DNA of 64,000 bases, from assembly GCA_017307505.1 (NCBI GenBank), contig JAFKEE010000016.1, positions 62,001-126,000 on the forward strand. Reading direction: 5' to 3'. Position 1 is the first letter of the stretch, and each line of letters starts with the position of its first letter. Below the pieces are notes generated by a model, which saw only the letters and a list, made by a program, of their open reading frames with translations, was not told the DNA's origin and ran no database searches. A program made the position numbers and the translations under genes. Positions 1 to 64,000 of this stretch are shown here, one piece after another. The DNA comes from Acidobacteriota bacterium. Its GTDB lineage: Bacteria; Acidobacteriota; Terriglobia; Bryobacterales; Bryobacteraceae.

Positions 1-590
1 GAACCGCTACCGGGAGTAACGGTCAGCGATGAGTTGTAGATGTGGTCGCCCGGATCCTCGCGGCCATTGTTGTTGGCTGCGTTGCCGGCCACATAGAAGG
101 TCACGTTTCCTACGTTGACGTTGTCCGGCGGAGTCCAAAGAACGTCCCACGTGGCGGAATTGGCGGTGCCCTGATAGGTGCCGGTAGAAGTGTGGGTGAT
201 GAAGAGCACCTTGGAACCATCAGGCAAAGAGGAACTGATGAGCCGCGTGTTGATGGTATCTGCCACAGCCAGGGTTCCCGCGCTCTTGTTCGCATCCGAA
301 GCCAGCCGGGGAGAAATCTCAAAACCCCATCGCCGGGCCGTCGGGTCCGCCAGAGTGATCCGCAGCCGCAGTTGCTGGCCCGGCGTCCAATGGCTGGCGT
401 CTACCAGTTCCACTTTCACGCTGCCAGCGCCGCTATTGGCCACGCCTCCATGACAATCCGTGCAGATTCCATCCCCTGGTGCCCCCGTGACAAACGTGGG
501 AGCGCCTGTGCTGTGAGCCAACAAGGATGCGCCAAAAAGCACGGCGCAAATGGACAGTCTTGTAGTGATTTGAATTTTCCCCATCCTCAT
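1..590 (-). CDS. Choice-of-anchor V secreted protein, partial (3' end off window)
   Basis: The gene starts at 590 (ATG, second ATG two codons later) and runs off the left edge, so about 196 residues are visible. A short hydrophobic leader ends near an AHSTGAP stretch. It is followed by APGDGICTDCHGG, which holds a CxxCH heme-c-type motif, and by the beta-rich segments WTPGQQLRLRITLADP, RRWGFE and VLWTPPDN that mark choice-of-anchor V domains. The protein is closely similar, segment by segment, to the product of 628-1869 directly upstream on the same strand, so the two form a tandem duplication. Export to the envelope is inferred from the leader. Whether the CxxCH really carries heme is unknown; the motif is common in this family. 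Its C-terminus cannot be judged here. Confidence 0.8.
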   Translation of the reverse strand, partial: MRMGKIQITTRLSICAVLFGASLLAHSTGAPTFVTGAPGDGICTDCHGGVANSGAGSVKVELVDASHWTPGQQLRLRITLADPTARRWGFEISPRLASDANKSAGTLAVADTINTRLISSSLPDGSKVLFITHTSTGTYQGTANSATWDVLWTPPDNVNVGNVTFYVAGNAANNNGREDPGDHIYNSSLTVTPGSG

Positions 591-627
591 ATCGATAGAA
601 ACCCAGATGCCAGATTAAGGTTTTTGG

Positions 628-1869
628 TTACTTGTCTGTAGAGGGAATCGCGCTGAACGACGTGGTGCCAACGCGGAAGCCCGCCACCGAGAAGCTGCCG
701 GAGTCCACCGTGAGCAGAACCGTCCCACGATTGCCCGTGGTGGCTGTGAACTCCGGGATATCCTTCAGGTTTACTTCCAGCTTGGTTTTGGCGGGCAGAG
801 CGATGCTGGTACTAGCCACGGCTTGACCGCCAGGATCCGCCAGAGTCAGGCGCACGGTGGTGTTCTCTGACCCGGGGTTACTGAGCGACAACTGCGTCGT
901 GAGCGTCGTATCGTCCCACGCCAACGTACTGCTTTTGACGCCGGGCGCGGTGAAGTTGAGTACAGTCTCGATGGCCGGCTGATCCGGTGGAGACTTTGTG
1001 AGCACAACGTAGCCGGACACCCCATCCGGCAGCGAGAGAGCAGCATATCCTTCGGTCACAGCGCCGCCCGCGGGAGCCGCGATCACTGTGCTGCCGTGCG
1101 GGGCAAGGTCGACAACAGGCGCTGCGCCGCCCGGCACCCCGCTCATCGGAGTCCCATCATTTCCAGTGAAGAAGACGAACGCCTTGGCGGCGGAATCGGT
1201 GGTGTTGTAGAGGTACAGGCGGGCTGACCAGTTTTCGCCGAACACGAACCTGGGCACGATGCGATTGATCGTCGGCGCCGGAGGGGGCACCGTCGTATCG
1301 GGGCTAGTGGAAGCGGGGGAGACCGCCAGAGTGGTTGTATAGATCTTGTCGCCCGTATCAGGCTGGTTGTTCCCATTGGCCGCATTGCCGGCGGCATAAA
1401 AGGTCACGGCACCGGCTGAGGCGTTGTCCGGTGGAGTCCACAGGAATTCCCATGTAGAGGAGCCTGTCGTTCCGAGCCTGGTGCCCGCAGAGGTGTGTGT
1501 CACGAACTGGATCCCACCACCGCCATTGTTCAATTTGGTGTTTGCAGTGTCGGAGACGGCCAGCGTGCCCGCTGGGGCATTGGGGTCGGAGGCCAGACGC
1601 GCCGTAATGTTGAAACCCCAGCGCCGCGCCTGCGGATCGGCCAGGGTCACCTGCAGCCGGACCTGCTGGCCTGGCGTCCAGGCACTCGCATCGACCATCG
1701 AGACGGTCAATTTGCCCGCGCCCGAGTTGATGCTCCCACCATGGCAATCCGTGCAGATGCCATCCCCCGGCGCGTTTGTTGTGAACGCCGGCGCCCCATT
1801 CACTTCAGCCCACAGCGATGCCCCCAGCATCGCCGAACACACCAACAGCTGTACTGCCCTGCGGACCAT
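628..1869 (-). CDS. Choice-of-anchor V domain secreted protein with CxxCH motif
   Basis: 413 residues. Residues 1-25 are a signal peptide (MVRRAVQLLVCSAMLGASLW). The choice-of-anchor V domain covers about 28-185, beginning with APGDGICTDCHGG (CxxCH) and containing LTVSMVDASAWTPGQQ, RRWGFNI and FLWTPPDN. A proline/threonine linker (TTVPPPAPT) leads to a second beta-sandwich-like region, about 200-405, which resembles acidobacterial surface-protein tails of unknown function. It lies 37 bases upstream of its paralogue at 1-590 and the two may be co-transcribed. In the paralogue only the first domain is visible. The role is not known. An extracellular or outer-surface location is inferred from the leader and repeat-like beta structure. 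Confidence 0.82.
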   Translation of the reverse strand: MVRRAVQLLVCSAMLGASLWAEVNGAPAFTTNAPGDGICTDCHGGSINSGAGKLTVSMVDASAWTPGQQVRLQVTLADPQARRWGFNITARLASDPNAPAGTLAVSDTANTKLNNGGGGIQFVTHTSAGTRLGTTGSSTWEFLWTPPDNASAGAVTFYAAGNAANGNNQPDTGDKIYTTTLAVSPASTSPDTTVPPPAPTINRIVPRFVFGENWSARLYLYNTTDSAAKAFVFFTGNDGTPMSGVPGGAAPVVDLAPHGSTVIAAPAGGAVTEGYAALSLPDGVSGYVVLTKSPPDQPAIETVLNFTAPGVKSSTLAWDDTTLTTQLSLSNPGSENTTVRLTLADPGGQAVASTSIALPAKTKLEVNLKDIPEFTATTGNRGTVLLTVDSGSFSVAGFRVGTTSFSAIPSTDK

Positions 1870-2004
1870 TTTGGTACTTCACCCTTTCTACCCTCGGGGG
1901 ACATTTCCGGCGCCCCCGCGAAAGCATCTATCCTGTGGGGTAGGACAAATGCTCGTTCCGGCTGGAACAGCAATCCTCCACGGCCGCATTCAGGAGACGC
2001 TCAC

Positions 2005-3027
2005 ATGCTCAACGCAACGCCCCCCATGAAGCTGGGGCTCAACACATACTGTCTGCGCGCGTTGCGCTGGCACGACGCACAGTTGCTCGACTACACTGCG
2101 TCGCTCAAGCTGGATGCCGTTTTCCTGCAGGATTCGCTAGATCCCAAGGCAATGGACCCTGCCCACTGGAAAGAGGTCCGCGAACAGAGCCAGCGTCTCG
2201 GCCTCCATCTGGAGACTGGCGGCGGCGGCATCCTGCCCAGAACGGCGGAACAGTTTCAACCCGCGGTCGCCTCGCTGCTCAAGAACGTCGAACGCGCCAA
2301 AGCCATGGGTTCTCCTTACGTACGCGGTGTGCTGGCCAGTGAACGCGCGGCCTTCCCGCCCGGTCCCGTCGAGCAGCATATGGAGACAGCGGTCAAGCTG
2401 CTGAAGGCGGTCCGCTCGCAGGTGATGGATGCCGGGATGAAGATCATCATCGAAGTCCACAAAGACCTGCTCGCCTGGGAACTGAAGCAGGTGGTGGAGA
2501 CAGCCGGCAAGGAGTTTGTGGGCGTCTACATGGATACCGGCAACCCGGTCTTTGTCCTGGAACACCCCATGACCACGCTCGAGACCTTGGCGCCGCACAT
2601 CTGTAGCCTGCACCTGCGCGACTCCGTTGTCTATGAAACCCCGCGCGGTGTGGCCGTGCAATGGGTGCCGCTGGGCGAAGGAGTGGTCGATTTCAAGGCC
2701 ATCATGGCCCGCGCCCGCGAGCTCTGCCCCAATGTCTACGTCTACATCAAGCCGATCACCGGACGTCCGCCGGCCATTCTGCCGTACCTGGAGCCGGGCT
2801 TCTGGAAGATGTATCCGGACATGCGCGGCTCAGACCTGGCGCGCTTCCTAGCCCTGGCCCGGCAGGGCCATCCTTACGAAGGGCATGTCGTGATCGAGGA
2901 CGTGCCCGGCCGCCCAGTGCCGCCCGAATTCGTCGAAGCGCTCAAGTTCCAACAGAAGGAGCACATGGAACGCAGCGTGGAGTATGGCAAGAAGGTGCTC
3001 GACCTCGGCGTGCGCTGGCGAGGATAG
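2005..3027 (+). CDS. Sugar phosphate isomerase/epimerase family protein (TIM barrel)
   Basis: 340 residues from ATG 2005. The frame stays open further upstream, but this start has an AGGAG 8 bases before it and gives a normal N-terminus (MKLGLNTYCLRALRW). The fold is the xylose-isomerase-like/AP-endonuclease-2 TIM barrel. Likely metal ligands lie in IIIEVHKD, VYMDTGN, SLHLRD and VVIEDVP. These barrels isomerise or epimerise sugars and related polyols; the substrate cannot be read from sequence. There is no leader, so the protein should be cytoplasmic. The acyltransferase gene begins six bases after its stop, so the pair is probably co-transcribed. It is one of several sugar epimerase or dehydratase barrels in the window (also 19993-20820 and 35810-36895). 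Confidence 0.85.
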   Translation: MLNATPPMKLGLNTYCLRALRWHDAQLLDYTASLKLDAVFLQDSLDPKAMDPAHWKEVREQSQRLGLHLETGGGGILPRTAEQFQPAVASLLKNVERAKAMGSPYVRGVLASERAAFPPGPVEQHMETAVKLLKAVRSQVMDAGMKIIIEVHKDLLAWELKQVVETAGKEFVGVYMDTGNPVFVLEHPMTTLETLAPHICSLHLRDSVVYETPRGVAVQWVPLGEGVVDFKAIMARARELCPNVYVYIKPITGRPPAILPYLEPGFWKMYPDMRGSDLARFLALARQGHPYEGHVVIEDVPGRPVPPEFVEALKFQQKEHMERSVEYGKKVLDLGVRWRG

Positions 3028-3033
3028 CTGGTA

Positions 3034-4116
3034 GTGCCCGAGCCGTTGTCAGCCCGCCGCATCCCCGAACTCGATGGTGTGCGCGGGCTGGCTATCCTTC
3101 TGGTGCTGGCCGTTCACTTCGGTCTCACTTCCAATCCACCGGAACCGCTCTACTCGCTTCTCCGCCTCGGCTGGAGCGGCGTCGACCTCTTCTTCGTCCT
3201 ATCGGGATTCCTCATCACCGGAATCCTGCTGGATACCGCGGCCTCGCCGAATTACTTCCGGGCCTTCTACGCGCGCCGCGCCCTGCGGATCTTTCCCCTC
3301 TACTATCTCTACATTGCGGCGTTCTTCTTCACGGTGCTGCCACTGGCCCACTACTTCCAGCGGCCGGTGCCGCCCGGTCCGGCCCAGGGCTGGTATTGGC
3401 TCTATCTTTCGAACTGGCGCAGCGCCTTGGGGCCTGACTACGCCTTTCTCAGCCACCTCTGGTCGCTCTCTATCGAAGAACAGTTCTACCTCGTCTGGCC
3501 CCCTCTGGTTCTCTGGCTGGGCCGGCGCCGTCTGCCTTGGCTCTGCGCGGCATTCATCGTGGCGGCGCCCACACTGCGCTTCCTCTGGCACGATCACCAG
3601 TTCTCACCAGAGTTCCTCTACCGCCTGACACCTTTCCGAGTCGACACGCTCGCCTGGGGTGCACTGCTGGCGGTGATCGTCCGCGATGAGACCGCGTCGA
3701 GGCGCGTGCTGAGGTGGTCGATGGCGCTGGCCGCCCTGGCAGCAGCTGGTCTGGCGGGAATCTTCACTTTTTACGGGACGAAGAACTCGCAGCCCGTCGT
3801 GGCAGTGGCCGGATACACCCTCTTCGGCATTCTGTACTGTTGTGTCGTGCTGGCGGGGTTCCGAGGGTGGAGGCCGCTGCGGGCTTCGGTTCTGCGTACC
3901 TTTGGCAAGTACAGCTACGGTGTCTATGTCCTGCATTTTCCGATGGTGGGTTACTTCTACCTGGCCATGGAACCGGCCGCCAGAGTGATGGGCAGCGTGC
4001 CGGCGGCAATTGTAGCCTTCATTCTGGGCTCGGCCATCGCCCTGGGTCTGGCCCGCCTCTCCTGGATCCTGCTGGAGCGCCGTTTCCTGGCTTGGAAAGA
4101 CCGCTTCCAGGCGTGA
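3034..4116 (+). CDS. Acyltransferase 3 family membrane protein (OafA/YrhL type)
   Basis: 360 residues, GTG start six bases after the preceding stop. It is a multi-pass inner membrane protein with about ten hydrophobic segments. Diagnostic motifs are RIPELDGVRGLAILLVLAVH near the N-terminus (the His is the presumed catalytic residue), FFVLSGFLITG, ARRALRIFPLYYL and LWSLSIEEQFYLVWP. Members move acyl groups, often acetyl, from cytoplasmic donors to sugars of surface polysaccharides, peptidoglycan or antibiotics. Length matches stand-alone members; no SGNH esterase domain is fused. The substrate is unknown. The close link to a sugar isomerase-like gene would fit a role in glycan modification, but that is inference. 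Confidence 0.88.
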   Translation: MPEPLSARRIPELDGVRGLAILLVLAVHFGLTSNPPEPLYSLLRLGWSGVDLFFVLSGFLITGILLDTAASPNYFRAFYARRALRIFPLYYLYIAAFFFTVLPLAHYFQRPVPPGPAQGWYWLYLSNWRSALGPDYAFLSHLWSLSIEEQFYLVWPPLVLWLGRRRLPWLCAAFIVAAPTLRFLWHDHQFSPEFLYRLTPFRVDTLAWGALLAVIVRDETASRRVLRWSMALAALAAAGLAGIFTFYGTKNSQPVVAVAGYTLFGILYCCVVLAGFRGWRPLRASVLRTFGKYSYGVYVLHFPMVGYFYLAMEPAARVMGSVPAAIVAFILGSAIALGLARLSWILLERRFLAWKDRFQA

Positions 4117-4159
4117 TATTGTGCATCTGGGATAAACACTTTTTCAGCGAGGTATTGTC

Positions 4160-5449
4160 ATGAGCTCCGTCTCTCGCCGTCATTTCTTCCAAGGGGCCGT
4201 CCTGGCCGCCTCCGCGACCCGCGTCATGGGCGCCAACGACAAGATCAACGTCGGCATCATTGGCTTGGGCGGTCGTGGCAACGACCACCAGTCGAACTAC
4301 ATGAAGATTCCCGAGGCCCGCATCGCCGGCCTGTGTGACGTCAACCAGGCTGCCCGCGAGCGCGCCCAGAGCCGCCTCACCAGCGCCTCCCTGGAAAAGG
4401 CCTCGGAGTACGACGACATGCGCAAGATGTTCGCAGACAAGAACATCGACGCCGTCTCCATCGCCACGCCCAACCACTGGCACGCGCTGGCCACCATTTG
4501 GGCGTGCCAGGCCGGCAAGGATGTTTATTGCGAGAAACCGGCCAGCCACAATATCCACGAGAGCCGCGCCATGGTCGCCACGGCCCGTAAGACGGCCCGC
4601 ATGGTCCAGATCGGCTCGCAGAGCCGCAGCACGCCCTACAAAATGCGCGCCATGCAGATGCTGCATGAAGGGGTAATCGGCAAGCTGTATATGGCCAAGG
4701 GCCTGTGTTACAAACGCCGCAAGAGCATCGGCAAGGCGCCTGTTACTCCGGTTCCGGCCGGCATCGACTGGAGCCAGTTCCTGGGGCCCGCCCCCATGCG
4801 CGACTTCACCATGAACCGCTACAAGTACAACTGGCACTGGTTCTGGGATACGGGCAACGGCGACATCGGCAACCAGGGCGTTCACGAAATGGACATCTGC
4901 CGCTGGGGCCTGGGGGAAGTCACCTGGCCTGAGCTGACCACATCCACTGGCGGCAAGTACGCCTACGATGACGACCAGGAGACCCCGAACACGCAACTGG
5001 CGTCCATGCAGTACCCGGGGATGGAGATCGTCTTCGAAGTCCGCGGCCTGCTCACCGGCCCCGAAGGCGGCCAACCCATCGGCACCTACGCGGTCGGCAA
5101 CCTGTTTTATGGCGACGAAGGCTGGATGTCTGTGGACTCCACCGGGTTCCAGATCTACAGAGGCGAGAAGAGCGAGAAGACGCACGAAGAGAAAGCCGAG
5201 CGCGGTCCGGATGGCACCATCGCTCACATGACCAACTTCCTTTCCGCCTGCCGCAGCCGGAATCACAAGGAACTGCATGCGGACATCGAGATCGGAGCCA
5301 TGTCAGCTTCCCTGTGCCATCTGGCCAACATCAGCTACCGGGTGAAGCACACCATCAAGTGGAACGCCGCCGGGATGAATTTCGGCGCCGACACCGCCGC
5401 CAATGAACTGCTTACCCGGAAATATCGCGCGCCCTACGTGGTCGCCTAA
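4160..5449 (+). CDS. Gfo/Idh/MocA family oxidoreductase with Tat-type leader
   Basis: 429 residues. The N-terminus (SRRHFFQGAVLAASATRVMG) is a twin-arginine-type leader, then INVGIIGLGGRGND forms the dinucleotide-binding Rossmann turn. The EKP motif appears as CEKPASHN and a Gfo/Idh/MocA C-terminal domain follows (about 160-420). The family oxidises or reduces sugars and cyclitols with NAD(P); exported members such as glucose-fructose oxidoreductase carry a tightly bound cofactor. An AGCGAGG ribosome site lies 8-9 bases ahead of the ATG. It follows the acyltransferase gene by 43 bases and precedes a small VOC gene. The substrate is unknown. Export is inferred from the RR leader and is typical of this family in Acidobacteria and Planctomycetes. 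Confidence 0.88.
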   Translation: MSSVSRRHFFQGAVLAASATRVMGANDKINVGIIGLGGRGNDHQSNYMKIPEARIAGLCDVNQAARERAQSRLTSASLEKASEYDDMRKMFADKNIDAVSIATPNHWHALATIWACQAGKDVYCEKPASHNIHESRAMVATARKTARMVQIGSQSRSTPYKMRAMQMLHEGVIGKLYMAKGLCYKRRKSIGKAPVTPVPAGIDWSQFLGPAPMRDFTMNRYKYNWHWFWDTGNGDIGNQGVHEMDICRWGLGEVTWPELTTSTGGKYAYDDDQETPNTQLASMQYPGMEIVFEVRGLLTGPEGGQPIGTYAVGNLFYGDEGWMSVDSTGFQIYRGEKSEKTHEEKAERGPDGTIAHMTNFLSACRSRNHKELHADIEIGAMSASLCHLANISYRVKHTIKWNAAGMNFGADTAANELLTRKYRAPYVVA

Positions 5450-5506
5450 ACCGTACGCCTGGCTCCGGGTTGGGTGGATCCGCCATGCGGATATGATGGA
5501 GATGCC

Positions 5507-5881
5507 ATGATCCTAGGCATTGAACATACCGCTATCGCATCCCCTGACCCGGCTGCCTTGGCCCAGTGGTACGTAGATACCCTCGGCTTCGTCATCAACT
5601 ACCGCGGCAGCACTGCTTTCTTCGTCAAAGCGCCCAACGGGACGATGCTCGAAATCATCCCGGCTGAGGGCGACCGCGGCGGGAATACCCTCAAAACGCC
5701 CGGCCTGCGCCACCTGGCCCTGACGGTCGGGGACTTTGAGTCCGCGCTGGCCGAACTGCGCGCAAAGAATGTGAACTTCCTCAGCGAGCCCAGCGAAAGC
5801 AAGGGCAACAAGGTTGTGTTCTTCACCGATCCGGAAGGCAACATTCTGCACCTGCTCTACCGGGCTACCCCACTCGCCTAG
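5507..5881 (+). CDS. VOC family (glyoxalase/dioxygenase fold) protein
   Basis: 124 residues from ATG 5507. A GTG 33 bases upstream is also in frame, but the ATG has GATGGAG just before it and gives MILGIEHTAIASPDP, a standard VOC start. A single vicinal-oxygen-chelate domain fills the protein: the first beta-alpha-beta unit carries EHTAIA and WYVDTLGF, and the second carries GLRHLALTV and FTDPEGNILHLL. Metal ligands are probably the His of EHTAIA and HLAL and the C-terminal acidic residues. The family includes glyoxalases, dioxygenases and resistance proteins, so the reaction is not predictable. It is the last gene before a strong hairpin at 5899-5927. Confidence 0.83.
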   Translation: MILGIEHTAIASPDPAALAQWYVDTLGFVINYRGSTAFFVKAPNGTMLEIIPAEGDRGGNTLKTPGLRHLALTVGDFESALAELRAKNVNFLSEPSESKGNKVVFFTDPEGNILHLLYRATPLA

Positions 5882-5898
5882 ACGGCGAGACCATTCAT

Positions 5899-5927
5899 AC
5901 CTGGAGCCGGGGCGCCCGGCTCCAGGT
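5899..5927 (+). terminator. Transcription terminator hairpin after the VOC gene
   Basis: A perfect 13-bp stem (ACCTGGAGCCGGG, 5899-5911, pairing with 5915-5927) encloses a 3-base GCG loop, 17 bases after the stop of the VOC gene. The following T run is weak, so it may act as an intrinsic terminator or as an RNA 3' end stabiliser. Confidence 0.75.
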
Positions 5928-6220
5928 TACGCTTATCTAGGTTGGATCGTGCCCCAACCTCAGCGACTGTCTCGTTTTGTGTCAACTGCCGTTCTGATGT
6001 TCCAAACCGAATCACCCTGCGCAATCGGTCAGATTCCGATCTCGACCTGGATTCCATGAAAAATCAAACACTTGCCAACGCATGAGGAATTGGCAGGCAA
6101 CGTGTAATAGAAAGGTCAATCTCCGATGGCCACCTCGTGGGACGGAAGGGTTCTCCGCGACGAGGATACTGGCCAGTCCGTGAATACTTGGCAGCAATGC
6201 CTTTGTTCCTCCGAAGGTAC
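5928..6220. other. Intergenic stretch without a recognised gene
   Basis: Together with the flanking hairpins this makes a gap of about 415 bases between convergent genes. Only a small inverted repeat (TGCCAA 6073-6078 and TTGGCA 6090-6095) was noticed. Short open frames here have no ribosome site or recognisable motif. Confidence 0.5.
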
Positions 6221-6255
6221 GGCGGTGAGCGCTACTTCCTCCTATGCTCACCGCC
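6221..6255 (-). terminator. Hairpin terminator downstream of the radical SAM gene
   Basis: A perfect 10-bp inverted repeat GGCGGTGAGC (6221-6230) and GCTCACCGCC (6246-6255) with a 15-base loop lies 41 bases beyond the stop of the leftward gene at 6297-7721. It has no clear T run in either direction. Confidence 0.55.
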
Positions 6256-6296
6256 GTTTCTATTGCCCACCCGCGCTCCTCCCGGAGCCTGCTGGA

Positions 6297-7721
6297 TCAC
6301 CGCTTCAGCAATCGCCGTACCCACGCCGTCCAACGGACCAGCCAGAAATCGCGGTAGCGCGCAAACTCCGCCTCCAGATTGCGATAATCAGCGACCGCCC
6401 GATTTGCCTTCTCCTCCAGGTGGTCGATCTGCGACTGCCCGGCTGTCAACAGCACGTCGCACTGCTCCTGCAGGCGGCGCTCGGCGGCAATCTTCTCTCT
6501 GACAAACTGCAGGACGCCTGGAGAAGCAGAGGGCATACTCTGACCGCCGGCACAGCGCAATGCCTGCCGTTCCGCATCACCGGCAGGATCCTCCCGGCGC
6601 TCGACGCCGTGGCCCTCGCGCCATCCGCAGAACTGAGCGGAACACCCGGAGCGCAGATACCGGCCGGCGATCATGTCGCTTCGCTTAGCCATCGCCAGGG
6701 GAGAATTCCAGAGTGCGGAAAGCGAAGAGGCGTATAGGCTTCCGATCGGTTTCGCGATGAAACACACATGCGCATCGCCGTTCTCTGCGATAAACAGGGT
6801 CGTCCAGGGATTTGGGCAGAGTTCGAAGGCGCCCTGCGACAAGCCGTCGCTGTCCGGATAAAGCCCCAGGCGCCCCTCCTCCAGGAAGCCGGGATCCAGG
6901 CCATGCTTCTCAAAGAGGGTTTGGAGTCCGGTGACCCGCAAGGTGCGGAAGACCTGCCGGTATAGGGGGAGCGACTCCCCCAGCAAGGTGTGCAGGGCTT
7001 CCACCTCGCCGCGGTCGCGGATCGCTTCGTCTGCCTCCAGAGTCGGGTGCCTGGCGGTGTTTTCCGAGGAGAGCTCCATCGTCTGCAGGGTGACGTCCCA
7101 CATGCCGTGATCCGCCATGAGCTGCAGATAGCGGGGAATCTCCCGGAAGTTCGAACGCATGATGACGAAGAAAGAGTCCAGATAGGGCGTCTCACTCCGC
7201 AACTGCTGTTTCCAGGCCCGCACGCGGTCGATGTTTGCCAGGACCTGATCCAGGTCCGCGCCTCGCCGCAGGCGGTTGTAAGTCGCAGGGGTGCCACCGT
7301 CGATGGAGACCGTGATACTGGCGAAGGGGCCACGCACCAGGCGTTCGGCCCACGCCTCGTTCAGCAGCGTGCCGTTCGTGCTGATGCTGATCAATTTGCG
7401 ATCGATCAGCGCCGTCACGTCGTCGAGCAGTTCACTGAACCCGCGCATCGCCAGGACCTCGCCGCCCTGCATTCTCAACGTGGACAGGTAAGGATAAAAG
7501 GCCATCAGTTCGCGACGCAGTTCGACCCCGATCTCCGAAGGTCGCAACAGGTTGGCGCCGTTCTTCGACTGATAACAGTGGATGCAGTCGATGTTGCAGG
7601 AATTGCCCAGCACCAGGCCCAGGCAGCGCGGCCGGCTGTAAAGATAGACCTGCCCCTGCTCGTACTCCAGTTGACTCAACCGGAGGTTGTTCCGATAAAC
7701 CTCATCTGTGTCGGTGGGCAT
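6297..7721 (-). CDS. Radical SAM/SPASM domain protein with C-terminal coiled coil
   Basis: 474 residues. The radical SAM cluster motif is CNIDCIHC (Cys42, Cys46, Cys49, spacing CX3CX2C). It is followed by the family motifs LRMQGGEVLA and ISISTNGTLLNEAW. A SPASM-like region near 310-380 holds CPNPW, HVCF, GCSAQFCGW and should bind an additional 4Fe-4S cluster. The last 75 residues (about 400-474) look like a charged coiled coil (EKIAAERRLQEQ, EEKANRAVADYRNLEAEF) ending in WVRRLLKR. SPASM enzymes modify peptides or mature enzymes such as sulfatases. No precursor peptide gene is evident beside it. The neighbouring gene on the same strand is the DUF3108-like 7819-8502, 97 bases upstream. Function is unassigned beyond the family. 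Confidence 0.85.
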   Translation of the reverse strand: MPTDTDEVYRNNLRLSQLEYEQGQVYLYSRPRCLGLVLGNSCNIDCIHCYQSKNGANLLRPSEIGVELRRELMAFYPYLSTLRMQGGEVLAMRGFSELLDDVTALIDRKLISISTNGTLLNEAWAERLVRGPFASITVSIDGGTPATYNRLRRGADLDQVLANIDRVRAWKQQLRSETPYLDSFFVIMRSNFREIPRYLQLMADHGMWDVTLQTMELSSENTARHPTLEADEAIRDRGEVEALHTLLGESLPLYRQVFRTLRVTGLQTLFEKHGLDPGFLEEGRLGLYPDSDGLSQGAFELCPNPWTTLFIAENGDAHVCFIAKPIGSLYASSLSALWNSPLAMAKRSDMIAGRYLRSGCSAQFCGWREGHGVERREDPAGDAERQALRCAGGQSMPSASPGVLQFVREKIAAERRLQEQCDVLLTAGQSQIDHLEEKANRAVADYRNLEAEFARYRDFWLVRWTAWVRRLLKR

Positions 7722-7818
7722 TCGATTCTGGATCGCGGATTCCTGATCTCAGAGCGCGAGACCATTCCATCACATACGACGCACGGCGTTGCCCACGGTT
7801 CCAGGCATTGGTCCTGGC

Positions 7819-8502
7819 CTATCGCATGCTCTTCAAATCGCTCAAGCTGCCGTTCGGAAACCGGATGCGCACCAGCACACGCGGGACATCCCTGCTGACC
7901 AGCGACTCATAGTGCTCCACCTGGCCCTGCTTATCCATCTCGTAGACCATGCGGTAAACCGTAAACCGGCCCGCCGGCACAGTGATGTCCTGGACTCCGT
8001 CCACCCGGCCGGTCAACCGGCTGATGCCGGTACCGGGATCGTAGACGTTGAAGCCAAAGTTCAGGCCGGGCTTCAGGTCCATCGCCATCACGGCTGCCCA
8101 GTCAATACGTTGATCGACAGTCGCTCCAGGCACGGTCGCATGCACCGCATGCTTCTCCTGGGCCGGCGGCACACCGGTATAACGCACGCCTGATACTTTT
8201 CGCCCGGCATAGTCCAGTTGGAAGATCGGGCGGTCGGGTCCGTCCTTGCAGAATCGAAGCAGCGCGGAAAGGGGCTCAAGCGTCGAAGTGGCCGTCGACT
8301 CCCAGTGCTGGCAGACCGTTGCCGTCGCATCGGCCGAGAATGCATAGCGGCCGGAATCCTTCCGCTCAATCTTCAGGGAGAGCCGGGCAACCTCCTTCTG
8401 GTGATCGGTGATGGTGTAGTCGAATACTCCGGTTTTGACGCGGCCCGCGTCAAAAGTCTGGGCCGCCAGCGGGCATAGCACCAGCAGGCAAATCATCCGC
8501 AT
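7819..8502 (-). CDS. DUF3108-like envelope protein
   Basis: 227 residues. A short hydrophobic leader (MRMICLLVLCPLAAQ) precedes a beta-rich domain with VFDYTITDHQKEVARL, FSADATATVC, MDLKPGLNF and TVPAGRFTVYRMVYEMD. This pattern (a glycosidic or metabolic-looking beta barrel with a WYSxD-like end) resembles DUF3108 periplasmic proteins, of unknown function. The final residues (DVPRVLVRIRFPNGSLSDL) match the usual end of that domain. Two ATGs lie at the start (8502 and 8496). It reads leftward toward the radical SAM gene and could share a transcript with it. The family match is by recognition of pattern only. Confidence 0.62.
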   Translation of the reverse strand: MRMICLLVLCPLAAQTFDAGRVKTGVFDYTITDHQKEVARLSLKIERKDSGRYAFSADATATVCQHWESTATSTLEPLSALLRFCKDGPDRPIFQLDYAGRKVSGVRYTGVPPAQEKHAVHATVPGATVDQRIDWAAVMAMDLKPGLNFGFNVYDPGTGISRLTGRVDGVQDITVPAGRFTVYRMVYEMDKQGQVEHYESLVSRDVPRVLVRIRFPNGSLSDLKSMR

Positions 8503-8540
8503 GAGTATAGATTCTCACCATCCGGGCAGTAACCTCGCTG

Positions 8541-9317
8541 CTACCGGAACCCGTTGGCGGCAAACCGCTCCAGCCAGCGGATGCCGAAATCCACCAGATC
8601 CGTGCCGTCGAACAGAAATGCGTCCGCTGCGCCCACCCGGCCCTGCATCCCTTGTCCCGCCGCCAGATAGGCCATGGCAATCCTCTCGAAGCAGTCCTGC
8701 GGAAGGAGGTCATGCACAGGATCCGCCGTGTCGAACTCCTCAAACTCGACCCACTCCGGGCCCTGCGCGCCGGGCATCAGCCGCCGGTAGCGCCGGATCC
8801 GCTTGTCGGGCAAGCGGGCCTGGTGCTCGGCATAGTGCAGCAGCGTGATCGTGTCCAGCGGAGCGCCTAGCATGAGCACACGCCCCTTCGCCAGCACGAC
8901 TTTCTCCAGCGGACTGCCGGGCCCGTAGCCGTACTGAAATGGGTGCTCCGCCGTGATCCATTCCGCCTGGGCACCCAGCGCGGCGACACCGGCGTCGGGA
9001 TGATCACTCCGGAGCGTGCCCGGCCAGTTCCGGATCGTCTCATGCAGGATGCCGTGGTCCCGGGCGGCGTGCGCAATCCGTTTGTCAAAGACAGGAACAT
9101 CCTCTTCGTCCTCGTCTTCAAAGAAGGGTTCGAAGTCCAGATACGCTACCAGCGTGCCAGCCGGCCCGAGGGAGTCCAGCAGAGCCTGGACAATCACGTT
9201 CACTCCGCCCCTGACCTCGCCCACAGCCCGGACACTGGAATGGACCATCAGCACTTCGCCCTCACGGAGGCCCAGTCGGCCGAAATCGGAGCGCAGCGAG
9301 CTGCGGGTGGCAATCAT
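8541..9317 (-). CDS. Aminoglycoside N(3)-acetyltransferase family protein
   Basis: 258 residues from ATG 9317. The frame stays open much further upstream, but that extension overlaps the divergent gene at 9412 and gives non-family sequence. The typical AAC(3)/YokD motifs are present: LREGEVLMVHSSVRAVG, GPAGTLVAYLDFEPFF, NWPGTLRSDHPDAGVAALG, GPGSPLEKVVLAKGRVLMLG and GAPLDTITLLHYAEH with the catalytic-type His. Members transfer acetyl from acetyl-CoA to an amino group of aminoglycosides or other amines. Environmental homologues need not give resistance. A weak GAGGT precedes the start. It is the third gene in a leftward row and is divergent from the glycosidase-like gene at 9412. Confidence 0.85.
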   Translation of the reverse strand: MIATRSSLRSDFGRLGLREGEVLMVHSSVRAVGEVRGGVNVIVQALLDSLGPAGTLVAYLDFEPFFEDEDEEDVPVFDKRIAHAARDHGILHETIRNWPGTLRSDHPDAGVAALGAQAEWITAEHPFQYGYGPGSPLEKVVLAKGRVLMLGAPLDTITLLHYAEHQARLPDKRIRRYRRLMPGAQGPEWVEFEEFDTADPVHDLLPQDCFERIAMAYLAAGQGMQGRVGAADAFLFDGTDLVDFGIRWLERFAANGFR

Positions 9318-9411
9318 ACCTCGATCGTACAATCCGGCAGGCCAGACCCTGGGCGGATGCGGGCCGCCCGCGGCGACCCGCCAAGGCATAGAATCCTCCC
9401 AGGACGTTTCT

Positions 9412-11589
9412 ATGAACAGACGCGACTTCATGCAGATCTCCGCGGGCCTCGCCCTGCCGGCCGCCGCCGCCCAGAATCCGTCGTCCGGCACACAGGCCGG
9501 CTGGTACGACCGCCCCATGCGCTGGGCCCAGCTCGCGTTTGTCGAGGACGATCCCGGTCAATACGACCAGGCTTTCTGGCTTGACTATTTCCGCCGGATT
9601 CATGCCGACGCCGCCTGCCTGAGCGCAGGCGGCTGTGTCGCCTTCTATCCCACCAAGATCCCGCTACACTACCGCAGCAAGTGGCTCAAGGATGGCGATA
9701 CCTTCGGCGACCTGGTGAAAGGCTGCCGCGGCCTGGGCATGAACATCATCGCCCGCACCGATCCCCATGGGCTCCATCAGGACATGGCCGACGCACATCC
9801 CGATTACGTCCTGGTCGGTGCGGACGGCAAACCGAGGAAACATTGGGCCGATCCAGACTACTGGGTCTCCTGTGCCCTGGGCCCCTACAACTTCGACTTC
9901 ATGACCCGCGTCACCGAGGAGATCGTCAGCCTCTACCGTGTCGACGGCATCTTCTCCAACCGCTGGGCCGGCTCGGGCATGTGTTACTGCACGCATTGCG
10001 CCAGGAACTTCCGCGACTTCTCCGGCCTGGACCTGCCGCGCACCAACAATCCGCAGGACCCCGCCCGCCGCCAGTACATCGTCTGGAAGGAGAAGCGCCT
10101 CTTCGAGCTCTGGCATCTATGGGACTCCCGCATCAAAGCCATCAATCCCACTGCGGCCTACATTGCCAACGCCGGCGGTGGCGCCCTGAGTGACCTCGAC
10201 ATGAAGACCATCGGCGCGCTGACGCCCACGCTCTTCGCCGACCGCCAGGCCCGCCACGGTCTGATGCCTCCCTGGACCAACGGCAAGAACGGCAAGGAGT
10301 ACCGCGCCGCCCTCGGCCGCAAGCCCATCGCCGGCATCTTTAGCGTCGGCATAGAAGAGGCGTATCGCTGGAAAGACTCGGTGCAGAGCGGTGACGAGAT
10401 CCGGCTCTGGGTAATGGATGGAGTCGCGCAGGGCCTGCGCCCCTGGTTCACCAAGTTCAATGCGAAGCCGCTGGACCGCCGCTGGCTCCCGGTCGTCGAG
10501 GAGATCTACACCTGGCATCATCGTCACGAGCGCTACCTGCGCAATGAGGGATCCCTCGCACGGGTCGGTCTCGTTTACTCGCAGCAGACGGCAACCTTTT
10601 ATGGCGGGGAGCGGGCAAGGGCCAAGGTGGAAGACCACACGCTGGGCTTCTACCAGGCCCTGTTGGAGGCACGCATCCCGTTCGAGATGGTCCACGACCG
10701 CATGCTGGAACCCAACCAGCTCGCCCGCTACCGGACTCTGATCCTCCCCAACATCGCGGCTCTCTCGAAGGCCCAGTGCGAACAGCTCAAGGCGTTTTCC
10801 GCAGCCGGCGGCAGCATCGTCGCCACGCACGAAACGTCGCTGTACGACGAATGGGGCAAACGACGGGAAGACCTCGGGCTGTCCGCTCTGTTCGGCGCTT
10901 CCGTCAGCGGAGCTCTCGAGGGCCCCCTGCAGAACTCTTACCTGAGCCTCGTCAAAGACCCGGCCTCCGGACGCTTCCATCCGCTACTGGCCGGCATGGA
11001 GGAGGCCGGCCGGATCATCAATGGGACACACCGCCTGCCGGTCCGCGCGACGGCGGCCTTGGCGGCTTCCCCGTTGACGCTTGTCCCGTCTTACCCCGAC
11101 CTGCCCATGGAGTCCGTCTATGTGAGACAGGCACCGGGCAAGGAGCCAGGCGTGTTTCTGCGGGAAAACGGCAAGAGCCGCATCGTCTATTTCCCCTGGG
11201 ATCTCGACCGGACCTTCTGGGAGGTCATGTCGCTCGATCACGGCCGCCTGCTCCAGAATGCGGTCCGCTGGGCGCACAACGAGCCTCAGCCCATCACAGT
11301 CAAGGGGAAAGGCCTCTTCGACCTGGCCGTCTGGACCCAGAAGAACTCCATGACCGTCCACCTCGTCAACCTGACAAATCCGATGATGATGAAGGGCCCT
11401 GTCCGCGAGGTGATTCCCTCTCCACCGCAAACGGTCGTCGTGCGGTTGCCGCAGGGCAGGACCGCGGCCGCCGTACGCCTTCTGGTGGCGGACCGCACCG
11501 TGGCGGCCAAACGCACCGGGGAGGGTCTTGAGATCGACGTTCCGCCGATTGGCATTAACGAGGTGGTAGCGATCGACTTTGCCGGCTAG
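9412..11589 (+). CDS. Secreted glycoside-hydrolase-like protein (GHL6/beta-galactosidase trimerisation type)
   Basis: 725 residues from ATG 9412, with AGGAC at 9400-9404. The leader is MNRRDFMQISAGLALPAAAA, a Tat-like RR signal. Residues about 35-360 form a TIM-barrel glycosidase-like domain: HADAACLSAGGCVAFYP, GMNIIARTDPHG, VDGIFSNRW and MCYCTHCARNFRDF. The pattern resembles the hypothetical glycosyl hydrolase 6 family. Residues about 390-600 look like the beta-galactosidase trimerisation fold (RVGLVYSQQTATFYGG, TLILPNIAALSKAQCEQL, GGSIVATHETSLYDEWG). The C-terminus is beta-rich. Acidic catalytic residues were not assigned. It likely cleaves a plant or microbial glycan outside the cytoplasm; the substrate is unknown. 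Confidence 0.8.
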   Translation: MNRRDFMQISAGLALPAAAAQNPSSGTQAGWYDRPMRWAQLAFVEDDPGQYDQAFWLDYFRRIHADAACLSAGGCVAFYPTKIPLHYRSKWLKDGDTFGDLVKGCRGLGMNIIARTDPHGLHQDMADAHPDYVLVGADGKPRKHWADPDYWVSCALGPYNFDFMTRVTEEIVSLYRVDGIFSNRWAGSGMCYCTHCARNFRDFSGLDLPRTNNPQDPARRQYIVWKEKRLFELWHLWDSRIKAINPTAAYIANAGGGALSDLDMKTIGALTPTLFADRQARHGLMPPWTNGKNGKEYRAALGRKPIAGIFSVGIEEAYRWKDSVQSGDEIRLWVMDGVAQGLRPWFTKFNAKPLDRRWLPVVEEIYTWHHRHERYLRNEGSLARVGLVYSQQTATFYGGERARAKVEDHTLGFYQALLEARIPFEMVHDRMLEPNQLARYRTLILPNIAALSKAQCEQLKAFSAAGGSIVATHETSLYDEWGKRREDLGLSALFGASVSGALEGPLQNSYLSLVKDPASGRFHPLLAGMEEAGRIINGTHRLPVRATAALAASPLTLVPSYPDLPMESVYVRQAPGKEPGVFLRENGKSRIVYFPWDLDRTFWEVMSLDHGRLLQNAVRWAHNEPQPITVKGKGLFDLAVWTQKNSMTVHLVNLTNPMMMKGPVREVIPSPPQTVVVRLPQGRTAAAVRLLVADRTVAAKRTGEGLEIDVPPIGINEVVAIDFAG

Positions 11590-11685
11590 CCGGGCTATTG
11601 GCGCGGCGTGTGAACGTTCCTTTCCGCGTGTCATCATTGCCCCGGCTGGCAAGGCGCGCTCATCGCCGGTTGTCCCTGGCGCGGC

Positions 11686-11715
11686 TTGGCCCTCCGGCCA
11701 ACCGGTCCCCACCGG
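11686..11715. terminator. Paired hairpins between convergent genes
   Basis: TTGGCC (11686-11691) and GGCCAA (11696-11701) form one short stem-loop, directly followed by CCGGT (11702-11706) and ACCGG (11711-11715). They sit between the convergent genes ending at 11589 and 11785. The stop codon of the upstream gene also lies in a 12-base palindrome (CCGGCTAGCCGG). No T tract is present. Confidence 0.4.
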
Positions 11716-11784
11716 CCGCCTCTCGCGACACCTCTTCGCGGATGAGTCCGTCGCGGCCGTCTGCGAAAAGGCTAGGTCCAACGG

Positions 11785-12072
11785 CTATCCATCCACGCTG
11801 AACGTACTGGTCAGGCGAAGCTTGCAGCTTCCATAATCAGGCGCTACCTGCGCGGCTTTCCGCTCCCGGTCCAGATGGGATCGCTGGGATCGCGCCGTCC
11901 GTTGCGCCCAATGCCACAACTCGAGAGCCTCCTCCCACTGCTTCCGGTCAGAGCGGTAGCTCGCCGTCAGGATGTCAAGCAAAGACGTGGATGCGCTCGC
12001 GGCGGCAGCATGCCTCTCTGCCGTGATCGCCGCACGGAACTCCGTCTTAAGCCGGTCGATTTCCTGGTCCAT
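11785..12072 (-). CDS. Small unknown protein in the fliT position behind fliD
   Basis: 95 residues, starting three bases after the fliD stop, so it is very probably translated from the same message. The N-terminal part (MDQEIDRLKTEFRAAITAER) and middle (WEEALELWHWAQRTARSQRS) look alpha-helical and charged. I do not recognise a family. In many bacteria the gene after fliD encodes the small helical chaperone FliT, which binds FliD and regulates flagellar genes. Position, size and helical character would suit such a role, but no sequence match is claimed. The C-terminal 20 residues look less helical. It is the last gene of the flagellar block. Confidence 0.6.
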   Translation of the reverse strand: MDQEIDRLKTEFRAAITAERHAAAASASTSLLDILTASYRSDRKQWEEALELWHWAQRTARSQRSHLDRERKAAQVAPDYGSCKLRLTSTFSVDG

Positions 12073-12075
12073 TTT

Positions 12076-13773
12076 CTAGTTATTCGTGCTCTGCGTACTC
12101 ATCGCATCCAGCATCTGGCTGATGTAGTTGTACTGCTGTTCCAGTGAGGCCACCAAGGCATCGGCCGCAGCCATTCGCTGTTCCAGATCAGCCTGCATGC
12201 TGTCGATGTAGCTCTGTTTGTCCGCAATCTGCCTGTCAAGGGCGGCTGCCTGCCCATCCAACGCCTTCTTCGCAGTCGCCAGCGTACCCGTAACCGCGTC
12301 CTCCACTTCGTCCAGCGCCGAGACCGCCTCGTACAGAAATCCTCTGGTTGTCGAGGCGCCCAGGAAGTTTGTGACTCCGGCGGAATCCGCAAAATTGGCC
12401 GCGTAGAAGGACATCTCGTTGAAGTCCATGTGACCGGTCTGGTCCAGACTCACGCCGAGCGCGGCGAGCGAGTTCACCCCAGCGCTAGCCTCCACTTGGC
12501 TCGTCATCCTCTGCAGCGCCCTCGTGAGGTTGCGGATCACGGCTTGACCCGCCAGCGCCCCGCCAGCCGTTCCATGGTGCGTGTCCACCTCATCGACGGC
12601 CGCGTTGTAGGCGTTCACCAGGGAGGCTAGTGCGTTGGCAACCGCGGAACTCTCACGCGTGAGGGTGATACTGGTCGGCTGCCCCGTCGCGCTGACACCT
12701 AGCAGGTTCACACTCAGACCTGGCGCAATCGTCACAGAGCGGGAATCGCTCTCCGAAATCTTGCCGGATCCGTTCACCTTATACATCGCCACTTCGCCGC
12801 GGATCTGCTCGGACTGAAGTTGGATGGCTCCATCGGTCAGCGTCACCGGGAAATCGCCCAGTTTCGAAGCCTTCAGGGACAATCGGTAATCCGGCGCCGT
12901 GTTCGAACCTACATTCACCATCGTGGCCCGGACCCCATTCAGCGAATTCGCATTGATCGCGTCCACCAGGCCGCTTAAGGTGTTCCTGGCCGGCTTGACC
13001 GTGAAGGTGTTCGAGCCCACGGTGAGCTGAAATACAGGGACTGCCTGGTTGCTGAGGCTCTGCGAATCCGGATTAAGAACGACATTGGGACCGGGCACGG
13101 AACTCAAAGTGGAGGTCATCGCGCCGCTCTCGTCGCCGCGACTCTGCTCGGATAGCAGGTTGATTGAGCCATCGCTCAACTGGATCCCGAGATCGCCCTG
13201 CACCGTGCTCACGACGGACAACCGGAAGTCCGGTGCCGCCACCGTGCCTACGTTGACCGTGGATGCCTGTACATTGGCCCCGGATTGGGCATTGATTGCG
13301 TCAACGAGGCTCTGCAGTGTATTGGAAGACGGGCTGAGGTCAAATGTACTGCCACCCACCGTGAGGCGGAACGCGGGTGCTGCGGTTTTGCTCAGGCTCT
13401 GGCTGCCAGGGTTGCTCACACGGCGAGGCCCCGCATCTGAACTGAGCGTCGTGGTGTATGCCCCCTGGTTCAGCACCTCGATATCGTACGTTCCCTCAAT
13501 GGCGCCGCTGGAGACCGAAGCGCTGACCGTCCTGGAGTCGGTGAGTGTTGCGCGAATCGCTCCACTGCCCATGGCATCGTCCAGTCCTGAAAGTGCTGTC
13601 TGCAAGGCCTGGACTTTTGTGTCCAAACCTGCCAGTGCCGTGGACTCGTCCGTCAGATTCGTCTTCTGCGTCTTGAGCTGGTTGAGAGGCATCGACGCGA
13701 TGGCTACCGTGCGATCGATGATCGTCTGGAAGTCAATCGCGTAACGGCTGTTCCCATTGAAGATTGTGCTCAT
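12076..13773 (-). CDS. fliD: Flagellar filament cap protein FliD (hook-associated protein 2)
   Basis: 565 residues. FliD caps the growing filament and helps flagellin subunits fold in. The N-terminal FliD domain (about 1-100) has IDFQTIIDRTVAIASMPL and a heptad-rich stretch. The middle contains two tandem copies of a roughly 110-residue unit (about 105-216 and 218-327). Both open with TLSS...GSQSLS or DSQSLS and FxLTVGxxTF, and both carry flagellin-IN-like LVDAINA motifs. The C-terminal FliD domain (about 330-560) includes SVNLLGVSATGQPTSITL and ends in coiled coil (KKALDGQAAALDRQIADKQ, EQQYNYISQMLDAM). It lies just downstream of fliC with a hairpin at the junction. The assignment is firm. 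Confidence 0.95.
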   Translation of the reverse strand: MSTIFNGNSRYAIDFQTIIDRTVAIASMPLNQLKTQKTNLTDESTALAGLDTKVQALQTALSGLDDAMGSGAIRATLTDSRTVSASVSSGAIEGTYDIEVLNQGAYTTTLSSDAGPRRVSNPGSQSLSKTAAPAFRLTVGGSTFDLSPSSNTLQSLVDAINAQSGANVQASTVNVGTVAAPDFRLSVVSTVQGDLGIQLSDGSINLLSEQSRGDESGAMTSTLSSVPGPNVVLNPDSQSLSNQAVPVFQLTVGSNTFTVKPARNTLSGLVDAINANSLNGVRATMVNVGSNTAPDYRLSLKASKLGDFPVTLTDGAIQLQSEQIRGEVAMYKVNGSGKISESDSRSVTIAPGLSVNLLGVSATGQPTSITLTRESSAVANALASLVNAYNAAVDEVDTHHGTAGGALAGQAVIRNLTRALQRMTSQVEASAGVNSLAALGVSLDQTGHMDFNEMSFYAANFADSAGVTNFLGASTTRGFLYEAVSALDEVEDAVTGTLATAKKALDGQAAALDRQIADKQSYIDSMQADLEQRMAAADALVASLEQQYNYISQMLDAMSTQSTNN

Positions 13774-13780
13774 AAGGCGT

Positions 13781-13813
13781 TCGGACCGGGAGGTTTCCGG
13801 CCGCCCGGTCCGA
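13781..13813 (-). promoter_or_regulatory. Stem-loop between fliC and fliD, next to the fliD start
   Basis: A perfect 10-bp stem (TCGGACCGGG, 13781-13790, pairing with 13804-13813) has a 13-base loop. In the minus-strand RNA the loop contains CCGGAAACC and the stem ends 7 bases before the fliD ATG. It may attenuate fliC read-through, stabilise the fliC message, or mask fliD translation. A GGA in the loop is compatible with CsrA binding, which is only a suggestion. Confidence 0.5.
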
Positions 13814-13840
13814 CTCGGGTTTTTAGCGAACGGTTAGCGG

Positions 13841-16800
13841 TTAACCGCGGAGCAGGGACAGAATGAGCTGCGGCGCCGAGTTGGCTTGCGCCATGGCGGC
13901 CACCGCGGCCTGTTGCAGCACCTGCGCCTTGGTCAGGTTGGCGGCTTCCGCGGCCACGTCGGCATCCCGGATGCGGGACTCGGCGGCCGAGAAGCTGGAG
14001 ATCTGGGACTGTGCCAGAGAGAGAGCGTAACTCAACTGATTCTGGCCGCGGCCAACTGCGGCCTGGGCGGAACCGAGTTTCGAGATCGCCGACGAGATGG
14101 ACGAAACGGCTTTCAAGGCGTTCGACATCGTGTCAATCGCGATCGTGCTGGTGACGTCGCCGAGCGCTTCTGAGTTGACTGACCCAGCCGTCGTCGTGGC
14201 ATCCGAGGCACTTCCGTCAACGCCCGTGTTGTTCGCCGTGCTGCTGACGCTCACTTTGAAGTTGTCGCCACTGCTCAGGAAGTTGATCTTCTCCGCGCCA
14301 CCGACATTCTCCTTCACCGCCACGATGCCCTGCAGGGACGCAATGTTGGATTGCTGCAACTGCTTGTTGATCGAGTTGATCGCCTCGTCGATGCTGCGGG
14401 ACGAACGTGCCGTCGCATCGTTCCGCAAGGAGACAACCTGGGACTGGATCTTCCCGTCCGCGTCGGTGACGGAAACGGTGAGGGTCTGATCGTCACTCGC
14501 GTAGGTAGGTGCAGAGAAGGCCAAAGCCGTGCTCTGCTGTGCCCCGTTCGAATCGACAGCATTCCGCTTCGACGCCGACACGGTCAGGTTATTGGCGGCC
14601 GCGGCGTTGAACGTGGATCCGGAGACGCCAAAGCCCAGGTCGGCATCCAATGCCACAGCACCGCCATTCACGCGGAAGAACGTCCCGTCGGAATCCAGCT
14701 TCAGAGCCGTTCCGGAGCCGTCCGCCGTCAGGCCCGCCTTCTGGAGAGTGGAATCTGCGGCGATCTGCTGATTGATGGCGTCCGCAACACTGCTCAAACT
14801 ACGATTGGCCGCTGACGTCACTGTCGAGAACGTGAAGAGCCCGCCAGAGATGGCATTGCCGGCGAAAGTCAGCGTGTGGGATCCGCCCTTGTTCGCGTTC
14901 TCAATCGCGATGCGGCCATCCTGGGTCACTGAAACCGTCGCACTGGCGCCACCGGTCAGGCCTGCGGCATTGATCTGGGTTTGGATCTGGCCGGCAATGC
15001 TCAGCGCACTGCCACCCGCGGCCGCTGTGCCGTACCCAATCGAACCCGCCGTGAAGCCAAGGTTGGCGACACCCGTCTTTCCGGACGCCGTATTGATCGC
15101 AACGCTATGCCCGACACCGGTGTCATAGCCTGTGATCACGAGATTGCCTGTGCCGTCCACGGAGGCAACCGCCTTGTCTGCGCCAAACTGAGCATCGATG
15201 GCAGTTTGGACAACTCCGGCGATCGTACCGCTGTCATAGGTGCCATCCGCCACACTGACTGTGTGGGTGACCCCATCCACCGTCAGGTCAAAGGCTTCGT
15301 TGTTGCTGGCCGCTGCCACTGTCACGGTCGCAGCACCCGCGAACTTGCCGCCGCTGGCCGTGACAGCGCCACCCGCCGGGGCTGAGTCGGCGAGCGTCAC
15401 GTTGACGGTCTGTCCGTCGATCACCACGTCCAGGGAATGGTTGGCACTCGTAATTGTGCTGTTGGCAGGCAGAACGGCAGTCTGCGACTTGGCTGCGGTT
15501 GCATCGCCATCAGTGAGGTCCACCGTGATCTGACGAGCCGCTCCACCAGCGAGAGAAATCTCCAGCGTCGAAGTGCCGCTGGTCGTCGAAGCCGCGTAGT
15601 TGCTGCCCGTGATGGTGTTGTAGTCCACCGCACCCGCGGCGCCGCTGTTGAAAGCGCCCAACCCGAGCAAGTTTCCGGTATCGCCGGAGGCCTGGACACT
15701 GAACTTGTCTCCATGGCTGCTGGTGAAAGTCAGCGGTGTGCCGAGGGCCCCGCCGCTGACGGTGATGCCGGCATCCACCAGCGCCTGGTTCGCACCAACC
15801 TGGGACGTGAGCGAGGTGACCGCGGCGGACATCGCAAGCCCGCCCGCCACGGTGACATCGACAGGGCTGCTGAGCCCGGCTCCGGTGATGCGCACCGTCA
15901 CGTTGCCTGCACCGAGAGTTCCGGCCTGCGTATTGGCGCCTTGGACCGACGTGGTAAGCGAAGCTCCGCGCGTGGCGGGATCTCCACCGGCCGTACTGAA
16001 ATTGCCCATCAACGCATTGGCTTTCACATCACCGGCTTGCACCTGGATGGGCGCATAGGAGGAGTTAAACGCCAACTGCTGGCCGCCATTGGCATTCGTG
16101 AAGGCCGAAGCCGAGATTCCGGCGCCCTTGAACGCATTCGCCGCCGGCGTCACGTTGTTCTCCGCCTGCCCGATGGCATCGTTAATCGCCGTCACCAGGC
16201 TGTCGAGATCGCTGACGCCGGTGGTATTGACTGAAAGTTTGATCTTGTTGGCGTCCGAGAAGCCGGCGCCGGAGATGTAGAAAGTGGTATACCCCGCCGC
16301 GCTCGTATTCCCGGTGTCACTCAGGATCTCGGCCACGGTGTGAGTCGCAGACGTGGAGCCGATGTCGGTGGTGTCGTCGCCCGCCAGCACCTGCATGCCC
16401 TTCAGGTTTAGGCTCTTTGTATCGACCGCTGCGCCGCCCAGGTCAAGCTTCACCATGCCGTTCGTCGTGTCCACCGCACCGAGGCCTGAGGTGCGGCCGC
16501 CGCCCACGAACACCGACAGCGTCTTGGCGTAAAGACCGTCCTTGTCGAGGCCAACCGCCTGCGCCTGACGATCGATTTCCTTCAGCAGCGTCTGGAACTC
16601 ATCGTTCAGCACCTTGCGGTCGCCGGTAAACGTCTGCGACGCCGACTGCGAGGCCAGCGTCTTCAGCCGGTCGATCATCTTCGAGATATTATTCATGCCG
16701 CCGTCAATGATCTGCAGCGTGCTGATGCCGTCATTGGCGTTGCGGACACCCTGGGAAAGCTCAGCCACGTCGCTGCGGAACTTGTTGGCCACGGCCAGGC

Positions 16801-16936
16801 CGGCTGCGTCGTCACCGGACTGGTTGATGCGGTAGCCGGAGGTGAGACGCTGGATGGTCTTGCTCTGGAAGTCGCCATTCACGCGCATATTCTCCTGCGC
16901 GATGAGCGAATTCACGTTGGTCTGGATGGAAAACAT
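13841..16936 (-). CDS. fliC: Flagellin with greatly enlarged central domain
   Basis: 1031 residues, about twice the length of common flagellins (roughly 270-500). The D0/D1 N-terminal region (1-140) is canonical: MFSIQTNVNSLIAQENMR, IQRLTSGYRINQSGDDAAG, FRSDVAELSQGVRNANDGIS. The C-terminal D1/D0 region (about 935-1031) is also canonical, with GRGQNQLSYALSLAQSQI, RIRDADVAAEAANLTKAQVL and the terminal QLILSLLRG. Between them lie about 790 residues of alanine, glycine, threonine and serine-rich beta sequence with several flagellin-IN-like units. This region would be exposed on the filament surface. It is encoded between csrA and fliD, with its own leader and a sigma-28-like promoter. No frameshift is seen, so the long form appears genuine. 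Confidence 0.95.
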   Translation of the reverse strand: MFSIQTNVNSLIAQENMRVNGDFQSKTIQRLTSGYRINQSGDDAAGLAVANKFRSDVAELSQGVRNANDGISTLQIIDGGMNNISKMIDRLKTLASQSASQTFTGDRKVLNDEFQTLLKEIDRQAQAVGLDKDGLYAKTLSVFVGGGRTSGLGAVDTTNGMVKLDLGGAAVDTKSLNLKGMQVLAGDDTTDIGSTSATHTVAEILSDTGNTSAAGYTTFYISGAGFSDANKIKLSVNTTGVSDLDSLVTAINDAIGQAENNVTPAANAFKGAGISASAFTNANGGQQLAFNSSYAPIQVQAGDVKANALMGNFSTAGGDPATRGASLTTSVQGANTQAGTLGAGNVTVRITGAGLSSPVDVTVAGGLAMSAAVTSLTSQVGANQALVDAGITVSGGALGTPLTFTSSHGDKFSVQASGDTGNLLGLGAFNSGAAGAVDYNTITGSNYAASTTSGTSTLEISLAGGAARQITVDLTDGDATAAKSQTAVLPANSTITSANHSLDVVIDGQTVNVTLADSAPAGGAVTASGGKFAGAATVTVAAASNNEAFDLTVDGVTHTVSVADGTYDSGTIAGVVQTAIDAQFGADKAVASVDGTGNLVITGYDTGVGHSVAINTASGKTGVANLGFTAGSIGYGTAAAGGSALSIAGQIQTQINAAGLTGGASATVSVTQDGRIAIENANKGGSHTLTFAGNAISGGLFTFSTVTSAANRSLSSVADAINQQIAADSTLQKAGLTADGSGTALKLDSDGTFFRVNGGAVALDADLGFGVSGSTFNAAAANNLTVSASKRNAVDSNGAQQSTALAFSAPTYASDDQTLTVSVTDADGKIQSQVVSLRNDATARSSRSIDEAINSINKQLQQSNIASLQGIVAVKENVGGAEKINFLSSGDNFKVSVSSTANNTGVDGSASDATTTAGSVNSEALGDVTSTIAIDTMSNALKAVSSISSAISKLGSAQAAVGRGQNQLSYALSLAQSQISSFSAAESRIRDADVAAEAANLTKAQVLQQAAVAAMAQANSAPQLILSLLRG

Positions 16937-16948
16937 ACGATTGGCAAA

Positions 16949-16984
16949 TCCTTTATGCGTGCGATGCCGGAGATTCCTTCCGGC
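16949..16984 (-). promoter_or_regulatory. Candidate CsrA-binding leader of the flagellin mRNA
   Basis: In the minus-strand RNA, GCCGGA (16984-16979) pairs with TCCGGC (16971-16966), presenting a 7-base loop AGGAATC. Further on, the ribosome site AAGGA (16953-16949) lies 12 bases before the ATG. A GGA in a hairpin loop plus a second AGGA in the ribosome site is the layout of the CsrA-repressed hag leader of Bacillus subtilis. A further stem CCGAAC/GTTCGG lies upstream (17006-16987 region). Confidence 0.55.
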
Positions 16985-17019
16985 GATCCCGAACCGAAAT
17001 CAGTTCGGAGTCACTGCCC

Positions 17020-17046
17020 ATATCGGCCGGCTCTGCGGAAGATGAG
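17020..17046 (-). promoter_or_regulatory. Sigma-28 (FliA)-like promoter for flagellin
   Basis: On the minus strand, GCCGATAT (17027-17020) matches seven of eight bases of the sigma-28 -10 element GCCGATAA. Fifteen bases upstream is CTCATCTT as a weaker -35 (consensus TAAAGTTT). The predicted start would give a leader of about 75 bases containing the hairpins described for fliC. Confidence 0.6.
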
Positions 17047-17089
17047 GAAAAATGAGGTGGCGGGAAAACCGGACCAGCGCAGTCACCTT

Positions 17090-17401
17090 CTAGCCGCCAT
17101 CCCGTGGCTGTGGACAGGCCACTGTAACTTCAGAGGTGATCCCCCTCGAGCCACACGCCAGGCCGGTTCCCATCTCCGCCCGAAGCCTCCGCGCCAGTTG
17201 AGCCGGTGGCTCCGCGCCAACCCCCTGGGCGGCTGAACGGTTCTGCTCACTCACCTGCCGGATCTCGCCACGCACGATCGCCAACCGTTTGGGCACCACC
17301 AGGCCAAGCTTCACGTGGCCTCGTGTGCACTCCAGGATTTGGATCTCAATCTCGTCCCCAATCAGGATGGCGTCAGCCTCGCGGCGCAGCATCACGAGCA
17401 A
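17090..17401 (-). CDS. csrA: Carbon storage/translation regulator CsrA, C-terminally extended
   Basis: 103 residues from a TTG start at 17401, preceded by GGAG with a 7-base spacer; this start gives MLVMLRREADAILIGDEIEI, the exact CsrA frame. The RNA-binding Arg44 is in place (IVRGEI), as are the beta-1 LRR and the GHVKLGLVVPK segment. CsrA binds GGA sites in mRNA leaders and blocks translation; FliW binds CsrA and relieves it. The protein is longer than the usual 60-75 residues: after about residue 50 comes a 50-residue tail ending in SEVTVACPQPRDGG. The start overlaps the fliW stop by 10 bases, suggesting translational coupling. The next gene downstream is flagellin, its presumed target. 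Confidence 0.9.
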   Translation of the reverse strand: MLVMLRREADAILIGDEIEIQILECTRGHVKLGLVVPKRLAIVRGEIRQVSEQNRSAAQGVGAEPPAQLARRLRAEMGTGLACGSRGITSEVTVACPQPRDGG

Positions 17402-17844
17402 GGCGAATCTCCTATGGGGTGCCGTAACGCATAGGCCGGATTGTCCTGAATGATCTGCATCGCCCGGCCGGCCGGAACGTGGATCACCAACGGCGCCATC
17501 AGATTCGCGGTGGGCGGACCATCCTCGCTCACCGAGACAATTGCGAGACACGCAATGTCGGGGCCGATGCCCGCGGCACAGTCCGCGGGTAGCCTCAGCG
17601 CCAATCGCTCGTGCGGCTGCAGGTCGATCGTATAGTCCGCACACAGCGGCAGCACCGGGACGGTGACGAAGCAAAGCTTCGGTGTGGCCACGCTCTGCAG
17701 GAAGATCAGCGGCGCACAGTCTTCCCGGGAAATCGACACGAACTCGGTCTCATGTTCAAATCCGGGAAGCCCGCGTTCAAAATGGAGCACGCAGGCTTCC
17801 GGAAAACTCACTTCGCCAAAATACACTGTCTGAATTGCTTGCAT
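17392..17844 (-). CDS. fliW: Flagellar assembly factor FliW
   Basis: 150 residues. FliW binds either newly made flagellin or CsrA: when flagellin is exported, free FliW sequesters CsrA and flagellin translation resumes. The conserved signature is clear: VYFGEVSFPEACVLHFERGL, PGFEHETEFVSI, PLIFLQSV and the central CLAIVSV. It ends in an ALRHPIGD segment. The ATG at 17844 has GGTTCCAATGC immediately around it without a strong ribosome site. It overlaps csrA by 10 bases and follows fliS by 64 bases. The fliW-csrA-fliC order matches the partner-switch arrangement known from Firmicutes, Spirochaetes and Campylobacter-type bacteria. Confidence 0.93.
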   Translation of the reverse strand: MQAIQTVYFGEVSFPEACVLHFERGLPGFEHETEFVSISREDCAPLIFLQSVATPKLCFVTVPVLPLCADYTIDLQPHERLALRLPADCAAGIGPDIACLAIVSVSEDGPPTANLMAPLVIHVPAGRAMQIIQDNPAYALRHPIGDSPCS

Positions 17845-17908
17845 TGGAACCGATCTGTCCCTATTCGGAACACCTGTTCAAATACTTGCAATCCGTCCGC
17901 CAAGCCGC

Positions 17909-18442
17909 CTAATAGCTCACGGAAAGATGATACTCTCGCGGCTCAGGAAGTGGTGGATAGGCCGCCGGGTAGCCGGAGGAGTAGTTGATCCATCCGTATT
18001 GGCCAGCGGGCTCGGGCGCGGGCTCCGGATCAAGCTCCGCCGTTGGCGTTGCACAAGGCTCCAACGGCACCGGCACTGTCTCCTTGCAGGCCAGCCACGC
18101 CTCCTGAATCACCCGTAGCAGACGCACCACCTCGTCCAGCGGGCCATCGGTTTGGTCCAGATTCGCCGTCAACAGACGGCCGCGCAGGTAACAATATGTC
18201 TCCGCCAGATTCCGGCTCACTGCGCCGCCCACCTCGTGATTCAGCGACACCTCAAGCTCTGTAATGATCTCGTACGCCTTGGAGATCGCTCTCGAGCGCC
18301 CGGCGATGTCACCTTGCCGCAGGCACTCACGCGCCAGTCCGGCCGAATCAATCGCGGCCTGATACATAATCTGGACCAGCTGAATGCCATCAGCATTCAG
18401 AATCCGGCTTTCAAAGTAGGAGTCCTGGACATCAATCGGCAA
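17909..18442 (-). CDS. fliS: Flagellar export chaperone FliS, extended
   Basis: 177 residues. FliS keeps flagellin unfolded in the cytoplasm and delivers it to the export gate. The FliS helical bundle spans about 1-115: DSYFESRILNADGIQLVQIM, YQAAIDSAGLARECLRQGDI, SRAISKAYEIITELEVSLNH, and a YCYLRGRLLTANLDQ helix. The normal length is about 120-140 residues. The last 60 residues are proline/glutamate/tyrosine-rich (PEPAPEPAGQYGWINY, PAAYPPLPEP) and look disordered. It lies between the ECF/anti-sigma pair and fliW on the same strand. The assignment rests on the bundle pattern and the context. Confidence 0.88.
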   Translation of the reverse strand: MPIDVQDSYFESRILNADGIQLVQIMYQAAIDSAGLARECLRQGDIAGRSRAISKAYEIITELEVSLNHEVGGAVSRNLAETYCYLRGRLLTANLDQTDGPLDEVVRLLRVIQEAWLACKETVPVPLEPCATPTAELDPEPAPEPAGQYGWINYSSGYPAAYPPLPEPREYHLSVSY

Positions 18443-18531
18443 AGCAGTGTTTCTCCCTCACAAGCCTCATCGGCCGCCTGCGGCCTTGTGAGATGAAAAC
18501 TGAGCTGACTTCCCTCAGCTGCCCGGGCTGC

Positions 18532-19305
18532 TCAGCTCTCCAGCTTCCGCAGGACTGACTGGATACCCGGAGCCATGGCTAGCATCAGCTTCCGGTTCTC
18601 TGCGCCGCCCAGATCGGACACCACATACGCCAGATAGTCGCGCGTCTCGATGGCCGCCATTTGGAATCGAGCGGCGCGCGCCTCGTACAACGCTACCCCG
18701 TGTTCCTGCAGTTCCGGCAATATCTGGTCCCGAACGAAAGACTCCTCCACGTTCCGGCGTGTGATGATCACCGACAGAAGCTTGGACTCGGACTTCAGCT
18801 GAAAATGAACAAACTTGCGGCCTCGCCGCGTACACAGATGCGCCGAGTAGAGCTGGAAGGACTGCGGGGCCTGCTGTTGGACCACCGTCAGCACTTCGGC
18901 GAACTGCGGCGGCAGATCCTTTACGGCCTGTGCCAGCGGTGGAATCGTATCCGGCACCCGGCCATAGACGGAACAGTGCAAATGATCATCGAGCCCCGGA
19001 CGCATGGTGGTCGACACCTTCACCAGCATCGAGTTCATGAACGACTCGCGCTGCCCGGCCGTCAACCGCAGGTGGCCCTGCTGATACGCAACCCCCGCCG
19101 AAATGCAGAGAATCAGCGCCGCGGCGGCCGGCACCCACACGGCCGCCCGCCAGACGCCCTGCTCCTGGCGTTGCTGCTCCGCGTCCAGCCGCTGCCGGAT
19201 CTTTACCTGTAGCTCCGGCGGCACCTGCTGGCTGCGCACAGCCTGCCGCAACCGCGCGGCCAGTTGTTCATCCCTTGGTATCGAGTCCATCGGCTCGGAA
19301 CTCAT
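18532..19305 (-). CDS. Anti-sigma factor, membrane-anchored, without zinc motif
   Basis: 257 residues; its ATG overlaps the ECF sigma stop by 4 bases. The cytoplasmic part (1-50) is helical (DEQLAARLRQAVRSQQVPPE) but lacks the HxxxCxxC zinc motif seen in its paralogue at 59812-60681. One membrane segment lies near 52-72 (AAVWVPAAAALILCISAGVAY). The extracytoplasmic part (75-257) is shared with the paralogue: LTAGQRESFM, GLDDHLHCSVYGRVP, SAHLCTRRGRKFVHFQLKS, YLAYVVSDL. The Cys/His pairs in HCSVY and AHLC are conserved between the two. It should hold the neighbouring sigma factor inactive until a signal is sensed; the signal is unknown. It sits directly upstream of the flagellar genes. Confidence 0.8.
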   Translation of the reverse strand: MSSEPMDSIPRDEQLAARLRQAVRSQQVPPELQVKIRQRLDAEQQRQEQGVWRAAVWVPAAAALILCISAGVAYQQGHLRLTAGQRESFMNSMLVKVSTTMRPGLDDHLHCSVYGRVPDTIPPLAQAVKDLPPQFAEVLTVVQQQAPQSFQLYSAHLCTRRGRKFVHFQLKSESKLLSVIITRRNVEESFVRDQILPELQEHGVALYEARAARFQMAAIETRDYLAYVVSDLGGAENRKLMLAMAPGIQSVLRKLES

Positions 19306-19919
19306 AGTCCTTGCTCCTTCGCCAGCTTCTTCCCGATCCCGTATGATTCGGCGACAGACTGCAGCTGCGCCCGCAGCAGCTTGCGCCCCCGGCTGATCCG
19401 GGACATCACGGTGCCCAACGGCAGGGAGAGGATGGTGGCAGCGTCCTTATAGGCAAATTCTTCCACGTCGACAAGTAGAATGACGGCCCGGAATTCATCG
19501 GGGATCCGGTCCAGGGCAGCCAGGATCTCAGCATCCGTCAAGTGGTCAATCGTCGGCGGCGGCGCGACCAGGTTCGCCTCCAGGAACTCCTCCGACTCCT
19601 TCAACAGCGGGAAGCGGAACCACTTGCGCCGGTGGTGATTGATGCAATGGAACAGGATGCGAAACAGCCAGGCCCGGCAATTCGTGCCTGCTTCAAAGCG
19701 GTGGTACGACTTCCAGGCCTGCAGGTACACCTCCTGCACCACATCCTCCGCACGAGTGCCGTCGCCCAGTATCCGGGCAGCCGTCCGGAACAGGTCGTTC
19801 ACGTGCGGCATCGCCTCGGCCTCAAACTCGGCCCGGGTAGATTCGGCCTTTGCGGCTGGTTTCAATTGCTCCACGAATAGCTGGCGTCCCGACAGCCCAT
19901 GCTCCATGCCACGCTCCAT
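19302..19919 (-). CDS. RNA polymerase ECF sigma factor
   Basis: 205 residues. Sigma-70 region 2 covers about 35-100 (ARILGDGTRAEDVVQEVYLQ, AWKSYHRFEAGTNCRAWLFR, ILFHCINHHRRKWFRF) and region 4 about 130-195 (LDRIPDEFRAVILLVDVEEF, YKDAATILSLPLGTVMSRIS, RGRKLL). This is the group in which the partner is a membrane anti-sigma, here the overlapping gene. It is very similar along its whole length to the sigma factor at 60678-61367. It probably drives its own operon and perhaps the flagellar genes downstream; no matching promoter was identified. The N-terminal 33 residues are not conserved, and an internal start cannot be excluded. Confidence 0.9.
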   Translation of the reverse strand: MERGMEHGLSGRQLFVEQLKPAAKAESTRAEFEAEAMPHVNDLFRTAARILGDGTRAEDVVQEVYLQAWKSYHRFEAGTNCRAWLFRILFHCINHHRRKWFRFPLLKESEEFLEANLVAPPPTIDHLTDAEILAALDRIPDEFRAVILLVDVEEFAYKDAATILSLPLGTVMSRISRGRKLLRAQLQSVAESYGIGKKLAKEQGL

Positions 19920-19992
19920 CAGGACCGCACGCGGCCTGATAGTGACATATGACCCAGAGTAGGCGATCTATTCCCGGTTGAGGAGCGAATTT

Positions 19993-20820
19993 TCAGCCCC
20001 GGCTCGGCAGGGCCGCCAGGTGGCGCGCCAGAAACCGGCCCACGGGGATCGCCTCCTCCTCGGTCAGGCCATGCGTAACCAGCGGTCCCCGGAAACCGGC
20101 CTGGTGAAGCTGCGCCAGATAGTGCCCATAGTCCAGAACTCCTGCGCCTGCATGCGTGAAGCGCCCATCGGCCAGGCGATCCTTGGCGTGCGCCAGCGAG
20201 ATCCGGTCGGCCAGCAGTTCAATGCCGTCCGCGACAATTGCCCGCTGGCGCTCCAGCGTCTCCACCTCGAACAGGTTCGCCCCGTCGAGGACGATCCTCA
20301 CGCGGGGGCTGCCCAACTCATCGATCAGCCGCCGAGCCCGTTGCGCGGAACTGACGACATTCGCATGCTCCGGCTCGATGCCGAGATCGACATCGTACTC
20401 ATCCGCAATCGCCAGGGCTTTCTCCATGTTCTCGAGCAGCGTGCGCCACGGTTCCGGCCCGTCATTCCCAGGGTGACGCCGCCATTGGTCCTCCGGATCC
20501 AGCGTGCCCGTACACAACGTCAGCAGCCGCGTCCCCATTGCCCGCGCCGCCTTCGCCAGCACACGCAACCTCCGCAGCCCGCTCTGCCGCACCGCGGCAT
20601 CCGGATGAATCATGTTGTACGTAGCAGAGAGCGCGGCAATCTGGATCCCGGCCGCTGCCGCATCCGCCCGGATCTCGGCCGCAAGCTCAACCGGAATCTC
20701 CTCCGGCATCGGATCCAGGCCCGCGCAGGCCATGTTGTACTGCACCGCCAGGTACCCCGCCCGCCGAGCCGCCTCAAACGGCTGCCCGGCAAACGTCTTG
20801 GCGAAGATTCCGGGAATCAC
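19993..20820 (-). CDS. Sugar phosphate isomerase/epimerase family protein
   Basis: 275 residues, a complete TIM barrel of the xylose-isomerase-like family. Visible strands and ligands: MIPGIFAKTF, LAVQYNMACAGLDPM, IAALSATYNMIHPD, RLLTLCTGTLDPEDQWR, VDLGIEPEHANVV (Glu), RIVLDGANLF (Asp), SLAHAKDR (His). It lacks a leader and should be cytoplasmic. Its first four bases overlap the stop of the Gfo/Idh/MocA gene upstream, so the two are translationally coupled and probably act on the same sugar or cyclitol. The substrate is unknown. A pairing of dehydrogenase plus epimerase barrel is typical for inositol-like or aldose catabolism. Confidence 0.88.
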   Translation of the reverse strand: MIPGIFAKTFAGQPFEAARRAGYLAVQYNMACAGLDPMPEEIPVELAAEIRADAAAAGIQIAALSATYNMIHPDAAVRQSGLRRLRVLAKAARAMGTRLLTLCTGTLDPEDQWRRHPGNDGPEPWRTLLENMEKALAIADEYDVDLGIEPEHANVVSSAQRARRLIDELGSPRVRIVLDGANLFEVETLERQRAIVADGIELLADRISLAHAKDRLADGRFTHAGAGVLDYGHYLAQLHQAGFRGPLVTHGLTEEEAIPVGRFLARHLAALPSRG

Positions 20821-21896
20821 AGAACACCACCCTGCACGTCCGCCAGCCTCACCGGGCGCCCCGTGCGGGCCGATTCGGCGATCGCCACCATCGCACGTAC
20901 CGAAGCGACTCCGTCCTCGATCCCGGCCCCAACCATCGGAGCCTGCTTCAGAATCGTGTCCGCAAAGCCCTCCAGCTGCCGCCTGTAAAAGTGCCCGTCC
21001 GCACCCAGCACGCGCGTCACAGAAGCCGTGGCCTCGTGAAAAATGTCCACCTCACTCGACTTGTAGAACCACGGATTGAACGTCTTGCCGATGACGCTCC
21101 CCCGCTCCCCGTAGATCTGGAACCCCTCGTGCCAGTCCATCCGGATCGCCACCGTGAGATCCAGGTGGCCCAGCGCGCCATTCGCGTAGGCGACATCCAC
21201 AAACCAGCAGTAGGCGCCGAACCGCTGGCTCAGTCGTGCCTCCACTTCCACCAGTTCGCCGCCCAGATACCGGGCAGTATCCACCAGGTGGCTGCCGTGG
21301 GTCAGCAGAAAATAGCGGCGCAAGTCCGCCTTCGGATCCCCTTCCGGACGACGCGCCAGGCGGCTGGTGACCAGCGCAGGCTGCACCGCATCCGTCATCG
21401 CATAACGGTGAGTCGAATCGCAGTACCACGCCTTCAGCGCCAGCATCTCGCCCATCTCCCCGGCAATGAAATCGCGGGCCGCCTGCAGTCCTGCATCGTA
21501 CCGCTTCATGTGCCCCACCTGCACCACGAGTCCCGTCTTCTCCACCGTCGACCGGAGCCGCTCCACCTCCTCCACCGCCAAGCCCAGTGGCTTCTCGCAC
21601 AACACGTGCTTGCCCGCCTGCAATGCCAGTTCCGCGGCAGGAACATGAAACGCATCCGAGGTAGCCACAATCACCGCCTCCACCTCCGGATCCGCCAGCA
21701 TCTCGGAGTAGTCCGAATACGCTCGGCGCGGCTCGAACGTAGCCGCCATCCGCGCCAGCAAATCAGGAGCGAGGTCGCAGATCGCATACAACTCCGTATT
21801 GCGGCCTTTGACGCAGCTTTCGAAGTGGGCTGCCTGGGCAATGGGTCCGCAACCCAGGACACCAACCCTGAGCAGCCGATCTTCCTTCGGGGGCAT
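20817..21896 (-). CDS. Gfo/Idh/MocA family oxidoreductase
   Basis: 359 residues from ATG 21896 (MPPKEDRLLRVGVLGCGPIA). The reading frame continues upstream but that part overlaps cobQ and is not family-like. The Rossmann turn is VGVLGCGPIAQAAHF, the cofactor-contact motif is LCEKPLGL, and the C-terminal alpha/beta domain carries GHMKRYD and LLTHGSHLVDTARYLGG, with His/Asp residues typical of inositol or sugar dehydrogenases. No leader is present, in contrast to the protein at 4160-5449. It overlaps the downstream epimerase gene by 4 bases. The cobQ gene ends 38 bases upstream on the same strand; a shared transcript is possible but a functional link is not evident. Confidence 0.88.
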   Translation of the reverse strand: MPPKEDRLLRVGVLGCGPIAQAAHFESCVKGRNTELYAICDLAPDLLARMAATFEPRRAYSDYSEMLADPEVEAVIVATSDAFHVPAAELALQAGKHVLCEKPLGLAVEEVERLRSTVEKTGLVVQVGHMKRYDAGLQAARDFIAGEMGEMLALKAWYCDSTHRYAMTDAVQPALVTSRLARRPEGDPKADLRRYFLLTHGSHLVDTARYLGGELVEVEARLSQRFGAYCWFVDVAYANGALGHLDLTVAIRMDWHEGFQIYGERGSVIGKTFNPWFYKSSEVDIFHEATASVTRVLGADGHFYRRQLEGFADTILKQAPMVGAGIEDGVASVRAMVAIAESARTGRPVRLADVQGGVL

Positions 21897-21934
21897 GATT
21901 GGATTCTCTATCAGTTCGCACCCCGACGGCTCGC

Positions 21935-23455
21935 CTAAACCTGCTGCCGGATCCAACCTCGTAGCAGATCCATCTTTACCGACTTCCGCAGGTGCGCCGC
22001 CCATCGGTCGATACGAGCCTGGCGCTCCGCGGTGACCTTGGCGTGCTGCTCCGCCGGCGGCAGACCGCATCGCCGCCGCGCCCGATCCACGAAGTGGTGC
22101 CGGAACGAATCGTCGTCGAACAGCCCGTGGACATAACTGCCCCACACCCGGGCTGATCCGTCGACAGCGCCATCAGCGATTTCAGCCTCGTCGCCTTCGC
22201 GCAGAATCCGGGCGAAGGGCACGCTGCCCGTCTCGTAAACCGTCTCGCCCATGTGAATTTCATACCCAGCGAACGACGGAGCACCCCAGCCGTCCACCCG
22301 CCCCGATGCCCTCCGGACCATCTTCTCCGCCTCCATCACCGTGCGCACCGGCAACAGGCCGAGTCCTTCCACAGAACGCGCCGCTCCGCCATTCTCGACT
22401 CCCACGGGGTCCTCAATGGAAAGCCCCAGCATCTGAAAGCCGCCGCAAATCCCGATGATCGGACCCGTGTGCGCCGCCAGCGCCGTCGCGAATCCACTAG
22501 CCCGCAGCCACGCCAGATCGTCCACCGTCTGTTTCGTCCCCGGCAGTATCAGCACATCCGCCAGTGCCGCCTCCTCCGGACTCTCCAGAAACGCCAGAGA
22601 CACGGACGGCTCCATCCCCAGCGCATCGAAGTCGGTGAAGTTCGCCATATGCGGCAGCGCCACGACTCCCACCCGCAGGCGCCCGTCCGGCGCGCCACTC
22701 CACTCGCTGGCCGCCGTACGCCGGTCCTCTATCGCGACCCCGTCTTCCTCTTCCAGCCCCAGGTCGCGCAGATAATGCACCACCCCGACACAAGGGATCC
22801 CCAACCGCTCCTCCATCATCTCGACGCCCGGCGTCAGCAGCGCCTCATCCCCGCGAAACTTGTTGATGAGGAACCCCCGGATCCGCGCCCGATCCTCCGG
22901 CGACAGCAACTCGACTGTTCCGAACAGCGACGCAAAGACCCCACCGCGATCGATGTCGCCCACCAGCACACAGTCCGCCTCCGCCGCGTGCGCCATCCGC
23001 ATGTTGACGATGTCGTAGGTCCGCAGATTGATCTCCGCCGGTGAGCCCGCGCCTTCCAGCAGGATGAGATCGTGCTCCGCCGCTAGCTTCCGGTAGCTTT
23101 CCAGTACAGCCGGAAACAGCGCTGCTGTGCGGTTTTTGAAGTAATCGGCCGCCGTCACCTGACCCCACACCCGCCCCTGCAGCACGATCTGCGCCCCTGT
23201 CTCGGAAGATGGTTTGATCAGCACCGGATTCATCTCCATCCGCGGCGTCACCCGGCACGCCTCCGCCTGCAAAGCCTGCGCCCGGCCGATCTCGAACCCA
23301 TCTGGTGTGGCCGCCGAGTTCAGCGACATATTCTGAGCCTTGAACGGAGCCACCCGCCACCCGTCATCGGCAAAGATACGGCCCAGTCCAGCCGTAATGA
23401 GGGACTTCCCCGTATGCGAGGCGGTGCCAAGGATCATCAACGCGGGGGTTCTCAT
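21935..23455 (-). CDS. cobQ: Cobyric acid synthase CobQ
   Basis: 506 residues from ATG 23455, the usual family length. It amidates the b, d, e and g side chains of adenosylcobyrinate a,c-diamide using ATP and glutamine. The N-terminal dethiobiotin-synthase-like ATPase domain begins MILGTASHTGKSLITAGLGR and continues with APFKAQNMSLNS, KPSSETGAQIVLQG and LVGDIDRGGVFASLFGT. The C-terminal glutamine amidotransferase has nucleophile Cys337 (GICGGFQMLG) and His443 (YVHGLF). Upstream reading frame beyond 23455 is out of family. No other corrin genes are in the window, so it is a satellite of a pathway encoded elsewhere, or part of salvage. Confidence 0.95.
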   Translation of the reverse strand: MRTPALMILGTASHTGKSLITAGLGRIFADDGWRVAPFKAQNMSLNSAATPDGFEIGRAQALQAEACRVTPRMEMNPVLIKPSSETGAQIVLQGRVWGQVTAADYFKNRTAALFPAVLESYRKLAAEHDLILLEGAGSPAEINLRTYDIVNMRMAHAAEADCVLVGDIDRGGVFASLFGTVELLSPEDRARIRGFLINKFRGDEALLTPGVEMMEERLGIPCVGVVHYLRDLGLEEEDGVAIEDRRTAASEWSGAPDGRLRVGVVALPHMANFTDFDALGMEPSVSLAFLESPEEAALADVLILPGTKQTVDDLAWLRASGFATALAAHTGPIIGICGGFQMLGLSIEDPVGVENGGAARSVEGLGLLPVRTVMEAEKMVRRASGRVDGWGAPSFAGYEIHMGETVYETGSVPFARILREGDEAEIADGAVDGSARVWGSYVHGLFDDDSFRHHFVDRARRRCGLPPAEQHAKVTAERQARIDRWAAHLRKSVKMDLLRGWIRQQV

Positions 23456-23608
23456 AGCTCTGCTACCAGCATGGCGCAGCCGCCCCGCCCGGTGCTGGCC
23501 GCCGTTTCGCAAACCCCTACTGCTCAAGCAGTTCTGAAACTTACCCCAAGCGGAATTGCTGGCAGGGCCCCGGACTCGGCGCTAGACTGTAGTTTGCAGT
23601 AGTCCCCC

Positions 23609-25474
23609 ATGACCGGACCCGCTGAAGACCAGAAAGACTCCATCCGGGCCGAACTCCAGCGGATCCTGGCGAGCGCGGCCTTCTCCGGCTCCGAACGCCA
23701 TCGAAAGTTCCTGGTCTTCGTCGTCGAACAGGCGCTCAAGGGCGACACGGAAAAGCTCAACGAATTCGTCCTCGGCTTCGAAGTCTTCAACAAGAACGAA
23801 TCCTTCGACCCGCGAATCGACTCCATCGTCCGCGTCGAGGCCCGCCGCCTCCGCGAACGCCTCAGGAAGTACTACGAGGAGGAGGGGCAGGCCGATCCGC
23901 TCATCGTCACCCTCCGCCCGCGCAGCTTCGTCCCGGAGTTCACCCCACGCCAGCCGGCCTCCTCCCACACACCTGCCGCTGCCACCCTCTCTGCCTGGCT
24001 CCACTCGCGCCGCCTCTGGGTCGTTGCCGGCGCCGCGCTGCTCCTCGGCGCCGCCGCCACCGCCGTCTTCCTGTCCCTCCGGCCCAGGCCCTTCCTCCCA
24101 CCCTCCACGGCGTCCATCATCGTCCTGCCCTTTCAGACCTTCGCCGGAGCCCCTGATCCCGAACTCGGCAGCGCCCTGGCCGATGCCATCATCTCCGGAC
24201 TCGCCGGCAACCCCGGCCTCCGCGTGATCTCCCATGGCTCGTCCATTCAGTTCAATGAGTCCGGCGGCTCCCGCTTCGAGCGTGCCTCCAGCCTCGGCGT
24301 CGACTACATCGTCGAAGGCAGCGTCCGCGTCAACGGCACCCGCGCCTCCGTCTCCGCCAAACTCACCGACGTCCACACCCAGTCCTATCTCTGGGCCGAC
24401 ACCCGCGAGACCGAGACCGGCAGACTGTCCGATCTGGAACGGGACCTCACCCGCGCCATCCTGGGACACATCCGCATGCCCGCACCGCCGCGTGGAGGCC
24501 CACGCCTGGCTCGCCGCCCGGCGGGCTCCCCCCAAGCCTACGGAGCCTTCCTCAAGGGCCAATACTACTGGTATCAGGGCGACCGCGACAGCCTCGCCAG
24601 AAGCGCCGCTCTCTTCGAGGAGGCTCTGCGTGGCGACCCCACCTTCGCCCCCGCCTGGGCGTGGCTCTCACAAAGCTACCTGTTGATGGTCTTTCACCAG
24701 GACGGCCACGACTCCGAGGCCCTCAGCAAGGGACGCCAGGCGGCCGCTCGGGCTCTGGAACTTGACCCCGCTCTCGCCGAAGCCAACGCCGCCGCCGGCA
24801 GCTACGCCACCCTCGACTGGAACTGGCCCGAAGCCGAGCGCCGCTTCCGTCGTGCCGTCGAACTCAACCCCGATTGGGCCCAGGGTCACCTGATGTTTTC
24901 CATCATGTATCTCGTGCCCATGCGCCAGTTCCCGGAAGCCGTCCAGGAGGCCTTCCGCGCGCATTCGCTCGACCCGCTCACCACCGTCACCCGCACCATG
25001 CTCGCCGAGGTCCTCTACTTCAACCGCGACTATGCCCGCGCCATCGCCGAATCCGAGGATCTCCGTAAGGGCGCCGCCGGCCCGCCAACGGACCGAGCCT
25101 ACCTGCTCTCCCTCAGTCTTTCCGGCCAGGGCGAGCGGGCACTCTCCCACTGGAAACAGCCGGCCGGCCGCGGGGAAGATCCTCTGGGTCTGGCCCTTCG
25201 CGGCTACCTGCTCGCCCGCCAGGGCGACCGCACCCAGGCCTTGGCCATCCGCAGCCGGCTCACCGCCAGGGCGGAATCATCCCATGTGCCTTCCATCTCG
25301 CTGGCCTTGCTCAGCACGGGCCTGGACGATTTCGACGAAGCTCTGCGTCAGCTTCGTATCGCGGTCGGCCAACATAGCCCGCTCGCATCGCAGATCGCCG
25401 CCGACCCAGTCTTCGAGCCGCTGCGCAAGGACCCCCGCTTCGCCGCCCTCCTCCACCAGATGAACCTCCGCTAA
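23609..25474 (+). CDS. TolB/FlgO-like TPR membrane protein with N-terminal helical domain
   Basis: 621 residues. The N-terminal domain (about 10-110) has the pattern RHRKFLVFVVEQALKG, KLNEFVLGFEVFNKNESFDP, RIDSIVRVEARRLRERLRKY; it is common in acidobacterial and rhizobial proteins often labelled adenylate cyclase or transcriptional regulator. One membrane segment is at about 136-157. Residues about 168-290 form a FlgO/TolB-like domain (IIVLPFQTFAG, VDYIVEGSVRVNGTRASVSA, LWADTRE). From about 300 to the end are TPR repeats (AALFEEALRGDPTFAPAWAW, RRFRRAVELNPDWAQGHLMF). A DNA- or partner-binding role for the cytoplasmic N-terminus with a periplasmic TPR scaffold is inferred. No catalytic cyclase residues are present. 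Confidence 0.78.
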   Translation: MTGPAEDQKDSIRAELQRILASAAFSGSERHRKFLVFVVEQALKGDTEKLNEFVLGFEVFNKNESFDPRIDSIVRVEARRLRERLRKYYEEEGQADPLIVTLRPRSFVPEFTPRQPASSHTPAAATLSAWLHSRRLWVVAGAALLLGAAATAVFLSLRPRPFLPPSTASIIVLPFQTFAGAPDPELGSALADAIISGLAGNPGLRVISHGSSIQFNESGGSRFERASSLGVDYIVEGSVRVNGTRASVSAKLTDVHTQSYLWADTRETETGRLSDLERDLTRAILGHIRMPAPPRGGPRLARRPAGSPQAYGAFLKGQYYWYQGDRDSLARSAALFEEALRGDPTFAPAWAWLSQSYLLMVFHQDGHDSEALSKGRQAAARALELDPALAEANAAAGSYATLDWNWPEAERRFRRAVELNPDWAQGHLMFSIMYLVPMRQFPEAVQEAFRAHSLDPLTTVTRTMLAEVLYFNRDYARAIAESEDLRKGAAGPPTDRAYLLSLSLSGQGERALSHWKQPAGRGEDPLGLALRGYLLARQGDRTQALAIRSRLTARAESSHVPSISLALLSTGLDDFDEALRQLRIAVGQHSPLASQIAADPVFEPLRKDPRFAALLHQMNLR

Positions 25475-25484
25475 AGTGCCTCGC

Positions 25485-27664
25485 TCACTCATACCGCAGG
25501 CAAATCATCGGATCCACCTTCGCCGCCCGCCGCGCCGGCAGATAGCTCGCCAGCAGCGCCACGACAGCCAGCACGCCGCCCACCCCAGCCATCGTTAGGG
25601 GATCCCGGGCCCCCACTCCAAACAGCAGCGTCGCCAGCAATCGCGTCAGCGCCAGCGCGCCCAGCAACCCAATCCCCAGCCCCAGCGCGGCCATCGCCAC
25701 ACCACGCTTCAGAATCAGTCCCACCACGTCCGCAGCCCGCGCGCCCATCGCCGAACGGATCCCGATCTCATGCGTCCGCTGCACCACCGAGTACGAGATC
25801 ACACCGTAGATCCCAATCGCCGACAACAGCAGCGCCACCGCCGCAAACCCGCCCAGCATGATCGAGTTCAACCGGTTGCCGGCCATGCTCTCCGTTTTGA
25901 TCTGCTCCAGCGTCTTCATGTCCGTCAGCGCCTGGTCTTTGTTCACCTGATGCACCGCGTCCGTGATCGCGTTTTGCAGCCGCAGCGGATCCATCGCCGC
26001 CCGCACCACCAGCGACGTTCCGAAAACCGGACTCTGCTCGTTGCTCACATACATCCCGGGATTGTCGCTGGTCTCATCCAGATTGCCCACCTTCTCATCC
26101 CGCACGACACCCACCACCTCCCAGGGAATCTCCTCTCCCAAGGCCGTCTTCCCCGGCACAATCTCCTGGATCAGAATCCGTTTGCCTACCGGCTCCTCAT
26201 TCGGGAAGTACTTGCGTGCCATCGTCTCATTGATCACCGTCACTGGCGGAGCGCCCTTTCCGTCGCCTTCCGCCAACCCGCGCCCCTTCTGAAACCTCAT
26301 CCCGATCGTCCGGAAGTAGGACGGACTCACCATCTTGAAGAAACACGCCTTGCGGTTCGCCCGGTCCACGATGGGCTTGTCCGCAATCTGGAACGGCATC
26401 CCGTAACCCCAGCCCTGCATCGGCAGCGCCGACGTCAACGCCACATCCCGCACACCAGGCAGACCCTCCACTCCGGCCACCACTTGCCGCAAATACGTGT
26501 TCAAGGCCTCGGGTGTCGCGAACCGGGTACTGGCAATCGGCAGGCCCGCCGTAATCACATTCTCTGAAACGAACCCCGTCTCCACCTGCTGCATCGCGAA
26601 GAAACTGCGGATCAACAGGCCCGACCCCGCCAGCAGCAGAAATGCCAGCGCCACTTCCGTCACCACCAGCGCCGAGCGCAGCCTGTGCTTTGCTCCGCCC
26701 GTGCTCGAGCCCCGGCTGCCTTCCTTCATGCTGCCCGCCAGATCCGACCTCGTCGCCTGAATCGCCGGAGCCAGCCCGAAGACCAGACCCGTCACAATCG
26801 ACAGACCGATGGCGAACAGCAGCACCCGCGAATCCAGCGTGATCGTCGCTTCCGATGGCAGCGAAAACGGCGGCAACGCCGCCTTCAGTCCCGCAATCAG
26901 CGCATACCCCAGTGCCACCCCCAGCACCCCGCCCAGCAGCGACAACAACACACTCTCCGTCAGGAACTGCTGGATCAACCGCCAGCGGCTCGCGCCCACC
27001 GAGACCCGGATTGCCACCTCCCGCTCCCGCACCGTCCCGCGCGCCAGCGTCAGGTTCGCCAGGTTCGCACAGCCGATCAGCAGCACCATGCCCACCGCCG
27101 CCAGCAGCACGTAGAGTGACTTCCTCAGTTGCGGGCCCACCGTGACCTCGGTCAGCGGGTCCACCGCGACACTCCAGCCTTTGTTCGAATCTGGGTAGTC
27201 CCGCGCAATCCGCTGGCCGATCGCATCCATCTCCGCCTTCGCCTTCTCCACCGTGACGCCCGGCTTCAACAACCCGATCGCGCCAAACCAGTGGAAGTTC
27301 CGCGTCATGTTCTCTGGCTCGAACACCAGCGGCCGGAAGATCTGGGCATACGACCTGTCGAACGCGCTGCCCGCCGGCAGCACTCCAATCACCACGTGCG
27401 GTTCATTGTTCAACTGGATCACCCGCCCCACAATCGTCGGATCCGAGCCGAACTGCGAAACCCACAGCGCATTGCTCAGCACCGCCACTTTGCTCTTGCC
27501 CGGTTGATCCTCATCCGCGGCGAACGTCCGGCCCAGCACGGCCTGGACACCCAGAATGTCGAAACCGTGTGCCGACATCCGCTGTCCACGCAACTGGATC
27601 GGATTGCTTACACCCGTCAATGTCACTGAGCCGCCAGTGCGCGCCGCCATGTACTGAAACACCG
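25485..27664 (-). pseudogene. ADOP-type ABC transporter permease, 3' part, cut by an insertion sequence
   Basis: About 725 codons remain open (from GTG 27662). This is the bulk of an ADOP (acidobacterial duplicated orphan permease) protein: a MacB-type periplasmic domain (SVTLTGVSNPIQLRGQRMSA, VAVLSNALWVSQFGSDPTIV) followed by FtsX-like permease segments (LLIGCANLANLTLARGTVRE, REVAIRVSVGASRWRLIQQF) and a second copy ending in ALTRLLATLLFGVGARDPLT and SYLPARRAAKVDPMICLRYE. The missing N-terminus is encoded at 29212-29412, beyond the insertion sequence. The frame would resume if the element and one copy of the flanking 5-bp repeat were removed. Without its N-terminal membrane segment the product is unlikely to be functional. 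Confidence 0.85.
27660..27664. repeat. Candidate target-site duplication, left copy (CACCG)
   Basis: CACCG here recurs at 29212-29216 on the other side of the insertion sequence. Five bases is short, so chance is possible, but deleting the element with one copy restores the permease reading frame. Confidence 0.45.
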
Positions 27665-27670
27665 TGAGGC

Positions 27671-27692
27671 TCTTGCAAAACTCCGCGTTGAA
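27671..27692 (+). repeat. Left terminal inverted repeat of the insertion sequence
   Basis: Begins TCTTGCAAAACTCCGCG and matches the right end at about 17 of 22 positions in inverted orientation. It may extend a few bases outward (GAGGC here against GACCG on the right). Confidence 0.6.
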
Positions 27693-27765
27693 ACTAAAGG
27701 AATTGAGGAAATTACGTTAGGGGGAATGGGGTCGGCCGCAGTAAACTGTTGTCGCCAAACAAACC

Positions 27766-27863
27766 GGATACCACGAGCCAACCCCATATGGAGCTTACCT
27801 CTCGTCAGTTTCTTGGATACCACGAGCCAACCCCATATGGAGCTTACCTCTCGTCAGTTTCTT
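27766..27863 (+). repeat. Perfect 49-bp tandem duplication over the transposase start
   Basis: Bases 27766-27814 and 27815-27863 are identical, each beginning GGATACCACGAGCC and ending GTCAGTTTCTT. Each copy includes an ATG-GAG-CTT start. Because 49 is not a multiple of three, the first ATG (27788) opens a different frame from the transposase, which uses the second (27837). Confidence 0.95.
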
Positions 27864-29006
27864 CTGCAATTCGGCCATGTCACGCAGCAGGAACTCTTCC
27901 CCCTGCTGGAAGAGTCGCTCGGCCCGCTCAGTCCGCAATTGAGACTGCTGGCGTCGCTGGCTGCGCTGATGCCCTTGGAGCGTTTGTTGAGCGCGCGTCG
28001 AGCCCACACCGGCCGTCCCGCCAAAGATCGAGCGGCTTTGGCGATGGCGTTTGCGGCCAAGGCAGTTTTGAATCTGCCCACTACGCGCGATCTCATCGGC
28101 CGGCTTCGGGCGGACCCCGCCCTCCGCCAACTGTGCGGTTGGCAAAGCCAACGCGGCTTGCCTCATGAGTCGAAGTTCTCGCGAGCCTTCGCTGAGTTTG
28201 CTTCCACCCAGTTGCCGCAGCAGTTGCATGAGGCCGTTGTGAAGACTACCCAGGGACAGCGACTGATTGGCCACATAGCCCGGGACTCGACGGCGATTGC
28301 AGTTCGTGAACACTTTCCAGATCGGCCAGTGGCGAAGAAGAAACGCAAAGGCAAACGAGGCCGGCGGAAAGGTGTCACGGACGCGCAACTGCGTGCGAAA
28401 GCCAGCCAGAGAGGCACCCGCCTTCAGCGCCAGCGCCATCAGAAGATCAAGGAAATGCTCGCCGGACTTTCCACCGAATGCAGCCTGGGAGTGAAGAAGG
28501 GCAGCCAAGGCCACCAGCACTACTGGAGGGGTTACAAGCTACATCTGGATGTGGCCGATGGGCAGGTGCCAATATCGGCAATTCTGACAAGTGCCAGCGT
28601 GCACGACTCGCAGGTGGCAATCCCGTTGATGACGATGACATCGGAGCGGGTGACGCATTTGTACGAGTTGATGGATTCGGCGTATGATGCCGACCCGATT
28701 CACGAGCACATTCGGCAGGGCGGGCGAGTGCCGATCATAGCGACGCATGGGCGGAGAGGGACGAAGAAGCCCTCAAAACTGACGAAGGCATTTCCAGTCA
28801 AGCTGCCGCCGGAGCTGTGCTGGGCAAAGAAGGACCGGTTCAAAGAGCGGACGATGATCGAGCGCGTGAATGCGAGATTGAAGGACGAATTTGGAGCGAG
28901 CCAGATCCGCGTGAGGGGAGCCCTCAAGGTGATGGCGCATCTGATGTTTGGGGTACTGGTGTTGACGGTGGATCAGTGGCAGAAGCTGGCAGTACAGAGG
29001 GCCTGA
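27837..29006 (+). CDS. DDE transposase of the insertion sequence
   Basis: 389 residues from ATG 27837, the in-frame start in the second copy of the tandem duplication. The N-terminal part (LFPLLEESLGPLSPQLRLLA, RPAKDRAALAMAFAAKAVLN) is followed by LCGWQSQRGLPHESKFSRAF, a pattern of IS5-like transposases. The likely DDE triad is Asp150 (HIARDSTAI), the Asp of ELMDSAYDADP, and the Glu of ERVNARLKDEFGA. A basic KKKRKGKRGRRKG segment around 165-178 may contact DNA. The KLHLDVADGQVPISAILTSA stretch is the RNase-H-like strand pair. The frame is intact from start to stop, so the element may still be mobile. An upstream in-frame start at 27726 adds residues that are not family-like. Confidence 0.88.
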   Translation: MELTSRQFLLQFGHVTQQELFPLLEESLGPLSPQLRLLASLAALMPLERLLSARRAHTGRPAKDRAALAMAFAAKAVLNLPTTRDLIGRLRADPALRQLCGWQSQRGLPHESKFSRAFAEFASTQLPQQLHEAVVKTTQGQRLIGHIARDSTAIAVREHFPDRPVAKKKRKGKRGRRKGVTDAQLRAKASQRGTRLQRQRHQKIKEMLAGLSTECSLGVKKGSQGHQHYWRGYKLHLDVADGQVPISAILTSASVHDSQVAIPLMTMTSERVTHLYELMDSAYDADPIHEHIRQGGRVPIIATHGRRGTKKPSKLTKAFPVKLPPELCWAKKDRFKERTMIERVNARLKDEFGASQIRVRGALKVMAHLMFGVLVLTVDQWQKLAVQRA

Positions 29007-29185
29007 AACTCCGATAGAAGCGAAGCTGAAAAAGCAGGGCTGCAGTTGGCGGCCAGCCGGAGGCATGCGGTAAGCGCGGGCAGCAAGGCGCCAAGGGGGC
29101 TCGGATGGGGGCGGATTGAAGGAAAACTTCAATTGCAGGCCAGGAAAGGCCGCCACATATAATCCGCCACTAAAAGTCAAGTCAA

Positions 29186-29207
29186 TTTTAGGCTGAGTTC
29201 TGCAAGA
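29186..29207 (-). repeat. Right terminal inverted repeat of the insertion sequence
   Basis: Read on the minus strand from 29207 it begins TCTTGCAGAACTCAGCC, the partner of the left end at 27671-27692. The truncated permease frame enters it and stops at 29188. Confidence 0.6.
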
Positions 29208-29211
29208 CGGT

Positions 29212-29216
29212 CACCG
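29212..29216. repeat. Candidate target-site duplication, right copy (CACCG)
   Basis: Partner of 27660-27664. Together they would be the duplicated target of the insertion sequence. Confidence 0.45.
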
Positions 29217-29412
29217 GCTTCTCCAGCACGCGCATGATCCGGTCCGCATTCGCATACGGCAGCGGCTTCAGCAGGACCCCGTCTACAAAACTGAAAATCG
29301 CTGTGTTCGCGCCGATGCCGATGGCCAGCGTGAGCAGCGCCACAGCCGTGAATCCCGGACTCTTCTGCAGAGTCCTCAACCCATACTGAACGTCTTGCCA
29401 GAAATCGAGCAC
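29212..29412 (-). pseudogene. ADOP-type permease, N-terminal fragment
   Basis: About 67 codons of the permease start remain: [20 protein letters not shown], then the first membrane segment [20 protein letters not shown] and [16 protein letters not shown]. This is the standard opening of acidobacterial ADOP proteins. The frame then runs into the insertion sequence and stops at 29188 after eight foreign residues. The rest of the gene is at 25485-27664. In intact family members about 20 residues usually lie between the EKP motif and the VFxxMAA motif that begins the other fragment, so a short deletion may have accompanied the insertion. Confidence 0.85.
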
Positions 29413-29485
29413 ACGGACCTCCGGCAGTTGATACGACTCATCAGTCCGTCAGTTCGTGTAAACTTTTCAAACTCCGCCAGTTTAA

Positions 29486-29878
29486 TCAGAGCGGTTCCGG
29501 CCGCCGGCGCTTCTTTCCCTTGGCCTTCGCCATGCGCCACGACACCGTCAACAAGTCGCGCAGCGCATCCTCCCGGATCCGCGCCAACCGCACCAGCACC
29601 AGAGGATAGCTTCGGTAGTAATCCGTCAGATAGTACGTCTCCGGAGCCTCTTCCACGAACAGGTCTCGCTCCTCGATCCGGGCGCGCACCACCAAAGTGC
29701 CCGGCTCCGCCGAAGCATGCATCGCCAATCCGGCGACGAACACGCCATCCACCTTCAGCACCGGCGACCCGTCGTACTTGGTCGAAGCCTCTACGCCTGG
29801 CAGCGCAAGTCCGATCCGCCGTACCACCTCAAAGTCATTGGCCTCCTGGATTTGAGGCGATCCCTCCCCCGTTCCCAT
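29486..29878 (-). CDS. MmcQ/YjbR family protein
   Basis: 130 residues from ATG 29878, which has GGGAGG just upstream. A TTG further up (29938) would overlap the hpnK-like gene and is less likely. The MmcQ/YjbR fold is recognisable from VVRRIGLALPGVEASTKYDG, SPVLKVDGVFVAGL, ERDLFVEEAPETYYLTDYYR and SYPLVLVRLARIREDALRDL. The family is small, cytoplasmic and thought to bind DNA through a CyaY-like fold; its biological role is not established. The C-terminus is strongly basic (AKAKGKKRRRPEPL). It is the last gene of the mla-hpnK operon, 19 bases after hpnK, but any connection with lipid transport is unclear. Confidence 0.83.
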   Translation of the reverse strand: MGTGEGSPQIQEANDFEVVRRIGLALPGVEASTKYDGSPVLKVDGVFVAGLAMHASAEPGTLVVRARIEERDLFVEEAPETYYLTDYYRSYPLVLVRLARIREDALRDLLTVSWRMAKAKGKKRRRPEPL

Positions 29879-29897
29879 GCGCCTCCCGCGGACACCC

Positions 29898-30728
29898 TTA
29901 CCCACCGCCCAACTCAGCCCCGTATCCGCAAAGCTCAATCCCCACCCGCTCCACGGTCTCTCTCACCCGGGGATCCACCAAAGCCCGCAGCTCCGCCGCC
30001 CGGCTCTCTTTCAACCGCGTCCGGGCAGCCTGTAGCTCCGCAGTGCAAAACCCCGGATGCACCATGAACTCTGTCGACCCGTCCGGCAGATTCTCCAACA
30101 GATGCACCACGTCCTCCGCGTGAAACCGCCCGGTAATCTGGAACCCGGCAAACCAATCGGTGGTCCGGCAGCCATGCCGTGCCAGCTTCCGGTGGAACTG
30201 CCCGCGCACCGCCCCAAACATCCGGCTCACGGCCCGCTTACCCAAAGGCACCTCAGCCGGCGCCCCCGTAATCGGCAGATCGAACGGCCTCCGCACCCAG
30301 CGCACGCCAAACTCCTCCGACAACCGCACAACCGCATCCAGCACGGGCGGAAACAGGTGCGTGTGCTTGTGCGTATCCAGATGCGTCGGCTGCAGCCCCG
30401 CCTCGAAGATCTTCACCATCTGGGCGCGGAGTTCGTTGTACACCCGGAGCTGCCTCAGCATCACAGCCTTCATCAACTCCGAGACCGTTCGCGGAAAACT
30501 GCGGCCCGGCTCCAGCAAAGACTCGCCCCCCACCAGCACCAGGTGCACACCGATGTCGAGAGTAGGCACCTCCCTCGCCAGCCGGACGGCATCCTCAAAG
30601 GCAGCCCCGTTCGCCATCAGGGTTGTGGATGTGAGAATCCCCTTGGTATGCGCCTCCAAGATTCCGGCATTCACGTCGCGCGTGAAGCCGAAGTCGTCGG
30701 CGTTGACAGCCAGGAGTTTGCGGCCCAT
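29898..30728 (-). CDS. hpnK: ChbG/HpnK (YdjC) family deacetylase
   Basis: 276 residues. It has the YdjC-type deacetylase fold. Metal and catalytic residues are visible: Asp11-Asp12 (LLAVNADDFGFT), His62 (IGVHLVL) and the HLDTHKHTH cluster around 117-124. MVHPGFC near 220 is a further conserved piece. Members remove acetyl groups from oligosaccharides (ChbG) or belong to hopanoid clusters (HpnK), where they act on a hopanoid head group precursor or a related lipid-sugar. The HpnK label is preferred because the gene overlaps mlaD by one base in a lipid-transport operon. No squalene-hopene cyclase is in the window. Substrate assignment is inference. Confidence 0.82.
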   Translation of the reverse strand: MGRKLLAVNADDFGFTRDVNAGILEAHTKGILTSTTLMANGAAFEDAVRLAREVPTLDIGVHLVLVGGESLLEPGRSFPRTVSELMKAVMLRQLRVYNELRAQMVKIFEAGLQPTHLDTHKHTHLFPPVLDAVVRLSEEFGVRWVRRPFDLPITGAPAEVPLGKRAVSRMFGAVRGQFHRKLARHGCRTTDWFAGFQITGRFHAEDVVHLLENLPDGSTEFMVHPGFCTAELQAARTRLKESRAAELRALVDPRVRETVERVGIELCGYGAELGGG

Positions 30729-31801
30729 CAGAACAGCTTCAACTGAATGGTGAGGAACTTCTTCGGATTCGCCCGGAAGTCCTTCATCATGGCCTGGATC
30801 TCCGCCGAGGTGGAGGTCAGGTTCTGGTACAGCGCCGGATTCACCATCAGCTGGCCAATCGTCCCGCGGCCGGAGTTCACACTGTCGATCGTGTTGTTGA
30901 TCCGGTCCAGGGTCGCCACCAGCTTGTTGTGCAGCGCCTCATCTTTCAACAACTTGCCCGCCGTGCCTTTGCCGGCGTTCAGGTCCGACAGCAGAACGTG
31001 CAGGTCCGACGTCGACTTCTTGAGCTCATCGAACAAAGCCGGGTCCTTCAACAGTCTGCCGGCTGTACCTTCGCCGCGCTCCAGACCGGCCACCAGATTG
31101 TCCATCCGGGTCAGCGTCTGCCGCAGGTCGTTGTAGAGCCCTTCGTCATAGAGCAGGTGGCCGATCGTACCCTTGCCCTCGCTCATGGCCTTGGTGATCT
31201 TCTGGGCGTCGCCCATGATCCCGTTCACCTTGTCGTAGATCTCCGAATCGTATAGCAGCTTGCCGATGCTGCCCTTGCCCGATTCCACCTGCGACACGAC
31301 TTTATCGATGCGCTTCAGGATCGACTGGACCGAATCCAGCAGCGGCATCGCCGACTGCATGATCTCCAGAAAGTCCTTCTCGTCCCGCGCCTTCAGCTCG
31401 CCGCCCTGCTTCACCATCACAGGGCTCGATCCGCGCTTGATGTTCAGGAACTTCGCGCCCAGCACATTCTCAGCGCTGAACCCCACCACTGAGTCGTCCG
31501 GAATCATCGGCATGTACTTCCGGTCGATCGCCATGGTCATCCGGATAGCCCGGTCGTTGTTCTTGTCGCCGGTCAGGTCGATCTTCTTCAGCTTGCCGAT
31601 CAGAATGCCGTTCAGCCGGATGGCCGCGCCTTCGCTCATCGCCCCCGAATCCTGCATGAAGGTGTAGAGCGACGCCTTCTCTTCGAAGGGATTGTCCGCA
31701 CCCGTCATCAGGAAGATCAGGACGGCCAGCAGCACCAGGGCAATCAGCGACATGATCCCCACCCTCAGCTGTGACCAGGCAACTTTATTGGACGCCGGCA
31801 T
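30728..31801 (-). CDS. mlaD: MlaD/MCE-domain phospholipid transport protein
   Basis: 357 residues. A single N-terminal membrane anchor (RVGIMSLIALVLLAVLIFLM, about 12-31) precedes the MCE domain (about 40-115: ASLYTFMQDSGAMSEGAAIR, LNGILIGKLKKIDL, VVGFSAENVLGAKFLNIKRG). After it comes a long alpha-helical tail (about 140-340) with repeated GKGSIGKLLYD, GKGTIGHLLYDEGLYNDL, GEGTAGRLLKDPALFDEL and GRGTIGQLMVNPALYQNL units. This tail resembles the helical tunnel-forming segments of PqiB/YebT/Mce-type proteins. It is the periplasmic substrate-binding component working with the neighbouring MlaE and MlaF to move lipids between membranes. The gene follows mlaF by 37 bases. Confidence 0.93.
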   Translation of the reverse strand: MPASNKVAWSQLRVGIMSLIALVLLAVLIFLMTGADNPFEEKASLYTFMQDSGAMSEGAAIRLNGILIGKLKKIDLTGDKNNDRAIRMTMAIDRKYMPMIPDDSVVGFSAENVLGAKFLNIKRGSSPVMVKQGGELKARDEKDFLEIMQSAMPLLDSVQSILKRIDKVVSQVESGKGSIGKLLYDSEIYDKVNGIMGDAQKITKAMSEGKGTIGHLLYDEGLYNDLRQTLTRMDNLVAGLERGEGTAGRLLKDPALFDELKKSTSDLHVLLSDLNAGKGTAGKLLKDEALHNKLVATLDRINNTIDSVNSGRGTIGQLMVNPALYQNLTSTSAEIQAMMKDFRANPKKFLTIQLKLF

Positions 31802-31838
31802 TCCTTCTCCTTAGCTTGCCACGAAAGCGGTCCGCGGC

Positions 31839-32654
31839 TCAGCGGCTGGCAAATTTGGCGACATAGGGATCCTTGCAGCAATCGAAGTCAAACGATGCCC
31901 CCAAAAAGGCAATGGCACCCTCCTTCATCACCATGTAGCGGGTCCGGGTGGAGTCTCCGTTGCTACCCACAGGCCGCAGCCCGCCATCTTTTTCGTTATA
32001 TCGGTACCGCTCCAGGATTTCTCCATCCTGGTGGCGGTGCGTCACAATCACCGTGGTCGCGCCTCGCACGTCTCTGCCTTTTACGATCAGAGCGATGATG
32101 TTGTTCGCCGTAATCGGGTCCAGGCCCGCCGTCGGCGAATCATACAGCAACAGTTCCGGCTGGGTCACAATCGCACGGGCAATGCCCACCCGGCGCCGCA
32201 TACCACCGGAAAGCTCACTGGGGAACTTCTCCAGTGTGTGCCCCAGCTCAACGAAGTCCAAGGATTGCTCCACCTTGGGCTGAACCTGCTCTTCCGGGAT
32301 CTTCAACAGCCGCTGGTTGAGCAGCGGGTAGCCGACGTTCTCCTCGATCGTGAAGGAATCGAACAGCCCGCCTTCCTGGAATAAGACCCCGATCCGGCTG
32401 CGCACGTCGAACCATTCCCGCTCCGGCAGCCTCGTCACGTCCTGCCCGAAGAGATGGATCCTCCCTGACGTAGCAGGCAGCAAGCCAAGGGCCAACTTCA
32501 ACAGCAGTGTCTTCCCGCTGCCGGCCGCACCGTGGATGATCAGCGTCTCCCCGCGCCTCAGCTCGAAACTGACCTGGCGCAGGAACACGTTATCGTCAAA
32601 GCCGAAGCTGACGTCGTCAAAAATGAGGATCGGCTCTTCCTGTGGGTTGCTCAT
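31839..32654 (-). CDS. mlaF: MlaF-type ABC transporter ATP-binding protein
   Basis: 271 residues. The nucleotide-binding motifs are complete: Walker A GAAGSGKT (42-49), signature LSGGMRRRVGIARAI, Walker B LLLYDSPTAGLDP and the H-loop VTHRHQD. The domain belongs to the Mce/Mla (also Ttg2A) branch. It powers lipid movement through MlaE, the next gene upstream. The C-terminal 40 residues (GSNGDSTRTRYMVMKEGAIA onward) are a little longer than in E. coli MlaF. The gene lies between mlaE and mlaD, 7 bases from the mlaE stop. No MlaB or MlaC gene is seen here. Confidence 0.93.
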   Translation of the reverse strand: MSNPQEEPILIFDDVSFGFDDNVFLRQVSFELRRGETLIIHGAAGSGKTLLLKLALGLLPATSGRIHLFGQDVTRLPEREWFDVRSRIGVLFQEGGLFDSFTIEENVGYPLLNQRLLKIPEEQVQPKVEQSLDFVELGHTLEKFPSELSGGMRRRVGIARAIVTQPELLLYDSPTAGLDPITANNIIALIVKGRDVRGATTVIVTHRHQDGEILERYRYNEKDGGLRPVGSNGDSTRTRYMVMKEGAIAFLGASFDFDCCKDPYVAKFASR

Positions 32655-32661
32655 GGCGGCC

Positions 32662-33420
32662 TTACATGGAGACGAAGATCCGGCCGATGATGAAGGTCAA
32701 CACCACAACCCACACCGACGCCACAACCACCGCTTGCGTCGTGGCCCGTCCTACGCCCTGTGTTCCCCCGGTGGTCCGCATGCCGTAGAAACAGCCCACC
32801 AGCGATAGCACGATGGCGAAGATGAAGGGCTTTAACAACCCCTGGGCGATGTCGTCATAGCCCAGCGCGCGCCAGGCCGTGTTCCAGTACTGGGCGCCCG
32901 TCGTCAGCGGCAGCATCACGCACGCCACGATGTACCCGCCCACCAGTCCCACGAAGTCCGCCAGAACGGTCAGCAGCGGCAGAACAACAGCCGTGGCTAA
33001 TAGCCGCGGCTTCACCAGCTTCATCACCGGATCGGTGCCCAGCGCCCGCATGGCGTCGATCTGCTCGGTCACCTTCATCGACCCCAGTTCGCTGGCCATG
33101 CCCGACGAGTTCCGCCCGGCCACCATCAGCGCGGTCAGCACCGGGCCCATCTCGCGCACCAGCGTAATCGCCACAATCATGCCAACCTGGCTGGTGGCGC
33201 CGTAGGTCTGCAGCGCCCGCGACATCTGCAAGGCCATCACCGCGCCGCTGAAAAATCCGGTGAGAATGACGACCGGCAGGCTGCCGACGCCGATGAGATC
33301 CATCTGGGTGAAAACGTCGTCCCAGTAGTAGGGTTTCAGAACGACGCCGCGGGAGGCCCGCGCCGACAACTGGACGAACTCCTGGAACGTAAGGACAGGA
33401 GCTTTCAGGAATTCCAGCAA
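32662..33420 (-). CDS. mlaE: MlaE-type lipid ABC transporter permease
   Basis: 252 residues from a TTG start at 33420 (MLEFLKAPVLTFQEFVQL). It is a polytopic inner-membrane permease. Landmarks are PVVILTGFFSGAVMALQMSR, ITLVREMGPVLTALMVAGRN, SGMASELGSMKVTEQIDAMR, ALGTDPVMKLVKPRLLATAV and the closing GAQGVGRATTQAVVVASV-like helix (seen as GTQGVGRATTQAVVVASVWV). It is the first gene of the operon mlaE-mlaF-mlaD-hpnK-mmcQ and is divergent from the S58 peptidase gene, whose ATG is 78 bases away. A GGGGAT lies 9 bases before the TTG as a weak ribosome site. Confidence 0.92.
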   Translation of the reverse strand: MLEFLKAPVLTFQEFVQLSARASRGVVLKPYYWDDVFTQMDLIGVGSLPVVILTGFFSGAVMALQMSRALQTYGATSQVGMIVAITLVREMGPVLTALMVAGRNSSGMASELGSMKVTEQIDAMRALGTDPVMKLVKPRLLATAVVLPLLTVLADFVGLVGGYIVACVMLPLTTGAQYWNTAWRALGYDDIAQGLLKPFIFAIVLSLVGCFYGMRTTGGTQGVGRATTQAVVVASVWVVVLTFIIGRIFVSM

Positions 33421-33497
33421 AGCGCAGCGATCCCCTTGAAATCTGATGCTACCATACGGGGCGGGAACGGCTCTTTCTGTAACAATTGGAATTGGAT

Positions 33498-34451
33498 ATG
33501 AAGGGTCTCACCGACATCGACGGCATCCTCGTAGGCCATGCCTCGGACTTCGAAGCGCTCACCGGTTGCACCGTCATCCTGTGCGAACAGGGCGCCGTAG
33601 CGGGCTACGACATCCGTGGCGGAGCCTCGGGTACCGAAGAGGTCGAAGTGATGAGCCCCTTCCACATCGCCCCCGTCGTTCACGCCGTGGTCCTGGCCGG
33701 CGGCAGCGCCTTCGGGCTGGAAGCCGCCAGCGGCGTCCGCCGCTTCCTCGAACACAAAGGCATCGGCTTTCCCACCGGAGCCGCCATCGTCCCCATCGTG
33801 CCCGCTGCCATCCTCTACGACCTTGGCATAGGAAAGGCGAATATTCGACCCACCCGCGAAATGGGCGAAGCCGCCGCCTCGGCCGCGACCGCAGACGCAG
33901 TCAAAGAAGGCAACGTCGGGGCCGGCACAGGCGCCACCATCGGCAAGGCCTTAGGCATGAAGAACGCCATGAAGGGCGGCCTCGGCTCCGCCACGGTCGA
34001 TCTGCCAAATGGGGTCAAGGTCTCCGCCCTGGTGGCTGTCAACGCCCTCGGCGACGTCATCGACCCCAGATCGGGCCGGATCGTGGCCGGCGCTCGCAAG
34101 CAACCCGATTCGCGCGAATTCGCCGGTTCTTCATCCCTCATGAAACAGCTCGGCCCGACGGGTGGGCTCAGCCGGGGCAACACGACTCTAGCGGTTGTTG
34201 CGACGAACGCCAAGTTCACCAAAGTCGAATCGACGGCGGTCGCCCGGCATGCTCACCATGGTCTGGTGAAGGCCATTTCGCCCGTCCACACATCGATGGA
34301 TGGCGATATGACGATATGTTTGTCCTACGGGAAACTCACCGCCTCGGTCGACGCGGTGAGTGTCGCCGCGGCCGAGGCGGTGGCCGAGGCCATCGTCCGC
34401 GCCGTGAAGGCAGCGAAATCCATCGGTGGCGTCCCCGGCCTGGCAGGCTAA
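33498..34451 (+). CDS. P1 family (S58/DmpA-like) aminopeptidase
   Basis: 317 residues from ATG 33498; a TTG 12 bases upstream is less likely. Members are N-terminal-nucleophile peptidases that cleave themselves and then release N-terminal D- or L-residues from short peptides or beta-peptides. Recognisable parts are MKGLTDIDGILVGHASD, VVLAGGSAFGLEAASGVRRF and the AGTGATIGKALGM motif. The expected autocleavage site is GGLSRGNTTLAVVATNAKF, with Thr229/Thr230 as nucleophile candidates; many bacterial homologues share this NTT form. The final SMDGDMTICLSYGKL strand also fits. No leader is present. Its stop is four bases before the next gene's ATG, so the two are probably co-transcribed. Confidence 0.87.
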   Translation: MKGLTDIDGILVGHASDFEALTGCTVILCEQGAVAGYDIRGGASGTEEVEVMSPFHIAPVVHAVVLAGGSAFGLEAASGVRRFLEHKGIGFPTGAAIVPIVPAAILYDLGIGKANIRPTREMGEAAASAATADAVKEGNVGAGTGATIGKALGMKNAMKGGLGSATVDLPNGVKVSALVAVNALGDVIDPRSGRIVAGARKQPDSREFAGSSSLMKQLGPTGGLSRGNTTLAVVATNAKFTKVESTAVARHAHHGLVKAISPVHTSMDGDMTICLSYGKLTASVDAVSVAAAEAVAEAIVRAVKAAKSIGGVPGLAG

Positions 34452-34455
34452 TCCA

Positions 34456-35823
34456 ATGCGTAAACTCCTGATAATATTCCTCTTGGCAGCTCTCGGAGCA
34501 CAGGCGGCCACTCCGCCCATCTACTACCTGCTTTGGTTCGATACAGAAGATTACATCGAGCCCGCCGCGGACGATGCCGCCCTCCGCCTCGCCCAGGAAC
34601 TCACCCAAAGAGGGATCAAAGCCACCTTCAAAGTCGTTGGAGAGAAAGCCCGGGTCCTCGAGCAGCGAAAACGGACAGATGTCGTAGCTGCCCTCAAACA
34701 ACATGACATCGGCTACCACTCCAACTACCACAGCATCCATCCCGCTCCGGCCGAGTATCTGAACGGAAAAGGCATGATTGACGGCGAGCAGGAGTTCGCC
34801 ATGCGGGAACTCTCCGGTTTTCAGGCAGTTGAGAAACTGTTCAGCATGCGGCCGAGTTGCTATGGGCAGCCCGGCAACTCCTGGGGTCCGCAGGCGAACA
34901 AGGTGTTGCGGCAGTGGGGTGCCCGCGTCTACATGGACGACGGCGGCCAGGTGGGCTACGACCAGCAGCCATTCTGGTTTGGCTCGATGCTCTACATCTT
35001 CAACCTCGGCCCGAACGCCATGCGCGCGAACCTCGACAAACCGGAACTTCTACCCGACGCTACCCGTGCATTTGACCGTGCGGTAGACCGTCTTCGTGCC
35101 ACCGGTGGCGTCATCCAGACTTACTACCACCCCACCGAGTTCGTGACCACCGAGTTCTGGGATGGAGTGAACTTCCGCCACGGCGCCAATCCGGAACGGT
35201 CCGATTGGAAGCGGCCCAACCTTCGTAGCAAGGAGTCCTCCGAACGGGCGTTCCAGCTCTTCCTTGCGTTTATCGACCATGTCCGGAAGACGCCGGGCGT
35301 GAAGATCATCACGGCCCGCGAGGCCATCGACGTATTCCAACCCCGCGAACAACCCGCCACCCTGGATTCTGCCCGGAAACTCGCTGAGAACATTGAAGTT
35401 CATGACGGGTTCTCGCCGGCCGACCAGCTCCTGGCGTTGCTCGGTGTGGCGCCGCGTCATGTCGACGGCCCGCTGCGCCGGGCCGCTACCACCTTGAAAG
35501 CACAGGAGATCCCGCGCGCCGCGTTCGACCGCGCCAAGCAGGACGCCATCCGGGCGATCCAGCAATTCGGCCGACTGCCTGATTCCGTCTGGATCGGCAG
35601 CCAGGAGCTCGACCTGCCCGATTTCGCAGCCACGCTCGCGGCCGACTCCGGCACCGGTAACGTACAGATAAGAAACGGCAATCTGGCGATGGAGCGCCGC
35701 ATCGGAACCAACGCGGCCAAACTGTACAACTGGGTGATTCACCCGGAAGGCTATGCGCCCGAGAATCTGTTAGAGCTGGCCCGCCTGCAGGCGTGGACGC
35801 TGAAACCGGCTAAGCTCCGCTGA
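34456..35823 (+). CDS. Secreted polysaccharide deacetylase-like protein
   Basis: 455 residues from ATG 34456, four bases after the previous stop. The leader is MRKLLIIFLLAALGAQA, so export is likely. The NodB-like domain covers about 20-290: LLWFDTEDYIEP gives the acidic pair, KATFKVVGEKARVLEQ follows, and the metal His pair is in GYHSNYHSIHP. The remainder, about 300-455, is not recognised; it contains RAAFDRAKQDAIRAIQQF and ends in LLELARLQAWTLKPAKLR. Carbohydrate esterases of this fold remove N- or O-acetyl groups from chitin-like, peptidoglycan or surface polymers. The target is unknown. It overlaps the convergent UxuA-like gene by 14 bases. Confidence 0.78.
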   Translation: MRKLLIIFLLAALGAQAATPPIYYLLWFDTEDYIEPAADDAALRLAQELTQRGIKATFKVVGEKARVLEQRKRTDVVAALKQHDIGYHSNYHSIHPAPAEYLNGKGMIDGEQEFAMRELSGFQAVEKLFSMRPSCYGQPGNSWGPQANKVLRQWGARVYMDDGGQVGYDQQPFWFGSMLYIFNLGPNAMRANLDKPELLPDATRAFDRAVDRLRATGGVIQTYYHPTEFVTTEFWDGVNFRHGANPERSDWKRPNLRSKESSERAFQLFLAFIDHVRKTPGVKIITAREAIDVFQPREQPATLDSARKLAENIEVHDGFSPADQLLALLGVAPRHVDGPLRRAATTLKAQEIPRAAFDRAKQDAIRAIQQFGRLPDSVWIGSQELDLPDFAATLAADSGTGNVQIRNGNLAMERRIGTNAAKLYNWVIHPEGYAPENLLELARLQAWTLKPAKLR

Positions 35824-36895
35824 GCGACAGGGCTGCCTGGAGCATAGCCCTCGTATAGGCAACATCGTACACGTCCCCGGCATAGCCGCCCCCGCCCGGA
35901 TAGCCCGGAATCGGCCCGCGTTCCCGATCGTAGTCGAGCGCCCTGGGATGCTCCGGGTAGATCGTGCCGGTGTACTTGTTGTTGACGATCTCCCGCATCA
36001 CCGCGAACATGTCCACCTGCCCGGCATCAATGAATACTTCGGCGTATTTCTCATACGGCTTGCGGACCTCCACATTGCGGAAGTGGATGTGGTTCACACG
36101 CTTGCGGCTGAGGAAGTAGCGGCCCACTTCCACAGGATCCTCGCCCATTTCGCGCGTCACTCCGCAGTCGAACGTGATGCCGTTGGCCGGGCTGTCGACA
36201 ATGCTGATCAGTTTCTTCCAGCCCGCCACTGTGCCCATAATTTGCTGGGATCCGCGGCTCAACGGCGACGGCGGGTCGTTGGGATGCAGCGCCAACCGGA
36301 CCCCAGCCTCCTCGGCCACAGGGATCACCGCCTTGAGAAAGTAAGTGATAGTGGACCACATCTCGTCGAGCGTGTGGGCGCCCTCTTCGGGCAGCGGCGG
36401 CAGGTCTTTCATGCGATCGAAGTCGAAGGCGGTGTATCCGGCTCCGGCACGCCCGACTTCTTCGTAGTAGCCTTCCATGGCGCGATGGGCGTACCAGTTG
36501 TACTCGACCACGGCGAGCCCGACCTTGCCGGCGACCCGGATCGATTTGCGCACGTTTTCGATCTCTTCGTCACGGCCCGGACGTCCGTAAATGGCCTTGT
36601 TGAAGCCCCCGATCATCTGGTTGTAGAGGGTGAGCCCGCCTGCCTTGTAGGTGTCCATGCGGTGGCGCAGTTCCTCTTCGGTCCAGGGGGAACGAGGGCC
36701 GCCGCCGAGGATGTGCGAGACCCCCAACTGGGTGACGCGGCGCATCGCTTTCTCGTCGAGGGCGGAAGGCAGACACAGCTTGGGCGTCGTGGCGCTCTCC
36801 AGAATCGGCCAGGATTTCGAGGGGGCGGCCGCCAACGGCAAGGCAAACAGGCCGGCGGATTGGAACAGCGCTCGGCGGGAGGGCTTGGAGTGCAT
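35810..36895 (-). CDS. Mannonate dehydratase (UxuA)-like protein with Tat-type leader
   Basis: 361 residues from ATG 36895 with AGGAG eight bases upstream; the longer open frame is not family-like. The N-terminus SRRALFQSAGLFALPLAAA is an RR leader. The TIM barrel resembles mannonate dehydratase: GVRLALHPNDPPSPLSRG (the HPDDPP signature with Asn for the first Asp), GITFDCGVTREMG and VNHIHFRNVEV (Cys and His metal ligands in UxuA). UxuA converts D-mannonate to 2-dehydro-3-deoxygluconate in hexuronate breakdown. With export signal and changes at the signature, this protein may act on another sugar acid in the periplasm. It ends over the convergent deacetylase gene. Confidence 0.8.
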   Translation of the reverse strand: MHSKPSRRALFQSAGLFALPLAAAPSKSWPILESATTPKLCLPSALDEKAMRRVTQLGVSHILGGGPRSPWTEEELRHRMDTYKAGGLTLYNQMIGGFNKAIYGRPGRDEEIENVRKSIRVAGKVGLAVVEYNWYAHRAMEGYYEEVGRAGAGYTAFDFDRMKDLPPLPEEGAHTLDEMWSTITYFLKAVIPVAEEAGVRLALHPNDPPSPLSRGSQQIMGTVAGWKKLISIVDSPANGITFDCGVTREMGEDPVEVGRYFLSRKRVNHIHFRNVEVRKPYEKYAEVFIDAGQVDMFAVMREIVNNKYTGTIYPEHPRALDYDRERGPIPGYPGGGGYAGDVYDVAYTRAMLQAALSLSGA

Positions 36896-36974
36896 ACGGA
36901 GTCTCCTGTTGGAGCGCAGTCTATAACAATTGCGCGCCGGAAACAGGCCCGCCGGACGTGGTGTCCAAGGGCGC

Positions 36975-37523
36975 ATGGCTCTTCTCCTGTTGTTGTGGCT
37001 GCAATTGGGACAAGTGATGCCCTCGCCCGCCCCTCCTCCTCCGCCCGGTGCCCCTAAGGCTGAGGCGCCGGTCCTAGGCCTCACTGCCAGATTCGTCGAG
37101 GAGAACTCTGACCTCGAGATCACCTGGACCAATCGCGGCCACCTGGGGCTCTATGTCCAGATGGGCTCGATCGCCGGCCGGATGGCGCTGATGAACCTGA
37201 AGTTCCGCCGGGAGGGAGGTGGGGAGGTCTTGAACAACAGCGAACCGGGCGTCATCGCAGGCACGCTCCAGCCCTATGTGTTGTTTTTGCCCCCGGGCGG
37301 ACGGTTCGTTCACCGCATCCCCGCGACACTGCTCTACGACATGACGGCCCGGCGGTCGGTGGCCGAACTCAAAGGCGAAAACTTCACATTGACCGCGGAA
37401 TTTGTCTATCAGCCGGCCACGCAGGCCGATATCCGCCTACTGGAGTTCGCTACCGCCGGCATCTGGACCGGGCGCCTCACGGCCAAGGCCTCACTCGTAC
37501 GGCCAGGCGGGGCGGGTAAATAG
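36975..37523 (+). CDS. Small secreted protein of unknown function
   Basis: 182 residues from ATG 36975. A signal peptide (MALLLLLWLQLGQVMPSPAP) runs into a proline-rich linker (PSPAPPPPPGAPKAEAP). The mature part is beta-rich: LGLTARFVEENSDLEITWTN, RGHLGLYVQMGSIAG and PGGRFVHRIPATLLYDM, ending with FTLTAEFVYQPATQADI. The pattern looks like an immunoglobulin-like or adhesion beta-sandwich, but I do not recognise a family. It is divergent from the UxuA-like gene and convergent with the SDR gene, overlapping the latter by 33 bases. That overlap makes the exact stop important for the SDR C-terminus. No role is proposed. Confidence 0.7.
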   Translation: MALLLLLWLQLGQVMPSPAPPPPPGAPKAEAPVLGLTARFVEENSDLEITWTNRGHLGLYVQMGSIAGRMALMNLKFRREGGGEVLNNSEPGVIAGTLQPYVLFLPPGGRFVHRIPATLLYDMTARRSVAELKGENFTLTAEFVYQPATQADIRLLEFATAGIWTGRLTAKASLVRPGGAGK

Positions 37524-38261
37524 GCCGCCGTCGACCCAAATGGTCTGGCCGGTGACGAAATCGGCGTGGCTGGACGCCAGATAGGCTACCGTGTGACCGA
37601 TGTCGACCGGCAGACCCACGCGCGCCAGCGGCGTCAGCTTCGACCAGGTGGCGCCATAGTCTCCGGCCTCGTGCTTCGTGCGCTCGATCTCGATGGCTCC
37701 GGGCGCCACGCAGTTCACGCGAATCTTGTACTTGCCCAGTTCCACTGCGGCCACTTTGGTGAACTGCTCAATGCCGCCTTTGCTGGCGGTGTAGTCCACC
37801 AGATTGGGGAAAGCCCACTTATTGCAGCCCGAACCGATGTTGATGATGGAGCCGCCGCCGGTGTCCTTCATGCTCAGGGCAGCGCGCTGAGTGCACAGGA
37901 AACAGCCCTTCAGATTCACGGACAGGACACGGTCCCACTCCGCTTCGGTCAATTCCAGCAATGGTTTCCAGGTTTGAACACCGGCATTGTTCACGTGAAC
38001 ATCCAGCCTGGGGAACCGCTCCAGCACCTTGTCGAACATGGCGTCGATGTCGGTTTTGAGGCCGACATTGGCCTGTACGGCGAAGGCCGTGGCGCCCAGG
38101 GCGTTGGCTTCCTCTACTGTCGCCAGGGCTCCAGCCTCATCGCTGTTGTAATTGACGGCGACCGCACAGCCCTGCCGCGCCAACTCCAGCGCGATGCCTT
38201 TCCCGACGCCTTTGCTGGCTCCGGTGACCAGCGCGAACTTGCCTTGCAGTGGGTTGCCCAT
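37491..38261 (-). CDS. SDR family NAD(P)-dependent oxidoreductase
   Basis: 256 residues, a classical short-chain dehydrogenase. The cofactor motif TGASKGVG is at 13-20, NNAGV at 91-95, and the catalytic triad is Ser144, Tyr157 and Lys161 (SGCNKWAFPNLVDYTASKGG). The residues after the second strand (VNYNSDEAG) suggest NADP preference. C-terminal EIERTKHEAGDYGATWSKLT and WVDGGLFTRPAWPYE match 3-oxoacyl-ACP reductase/glucose dehydrogenase-like members. The substrate cannot be inferred. The gene is divergent from speA and overlaps the convergent small secreted-protein gene by 33 bases. Confidence 0.9.
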   Translation of the reverse strand: MGNPLQGKFALVTGASKGVGKGIALELARQGCAVAVNYNSDEAGALATVEEANALGATAFAVQANVGLKTDIDAMFDKVLERFPRLDVHVNNAGVQTWKPLLELTEAEWDRVLSVNLKGCFLCTQRAALSMKDTGGGSIINIGSGCNKWAFPNLVDYTASKGGIEQFTKVAAVELGKYKIRVNCVAPGAIEIERTKHEAGDYGATWSKLTPLARVGLPVDIGHTVAYLASSHADFVTGQTIWVDGGLFTRPAWPYE

Positions 38262-38382
38262 ACCCTGTCGATTCTACTGAATCGGGATGAGTCGGGGGAG
38301 CGCGCACGAATGTAACCAATTTAGAGTTGCCCCCTCCTCCGTTTTTATTCACACTTGGTGGTGAGAGAGGCCTTCGACGAAT

Positions 38383-40329
38383 TTGAACCTGAAACTGCCA
38401 GACTCGCCCCCGGTGTGGGAGCCGTCCGACCGCTGGACCGTGGTCAATGCCAAGGAACTGTACGACATCGATCGCTGGGGGAAGGGCTACTTTTCCATCA
38501 GCGACGACGGTCATGTGTTGGTGCACCCGACGGCCGAGCCGCATAAATACGTCGACCTCAAGAAGCTGGTGGACACGCTGGTGCTGCGCGGCATCGATCC
38601 GCCGATCCTGTTGCGGTTTCCCGAGATCCTGGCCAACCAGCTGTCTGAACTGAACAAAGTTTTCCTGTCTGCGATCAGCGAGCACAACTACCAGGGCAAG
38701 TACCGCTGTGTGTATCCCATCAAGGTGAACCAGCAGCGCCAGGTTGTGGAAGAGATCAACAAGTACGGGCGGCGGTTTGGGTTCGGCCTGGAAGCCGGCT
38801 CGAAGCCCGAGCTGCTGGCCGTTGCGGCCATGGCCGACAACGAGACGCCGATCATCTGCAACGGTTTCAAGGACGACGAGTACATCGAAATGTGCATGCT
38901 GGCCCGCAAGGTGGGCCGCGACATTACGCCGGTCGTCGAGAAGTTCACTGAGCTGGAACTGATTCTGAAGCATGCCGCCGCAATGGGCGTGCGGCCGGCG
39001 ATTGGCCTGCGCGTGAAGCTGGCGAGCCGCGGGGCAGGGCGCTGGAAGTCCTCCGGCGGCTACCGTTCGAAGTTCGGCCTGACGGTGACGGAAGCCGTGC
39101 GCGCGCTCGAAACCCTGAAGGCTGTGGGCATGGAGGATTGCGTCAAGCTGCTCCACTTCCACCTGGGCAGCCAGATCACGAACATCCGCCACATCAAGGG
39201 TGCGGTGATTGAAGCGGCCCGCGTCTACGTCGACCTCAAGAAGCAGGGCGCCGGCCTGGAGTTCCTGGATGTCGGCGGCGGCCTGGGCATCGACTATGAC
39301 GGCTCGCAGACCGATTTCGAATCGAGCGTGAACTACTCGCTGCAGGAGTATGCCAACGACATCGTCTATCACGTGCAGAACGTGTGCGACGAAGCGGAAG
39401 TGCAGCACCCCACCATCGTCACGGAGAGCGGCCGCGCGATCGCGGCCTATCACAGCGTGCTGGTGTTCAACGTCCTGGGCGTCAGCGGCTTCGGCGAAGA
39501 GGAAGTGCCGGTGGAGTTGCCGGACGACGTCGAGCAGCCGCTCATCGATCTGATGGAGAGCTACAAGAACATGAGTTCGAAGAATCTGCTGGAGTCGTTC
39601 CACGACGCCCAGCAGGCTCTCGATTCCGCCTTGAACCTCTTCAGCCTGGGCTATCTCCCGTTAAAGCAGCGCTGCGTGGCCGAGAACCTGTACTGGCTGA
39701 TCTGCCGGCGGATTCTCTCGGCGGCGAAGCAGCTCGATGTCTTTCCGGAGGACCTGGAAGGGCTCGACGCGATGCTGTCGGATACCTATTTCTGCAACTT
39801 CTCGCTATTCCAGAGCATGCCGGACAGCTGGGCGGTGAAGCAGTTGTTCCCGATCATGCCGATTCACCGGCTGAATCAACAGCCGACCCGCAGCGCCGTG
39901 CTGGGCGACATCTCGTGCGACAGTGACGGCAAGGTGGACCAGTTCATCGACCGCCGCGACGTGAAGAAGACTCTGCCGCTGCATGCGGTGAACGGCGAGG
40001 CCTACTATCTGGGCACGTTCCTGGTGGGAGCGTATCAGGAGATTCTGGGCGACCTGCACAATCTGCTGGGCGATACGCACGCCGTGCACGTGCGTGTGAA
40101 CAACGAGAATCAGCCTGTGCTGGAAGCAGTGATCCGCGGCGACACGGTCAAGGAAGTGCTCGACTACGTGCAGTTCAACGCGCGCGACCTGCTGGAACAG
40201 TTCCGGCAGGACATCGAAACGGCCGTGCTGCAGGGCAAGATCGGCTACGAGGAATCGGGCCGGCTGCTGAAGTTCTACGAGGACGGGCTCTACGGGTACA
40301 CGTACCTCGAGGACACGCACGGAGCGTAG
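38383..40329 (+). CDS. speA: Biosynthetic arginine decarboxylase SpeA
   Basis: 648 residues, the normal length for this fold III PLP enzyme. It decarboxylates L-arginine to agmatine, the first step of one route to putrescine and spermidine. The PLP lysine is Lys114 (CVYPIKVNQQRQVVEEINKY), followed by GLEAGSKPELLAV, ICNGFKDDEYIE and LHFHLGSQITNIRHIKGAVI. The acidic and Cys motifs of the active site occur in LEFLDVGGGLGIDYDGSQTD. The C-terminus (GRLLKFYEDGLYGYTYLE) matches SpeA. The start is TTG at 38383; the sequence upstream has a GAGAGAGG but with a long spacer of 12 bases. A strong terminator follows. Confidence 0.95.
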   Translation: MNLKLPDSPPVWEPSDRWTVVNAKELYDIDRWGKGYFSISDDGHVLVHPTAEPHKYVDLKKLVDTLVLRGIDPPILLRFPEILANQLSELNKVFLSAISEHNYQGKYRCVYPIKVNQQRQVVEEINKYGRRFGFGLEAGSKPELLAVAAMADNETPIICNGFKDDEYIEMCMLARKVGRDITPVVEKFTELELILKHAAAMGVRPAIGLRVKLASRGAGRWKSSGGYRSKFGLTVTEAVRALETLKAVGMEDCVKLLHFHLGSQITNIRHIKGAVIEAARVYVDLKKQGAGLEFLDVGGGLGIDYDGSQTDFESSVNYSLQEYANDIVYHVQNVCDEAEVQHPTIVTESGRAIAAYHSVLVFNVLGVSGFGEEEVPVELPDDVEQPLIDLMESYKNMSSKNLLESFHDAQQALDSALNLFSLGYLPLKQRCVAENLYWLICRRILSAAKQLDVFPEDLEGLDAMLSDTYFCNFSLFQSMPDSWAVKQLFPIMPIHRLNQQPTRSAVLGDISCDSDGKVDQFIDRRDVKKTLPLHAVNGEAYYLGTFLVGAYQEILGDLHNLLGDTHAVHVRVNNENQPVLEAVIRGDTVKEVLDYVQFNARDLLEQFRQDIETAVLQGKIGYEESGRLLKFYEDGLYGYTYLEDTHGA

Positions 40330-40339
40330 ACGGAGTTCA

Positions 40340-40395
40340 CAGAGGCCTCGGTGGGTGGGCGCGTTCGGGCCCGTCCACCTGGGGGCCTCTTTTTC
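40340..40395 (+). terminator. Rho-independent terminator of speA
   Basis: AGAGGCC (40341-40347) pairs with GGCCTCT (40384-40390) at the base of a longer GC-rich stem that also includes GGTGG/CCACC and GGGC/GCCC; it is followed directly by TTTT. It starts about ten bases after the speA stop. Confidence 0.85.
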
Positions 40396-40491
40396 ATCTG
40401 CAGCCGTGTGCGTCTCGGACTAGGCGCTAAACGACACCCAAGGGCCAACGTGGCTCAGCGAGAAGCGGCATCGGCGAAGCGCTGGCGGCCC

Positions 40492-40689
40492 TCAGGCCGC
40501 ATCGACTGGCCAGCAGCGTGATCCTTCAGCCCGGAGGAACATCTGCTCGGATTCCGAGAGCAGGAGCCAGACGGACTCAATCTCGTCGAGGATTGTGTCC
40601 TCTTCCGCGGATTCAACGCCTGCGTGGAGACAGCGCGCCATCCCGAGTCGAAGTTCGAGCCGCCGATACTGGAGAAATTCCGTGCTCAT
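40492..40689 (-). CDS. Small acidic protein of unknown function
   Basis: 65 residues from ATG 40689, with AAGGAT eight bases upstream. The sequence is helical and acidic: FLQYRRLELRLGMARCLHAG, VESAEEDTILDEIESVWLLL, SESEQMFLRAEG. It lacks a leader and membrane segment. I do not recognise a family. The stop codon lies in the loop of a 6-bp hairpin (GCGGCC/GGCCGC, 40485-40500). It is separated from the SIS gene upstream on the same strand by a strong terminator-like hairpin at 40877-40924, so it probably has its own promoter in the 250-base gap. The codon pattern and ribosome site make it more than a chance frame. Confidence 0.6.
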   Translation of the reverse strand: MSTEFLQYRRLELRLGMARCLHAGVESAEEDTILDEIESVWLLLSESEQMFLRAEGSRCWPVDAA

Positions 40690-40876
40690 GGACTTATCCT
40701 TCGGCAAGCTCCCCGGGTGACCGACTGGAACGGCCGATCCTCGGCCACCCGTCGGATTCTCTAGTTGCTTTGAACATCGGTTGCACGGGGCCTGTTTGCT
40801 TAGCGGATCGTTCGTGCCGGAGCGGCAAGCCAATTCAATGCTATCAGGGCACGCCGGCGCTGCGTTCAACCACCAG

Positions 40877-40924
40877 ACAAGCAATGGGCGCCGCCGGCGT
40901 GAACCGGGGGCGCCCATTGCTTGT
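40877..40924 (-). terminator. Strong hairpin between the SIS gene and the small acidic-protein gene
   Basis: A perfect 16-bp inverted repeat, ACAAGCAATGGGCGCC (40877-40892) with its complement at 40909-40924, encloses a 16-base loop. It lies 20 bases after the SIS gene stop on the minus strand. No T run, so termination or RNA stabilisation are both possible. Confidence 0.75.
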
Positions 40925-40943
40925 TCTCCTTGTGGATCCGCGC

Positions 40944-41513
40944 TTACGCGCAGCCCGCTTTTTCCCGGTCCATGAACGAGTACCCCAGCATGTGGCACAC
41001 GATCATGTGGACGTCCTCGATGCGGCCCATGTGGGGTTCCGCGGCAAGGATGTTGACCTGTGCCAGCGGGGCCAGCTTGCCGCCGTCCCGGCCTGTCATG
41101 GCGATGGTCTTGCACCCGATGGAGTTGGCGTACTCCAGTGCGCGCAGGACGTTCGGCGAGTTGCCGGATCCGCTAATGGCAATGACCACGTCGCCCGGGT
41201 TGGCGAAATTCTTGAGCTGCTCGACGAAGACGCATTCGTACGACACGTCGTTCGAATAAGCCGTGAGCGTGCCCAGCGAATCGGTCAGCGCGATGGCGCG
41301 GAAGCGCTTGTCGCGGCCGAAGCTGGCGCCTTTCACGATGTCGGTGACGAAGTGCGAGGCCGTCATGGCGCTGCCGCCGTTGCCGCACACAAAGATCTGG
41401 CGGCCTTCGTCGCGCGCCTCGCGCAGCCATTCCGCGGCCTGTTCGACCTTGCTGAGATCCAGTTTGTTCAGCGTGGCTTCCAGAGTGTTCCGATAGGTAG
41501 TAAAGAATTCCAT
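40944..41513 (-). CDS. SIS domain phosphosugar isomerase (GmhA-like)
   Basis: 189 residues, close in length to sedoheptulose-7-phosphate isomerase GmhA. The SIS signature is clear: GRQIFVCGNGGSAMTASHFV binds the phosphosugar, then KGASFGRDKRFRAIALTDSL, CVFVEQLKNFANPGDVVIAI, SGSGNSPNVLRALEYA and ARIEDVHMIVCHML-like (seen as MGRIEDVHMIVCHMLGYSFM). GmhA makes D-glycero-D-manno-heptose 7-phosphate for ADP-heptose. The next gene upstream, 7 bases away, is a kinase of the HldE type, which uses exactly that product, so a heptose-like pathway is plausible. No nucleotidyltransferase is found beside them, so another end product remains possible. Confidence 0.88.
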   Translation of the reverse strand: MEFFTTYRNTLEATLNKLDLSKVEQAAEWLREARDEGRQIFVCGNGGSAMTASHFVTDIVKGASFGRDKRFRAIALTDSLGTLTAYSNDVSYECVFVEQLKNFANPGDVVIAISGSGNSPNVLRALEYANSIGCKTIAMTGRDGGKLAPLAQVNILAAEPHMGRIEDVHMIVCHMLGYSFMDREKAGCA

Positions 41514-41520
41514 GGTTTTG

Positions 41521-42510
41521 TTATTTCTGTAGGGCCGCCGAAGCGGCCAGCACTTCTTCCGGCGACGCCGTCCCGGTGCCGGGTTTCATGATCGTGATGG
41601 ATGCGACCAGGTTGCCAAACTCGACAGCCTTGGAAGGATCGCGGGTGAGAGCCAGCGCCACGGAGGCACCGGCATTGAAACTGTCGCCCGCGCCGCAGAT
41701 ATCCACCGGATGCTCTACGGGCCGGGTCAGGATGGTCTTCGTGGACTCCTCGCCGACAATTACGGCGCCCTTGGGGCCCTGCGTGACGATGAGGGTGGGA
41801 AAACCGATGTGCTGCCTCAGCGCCTGGTAGTCCAGCCGGCCGAAGTACGCCAGGCACGATTCTTCGGCCTCCTGCTCGTTCAGCTTGACCAGAACATTGC
41901 GATACAGCGCCCCGCGGCGGCGGGAGTCAACCCAGATGACCTTGCCGGGATCGTGCCCGGCGATGGCCGTCAGGGCTTCCCGCACTTTGGCGGTGACCAG
42001 CCCGCCGGACTCAGTCTCCGCCTGATCGGACACGATAATGACATCGAACTCGGGCGCCAACTGGTTGAGCCGCTCCACAACGGCAGTCTCCACGGCCGGC
42101 GGGATGTCGCCGGTGTAGACGAAATCGACCCGGGGCTTGTCCTCGACGGAGTTGGTGTCGTTGATGAGCTTGGTGTAAGTGAACGTGGGCAGTTCAGCCG
42201 CCTGGAGAACAGCGGAGGAGTCGATGTCGCGCCGGGCGAGCGCCTGCATGAGCTCATAGCCGTTGCCATCGTCGCCGCGCACTCCGAGAATCGATACGCG
42301 CCCAACGCCGAGAGCTTTCAGGTTTGAGGCAACGGTTCCGGCGGCGCCGGGTGTCGTTTCGCGAGAGATCACTGCGATGCGGGGAATGCCGGTTTCCCGC
42401 GACGGATCGGACAGCGCCGGATCGTACCGGCACCAGCGATCGAGGCAGACATCGCCCACCACCAGGGCGGAGAGACCAGACAGAGCTTGAAGGATGTCAG
42501 CGGGGCTCAT
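41521..42510 (-). CDS. PfkB family sugar kinase (HldE/RfaE N-terminal domain-like)
   Basis: 329 residues from ATG 42510 with AGGA eight bases upstream. It matches the first domain of bifunctional heptose kinase/adenylyltransferase HldE: LSALVVGDVCLDRWCRYDPA, TTPGAAGTVASNLKALGVGR, FDVIIVSDQAETESGG, VIWVDSRRR, VKLNEQEAE. The PfkB end motif DICGAGDSFNAG holds the catalytic Asp276. The nucleotidylyltransferase half is absent. It should phosphorylate a heptose 7-phosphate or a related phosphosugar at C1. It is flanked by the SIS isomerase gene and a HAD phosphatase gene, which together would cover isomerisation, phosphorylation and dephosphorylation of a sugar. Confidence 0.88.
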   Translation of the reverse strand: MSPADILQALSGLSALVVGDVCLDRWCRYDPALSDPSRETGIPRIAVISRETTPGAAGTVASNLKALGVGRVSILGVRGDDGNGYELMQALARRDIDSSAVLQAAELPTFTYTKLINDTNSVEDKPRVDFVYTGDIPPAVETAVVERLNQLAPEFDVIIVSDQAETESGGLVTAKVREALTAIAGHDPGKVIWVDSRRRGALYRNVLVKLNEQEAEESCLAYFGRLDYQALRQHIGFPTLIVTQGPKGAVIVGEESTKTILTRPVEHPVDICGAGDSFNAGASVALALTRDPSKAVEFGNLVASITIMKPGTGTASPEEVLAASAALQK

Positions 42511-42590
42511 GAATTGTCCTGTACTCAGGGAGCGGCCCGAGACCACCGGGCGCCCCATTCTTTCTATCATGACGGAACGAACGCTCCCGG

Positions 42591-43415
42591 CTAGGCAGGG
42601 AAGAGATGGCGGCTCAGCTCGGCGAGGCCGAGGTAGTTCGGCACAATATAGTCCGCGCCGACGCCGGCCAGACGGTTGCGCTTCCAGCCATCGATCACCA
42701 GGCACTCGCCTTCGTCGGTAGCGACACCGACGGCGACGCCGCCCACCGATTTCACATTCTCGATCTCGACATAGCCGTCGCCAAAGCCGAGGATCTCGTG
42801 CCCCTCGCACTCGGCGCCCGCGATGATCCGCTCAATGAGGATCTTCTTGGAGAACGTCTTGTAATCGTCCAGGGCGCCGAAGATGCCGCCATTGAAGTAG
42901 GGCGTGACGCCCAGCAGGTCGGCCTCGGCTTTCATGTAGCTCTCGTCCGTGCCGCTGGCCAGATAGAGCGTCATGCCCCGGCTGCGCAGCAGTTCCAGCA
43001 GCGCAATGGAGCCCGGGACCTGATACTTTTCCTTCGGACCGCCGTCTTCGAGTTCCTTCAGCCGGTCGGCGATGCGCACCTGGAGCAGATCCAGGTAGCG
43101 ATGCTTGTAGACCAGCGGCTCGGCCGGCGTGCCACCGCGCTTCTCCACCTGGCTGGCGAGTTCGATCATCTGGTAGATGGTCTGCTTGCCGGTGAGGCGG
43201 TCGACAAAGTCGCGGACAATGGCGGAGAGCTCCGCTTCGGATTCGCCGGTCTTGAGGGACGCGAGCTCCTCAACCATCATGGGGACCATGACGTCGGCCC
43301 AGCCGGCCCGGATGAGGGAGAGCGTGCCGTCGAAATCAAAAAGTGCGACTTTGGCGCCTGAGGCAGAGCCGGCGCCGGGCAGGATTTCTAATGACTGCGG
43401 AAGAGTAGGATTCAT
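42591..43415 (-). CDS. HAD family hydrolase
   Basis: 274 residues. Motif I is VALFDFDGTLS (nucleophile Asp27, acid/base Asp29), motif II lies in LYLASGTDE, a Lys is in DYKTFSKK and motif IV is GFGDGYVEIEN. A helical cap (about 40-130: ADVMVPMMVEELASLKTGES, DFVDRLTGKQTIYQMIEL) identifies a C1-capped phosphatase, resembling phosphoglycolate phosphatase-like and beta-phosphoglucomutase-like proteins rather than GmhB. In an operon with a sugar kinase and an SIS isomerase it probably removes a phosphate from a sugar. The gene is 18 bases downstream of the IclR regulator and 80 bases upstream of the kinase. Confidence 0.85.
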   Translation of the reverse strand: MNPTLPQSLEILPGAGSASGAKVALFDFDGTLSLIRAGWADVMVPMMVEELASLKTGESEAELSAIVRDFVDRLTGKQTIYQMIELASQVEKRGGTPAEPLVYKHRYLDLLQVRIADRLKELEDGGPKEKYQVPGSIALLELLRSRGMTLYLASGTDESYMKAEADLLGVTPYFNGGIFGALDDYKTFSKKILIERIIAGAECEGHEILGFGDGYVEIENVKSVGGVAVGVATDEGECLVIDGWKRNRLAGVGADYIVPNYLGLAELSRHLFPA

Positions 43416-43433
43416 TGTTTGGACAGACAGGGT

Positions 43434-44291
43434 TCAGGCGCCGCCCTTGGCTGGAGCGTGCGCGGTTGCGGCTGGCTTGGCCGGGGCGCCTTCGCACACA
43501 CCCGCCTGCTTCAGCGCTTTCGCGATACCGGCAGCATAATCCGTGATCATGCCCGGCAGAAGTTCTTCCAGTTGTTTGTTGAAGCGCGCCTTGGGCATCG
43601 ACATCGACACGGAGGAGAATACCTCCCCATTGCCGCAGATGATGGGCGCCCCGATGCAGGTTCCGCCGGGGACGGTTTCCTCGCGGTCCCACGCATAGCC
43701 ACGCTGCCGAACCAGGGTCAGGTCATCCTGGATCGCGCGAAAGTCGGTGAGTGTGTTCGGAGTCAGAGAGAAGATCCCGTAGGTGTACAGCAGCCGCTGT
43801 GCGAGATCCGGCGTCTGGTAGGCCGTGATGGACTTGCCCAGCGACGAGGCATAAGGCTGCAGGATGCCGCCGCGGTAGTTGGACATCCGGATATGATGCG
43901 TGCCGTCCATGACTTCGATGACGCGGATGACGTCCTCGAACAGAAAGGCCAGCGCGACCGTCTCGCCCAGTTCCGCGTTCAATCCCTGCAGGAACGGCAT
44001 GGCGAGTTCGCGCACCGATCGCAGCCGGTTCTGTTGTTGAATGGAGGGCCAGTCGCGCCCGAGTTCGTAATTGTCGTTGGCGTCGCGGGCGAGATAGCCA
44101 GTCGCCTGCAGGGTTCTGAGGAGACGCAGCGTGGAAGCCTTGCCCAGCCCCGCGAATTCGGCGATATCCCGCAGATTCATGGGGTTGCCCTTGCGGGCCA
44201 GGGTCTCGAGGATCTGCAGACCCTTGGCCAGCGACCTGGATTCCTGGACGGCTTCGACGGGAGCCGGCTTGGCGATGGAACGTCGTTTCAT
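43434..44291 (-). CDS. IclR family transcriptional regulator
   Basis: 285 residues. The N-terminal winged helix (about 18-80) contains SRSLAKGLQILETLARKGNP, MNLRDIAEFAGLGKASTLRL and LLRTLQATGYLARDANDNYEL. The effector-binding IclR domain (about 95-265) contains LNAELGETVALAFLFEDVIR, SNYRGGILQPYASSLGKSIT and APIICGNGEVFSSVSMSMPK. The tail is alanine-rich. It is the first gene of the minus-strand operon with HAD, kinase and SIS genes and is divergent from the DapA-family gene. The promoter region between them contains palindromes that could be its operators. Such regulators usually respond to a small sugar acid or aromatic intermediate. Confidence 0.92.
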   Translation of the reverse strand: MKRRSIAKPAPVEAVQESRSLAKGLQILETLARKGNPMNLRDIAEFAGLGKASTLRLLRTLQATGYLARDANDNYELGRDWPSIQQQNRLRSVRELAMPFLQGLNAELGETVALAFLFEDVIRVIEVMDGTHHIRMSNYRGGILQPYASSLGKSITAYQTPDLAQRLLYTYGIFSLTPNTLTDFRAIQDDLTLVRQRGYAWDREETVPGGTCIGAPIICGNGEVFSSVSMSMPKARFNKQLEELLPGMITDYAAGIAKALKQAGVCEGAPAKPAATAHAPAKGGA

Positions 44292-44294
44292 TTT

Positions 44295-44334
44295 ATTGTT
44301 TGACGATCACAACAATTGAATCTATTATACAATT
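44295..44334 (+). promoter_or_regulatory. Divergent promoter region with palindromic operator candidates
   Basis: A sigma-70-like promoter for the rightward gene is visible: TTGACG (44300-44305), 17 bases, TATTAT (44323-44328). Two inverted repeats overlap it: ATTGTT (44295-44300) with AACAAT (44311-44316), and AATTG (44314-44318) with CAATT (44330-44334). They lie immediately upstream of the IclR gene start and are likely its binding sites, regulating both directions. Confidence 0.6.
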
Positions 44335-44388
44335 TCGGGAACACTCCCGCCGATGAATCACCGGCCGTAGGGGTACCCGTTCAGTATT

Positions 44389-45336
44389 ATGCAACGGAAT
44401 CAACAGATAGGTGGAATTATTCCCGCGGTGCTGATGCCCCGCGATGCCGGAGGAGGGCCCGCCTGGGACCTGTTCGAACGCAATGCCGAGCTGTTGATGA
44501 ATGCTGGCGGGGTGGGATTGTGCGTCAACGGAGCAACCGGCGAATATGTGGCCGCTTCGGAATCGGAAAGAATCGAAGCAGTCGTACGGGCAAGGCGCAT
44601 CGCAGGGAATCGTGGTCTCGTGGTCAGCGCCGTCGGCGCGGCCAGCCTGCGGGAAACCATTGCACTCGCACATGTCTCTCAGGAGGAGGGCGCTGACGTC
44701 ATTCTCATTCCTCCCCCGCATTTCTTCCGCTATGCGCAGGACGATCTGGGTGAGTTCTTCCGCCAGGCCGTGAGCGCCCTGCGGGTGCCGGCCCTGCTGT
44801 ATAACCTGCCGTCATTCACAGCGCGGCTGGACTCTTCTCTGTGCCTGCAATTGATCCACGAACTGCCGGGCCTGGCCGGGATAAAAGATAGCAGCGGCCA
44901 ATTGGATATCCTCACCTCGCTGACCACGCCGGAGGGTCCGGCCGGGGTGCGGCTGGTGGGCAACGATACCGTGCTTTCCGAAGCAATCCGGCGGCAGATC
45001 ACGGACGGAAGCATCTCTGGAGTGGCCGGAGTGCTGCCGGAACTGACAATCGGCCTGTGGAAAGCCGGCGTCGCGGGCAAAACCGCGCTGTTCGAGCAAA
45101 TTTCCGGACTGCTGGACGAACTTCTGGCTCAGTTGGAGCCATTTCCCATTCCGTGGGGCATCAAACTGGTCTCCGCGGTGCGTGGTTTTGGCACTGCGAC
45201 CTTCGCCCTGCCGGTTTCCGCGGCGCGGCAGCAGCAATGCGCCGAGTTCCAGGCGTGGTTCTGTGAATGGTGGCCGGGCGCCTGTGAAATACTCGGCGTG
45301 CCCGCCTCTGAGCAACTGACCCTGCGCCACCGTTAA
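44389..45336 (+). CDS. DapA/NanA family (dihydrodipicolinate synthase-like) lyase or synthase
   Basis: 315 residues. It has the DapA fold and a Schiff-base lysine, Lys166 (LAGIKDSSGQLD), and Tyr138 (PALLYNLPS), both spaced as in DapA. The phosphate or carboxylate loop reads VNGATGEY in place of the GTTGE motif, and EEGADVILIPPPHFFRY replaces the Thr-Asn region. This suggests an aldolase of keto-deoxy sugar acids, sialic acid or a similar substrate rather than lysine biosynthesis. It is divergent from the IclR regulator of the HAD-kinase-SIS operon and should be coregulated with it. A hairpin-free 300-base region follows. Confidence 0.88.
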   Translation: MQRNQQIGGIIPAVLMPRDAGGGPAWDLFERNAELLMNAGGVGLCVNGATGEYVAASESERIEAVVRARRIAGNRGLVVSAVGAASLRETIALAHVSQEEGADVILIPPPHFFRYAQDDLGEFFRQAVSALRVPALLYNLPSFTARLDSSLCLQLIHELPGLAGIKDSSGQLDILTSLTTPEGPAGVRLVGNDTVLSEAIRRQITDGSISGVAGVLPELTIGLWKAGVAGKTALFEQISGLLDELLAQLEPFPIPWGIKLVSAVRGFGTATFALPVSAARQQQCAEFQAWFCEWWPGACEILGVPASEQLTLRHR

Positions 45337-45491
45337 GCGCTTCGGCTCGTACTCATCTCAACGAGGACAGGCGCCCCCGCGCCTGCCCGGAGCGTGGTTT
45401 TTCTCAACGGTTTACGCGGCTCCGGCGAGCCTCGAAGCCTGCTTCTTCCTACCTTTCGATGCATTTCCGGCCGTTTCATGCTATGTAAGCG

Positions 45492-45572
45492 GATACCGGA
45501 AAATGATACCTATATATCGATTGACACTACTTCGTTTCAGGTTCTATACTTCGGTACAGAATTTTGATACCG
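45492..45572 (+). promoter_or_regulatory. Promoter of the TonB receptor gene with GATACC repeats
   Basis: TTGACA (45521-45526), 18 bases, TATACT (45545-45550) is a near-consensus sigma-70 promoter. GATACC occurs at 45492-45497, 45505-45510 and 45566-45571, and CGGTA (45552-45556) with TACCG (45568-45572) forms an inverted repeat. The repeats bracket the promoter and look like operator sites. The start codon of the receptor is 61 bases further on. Confidence 0.6.
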
Positions 45573-45632
45573 GGGTCGAGTAATTGATCCTTGTAACGTA
45601 GCAGAACCATCCACTATGCTTCCGGAGGTCTT

Positions 45633-48600
45633 GTGAAGCGACTTCTTTCCCTGTGTGTATTGTTGAGTGCATCCGGATTGGCCTTGTTGGCCCAGGATGT
45701 GCGAGCGTCTCTGTCTGGCATTGTGACCGATCCTACTGGCGCCATCGTCCCTGGCGTTCAAATCAGGGTCACCAGCGTCGAACGTGGCACCACGACCGAA
45801 GCTGTATCCAACGAGTCTGGTTTCTACCTCGTTCAGTTCCTACTGCCTGGCAAGTATCATCTGTCGGCGGACAAAGCCGGCTTCAAGAAGATGGTGAAGT
45901 CCGACATCAGCCTGGCAGCCGCCGATCACCCGGCCCTGGATCTCCGCATGGAGATCGGCCAGACCAGCGACTCCGTCACGGTGACGGGCGACCTGAGCCT
46001 GCTGCAGACGGAAACATCCACCCGGTCGGCGACGATCGAAACGAAAGCAATTGAAGACATTCCGACGGCCGGCCGCAATCTGTACCAGTTCCAGTACACG
46101 CTGCCCGGCGTCATTAAGAACTCCCGCTACTGGGGCTCGATGGAACTGTATGCCTTCGGCAATATCAACAGCGTCTCCATCGGCGGCGGCCGCAGCGGCG
46201 AGAACGAGACGCTGATCGACGGCGTTTCCAACACGAAGCTCGATCGCGGCGTGGCCTATGCTCCGGCGCTGAACGGCACGCAGGAAGTGACGGTGCAGAC
46301 CAACTCCTACGACGCGCAGTATGGCCGCATCGGCGGCGGCGTCACACTGATCACCACCAAGTCCGGTACGAACGACCTGCACGGGCAGCTGTTCGAATTT
46401 TTCAAGAACGACAAGCTGAACTCCGCGGACTGGATCGCAAATGCGCAGGGCGAGGGCCGGTCCCCGATGCGTAACAACACCTACGGTTTTGAAGTTGACG
46501 GCCCGGTGATCCTGCCTAAGCTGTTCGACGGCCGCAACAAGGCGTTCTTCATGCTGTCACTGGAAGGCCTGCGCGAGCACAATACCTCGGGCGAAATCCG
46601 GACCGTGCCGACGGCAGCCGAACGCGGCGGCGACTTTTCGAAGACGCTGAATGGTGACGGCGACCTGGTGACCATTTACGATCCCACCACCACGCGGCTG
46701 GACACTAACGGCAAGTATGTCCGCACACCGTTCGCGGGCAATATCATCCCCGGTGCCCGCCTGAGCGCCATCGCCAAGAACGTGACTTCCTACATCCCGC
46801 TGCCAACCAGCAATGGCAGCGACCTGGCGCACAGCGACAACTACGGCAGCTTCACGCCCGACATGAACGGCTACAACAGCTGGCTGGGCCGCATGGACCT
46901 GAAGCTCACCCAGAAGAGCAGCATCGCCTTCCGTTACGGCGAAACGCCCTGGATCAACCATGCCGGCCGCGTGTGGGGCACCAATGCGGCGGAGCCGAGC
47001 ACGGAGTGGCCTTCGACCCGTGTCTCCCGCAACTGGGGCGCCGACTGGACCTACACCCTGAGCCCGACGATGGTTCTCAGCGTCCGCGGCGGCCTGGCCC
47101 GCTATGAGGGTTTCGGCGGCAATACCTATGCCGAGAACTTCGATCCGCGCAAACTGGGTTTCTCCGACGCGCTGGTAGGCCAGTTCACCACCATTCAGTT
47201 CCCGCGGTTCAACTTCAGCAATTCGACGGAAGTCGGCGCCAATACGGTGAAGAGCTATGAGGCCAGCGACACCTGGAGCATCACACCCACGATGAACTGG
47301 GTCCGCGGCCGGCACATCATCAAGTACGGCGGCGATATCCGGCGCTACAACCGCAATCAGTTGCAGCCGGGCCTGGCGAGCGGCCGTTACGACTTCAACC
47401 CGGCCTGGACCCAGGCGAACCCCACACAGGGCGACGACCTCTCCGGCAACGACTTCGCCACCTTCCTGCTCGGCTACCCCACGGGCGGCTACGTCGATCG
47501 CAACATCGACCCGGCCTACCGCAGCCAGTACTACGGTGTGTTCATCCAGGACGACTTCAAGCTGACGCCCAAGTTCACCCTGAACATCGGCCTCCGCTGG
47601 GACTACGAAGCGCCCGCCCAGGAACGCTTCAACCGCATGATCCGCACGTTCGATACGACCGTGGCCAATCCGATTGCCAGCAAGGTGACGGGTCTGAACA
47701 TCAAGGGCGGCCTGGTCTATGCGGGCGTCAACGGCGTGAGCGCGCAGGCGTTCCAACCGAAACGGAACAACTGGCAGCCCCGCGTCGGCTTCGCCTGGAA
47801 CGTGTTGCCGAAGTGGGTGATCCGCGGCGGCTACGGCTTGAGCATGCTGGGCCAGTCGTCCTTTGGCCAGGCTACGGGCTTCAGCCGGCAGACTCCGCTG
47901 GTCTCCTCGACCGACGGCAACCTGACGCCGGCGGCTTCGTTGAGTGATCCGTTCCCGTCGACCATCTACCCGGGCGGCCTGCTGCAGCCCATCGGCAGCT
48001 CACTGGGTCTGGCCACCAACCTGGGCCAGGCGGTGACCGGGCAGTACACCAACCGCCCGCTGCCTTACTCGCACCAGTTCAGCATCGGGTTCCAGCGCGA
48101 ACTGCCCTTCAACATGGTGACGGACGTCTCCTACGTCGGGAACCTGACTAACCGCCTGCCGGTGAACCTGAACCAGAACTTCATCCCGGCCAGCGAACTG
48201 GCCAAGGTTCCGGTGGATCAGCGCGCGGCCTACTTCACGGCCAAGGTGGACAACCCGATGGCGGGTTTGCTGCCGAACTCCGGGTTGAACGGCGCCACCA
48301 TCCCCCGCGCCCAACTGCTGTATGCCTACCCGCAGTTTTCGCAGGTGACCATCACCGACGTGCCGATCGGGAAGCAGAACTACCACTCGCTGCAGTCGCG
48401 CCTGACGCGCCGCTTCTCCAAGGGCTTCATGATGCAGGCGGCCTACACCTGGTCAAAGACCCTGGAACAGGTGAGCGTCCTCGACCAGACCGACACCAAC
48501 ACCAACGACCTGCTCTCCACCAAGCTGGAGAAGCGGTTGACGCAGTATGACATCCCGCACAAGTTCACGATCCAGGCGATCTATGAACTGCCGTTCGGCA

Positions 48601-49121
48601 AGGGCAAGCCGGTGCTGGGTCACTCCAACTCGATCGTCAACGGGATCGTGGGCGGCTGGAACCTGAGCGCGCAGTACGCGCTGCAGTCCGGCTTCATCAT
48701 GGACTTCCCGAACGCCGCCAACCTCGCGCCTCGCAGCGCGAAGCTGACGAACGACCAGCGCACCGAACTGGCCAAGGCCAACGGCCGCAGCTACTGGGAT
48801 CCGTCCTACGACAAGTGGTTCGACGTCACCCTGTTCCCGAAGAAGGCGCAGGCGGCCTACACCGTTCGCGACTTCCCCACGCGGTTCTCCGACGTGCGGG
48901 CGCAGGGTGTGAAGTCGGCCGAGATCTCGGTCTACAAGCAGTTCCTCATCAAGGAACGGGTCAAGTGGCAGATCCGTGCCGATGCCTACAACGCCTTCAA
49001 TCACCCCTGGTTCGGGCAGCCGCAGTCGGTGGACGTCACCAACTCGCGCTTCGGCCAGCTGAAGGCGGACATGAACAACGAGACGAGAATCATCTCCCTG
49101 GTGATGAAGATCATCTTCTAA
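45633..49121 (+). CDS. TonB-dependent receptor with carboxypeptidase-regulatory N-terminus (Oar-like)
   Basis: 1162 residues from GTG 45633 with GGAGG four bases upstream. The signal peptide is MKRLLSLCVLLSASGLALLA. The N-terminal beta domain (about 22-105) reads VRASLSGIVTDPTGAIVPGV and LPGKYHLSADKAGFKK, a carboxypeptidase-regulatory-like fold. The plug region (about 120-250) includes DIPTAGRNLYQFQYTLPGV and GGGVTLITTKSGTNDLHG. The remainder is a large outer-membrane beta barrel with VFIQDDFKLTPKFTLNIGLR and a C-terminus ending in IISLVMKIIF. The acidobacterial version takes up oligosaccharides, metals or peptides with TonB-ExbBD. No SusD partner gene is seen, which is usual in this phylum. 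The promoter with repeats lies directly upstream. Confidence 0.93.
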   Translation: MKRLLSLCVLLSASGLALLAQDVRASLSGIVTDPTGAIVPGVQIRVTSVERGTTTEAVSNESGFYLVQFLLPGKYHLSADKAGFKKMVKSDISLAAADHPALDLRMEIGQTSDSVTVTGDLSLLQTETSTRSATIETKAIEDIPTAGRNLYQFQYTLPGVIKNSRYWGSMELYAFGNINSVSIGGGRSGENETLIDGVSNTKLDRGVAYAPALNGTQEVTVQTNSYDAQYGRIGGGVTLITTKSGTNDLHGQLFEFFKNDKLNSADWIANAQGEGRSPMRNNTYGFEVDGPVILPKLFDGRNKAFFMLSLEGLREHNTSGEIRTVPTAAERGGDFSKTLNGDGDLVTIYDPTTTRLDTNGKYVRTPFAGNIIPGARLSAIAKNVTSYIPLPTSNGSDLAHSDNYGSFTPDMNGYNSWLGRMDLKLTQKSSIAFRYGETPWINHAGRVWGTNAAEPSTEWPSTRVSRNWGADWTYTLSPTMVLSVRGGLARYEGFGGNTYAENFDPRKLGFSDALVGQFTTIQFPRFNFSNSTEVGANTVKSYEASDTWSITPTMNWVRGRHIIKYGGDIRRYNRNQLQPGLASGRYDFNPAWTQANPTQGDDLSGNDFATFLLGYPTGGYVDRNIDPAYRSQYYGVFIQDDFKLTPKFTLNIGLRWDYEAPAQERFNRMIRTFDTTVANPIASKVTGLNIKGGLVYAGVNGVSAQAFQPKRNNWQPRVGFAWNVLPKWVIRGGYGLSMLGQSSFGQATGFSRQTPLVSSTDGNLTPAASLSDPFPSTIYPGGLLQPIGSSLGLATNLGQAVTGQYTNRPLPYSHQFSIGFQRELPFNMVTDVSYVGNLTNRLPVNLNQNFIPASELAKVPVDQRAAYFTAKVDNPMAGLLPNSGLNGATIPRAQLLYAYPQFSQVTITDVPIGKQNYHSLQSRLTRRFSKGFMMQAAYTWSKTLEQVSVLDQTDTNTNDLLSTKLEKRLTQYDIPHKFTIQAIYELPFGKGKPVLGHSNSIVNGIVGGWNLSAQYALQSGFIMDFPNAANLAPRSAKLTNDQRTELAKANGRSYWDPSYDKWFDVTLFPKKAQAAYTVRDFPTRFSDVRAQGVKSAEISVYKQFLIKERVKWQIRADAYNAFNHPWFGQPQSVDVTNSRFGQLKADMNNETRIISLVMKIIF

Positions 49122-49190
49122 CCGGGGCGGAGGGGCTGGCGCAGGCCGGCCCCGCATCTGTCGGAAGTCTGGTTGCAGATCGCTTCTTCC

Positions 49191-49223
49191 TGCCCCCGTA
49201 CCTCGTGTCCGGGGGCATTTTTT
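49191..49223 (+). terminator. Rho-independent terminator after the TonB receptor gene
   Basis: TGCCCCCG (49191-49198) pairs perfectly with CGGGGGCA (49210-49217), loop of 11 bases, followed by TTTTTT. It lies about 70 bases after the receptor stop and just upstream of the first sialidase-like gene, whose ribosome site GGAGG follows at 49233-49237. Confidence 0.9.
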
Positions 49224-49240
49224 ATATAGAGTGGAGGACC

Positions 49241-50344
49241 ATGGCCTTGCGATTGACACGTCGAACCATGCTGGCCGGAGTGGGAGGCGCGCTGTGGGCG
49301 GCTCCGGCACCGCGGCATATGGTGGTTTACCGCGAGAGCGGCCGCTTCGGCGGCTGGCCCGCCAATCACGGAATCTGGAGCTGGGGTCAGGAGATCCTGG
49401 TCGGCTTCAGCGCGGCCTACTTCAAGAAAATGCCGATGGACCGGCATCAGTACGACAGCAGCAAACCGGAGGAACCCAGGCTGGCGCGCAGCCTGGATGG
49501 CGGCGAGACGTGGTCGATCGAAGCGCCGAAAAGCCTGCTGCCGCCGGAGCAGGGCGGCGGAGCGGCCGTGCCGTTGACGCAGCCGATGGATTTCACGGCT
49601 CCGGGCTTTGCCATGACGCTGCGGTTCAGCGGCGTGCATACCGGGCCGTCGCGGCTATGGCACACGTCGAACAAGGGTAGGGATTGGGCGGGCCCGTTTG
49701 AACTGCCGATGTTCGGGCGCAAGGGGATCGCGGCCCGCACCGATTACGTGGTGCTTGGCCGGCGGGACGCGCTGGCGTTTGTCACCGCGGCCAAGGAGAA
49801 CGGCCGCGAGGGCCGGCCGTTGTGCATCCGGACCACCGACGGTGGTGTGACGTGGAACGTCCAGGGCTGGATCGGGCCCGAGCCGCCTTTGTTCTCCATC
49901 ATGCCTTCCACGGTGCGGCTGCCCGGCGGTCGCTTGCTGACCTCTGTGCGCGTCAAGAAAGACGACAAAACCGATTGGATCGAGCTGTGGGCGTCAGAGG
50001 ATCTGGGCAAAACCTGGGTTCTCGTGACCCGGCCCGTGCAGTTCACGGGCGGGTTCAGCGGGAATCCTCCCTCGATGCTGCGGCTGAAGGACGGGCGGCT
50101 GTGCCTCACCTACGGCTACCGCGGCGCACCCTACAGCATCCGCGCGGTACTGAGCGAGGACGAAGGCAGGACCTGGAGCAAGGACATCATCCTGCGGCAG
50201 GATGGCGCGGCCTGGGACCTGGGCTACACAAGGACGGTCCAGCGGCCGGACGGCCAACTCGTAACGGTGTACTACTTCCCCGAGCAGGCGCAGACTGAGC
50301 GCGTGATCGCAGCCACCATCTGGAGTGCGGACAAGGGCCTATGA
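49241..50344 (+). CDS. Exo-alpha-sialidase-like BNR repeat protein, secreted
   Basis: 367 residues from ATG 49241 with GGAGG four bases upstream. The leader is MALRLTRRTMLAGVGGALWA, an RR-type signal. Asp-box (BNR) motifs are clear: ARSLDGGETWS, HTSNKGRDWA, RTTDGGVTWN, ASEDLGKTWV and LSEDEGRTWS, as expected for a six-bladed sialidase propeller. An Arg triad was not assigned with certainty. Homologues include sialidases and proteins that only bind sugars. The stop overlaps the next sialidase-like gene by ATGA, so the two are coupled. In the context of the TonB receptor and sulfatase it may release sialic acid or a similar residue from glycans. Confidence 0.82.
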   Translation: MALRLTRRTMLAGVGGALWAAPAPRHMVVYRESGRFGGWPANHGIWSWGQEILVGFSAAYFKKMPMDRHQYDSSKPEEPRLARSLDGGETWSIEAPKSLLPPEQGGGAAVPLTQPMDFTAPGFAMTLRFSGVHTGPSRLWHTSNKGRDWAGPFELPMFGRKGIAARTDYVVLGRRDALAFVTAAKENGREGRPLCIRTTDGGVTWNVQGWIGPEPPLFSIMPSTVRLPGGRLLTSVRVKKDDKTDWIELWASEDLGKTWVLVTRPVQFTGGFSGNPPSMLRLKDGRLCLTYGYRGAPYSIRAVLSEDEGRTWSKDIILRQDGAAWDLGYTRTVQRPDGQLVTVYYFPEQAQTERVIAATIWSADKGL

Positions 50345-51393
50345 GACACATTGCAGCTTTCTTTCTTTTCCTGACGCTGGGGTGGTCGGGTGAACTCGTC
50401 ACCGAGAAGGTGTTCGGACCCGAGGTGAAGACCGGGCCCTATAAACATCCGGCATCCATCACGGAGCTGTCGAACGGCGATCTGTACCTCGTCTACTACG
50501 GCGGAGCGGACGAGTACGCCGTGAAAACCGGCGTCTTCGGGTCGCGCTACGAGCAGGCGTCGAAGAAGTGGTCGGCTCCGCAATTGATTGCGTCGGACCC
50601 GTTCCGGTCTGTGGGGAACGGAGTGATCTGGCAGGCTCCGGATGGTGTGGTGTGGCTGTTCTATGTGGTGCGCTGGGGCGAGACGTGGTCCACCTCCCGG
50701 ATCCAGGCCAAGGTGTCGCACGATCTGGCAAAGACGTGGTCCGAGAGTTTCGTCGTGTCGGAGCGGGAGGGCATGATGGTCCGTGGCCGGCCCATCGTCC
50801 TGGCGTCCGGCGAGTATCTGCTGCCGGCCTATCACGAGACCGGCCGCGATACCGAGAACGTCGGCCCGGATTCGACCTCGTGGTTCCTGCGCTGGGATGC
50901 GAAGAAGCGGCAGTGGCTCGAGAGCGGGCAGGTGCGGTCAAAGAAGGGCAACATCCAGCCGGCGGCGGTGGAGATCGCGCCCGGCCACCTGATCGCCTAC
51001 TGCCGGCGGGGCGGCGGCTATGGGCCGGTGAAGGATGGTTACGTGATCCGCGCCGAGTCGCAGGACGGTGGCAAGACCTGGACGGAAGGCAAGGACTCAC
51101 AATTCCCCAATCCCAACGCAGCCGTGGATTTCATCAGGCTGCAGAGCGGGAAGCTCTTCCTGGTCTACAACAACTCGATGGAAGACCGGACACCGTTGAC
51201 GGTGGCACTCTCAGCCGACAACGACAAGACCTGGCCGTGGAAGCGGGATGTGGGCACGGGCAAGGACGGGTTCGCCTATCCGGTGGCGATCCAGACCAGG
51301 GATGGCAAAATCCACCTCGTCTACACGACCAAGGGCCGCACGGTAATCGTGCATGCCGTGCTGGACGAAGGGTGGATCCAGACCGGGCATTAG
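50341..51393 (+). CDS. Second exo-alpha-sialidase-like protein, secreted
   Basis: 350 residues; its ATG overlaps the preceding stop by four bases. The signal peptide is MRHIAAFFLFLTLGWSGELV. Asp-box-like units appear as VSHDLAKTWS, ESQDGGKTWT and LSADNDKTWP, with weaker copies between, such as SITELSNGDLYLVYYGG. The propeller is about 330 residues, similar to the upstream paralogue but only moderately alike in sequence. Both probably belong to the same operon and substrate range. Its end overlaps the convergent DUF4159 gene by four bases. Enzymatic activity is not certain. Confidence 0.8.
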   Translation: MRHIAAFFLFLTLGWSGELVTEKVFGPEVKTGPYKHPASITELSNGDLYLVYYGGADEYAVKTGVFGSRYEQASKKWSAPQLIASDPFRSVGNGVIWQAPDGVVWLFYVVRWGETWSTSRIQAKVSHDLAKTWSESFVVSEREGMMVRGRPIVLASGEYLLPAYHETGRDTENVGPDSTSWFLRWDAKKRQWLESGQVRSKKGNIQPAAVEIAPGHLIAYCRRGGGYGPVKDGYVIRAESQDGGKTWTEGKDSQFPNPNAAVDFIRLQSGKLFLVYNNSMEDRTPLTVALSADNDKTWPWKRDVGTGKDGFAYPVAIQTRDGKIHLVYTTKGRTVIVHAVLDEGWIQTGH

Positions 51394-52211
51394 TGCGTCA
51401 TGGCGTAGATGATGTAGTTGATGCCGTAGCGGTAGGCGAGCGTGGTCATGGCCTCGGGGTACTCCGGCGCATCGGCGTACTCCCAGGCATCGCCGACATC
51501 CGTATTGAAATTGACGGCGACCACCATGCGCTTCTTCCCGTCCGTCATGGCACGCCACGCGGGGACGGCGCCCGGCGGGTATTGGGCGCTGGCGGCGCCG
51601 TTCGCGCCCAGCCTCAGGTGGCGCGTGCCGGGGATGATGGTGCGGTCCTTCTCGCGGATGTCGTAGAGGACGTGCATCACGGAGTCAGTCTCTTCGATGT
51701 CCGCGATCGGCTCACCCGGCAGCACGCGTTCCATCGTCCTCCGGAAGACCTCCCACTGCTCCTCGCCCCAGAAGTCGTCCACCACCAGGAAGCCGCCGCG
51801 CATCAGGTACTCGCGCAGGATCGCCGTTTCCGTGTCGGAAAGGCCCCACCAGCCCACCTGGGTGGCATAGATCCACGGGTGGTCGTAGAGTTGTTTGTCG
51901 GTGAGGCTGAAGTGATGCGGCTCGCCGGTATGGATCCGGGTGAGGCGCTGGATGCCCTGCGTGAAGTGTTCGTCGGCGTCGGGCCAGTCCATCATCCACC
52001 AGCCATTGCCTCTGCCGCTGCGGGAGGAGTAGCCGAAACGCCGGTGGTATTGGGGCAGGTCGGTATACTCCAGGCGGACAAAGTGGAACTCCGTTTTCGT
52101 TTCAAAGACCGGGCGGGGGCCTTCTTCCCGGCGCGAAAAAGGGAAGTAGCGCTGCGCCAGTCCGGCAGCGGCGCAAAGCAACAATGCTGCGGCAACCCAG
52201 CCAGCCCGCAT
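51390..52211 (-). CDS. DUF4159 domain protein with N-terminal signal or anchor
   Basis: 273 residues from ATG 52211 with GAGAGG seven bases upstream; a GTG 24 bases earlier is in frame but lacks a ribosome site. The leader MRAGWVAAALLLCAAAGLAQ is hydrophobic. The DUF4159 fold is recognised from EFHFVRLEYTDL, GWWMMDWPDADEHFTQGIQR, LSDTETAILREYLMRGGFLV, VDDFWGEEQWEVFRRTMERV and VNFNTDVGDAWEYAD. The domain resembles glutamine-amidotransferase-like folds and is usually found alone or with BatA-type and von Willebrand proteins. Its role is unknown. It is convergent with the second sialidase gene and overlaps it by four bases. Confidence 0.85.
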   Translation of the reverse strand: MRAGWVAAALLLCAAAGLAQRYFPFSRREEGPRPVFETKTEFHFVRLEYTDLPQYHRRFGYSSRSGRGNGWWMMDWPDADEHFTQGIQRLTRIHTGEPHHFSLTDKQLYDHPWIYATQVGWWGLSDTETAILREYLMRGGFLVVDDFWGEEQWEVFRRTMERVLPGEPIADIEETDSVMHVLYDIREKDRTIIPGTRHLRLGANGAASAQYPPGAVPAWRAMTDGKKRMVVAVNFNTDVGDAWEYADAPEYPEAMTTLAYRYGINYIIYAMTH

Positions 52212-52348
52212 GAATCCGCCTCTCTCGAGAGCCACTCAACCGTTCTGACGGCGCGAACCGTCCCTATGGTTTGACTCTATTCTAGATGCGCCGCGCTTGA
52301 CGGGCCGCCTCGAAATGCGATCTTTTGGAAGAGTTCCGAGGTGACCTC

Positions 52349-53866
52349 ATGCAGATGACGCGTTCCCAGTTCCTCTATTCCGCCCTGCCTCTGCTCTCGC
52401 AGGCCCGGGCCAAGGCGGCGGCGCAGAGACCCAACATCGTCTATATCTATGCGGATGATTGCGGCTACGGCGACCTGAGCTGCTATGGTGCGACCCGGGT
52501 GAAGACCCCGAATCTCGACCGCCTGGCCGGGAGCGGCGTCCGGTTCACCAACGCACACTCTCCTTCCGCCACATGCACGCCCTCCCGCTACGCTCTGCTC
52601 ACCGGAGAATACGCCTGGCGGCGCAAAGGGACGGGCATCCTGCCCGGCGACGCCTCTCTCATCATCGAACCCGGCCGCTATACGCTGCCCGCCATGCTGA
52701 AAAAGAGCGGCTACTCCACCGGAGCCGTGGGCAAGTGGCACCTGGGTCTGGGCACGGGCAATGTGAACTGGAACGGCGAGGTCAAGCCGGGTCCGCTGGA
52801 GATCGGGTTCGACTACTCCTTCCTGCTGCCGGCCACCGGAGACCGCGTGCCGTGCGTCTACCTGGAGAATCACCGCGTCGTCGGCCTGGATCCGAAGGAT
52901 CCGATTGTCGTGAACTACGAGAAGCCGGTGGGTAATGAGCCGACGGGCAAGGCCCATCCCGAGTTGCTGAAGATGCACCCCAGCCACGGCCACGACATGA
53001 CCATCGTCAATGGGGTCAGCCGGATCGGCTACATGAGCGGCGGCAAGGCGGCGCGCTGGGTGGACGAGGATATCGCCGATACGATTACCGGCAAGGCTGT
53101 GTCCTTCATCGAGAAGCACAAGGCCAACCCGTTCTTCCTTTATTTCGCGACGCACGACATCCACGTGCCGAGAATGCCCAACCAGCGCTTCGTGGGCAAG
53201 ACCCCGATGGGCCCCCGCGGCGATGTGATCGCGGAACTCGATTGGACCGTCGGCCAGGTGATGGACACTCTGGACAGGAACAAGCTCACCGACAACACCA
53301 TCATCATCTTCACCAGCGACAACGGTCCGGTGGTGGACGACGGCTATAAGGATCAGGCGGTGGAAAAACTCGGCAGCCATAAACCCGCAGGCCCGTGGCG
53401 GGGCGGCAAGTACAGCTCCTACGACGGCGGCACACGGGTGCCGTTCCTGCTGCGCTGGCCGGGCAAGGTGAAACCGATGGTTTCGGACGCGATGTTCTGC
53501 CAGGTGGATCTTCTCTCTTCGTTTGCGAAGCTGACGGAACAGAGCCTGCCCGCTGACGCCGCCCCCGACAGCCTGGATATGTTGCCGGTGCTGCTGGGTC
53601 AGACGAAGAAGGGGCGGGAGTCCCTGGTGGAGCACGCGGGCGCCTTGGCCCTGGTCGTGGGGGACTGGAAGGTGATCGAGGCGAAAGCCGGCCCGAAGAC
53701 CAACGAGACCCACATCGAACTCGGTAACGACCCGAATCCACAGCTGTTCCACCTCTCGGAGGATCCCGGCGAACAGCACAATGTAGCCGGTCAGTTCCCG
53801 GACAAAGTGAAGCAGATGCTGGAAATGCTGGAGAAAATCAGGAAGGCGGGCCGGACGCGAAACTGA
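52349..53866 (+). CDS. Type I sulfatase (arylsulfatase family), secreted
   Basis: 505 residues from ATG 52349 with GAGGTGA a few bases upstream. The leader MTRSQFLYSALPLLSQARAK is weakly hydrophobic. The sulfatase core begins RPNIVYIYADDCGYGD with metal Asp36/Asp37. The formylglycine motif is CTPSR with Cys76 (SPSATCTPSRYALLTG), so activation would use a formylglycine-generating enzyme or an anaerobic sulfatase-maturing enzyme; neither is evident nearby. VGKWHLGLG and FFLYFATHDIHVPRMPNQRF follow, and the C-terminal domain has DLLSSFAKLTEQSL. The position next to sialidase-like genes fits desulfation of a complex glycan. Confidence 0.93.
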   Translation: MQMTRSQFLYSALPLLSQARAKAAAQRPNIVYIYADDCGYGDLSCYGATRVKTPNLDRLAGSGVRFTNAHSPSATCTPSRYALLTGEYAWRRKGTGILPGDASLIIEPGRYTLPAMLKKSGYSTGAVGKWHLGLGTGNVNWNGEVKPGPLEIGFDYSFLLPATGDRVPCVYLENHRVVGLDPKDPIVVNYEKPVGNEPTGKAHPELLKMHPSHGHDMTIVNGVSRIGYMSGGKAARWVDEDIADTITGKAVSFIEKHKANPFFLYFATHDIHVPRMPNQRFVGKTPMGPRGDVIAELDWTVGQVMDTLDRNKLTDNTIIIFTSDNGPVVDDGYKDQAVEKLGSHKPAGPWRGGKYSSYDGGTRVPFLLRWPGKVKPMVSDAMFCQVDLLSSFAKLTEQSLPADAAPDSLDMLPVLLGQTKKGRESLVEHAGALALVVGDWKVIEAKAGPKTNETHIELGNDPNPQLFHLSEDPGEQHNVAGQFPDKVKQMLEMLEKIRKAGRTRN

Positions 53867-53878
53867 GGCGAAAGGGAG

Positions 53879-53922
53879 GCCGGACGGTTCAATTTCCTGG
53901 TAGGGTCAACGAACCGCCCGGC
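53879..53922 (+). terminator. Hairpin after the sulfatase gene
   Basis: GCCGGACGGTTC (53879-53890) pairs with GAACCGCCCGGC (53911-53922) with one mismatch, enclosing a 20-base loop. It starts 12 bases after the sulfatase stop. There is no T run. Confidence 0.6.
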
Positions 53923-53962
53923 TGGGAGGAGAGAGATCGACTGTCAAAAACTCGGGCGCAGA

Positions 53963-54163
53963 CTACTCGCCTGCTTCCAGACGCTGCATGACAATGCGTA
54001 GATCAGCGAGAAACTTGGGGCTCTGCAGAAGCTTATCGGCGAGCCGCTCCGCGCTGCTGCAACGGTGTGGGCGCTGCTTCGAGGCTACCGGCCTGACAGA
54101 GTCTTTCGCGGCAACACTGCGGCGCGACTTCACATCCGAGGAGAACGCGTTTGTGACATGCAT
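53963..54163 (-). CDS. Possible small protein, weakly supported
   Basis: 66 codons. The C-terminal half (SAERLADKLLQSPKFLADLR, IVMQRLEAGE) looks like an amphipathic helix pair, which is unusual for chance sequence. There is no ribosome site ahead of the ATG, and the opposite strand also has a short open frame over the same bases. I do not recognise a family. It may be a gene remnant. It lies in the gene-poor stretch between the sulfatase and the debranching enzyme. Confidence 0.3.
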   Translation of the reverse strand: MHVTNAFSSDVKSRRSVAAKDSVRPVASKQRPHRCSSAERLADKLLQSPKFLADLRIVMQRLEAGE

Positions 54164-54173
54164 CGCAGATTAA

Positions 54174-54366
54174 CAAGCATTTTTCTCGCCAAAGAAGGCG
54201 AGATTGAAAACTAGGGAGATAGCCTTCCTATGAGTACTATAGTACCGGTAGATATGTGCAAACGCGTCCCTAGCCCGGAAATATTTACCACTTAGGCCTA
54301 CCCCCACATTCGGGTGAAAATGTAGGGAAGACAGGTTGGCCCTGCGACCGACATCGGCCCCGGTTT
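54174..54366. other. Gene-free stretch with small palindromes
   Basis: No gene is supported here. A 12-base perfect palindrome GTACTATAGTAC lies at 54234-54245, and ACATT/AATGT within a short stem near 54310-54328. Base composition appears less GC-rich than in flanking genes. The palindrome may be a regulatory site, but no neighbouring promoter was assigned. Confidence 0.4.
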
Positions 54367-54762
54367 TTAGCGGGCCGAACTCGGATCTGGTTTCGCAGGC
54401 ACCGTGGACGGTGAATCCGGCACGGAATTCGAGGATCCGTCACCAGGCATCGCCATCATCTGCACCGCGCGCTGCCTCGCCCCATCGATCCTGTATTGCC
54501 GGATTTGCCTTCTAAGTTCAACGCCCGCAATGAGTAAACAGACCATCAGGGGCAGAACGTATTTGGCATGCCGGTTGAACCGGAAAAACCTGTGCAGACA
54601 TTTGCTGCACCGCTTGGGCTGAAGACAGAACAGAGCGAGGATTGTGTCGCCCATTCCCTGCTGCATGGATCCCCGAACCCTATTCCAACCGCACCTTGGA
54701 CAGGTTAGTCCCTTCGGCGCATGGTCAACGGTCGGGGTTTCTCCCGGCTTTGTGGTTAGCAC
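54367..54762 (-). CDS. Zinc-ribbon single-pass membrane protein, unknown function
   Basis: 131 residues from GTG 54762, which has GGAG eight bases upstream; a TTG at 54801 is the alternative. A zinc ribbon is formed by LTCPRCGWNRVRG and PKRCSKCLHRFFRF (two CxxC pairs about 30 residues apart). A membrane segment follows near 77-93 (YVLPLMVCLLIAGVELR), then a tail rich in Ser, Pro and Asp. Similar CPxCG-CxxC-HRFFRF proteins with one helix occur in Acidobacteria as hypothetical proteins. A role in redox or metal handling at the membrane is possible but not shown. It is isolated in the gene-poor stretch. Confidence 0.7.
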   Translation of the reverse strand: MLTTKPGETPTVDHAPKGLTCPRCGWNRVRGSMQQGMGDTILALFCLQPKRCSKCLHRFFRFNRHAKYVLPLMVCLLIAGVELRRQIRQYRIDGARQRAVQMMAMPGDGSSNSVPDSPSTVPAKPDPSSAR

Positions 54763-54801
54763 GCTTCGACTCCGCGTGTGACTAAGTAAGACACCACCCA
54801 A

Positions 54802-54976
54802 ACTAGTGCACGCTGGGTACCAGAGATGGAGTCTTTTAGAATGAACAACTTACGGAGCGTCGAATCCCCATTCGGGGTAACTACACAATACGAATGGTAA
54901 AAATTTCATAATCTAACCACTCGCCCTGTCTTCTGCTGTAATCGGAGCACGCGGAAGGCCGTCGTTAATCCGAGCC
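54802..54976. other. Intergenic, AT-richer stretch with small stem-loops
   Basis: Between the zinc-ribbon gene (reading away) and the stop of the debranching enzyme. A stem-loop CCCC-ATTC-GGGG is near 54867-54878. It holds no recognisable gene; presumably the zinc-ribbon promoter lies here. Confidence 0.4.
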
Positions 54977-57025
54977 TCAGCGATCCCGGAGAACATATTG
55001 AGAAACCACTGCCTGCGTCTCAGGAGCAGCGGTGGATGTACTGGGAGGGAAGACGTCCTCGACCGCGGCGCGCAGAATCTCAGCAACACTCCATGCCTGG
55101 GCTGGACAACCTCGGGCCATGTACGGAGCCTCCGCATCGGCAATTTCACTGATCTGCCCTAGGCACGCCTGGCTTAGGTGGTGGGAAATGGGTTCAAGCC
55201 ACGCGGCGGCCGCCGCCCGGGCCTCGGGGGTTCCCCCGTTCACCCTGACGTAGGCGGAAATGAACGGCCCGAGAAGCCAGGGCCAGACGGTGCCCTGATG
55301 ATAGGCCGAGTCGCGCTCATACACACCACCCTCATAGCGCGGACGGTAAGCAGGATCCCGCGGAGAGAGCGAACGCAGGCCCAGCGGGGTGAGCAGGTCG
55401 CGGTGGACCGTCTGCACAACCTGGCGCGCCCGGCTACTCGAAAGCATCGAGTGAGGCAGGCTGGCCGCGAAGATCTGGTTGGGCCGGATGGCGGCATCGC
55501 AGCCCGGACTATCCACGACGTCGTACAGGCAGCCCGCCTCGTCATTCCAGAACTTTTCATTGAAGCTGGCCCGTGCGCGCTGGGCGAGCTTGCGTAGGAA
55601 CAACTCAGCGCCGAGGTCGCCGAAGCGGTGGCTGAGATCCTCCATCACACACAGCGCGTTGTACCAGAGCGCCTGGATCTCGACGGGCTTGCCGGTGCGC
55701 GGCGTGACCACCCAATCCCCCACCTTCGCATCCATCCAGGTGAGTTGGACCCCGCCCTCCCCGCAATGCAGCAGCCCGTCGTCTTCGACGCGGATGCTGT
55801 AACGCGTGCCGCGCAGATGGGCATGGAGGATGTCCTTCAATGTCGGGAACAGGCTGTCGCGGACAAACGGATAGTCGCCCGTGACCGCCACGTAGGCGCG
55901 GATCGCCTCGAAGAACCACAAAGTGGCGTCGACCGTGTTGTACTCCGGCGCCTCGCCCGCGTCCGGAAAGCGATTGGGCAGCATCCCCTGATCAACGCTC
56001 TCCGCGAACGCCTGCAGGATCTGGCGCGCCGTTTCCGGGCGCCCGGTGTGTAGAGTGAGCCCGGGCAGGGCAATCATCGTGTCCCGCCCCCAGTCGGAGA
56101 ACCAGGGGTAGCCGGCGATGACGGTCTTGAGCGAGCCGCGCTGGACAATGAACTGGTCGGCGGCGGCCACCAGGGCCTGGACAACCGGCTCACTGGAGGG
56201 CGCAGCCGCCACGATCGCGGCACGCCGGGCCAGTTCGTCCCTCCTCAATTGAGGGGCCGCCGCTGCGTCACGACGGCCGGTGGACGCTACCAGGGTCGCC
56301 CGCGCGCGGCAATGAAAGTCGTAATGGAGGACCAGCGGCTGGAAGAGATCCTCCCGGAAATCCAGGCCGCGCTCGCGCTCTACTTCGTATTCGAAGTTGT
56401 TATACCAGTGGCCGGTCGCCTCTACCTGCTGCGCATCGTGGGCAAGGAAGAGCGACGGCAGCCCCGCATAGGGAGTGAGCGCGACCAGGCCCGGCGTGCA
56501 CTCGAAAGCGCGGTCGATGGCGTCGTTCTGGTGGGTGGTGGAGTGGTAATCGCGGAAAGCGAGCAGCGGGCGCAGCTCCAACTCACACGACGACAGGCCG
56601 TCGCGATCAAGGGCGCGCAATTCGTACTCGATCACGGTCGTGTTCTCGCCGTGTACCAGGAAGAGGCGCTTCTCCAACTCCAGGCCCGCCACCTGGTAGA
56701 CGAAAACGGGGTAAGGGTCGAGCCGGAACTCGAACAGATATTGATGGCCCTGCGGGTGGACCGCGCCCGGGTATTGGTTCACCGCAAGGTCGAAGCGGCG
56801 GCCGTCGACGATGAGGGTCTCCTCCACCTTGGAGAGGAGCATCATCCGGCCCACCGGCGGTTTCGTGGCGGCGCAGAGCAGGCCATGATAGCGGCGCGTA
56901 TTGAGACCGGTGATGGTCGACGACGCAAAGCCGCCAAGGCCGTTGGTCTCCAGCCACTCCCGGGTGGAGGCCTGCGGCAGATCTGCGCAAATGGATCTGG
57001 GGATCTGGATGCGTTGAGTGTACAC
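54977..57025 (-). CDS. Glycogen debranching enzyme, GH133 (amylo-alpha-1,6-glucosidase)
   Basis: 682 residues. The N-terminal GDE domain (about 1-240) starts [20 protein letters not shown] and [19 protein letters not shown]. The C-terminal (alpha/alpha)6 barrel (about 270-660) contains [58 protein letters not shown] and [14 protein letters not shown], all hallmarks of GH133. It removes alpha-1,6-linked glucose from glycogen limit dextrins. The overlap is nearly direct with the GH63-like gene upstream, two bases away, so both are on one transcript. No leader is visible, so it acts in the cytoplasm. Confidence 0.93.
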
Positions 57026-57027
57026 GG

Positions 57028-59658
57028 CTATTCTCCGCTCTGCTGCATCAGTTTGGCGACGAGACCGGTCCAGCCGGTCTGATGGCTGGCCCCCACGCCG
57101 GAGCCGTCGTCACCATGAAAGTACTCGTAGAAAAGCACCAGATCGCGCCAGTGCGGGTCCGTCTGATACAGGCCGTTAGGCCCATGCACCGGGCGCGCGC
57201 CGGTCGCCCCCCGCAGGAAGATGTGGGTCAGGCGCCGGGACAACTCGGCCGCGACAGCCCACAGGTTCATGTACTGCCCCGAACCCGTCGGACACTCCAC
57301 CTGGAAACCGTCGCCCAGGTAGTGGTGGAACTTCTGCAGCGACTCGATCAGCAGGTAGTTCACCGGGAACCAGATGGGGCCGCGCCAGTTGGAGTTACCG
57401 CCGAACAGGCCGGTGCTCGATTCTCCAGGCTCGTAATCAACGCGATACTCCTGCCCGTCAATGCTGAGCATGTAGGGTCGATCTTTGTGGATCCGGGAAA
57501 GCGCCCGGATGCCGTGGGGCGAGAGAAACTCGTTCTCATCCAGCATGAACCGCAACACACTGCGCAACTGGGCCTCATCGACGATGGACAGGAGACGGCG
57601 CTGGGCCGTACCCTCCGTACACATGCATGCGACGTTGGAGCAGAGATCGGGGCGATTCTCCACAAACCACTCCAGGCGGCGGCGGAAGCCGGGCAGCCGG
57701 TCCATGACCTCCGGCTCCAGCGTCTCCACGGCAAACAGCGGGATGAGCCCCACCATCGAGCGCACCTTCAGCGGCAGGTGGCCGTCATTGGTGCGGTGCA
57801 GCACGTCGTAGAAGAACCCGTCGCGCTCGTCCCACATGCCTACCCCGTCGTGCCCAAGGTGGTTCATGGCATGAGCGATATACAGGAAGTGCTCCCAGAA
57901 CTTGCTGGCGACATCTTCATAGGAGGAGTCGTCCTTGGCCAGTTCCAGGGCGATGGCGAGCAGGTTCAGGCTGTACATGGCCATCCAGCCGGTACCGTCC
58001 GCCTGTTCGATATGTCCTCCGGTGGGCAGCGGCGCGCTGCGATCAAAGACGCCGATGTTGTCCAGCCCGAGAAAGCCGCCCTGAAAGACATTGCGGCCCT
58101 CTGCATCCTTCCGGTTCACCCACCAGGTAAAGTTGAGCAGCAGTTTGTGAAAGATGCGTTTGAGGAAGGCACGGTCGCCCACGCCGCGCCGTTTCTTCTC
58201 GATCTTGTAGACACGCAGCGCCGCCCAGGCATGCACTGGAGGATTCACATCGCCAAACGCCCATTCATAGGCCGGCAGTTGTCCGTTCGGGTGCATATAC
58301 CACTCACGCACCATGAGCGTCAGCTGATCCTTCGCAAACTCCGAATCGACCAGGGCAAGCGGAACACAGTGGAAGGCGAGGTCCCAGGCGGCGTACCAGG
58401 GATACTCCCACTTGTCAGGCATCGAGATGACATCGGAATTGTAGAGATGGCCCCACTCATGATTGCGGCCGCGGCGGCGCTCTGGCGGAGGAGGCGGCGT
58501 GGCGGAGTCGCCATGGATCCAGTCGCCGACCACGTAGTGGTAGAACTGTTTGGACCACAGCAGGCCGCCGAAGGACTGGCGCATCACATTCCGGGCGTCC
58601 GGCGACAGCTCCGCCGGAATCACGCTGCCGTAGAACTCATCGGCCTCCGCCTTGCGCTGCTCGAACACGGCGTCAAAGGCGCTGTCGAGAAGTCCTTCGT
58701 GCCTGGAGGAATCCGTCAGGCGGAGACGAAACGTGATCGCCTGTCCGGCAGGGACGGTCACCCGGTAATGAGCGGCCGCCTTGGTGCCGCGCTGCGTGGG
58801 ATTCAGACGATCCGAGGCTCCGTGAAGGAGAGCGTCGTTGATACTGTCCTTCACATAGCGGGCGCCGTCGTCGTAGCCGTAAAGGCGCGCTGCGTTGGTT
58901 TCATTCTCGGTGAAGAGGAAGGCAGGCGAGCCGTCGCAGAGCAGCCACCGCTTGCCGTATTTCGGCTCATTCAGCTCGATGACGCCGGTCGCGGAGGCGT
59001 GCAGGTTCGGCCGGTGGGCCGCTCCGTTCCACGACCAGGTGTTGCGGAACCATACGGTCGGCAGGACGTGAATGGGTGCGTCCTCCATCCCGCGATTGGC
59101 GACCGTGATCCGGATGAGGATGTCGTCCGGCGCGGCCTTGGCATATTCAACAAACACATCAAAGTAGCGGTTGTCCTGAAAGACCCCGGTGTCCATGAGT
59201 TCAAATTCGCGCTCACCCTTGCCGCGACGGCGGTTCTCCGCCACCAGTTGCTCATAGGGGAAAGGAGCCTGCGGGTACTTGTACAGATACTTCATGTAGG
59301 AGTGCGTCGGCGTGCTGTCGAGGTAGTAGTAGCACTCCTTCGCGTCCTCGCCATGATTGCCCTCGTTGCCGGTGAGGCCGAAGATCCGTTCCTTCAGGAT
59401 CGGGTCGCGCCCGTTCCAGAGCGCCAGGGCAAAGCAGATGCGCTGGTGGCGGTCGCAGAGGCCGGCCAGACCGTCTTCATTCCAGCGGTAGGCCTTTGAT
59501 CGCGCGTGGTCATGCGGCAGATACTCCCAGGCCGTGCCATGGGCGCTGTAGTCTTCCCGCACGGTGCCCCAGGCGCGTTCGCTGAGGTAAGGACCCCAAC
59601 GGTTCCAATGGGCTTTGCGGTCGCGGATTTGCTGGAGGCGGGCTTCTTCGGCGGTCAC
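57028..59658 (-). CDS. GH63-like glucosidase (mannosyl-oligosaccharide glucosidase family)
   Basis: 876 residues from GTG 59658, preceded by AAGGAG with a 7-base spacer; an upstream in-frame ATG at 59712 has no such site. Family motifs are [79 protein letters not shown] (acidic catalytic candidate in AAWDLAF) and [20 protein letters not shown]. The (alpha/alpha)6 barrel is typical of bacterial GH63 members and related glucosylglycerate hydrolases. It may cleave alpha-glucosides, glucosylglycerate or glycogen-like oligosaccharides. It is coupled to the debranching enzyme gene. No leader is present. Confidence 0.88.
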
Positions 59659-59775
59659 TGCGGTGCTCCTTCTTGCGTTCGATTGCAGTGATGGAAGCCC
59701 GGAAAACGGCATGTGTATTCCGGCGAAGGAAAGGATTTTCGAGGCGGGAGAAAGGGGGAGGGCGAAGACAAAATG

Positions 59776-59799
59776 GCCCGGAACCGTAAGGTCCCGGGC
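59776..59799 (-). terminator. Terminator of the second sigma/anti-sigma operon
   Basis: In the minus-strand RNA, GCCCGGGACC pairs with GGTTCCGGGC across a four-base TTAC loop, with a single mismatch. ATTTTGT follows. It is 12 bases beyond the anti-sigma stop. Confidence 0.8.
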
Positions 59800-59811
59800 G
59801 TGGGGAGGTGG

Positions 59812-60681
59812 CTAGAGCGAACTCAGGTAGGCTTTCACTTCCGGAGCCATGGCCAGCATCAGCGCGTTGTTCCTGGCACGGGCCAGATCCGAGATCAGGT
59901 AGACCAGATGGCTTCCGGTTTCGAAGGCGGTGAGTTCGAAACGTTGGATGCCGCTGTGGTACATGGGAATGTCCGTATGGACCAGCTCAGGGATCAGCTT
60001 GTCTGCCTCGAACGACTCACCCTCGGACTTCCTCGCAATGACCAGGGAGATGAGGCGTGCATCGCTCTTCAGGGAAAGGTGGACGAACCGGCGCCCGTGG
60101 TAGCGGCACTGGTGCGCCTGCATCAGCGCAAACTCGCTCGGAACGTGCTTACGCAGGATGTGGATCAAGCCCGAGTATTCCGGACCCAGCTTCCGCGTGA
60201 GTTCCTCAACGGTTGGCGGATCCTTCGGAAACTTGCGATACACCGAGCAGTGGATGTGGTCGCCCAGGCCAACCCGCATGAGGGCGGGAATCCGGCTCGA
60301 CACCGACGCAATATACGATTCCTGGGACGCAGCCGTCAGCCGCAGGGCTCCCAACTGATACGCGATGGCCGTGCCCAGCGAGATCACCACCGTAGCCACC
60401 GTCAGTGCCCAGGCACGCTGCCAGCGTGTGGGCGCCTGCGCGGAACGGAGATTGGCCCGGATGCGCGCCGCAAGGAACGGTGGAGTATCGTCTGACCGGA
60501 CCACATTCCGCAGCCGGCTTCGGAACATCCGCCGCGATTCCAGCTCCGCCGTGCAGTCGAGGCACTGATCCAGATGCGATCGCGCGGCCTGGCCTGCGTC
60601 GGCCGGCAGATGATTGTCCAGGTAAAGGTCGAGATGCTCGCGCAGCGTCTCGCAGTTCCAGTTGAATTCCGTCTGGGTCAT
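59812..60681 (-). CDS. Zinc-type (ZAS) anti-sigma factor, membrane-anchored
   Basis: 289 residues. Its ATG overlaps the ECF sigma stop by four bases. The cytoplasmic part (about 1-85) contains the zinc-finger HxxxCxxC motif (RSHLDQCLDCTAELE), with TLREHLDLYLDNHLPADAGQ. One membrane segment is at about 92-112 (AWALTVATVVISLGTAIAYQ). The extracytoplasmic part is shared with the paralogue at 18532-19305: LTAASQESYIASVS, GLGDHIHCSVYRKFP, QAHQCRYHGRRFVHLSLKSD, HLVYLISDLARARNNALMLA. It should hold the sigma factor inactive and release it on a periplasmic signal. Conserved HCSVY and HQC residues in the outer domain may bind a ligand or metal. Confidence 0.87.
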   Translation of the reverse strand: MTQTEFNWNCETLREHLDLYLDNHLPADAGQAARSHLDQCLDCTAELESRRMFRSRLRNVVRSDDTPPFLAARIRANLRSAQAPTRWQRAWALTVATVVISLGTAIAYQLGALRLTAASQESYIASVSSRIPALMRVGLGDHIHCSVYRKFPKDPPTVEELTRKLGPEYSGLIHILRKHVPSEFALMQAHQCRYHGRRFVHLSLKSDARLISLVIARKSEGESFEADKLIPELVHTDIPMYHSGIQRFELTAFETGSHLVYLISDLARARNNALMLAMAPEVKAYLSSL

Positions 60682-61367
60682 GACTGCATTCCTTCCGGGG
60701 CAGGCTTGCCGATGCCATAGCTCTGGGCCACCGCCGCCAGTTGCTCCCTCAGCAACTTGCGGCCCCGGCTCAGCCGCGACATGACAGTGCCAATGGGAAC
60801 AGCCAGGATCTCGGCCGCGTCTTTATAGGAGAACTCTTCCACATCCACCAGCAGCACAACGGCACGGAAATCGCCGGGAATGCGGTCCAGCGCACAGAGG
60901 ATCTCCTCATCAGTAAGCTGCTCAGGGATGGGCGGCACGTACGTAAGATTCGCTTCGATGAACTCCTCGGTTTCTTTGAGGAGCGGGAAACGAAACCACT
61001 TCCGGCGGTGGTGGTTCACACAGTGGAACAGGATCTTGAAGAGCCATGCCCGGCAATTGGTGCCGGGCTCGAACCGCCCGAACGATTTCCAGGCCTGCAG
61101 GAAAACCTCCTGCGCCACATCCTCGGCCCGGTTGCGGTCCCCCAGGATGCGGGTGGCCGTTTGAAAGATGTCGCGCAGGTGGGGCATGGCCTCGATCTCG
61201 AAGCGCTGCTCCGGCGCCAGGCCGGCCGTCAGCGGGCCGCCCTCGGTTTCCGGATCCTTCCTCAGCCCGGCATGGAGCGAAGGAAGGGCGGCGGAGTTGG
61301 TCGCGTTGTTTTGCGGGAATTGGGACACGTTGTTGTCCATCCAACTTTCCATTGCTCCGGCTGCCAT
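60678..61367 (-). CDS. RNA polymerase ECF sigma factor (paralogue of 19302-19919)
   Basis: 229 residues. Region 2 is AATRILGDRNRAEDVAQEVF-like (seen as ATRILGDRNRAEDVAQEVFL, QAWKSFGRFEPGTNCRAWLF, KILFHCVNHHRRKWFRFPLL) and region 4 is ALDRIPGDFRAVVLLVDVEE, YKDAAEILAVPIGTVMSRLS, RGRKLLREQL. Almost every segment has a near-identical counterpart in the sigma factor at 19302-19919, and the order sigma then anti-sigma with a four-base overlap is the same, so the two operons arose by duplication. The N-terminal 50 residues (Met1 to about EGGPLTAG) differ. It is upstream-adjacent to a hairpin and the DM13-like gene on the same strand, which probably has its own promoter. Confidence 0.9.
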   Translation of the reverse strand: MAAGAMESWMDNNVSQFPQNNATNSAALPSLHAGLRKDPETEGGPLTAGLAPEQRFEIEAMPHLRDIFQTATRILGDRNRAEDVAQEVFLQAWKSFGRFEPGTNCRAWLFKILFHCVNHHRRKWFRFPLLKETEEFIEANLTYVPPIPEQLTDEEILCALDRIPGDFRAVVLLVDVEEFSYKDAAEILAVPIGTVMSRLSRGRKLLREQLAAVAQSYGIGKPAPEGMQS

Positions 61368-61434
61368 ACGAGGTTGAAATACCTTTCCCGGGCTCGAATA
61401 TTCCCACGCCCGCGCGTTCTTTCGATAGGTGCCT

Positions 61435-61473
61435 GGGTGCGTCCTCCGCCTGCCTGCGGCGATGGACGCACCC
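61435..61473 (-). terminator. Hairpin after the DM13-like gene
   Basis: A perfect 10-bp stem GGGTGCGTCC (61435-61444) with GGACGCACCC (61464-61473) and a 19-base loop lies 11 bases beyond the stop of 61485-61883 and upstream of the sigma-factor gene. There is no T run. Confidence 0.6.
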
Positions 61474-61484
61474 GCTCCCGGCAG

Positions 61485-61883
61485 CTACTTCACTGGTGTG
61501 GAGAAACTGGACTCGCCAAGCAACACCTCGGCAAACGCACACCACACCTGCACCTTGGCGATATCGGGCACGTAGCTGGGCACCACTACCTCCCGCTTCT
61601 CGCCGCCTTTGATCTTGAACGCATCCAGCGTGTAGACATTGCCCTTCGAATCCACCACCCGCCAGGTCGGCGCTGGCGTGTCCGGCACCTTGAAGTCGTC
61701 GGTGACTTTCAACAGGCTCTTGTTGCCGACACTGGTGTGGACCGCCATGCCGGTGTTCGCCTTGGGGCCCTGGAAGCCCGACGTGGTGTGCATGTTGTGG
61801 CTGTCGGCGGCGAATGAGGCACTGGTGCCCAGGAAAAGAGCGGCCAGCGCAAAAACGGGCAGAATTCGAGCGATCAGTTTCAT
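61485..61883 (-). CDS. Small secreted DM13-like protein
   Basis: 132 residues from ATG 61883 with AAGGAG eight bases upstream. The signal peptide is MKLIARILPVFALAALFLGT, cleaved near SASFAAD. The mature part ends with YTLDAFKIKGGEKREVVVPS, AKVQVWCAFAEVLLGESSFS: a glycine/lysine turn, two beta strands, then a conserved Trp-Cys near the end, as in DM13 electron-transfer domains (the typical ending is a Cys-bearing VWC strand followed by a GxAxL strand). The HNMHTTSGFQG segment at the N-terminus contains two His residues. A redox role is only an inference. It lies between a double-VOC gene and the sigma operon. Confidence 0.6.
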   Translation of the reverse strand: MKLIARILPVFALAALFLGTSASFAADSHNMHTTSGFQGPKANTGMAVHTSVGNKSLLKVTDDFKVPDTPAPTWRVVDSKGNVYTLDAFKIKGGEKREVVVPSYVPDIAKVQVWCAFAEVLLGESSFSTPVK

Positions 61884-61932
61884 GGTGTTTCTCCTTGTGT
61901 CGATTCGTTGGAGCTTTGGACAATCAGCCGGG

Positions 61933-62940
61933 CTAGCGTTCCACAACCTGCACGGCATGGCCGTCGGGATCGCGAGCCAGAAGGGTCTTCCGGAATCCCG
62001 CCTCGGCGCCGGGGAGTTCCACAACTCCGCTGGACACAAAGGGGGACCGGGCTTTCCGGAGACTCTGCGCGGCATCCTCCGCGCTCATCCCCAGGAATCT
62101 GGTTTGCCAGTGGATCAGGTCGTTGGGCCTCTCGTCCGCCGGATAAGGGCGGCCGCCGGCCGGAGCCAGGTACTCGAGGAACTCGATGCCAGGCCCGGCC
62201 GGGGCGCGTAGAGCAGTGATCCTCAGCCGCGCGCCAAACACGTTGTTCAGCCGCTCCTGCTCCGGACCATAGTTCTCGCTTTCGCCGGCGACCTTAAGGC
62301 CCAGAAGGTCTCGATAGAACCTCAAACTCGCTTCTGTGTCTGAAATCACGATCGCCGTGTGGTCTATTCCCAGAAACAGCTCGCCGGACGCACGATGCCA
62401 CTTGGCGGCCCCCTTGTCCGGGGGAAAGGCAAGGATCTCCAGCGGATGCCCGTCGGGATCACGAAAGTAGAAGGCCTGGATACCACCCGCATTCCGGTTC
62501 CAGGCAGGCAGCACCTGCGGACCGCTGGAGGCGTGCCGCACCTTATTCTGCCGCAGCCACTGGTAGGCGCGATCCATGTCGCTGACGATCAGGGCCATGT
62601 GCTGGAACCAGAGGTCGTTGCTGCGGGCCTCCGCCGGCGCCGGCCGCCCTTGCGGCGCCAGGAACTCCGTCAACTCAATAAACTCGTCACCCAGCCGCAG
62701 GCGAGCCGTTCGAACCCGCGCGCCGAAGACACCGCTCGCGTGCTCCAGTTCCGGTCCGGCGGCTTCATACTCACTGACCTTCTGGAAGTGCAGCACCTGC
62801 GTGTAGAAGCCGATGGAGCGGTCGAGATCCGAAACCGTGAGTCCTATCGAATCCACCGCCCGGATCAGGGGCGGCCCGCCCTCGGCCACGGCGGCCGCAG
62901 CCGTCACAATGAATGCGAGCAACGTTCGGCGCAGCATCAC
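61933..62940 (-). CDS. Protein with two VOC (glyoxalase-like) domains and leader
   Basis: 335 residues. A hydrophobic leader MLRRTLLAFIVTAAAAVAEG suggests export. Two vicinal-oxygen-chelate domains follow: one about 28-175 with VDSIGLTVSDLDRSIGFYTQ, LGDEFIELTEFLAP, WFQHMALIVSDMDRAYQWL and YFRDPDGHPLEILAFPP; another about 190-335 with LGIDHTAIVISDTEASLRFY, GIEFLEYLAPAGG and LLARDPDGHAVQVVE. Metal ligands are probably the His and Glu residues in these strands. The gene overlaps the GMC oxidoreductase gene by four bases, so both are coupled. Function is unknown; exported VOC proteins are uncommon. Confidence 0.82.
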   Translation of the reverse strand: MMLRRTLLAFIVTAAAAVAEGGPPLIRAVDSIGLTVSDLDRSIGFYTQVLHFQKVSEYEAAGPELEHASGVFGARVRTARLRLGDEFIELTEFLAPQGRPAPAEARSNDLWFQHMALIVSDMDRAYQWLRQNKVRHASSGPQVLPAWNRNAGGIQAFYFRDPDGHPLEILAFPPDKGAAKWHRASGELFLGIDHTAIVISDTEASLRFYRDLLGLKVAGESENYGPEQERLNNVFGARLRITALRAPAGPGIEFLEYLAPAGGRPYPADERPNDLIHWQTRFLGMSAEDAAQSLRKARSPFVSSGVVELPGAEAGFRKTLLARDPDGHAVQVVER

Positions 62941-64000
62941 GAGCCCAGCCTTTCGATGAGGTGATCGCCCACGCGCAACGCGTTCGCCATGATGGTGAGA
63001 GCCGGGTTGACCGCTCCGCTGGAGGGGAAGAAGCTGCCGTCCACGACATACAGGTTGTCGAGTTCATGCGCCTTGCAGTTCACATCCAGCGCCGAGGTGG
63101 CAGGATCCTCGCCAAACCGGATGGTTCCGTTCTGGTGCGCCACACCGGCCAGCGGGATCCGCTCCCCCAGAAACAGGTTGCGCGCAAAGAGACCCTGATG
63201 ACACTCGTGTCCATGCATCGGGCACGCCGTCTGCTGCTGCATCAGGCGCTTCAGCTTCGCAATCAACCGCTTGTGACCCTCTTCGTTGTTGGGCCGGTAG
63301 GACAGCACGATGTTGCCCTCGCGATCCAGCGTCACCCGGTTATCAGGATCCGGCAGGTCTTCCGAAGTGAGCCAGAAATCCAGCGAGTGACTGGCCATCA
63401 GATCGAGCGTGAAGCCCGGCGCAATGGCCGGCGCGCCGGCCTTCAGCGTCTGCCCGTCGAGCTTGCCGACAAAGGAGATGTGACCCATCGGGTAGGGGAA
63501 GTCCTCACAGCCGAAGTAGAAATCGTTCACGGAAAGGGTCTTCTGGAAGACCGTCGGATTCGGGCACTTCGACAGCGCCATCAGCACGGAGTTCGTGTGG
63601 CCCATATAGTGCCGGCCCACTACCCCGGACCCGTTCGCCAACCCCTGCGGGTGGCGCTCTGAAGCGGAGCGCAGCAGCAATGCCGCCGAATTGATGGCGC
63701 CGCAGGAGACGACAACCATCGACGCTGAATACTCGGCCCGCTCGCCATCGTGCTCAACGTGAACCCGGGTCACTTCGCGCCCCGAGGCGCTCGTCTCCAG
63801 GCGTTCCACCTTTGCATTCGTCAGCAGTGTGAAGTTCGGATAGCGCAGGCTCGGATCGATGGCCAAAACCTGGGCATCGGCTTTCGCATACACGAGGCAG
63901 GGGAAGCCGTCGCAGGTGGAGCAGCGGATGCACTTGCTGGCCTGCCGGTCCTTCTCATTCAGCATCACGCCCAGAGGAGTGTGGAAAGGATGCAGCCCCA
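62937..64000 (-). CDS. GMC family oxidoreductase, partial (5' end off window)
   Basis: The C-terminal 354 or so residues are visible; the frame is open to the right edge (ending at GLHPFHTPLGVMLNEK on the protein side). It has a cysteine cluster CIRCSTCDGFPC shortly after that point, which occurs in GMC oxidoreductases with a membrane-type or Fe-S-like Cys pattern. MVVVSCGAINSAALLLRSA is the FAD-domain motif, and the C-terminal signature LYVVDGSFFPSSGAVNPALT, IMANALRVGDHLIERLGS is characteristic. The N-terminal FAD-binding motif is outside the window. It probably oxidises a sugar, alcohol or sterol-like substrate. It is coupled to the double-VOC gene. Confidence 0.88.
   Translation of the reverse strand, partial: GLHPFHTPLGVMLNEKDRQASKCIRCSTCDGFPCLVYAKADAQVLAIDPSLRYPNFTLLTNAKVERLETSASGREVTRVHVEHDGERAEYSASMVVVSCGAINSAALLLRSASERHPQGLANGSGVVGRHYMGHTNSVLMALSKCPNPTVFQKTLSVNDFYFGCEDFPYPMGHISFVGKLDGQTLKAGAPAIAPGFTLDLMASHSLDFWLTSEDLPDPDNRVTLDREGNIVLSYRPNNEEGHKRLIAKLKRLMQQQTACPMHGHECHQGLFARNLFLGERIPLAGVAHQNGTIRFGEDPATSALDVNCKAHELDNLYVVDGSFFPSSGAVNPALTIMANALRVGDHLIERLGS

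Follow-up and report, generated by a model that had tools for sequence, protein, structure and literature searches.

The window, by which we mean the whole 64,000-nt stretch of DNA from a soil acidobacterium that was analysed, carries a flagellar cluster on its minus strand in the order fliS, fliW, csrA, flagellin and fliD, with fliW, csrA and the flagellin gene consecutive:

17909..18442 (-), fliS, flagellin chaperone, upstream in the same cluster (PF02561, E 2e-27)
17392..17844 (-), fliW, CsrA antagonist, 150 aa (PF02623, E 3.3e-24)
17090..17401 (-), csrA, 103 aa, with a long C-terminal tail (PF02599, E 8.6e-13)
13841..16936 (-), flagellin gene, 1031 aa, the proposed regulated gene (PF00669, E 1.1e-27; PF00700, E 2.4e-18)
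12076..13773 (-), fliD, filament cap, downstream in the cluster (PF07195 and PF02465)

The initial annotation had placed fliW and csrA immediately 5' of the flagellin gene, and the Pfam matches to PF02623 and PF02599 confirm this. A profile search of the window genome returned the window fliW as the only FliW match, and the Pfam model for CsrA, run over the whole genome, likewise returned only the window csrA. On the basis of homology and of an AGGAGA upstream, we infer that csrA starts at a TTG overlapping the fliW stop; since the ends of the two genes overlap, they are probably translationally coupled. The gap from csrA to the flagellin ATG is 153 nt. Just upstream of fliS lie a 257-aa open reading frame without a Pfam match (18532-19305) and a gene for a small sigma factor having regions 2 and 4 (19302-19919). 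Three FliA/WhiG-type sigma genes in the window genome score above the curated cut-off. Elsewhere in this genome (locus L127, contig C46), and in genome G100 (L123), there are separate clusters of three and six short flagellin genes, respectively, and a FliA-type sigma gene (L151) shares the contig of the former.

The leader between csrA and the flagellin gene contains four elements:

17020..17027 (-), sigma-28-like -10 box GCCGATAT, from sequence
16988..17009 (-), upstream hairpin UCCGAACUG-AUUU-CGGUUCGGG, loop without GGA, -11.6 kcal/mol
16966..16984 (-), SL1, GCCGGA-AGGAAUC-UCCGGC, proposed upstream CsrA site, from sequence, folding and a register test
16949..16954 (-), AAAGGA Shine-Dalgarno, proposed second CsrA site, from sequence, 12 nt before the ATG (16936)

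All of the elements claimed for this leader are present, with some qualifications. The six-pair hairpin with AGGA in its loop is there as described (GCCGGA/UCCGGC, 16984-16966), as is the AAGGA ribosome site 12 bases from the ATG (AAAGGA, 16954-16949). The sigma-28-like promoter held in its -10 box but not in its -35 half, which is poor: judged by eye against the sigma-28 consensus, nothing resembling TAAA lies 15 nt upstream of the box. A sigma-70 scan gave no promoter-like site in the window leader. The CCGAAC/GTTCGG hairpin is present, but its conservation among relatives is loose, the counterpart in the nearest relative, L032, being different and weaker (-2.9 vs -11.6 kcal/mol in the window). 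The GGA of the SL1 loop occupies 16977-16975, its first G standing 26 nt from the first G of the Shine-Dalgarno GGA; the loop is 7 nt long as compared to the optimal 6, and the Shine-Dalgarno sequence sits inside a weak hairpin, UAAA-GGA-UUUG. Structure prediction, which the initial annotation had proposed as a check, was unhelpful for the leader as a whole, which folds no better than its dinucleotide shuffles (z -0.18; 84 of 200 shuffles equally good). From the window alone, then, structure is not beyond chance, and comparison had to decide.

A known riboswitch or other Rfam RNA in the leader was considered and dropped, there being no match at gathering score where we searched. Window positions 16700-18000 gave no match to Rfam (release 15) up to an E value of 5, 12 of the fetched loci gave none at gathering score except a tRNA, and the leader region of L066 gave two hits that fell well short of that score (E 4.4 and 5.6).

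By profile searches, 78 of the family's 101 genomes have FliW, and exactly those 78 have CsrA. The flagellin query matched in 83 genomes, namely 76 of the 78, five with strong matches and neither FliW nor CsrA, and two with weak matches (E 2e-5 and 9.5e-5). Besides the window, 80 further fliW places were taken, giving 81 loci, in every one of which csrA starts between -37 and +16 nt from the end of fliW on the same strand. Leaders could be drawn from 80 genomes, 117 in all, of which 112 come from 75 CsrA-bearing genomes and five from the five genomes without FliW and CsrA; L121, whose leader is too short, and the second FliW place of G095 were left out. All 47 leaders in which a flagellin gene comes next after csrA form the core test set, and pairing played no part in their choice. 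The titled loci are mostly Bryobacterales, Bryobacteraceae, Solibacteraceae, Terriglobia or Acidobacteria, with Firmicutes (e.g., Selenomonas) a minority of the 80, so an acidobacterial placement is valid at the level of the family. One metagenome-assembled record titled Bordetella parapertussis (L252) has a fliW of the window's family, and its title looks wrong.

In L032, which belongs to the same genus as the window (FliW 71% identical), SL1 is found at the same place. Across the csrA-adjacent leaders (alignment A1), 44 of 47 form at least four of five SL1 pairs in register (i+j = 143 or 144); taken singly, register 143 holds 17 rows, 144 holds 32 and 142 holds 12, as compared to 0-3 for each of nine others. 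The stem covaries through C-G, G-C and A-U exchanges while the loop is nearly fixed, and the search for the hairpin and its AGGA in related flagellin leaders, proposed at the outset, thus found both. RNAalifold returned no structure for the 47-leader alignment, which we think is due to loops of 5 and 6 nt shifting the stem by one column.

Between 16 and 66 nt before the start codon, a hairpin with GGA in its loop, the motif already established for CsrA, is present in 48 of 112 leaders, as compared to 94 of 2240 shuffles and 30 of 768 control reading frames (at least 250 aa, with automatic starts, some of them not genes). A looser hairpin with an ANGA loop, a pattern picked after the leaders had been seen, occurs in 67 of 112 leaders as compared to 30 of 2240 shuffles, 12 of 768 control frames and one of the five CsrA-less leaders; counted per genome among readable leaders, it is present in 61 of 75 CsrA-bearing genomes and in one of five CsrA-less ones. 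The Fisher tests used in this analysis ignore relatedness. With SL1 in the nearest relative and in register in nearly all csrA-adjacent leaders, and with this excess over shuffles and controls, the structure is beyond chance by comparison. The leaders of the short-flagellin clusters L127 and L123 have the SL1 hairpin in 0 of 9 cases.

The ribosome site tends to be enclosed as well: a second hairpin around its GGA can be formed in 24 of the 47 leaders, whereas exchanging 3' flanks among genomes yields 9.7 on average. In the wider set it can be formed in 39 of 107 leaders (vs 20.7), five of the 112 having been dropped for having no GGA 7-18 nt before the start. The spacing between the loop GGA and the Shine-Dalgarno GGA is 21-29 nt in 41 of the 47 leaders (within 1 nt) and 35-62 nt in the other six. 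Of the 47, 38 have a sigma-28-like -10 box 5' of the SL1 loop, which speaks against a transcription start downstream of that loop; within 160 nt of the start codon, such a box is found in 73 of 112 leaders, as compared to 33 of 768 control frames.

Hairpins in this position might also serve simply as a 5' structure that stabilizes the mRNA or positions the ribosome, with the GGA in the loop incidental. Flagellin mRNAs are abundant, stable hairpins are often found at 5' ends, and both the GGA-less upstream hairpin of the window and the strong GGA-less hairpins of some leaders in CsrA-bearing genomes would fit such a role. A purely structural role, however, sits badly with the loop, and not the stem sequence, being the most conserved part, and with the narrow spacing to the ribosome site. 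The five flagellin genomes without FliW and CsrA tend, on n=5, to keep the promoter box (4/5) but not the GGA-loop hairpin (0/5). We consider a role in stability or positioning alone to be quite unlikely.

Recognition by CsrA, to which these observations point, has close precedents. In the Campylobacter jejuni flaA leader, as described in PMC4894983, CsrA footprints cover two ANGGA hairpins 21 nt apart, the second over the ribosome site, a change of GGA to UGA in the first lowered binding, and FliW antagonizes CsrA. The leaders analysed here share the pair of GGA-loop hairpins with the second over the ribosome site, a spacing whose main range begins at that of flaA, compensatory stem changes, a sigma-28 promoter and the presence of FliW. 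They differ in that the predicted leader is longer and has an extra upstream hairpin, in that many of the relatives' loops lack the first G, and in that the ribosome-site hairpin can be formed in about half of the csrA-adjacent set; the sites are also predicted ones, known from sequence. Bacillus subtilis hag has two CsrA sites in its 5' UTR and FliW as antagonist (PMC7652899, PMC6070490), and its CsrA has a C-terminal extension with a FliW-contact Asn; hag belongs to another phylum, however, a GC-rich hairpin holds the upstream site here, and CsrA here has one residue fewer in its C-terminal helix region ahead of the Asn. The initial annotation had called the pair of sites exactly that of hag, and while the two-site leader stands, the closest known leader is that of Campylobacter flaA. 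The ANGGAN hexaloop is described as the high-affinity target of RsmE (PMC7652899), and in the csrA-adjacent leaders the 6-nt loops are ANGGAN in 15 of 15. Many loops of the 5-nt class resemble the CsrB repeat CAGGA(U/A/C)G, but unlike the CsrB and RsmE targets this class has G in only 14 of 29 cases at the first G of GGA, with A in 12 and U in 3; relatives with C exist.

Taken together, these features suggest the following scenario. The flagellin mRNA would start at the sigma-28-type promoter 5' of the hairpins and would present two CsrA sites, the GGA of the SL1 loop and, 26 nt downstream in the weak hairpin, the GGA of the ribosome site. Sites 10-63 nt apart are within reach of a single CsrA dimer (PMC7652899), and one dimer spanning both sites would block ribosome entry. 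FliW would then remove CsrA by binding its C-terminal part around Asn54, and unexported flagellin would tie up FliW, such that CsrA would repress until flagellin exits via the flagellum.

The protein partners were compared as well. At the place that presumably corresponds to Asn255 of B. subtilis Hag, the FliW-contact residue, the flagellins readable by pattern have Asn in 41 of 47 and Ser in 6 of 47, the window's among the latter. The window CsrA keeps both Arg44 and Asn54, and Asn54 is invariant in all 81 CsrA sequences, aligning across a one-residue gap with the FliW-contact N55 of C. jejuni and B. subtilis; FliW is reported to contact CsrA at V51 and N55 (PMC7829508). An alternative would be that FliW is a flagellin chaperone only and that CsrA acts on other mRNAs. 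Flagellin is indeed bound by FliW in known systems (PMC6070490), but a chaperone unconnected with CsrA would hardly be expected to occur in the same 78 of 101 genomes, adjacent to csrA in all 81 loci, with the FliW-contact Asn of CsrA invariant, and we regard this alternative as very improbable.

From the match to C. jejuni flaA, the bridging range, the affinity for ANGGAN and the invariant FliW-contact Asn, we infer that the flagellin mRNA is very probably repressed by CsrA via the loop and the ribosome site and relieved by FliW, as in Campylobacter flaA and Bacillus hag. Weighing against this reading are the shuffle-like fold of the window leader, its 7-nt loop and its weak Shine-Dalgarno hairpin, the 14 of 75 CsrA-bearing genomes that fail the ANGA test, the one of five CsrA-less genomes that passes it, the AGA, UGA or CGA loops in 15 of 59 assigned rows that keep Arg44 (given the lower binding of the UGA mutant in C. 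jejuni flaA), and the Ser of the window flagellin at the presumed Asn255 place. For the family, a CsrA-bound leader appears supported about as strongly as sequence can support it. The proposed extension of the FliW-CsrA-flagellin switch to an acidobacterium thus holds for the leader sites and the gene order, with the regulation as the conditional part, but the idea itself is older, since co-occurrence of the genes had already led to a proposal that FliW controls CsrA in Acidobacteria (PMC4682653). A search by title of the open-access literature found no earlier paper on such an acidobacterial flagellin leader. For the Acidobacteriota, where gene presence had been the basis for suggesting the switch, there is now a specific leader RNA backed by covariation, whose sites are named, if predicted.

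Some relatives carry SL1 within a larger fold. In 11 leaders from 10 genomes (L052, L053, L066, L104, L114, L134, L140, L188, L204 and L239), an extra outer helix and a second arm with a nearly invariant internal loop, YAUC/GAGAA, join SL1 as the other arm in a predicted three-way junction. Double-sided changes affect 12 of 22 pairs in the 11-row alignment (shuffles average 5.4), and 91.5% of its cells pair, whereas sliding leaves no more than 50.6% paired. The number of additional pair types discriminates less well, 46 of 500 shuffles reaching it, and in the outer helix the two L052 rows are displaced by one column. Folded singly, four junction leaders gave z values of -3.4, -2.4, -1.8 and -0.2. 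A model of the junction found 13 places in 11 of the 101 genomes, all at a flagellin start, though 10 of the 13 served to build it, the remaining three are weak matches and the first few bases of the coding sequence form part of the model; the window scores weakly against it (17.9 bits). This putative junction is undescribed, and the Rfam searches that covered it gave no match at gathering score. L134 and L140 have lost the NGA motif from the SL1 loop but keep the remainder of the junction.

The loop itself varies among relatives in a way that bears on how CsrA would read it. Hand assignment gave a loop state for 72 of the 81 rows, the nine rows without an assigned loop being left out, and GGA is present in the window and in 44 of these 72 but absent from 28. 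On the best tree, built from FliW and CsrA with residues 43-45 left out, the loop changes between GGA and non-GGA 15 times, with eight independent pairs on well-supported branches. Arg44 of CsrA is replaced in 15 of 81 sequences (Ala in 10, Met in 3, Thr in 2), and 11 of the 15 form one clade (support 100/100), whose record titles (e.g., Candidatus Solibacter sp., Bryobacterales bacterium) lie within the window's family. In ten of the 15 genomes, the R44-less protein is the sole CsrA detected by Pfam. According to PMC7652899 and PMC6692469, replacing Arg44 by Ala makes E. coli CsrA defective in RNA binding, and in C. jejuni the same replacement ranks with the mutants that lose regulation most strongly; laboratory mutants thus suggest that the changes in the loop and the CsrA of some relatives should be disabling. 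The phylum sample, with CsrA in 73 of 396 genomes (two of them family members), keeps Arg44 in 30 of the 30 best-scoring loci.

These variants are also where a further alternative finds its ground, namely that CsrA acts on the ribosome site only and that SL1, mainly in relatives with an AAGA loop, is read by another RNA-binding factor. A GGA at the ribosome site is expected for translation anyway, and the loops without GGA and the clade without Arg44 would be accommodated. Our search, which was not systematic, found no other factor, however, and the GGA loop in the window and most assigned rows, at a spacing that suits one CsrA dimer, argues for CsrA at both sites; a second factor therefore seems unlikely to us.

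The natural loss of the GGA core and of Arg44 in relatives is what deserves most attention here. By raw count, R44-less rows with an assigned loop are non-GGA in 13 of 13 cases, against 15 of 59 (AGA, UGA or CGA) among rows that keep R44, and L048, L056, L057, L060, L062, L065, L067, L069, L078 and L086, with others, combine a CsrA with Ala or Met at 44, beside FliW, with an AAGA loop in SL1. When only rows with both states are considered, however, the tree has just two changes at residue 44, as compared to 15 for the loop, and only one or two independent pairs differ at that residue; co-evolution of Arg44 loss with GGA loss was accordingly dropped as an established result and is kept as a hypothesis. 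Twelve more R44-less CsrA proteins occur in further loci, seven of them with a recognizable SL1, which has an AAGA loop in six and GGA in one (L248); this combination of Ala44 with a GGA loop speaks against a strict code. Among the others, L209, L228 and L236 have no recognizable SL1, and a flagellin gene is missing from the L198 and L208 loci.

One possibility, somewhat less likely than not, is that the R44-less clade, whose SL1 is conserved and has an AAGA loop in nearly all cases seen, has naturally rewired the code by which CsrA recognizes RNA, starting from a first G whose requirement was relaxed repeatedly across the family, and that the three-way-junction SL1 of some lineages is perhaps a further sensing element. 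The family is a natural experiment, in which a GGA core deemed essential in laboratory work has been replaced many times and one clade's CsrA lacks an arginine thought indispensable, and it makes the reading of RNA by CsrA testable with matched natural protein-RNA pairs. Finally, in G087 (L056) and G020 (L119), a second, short CsrA reading frame lies directly 5' of a flagellin gene, and that of G087 has, by pattern, a Pro at the place of Arg44.
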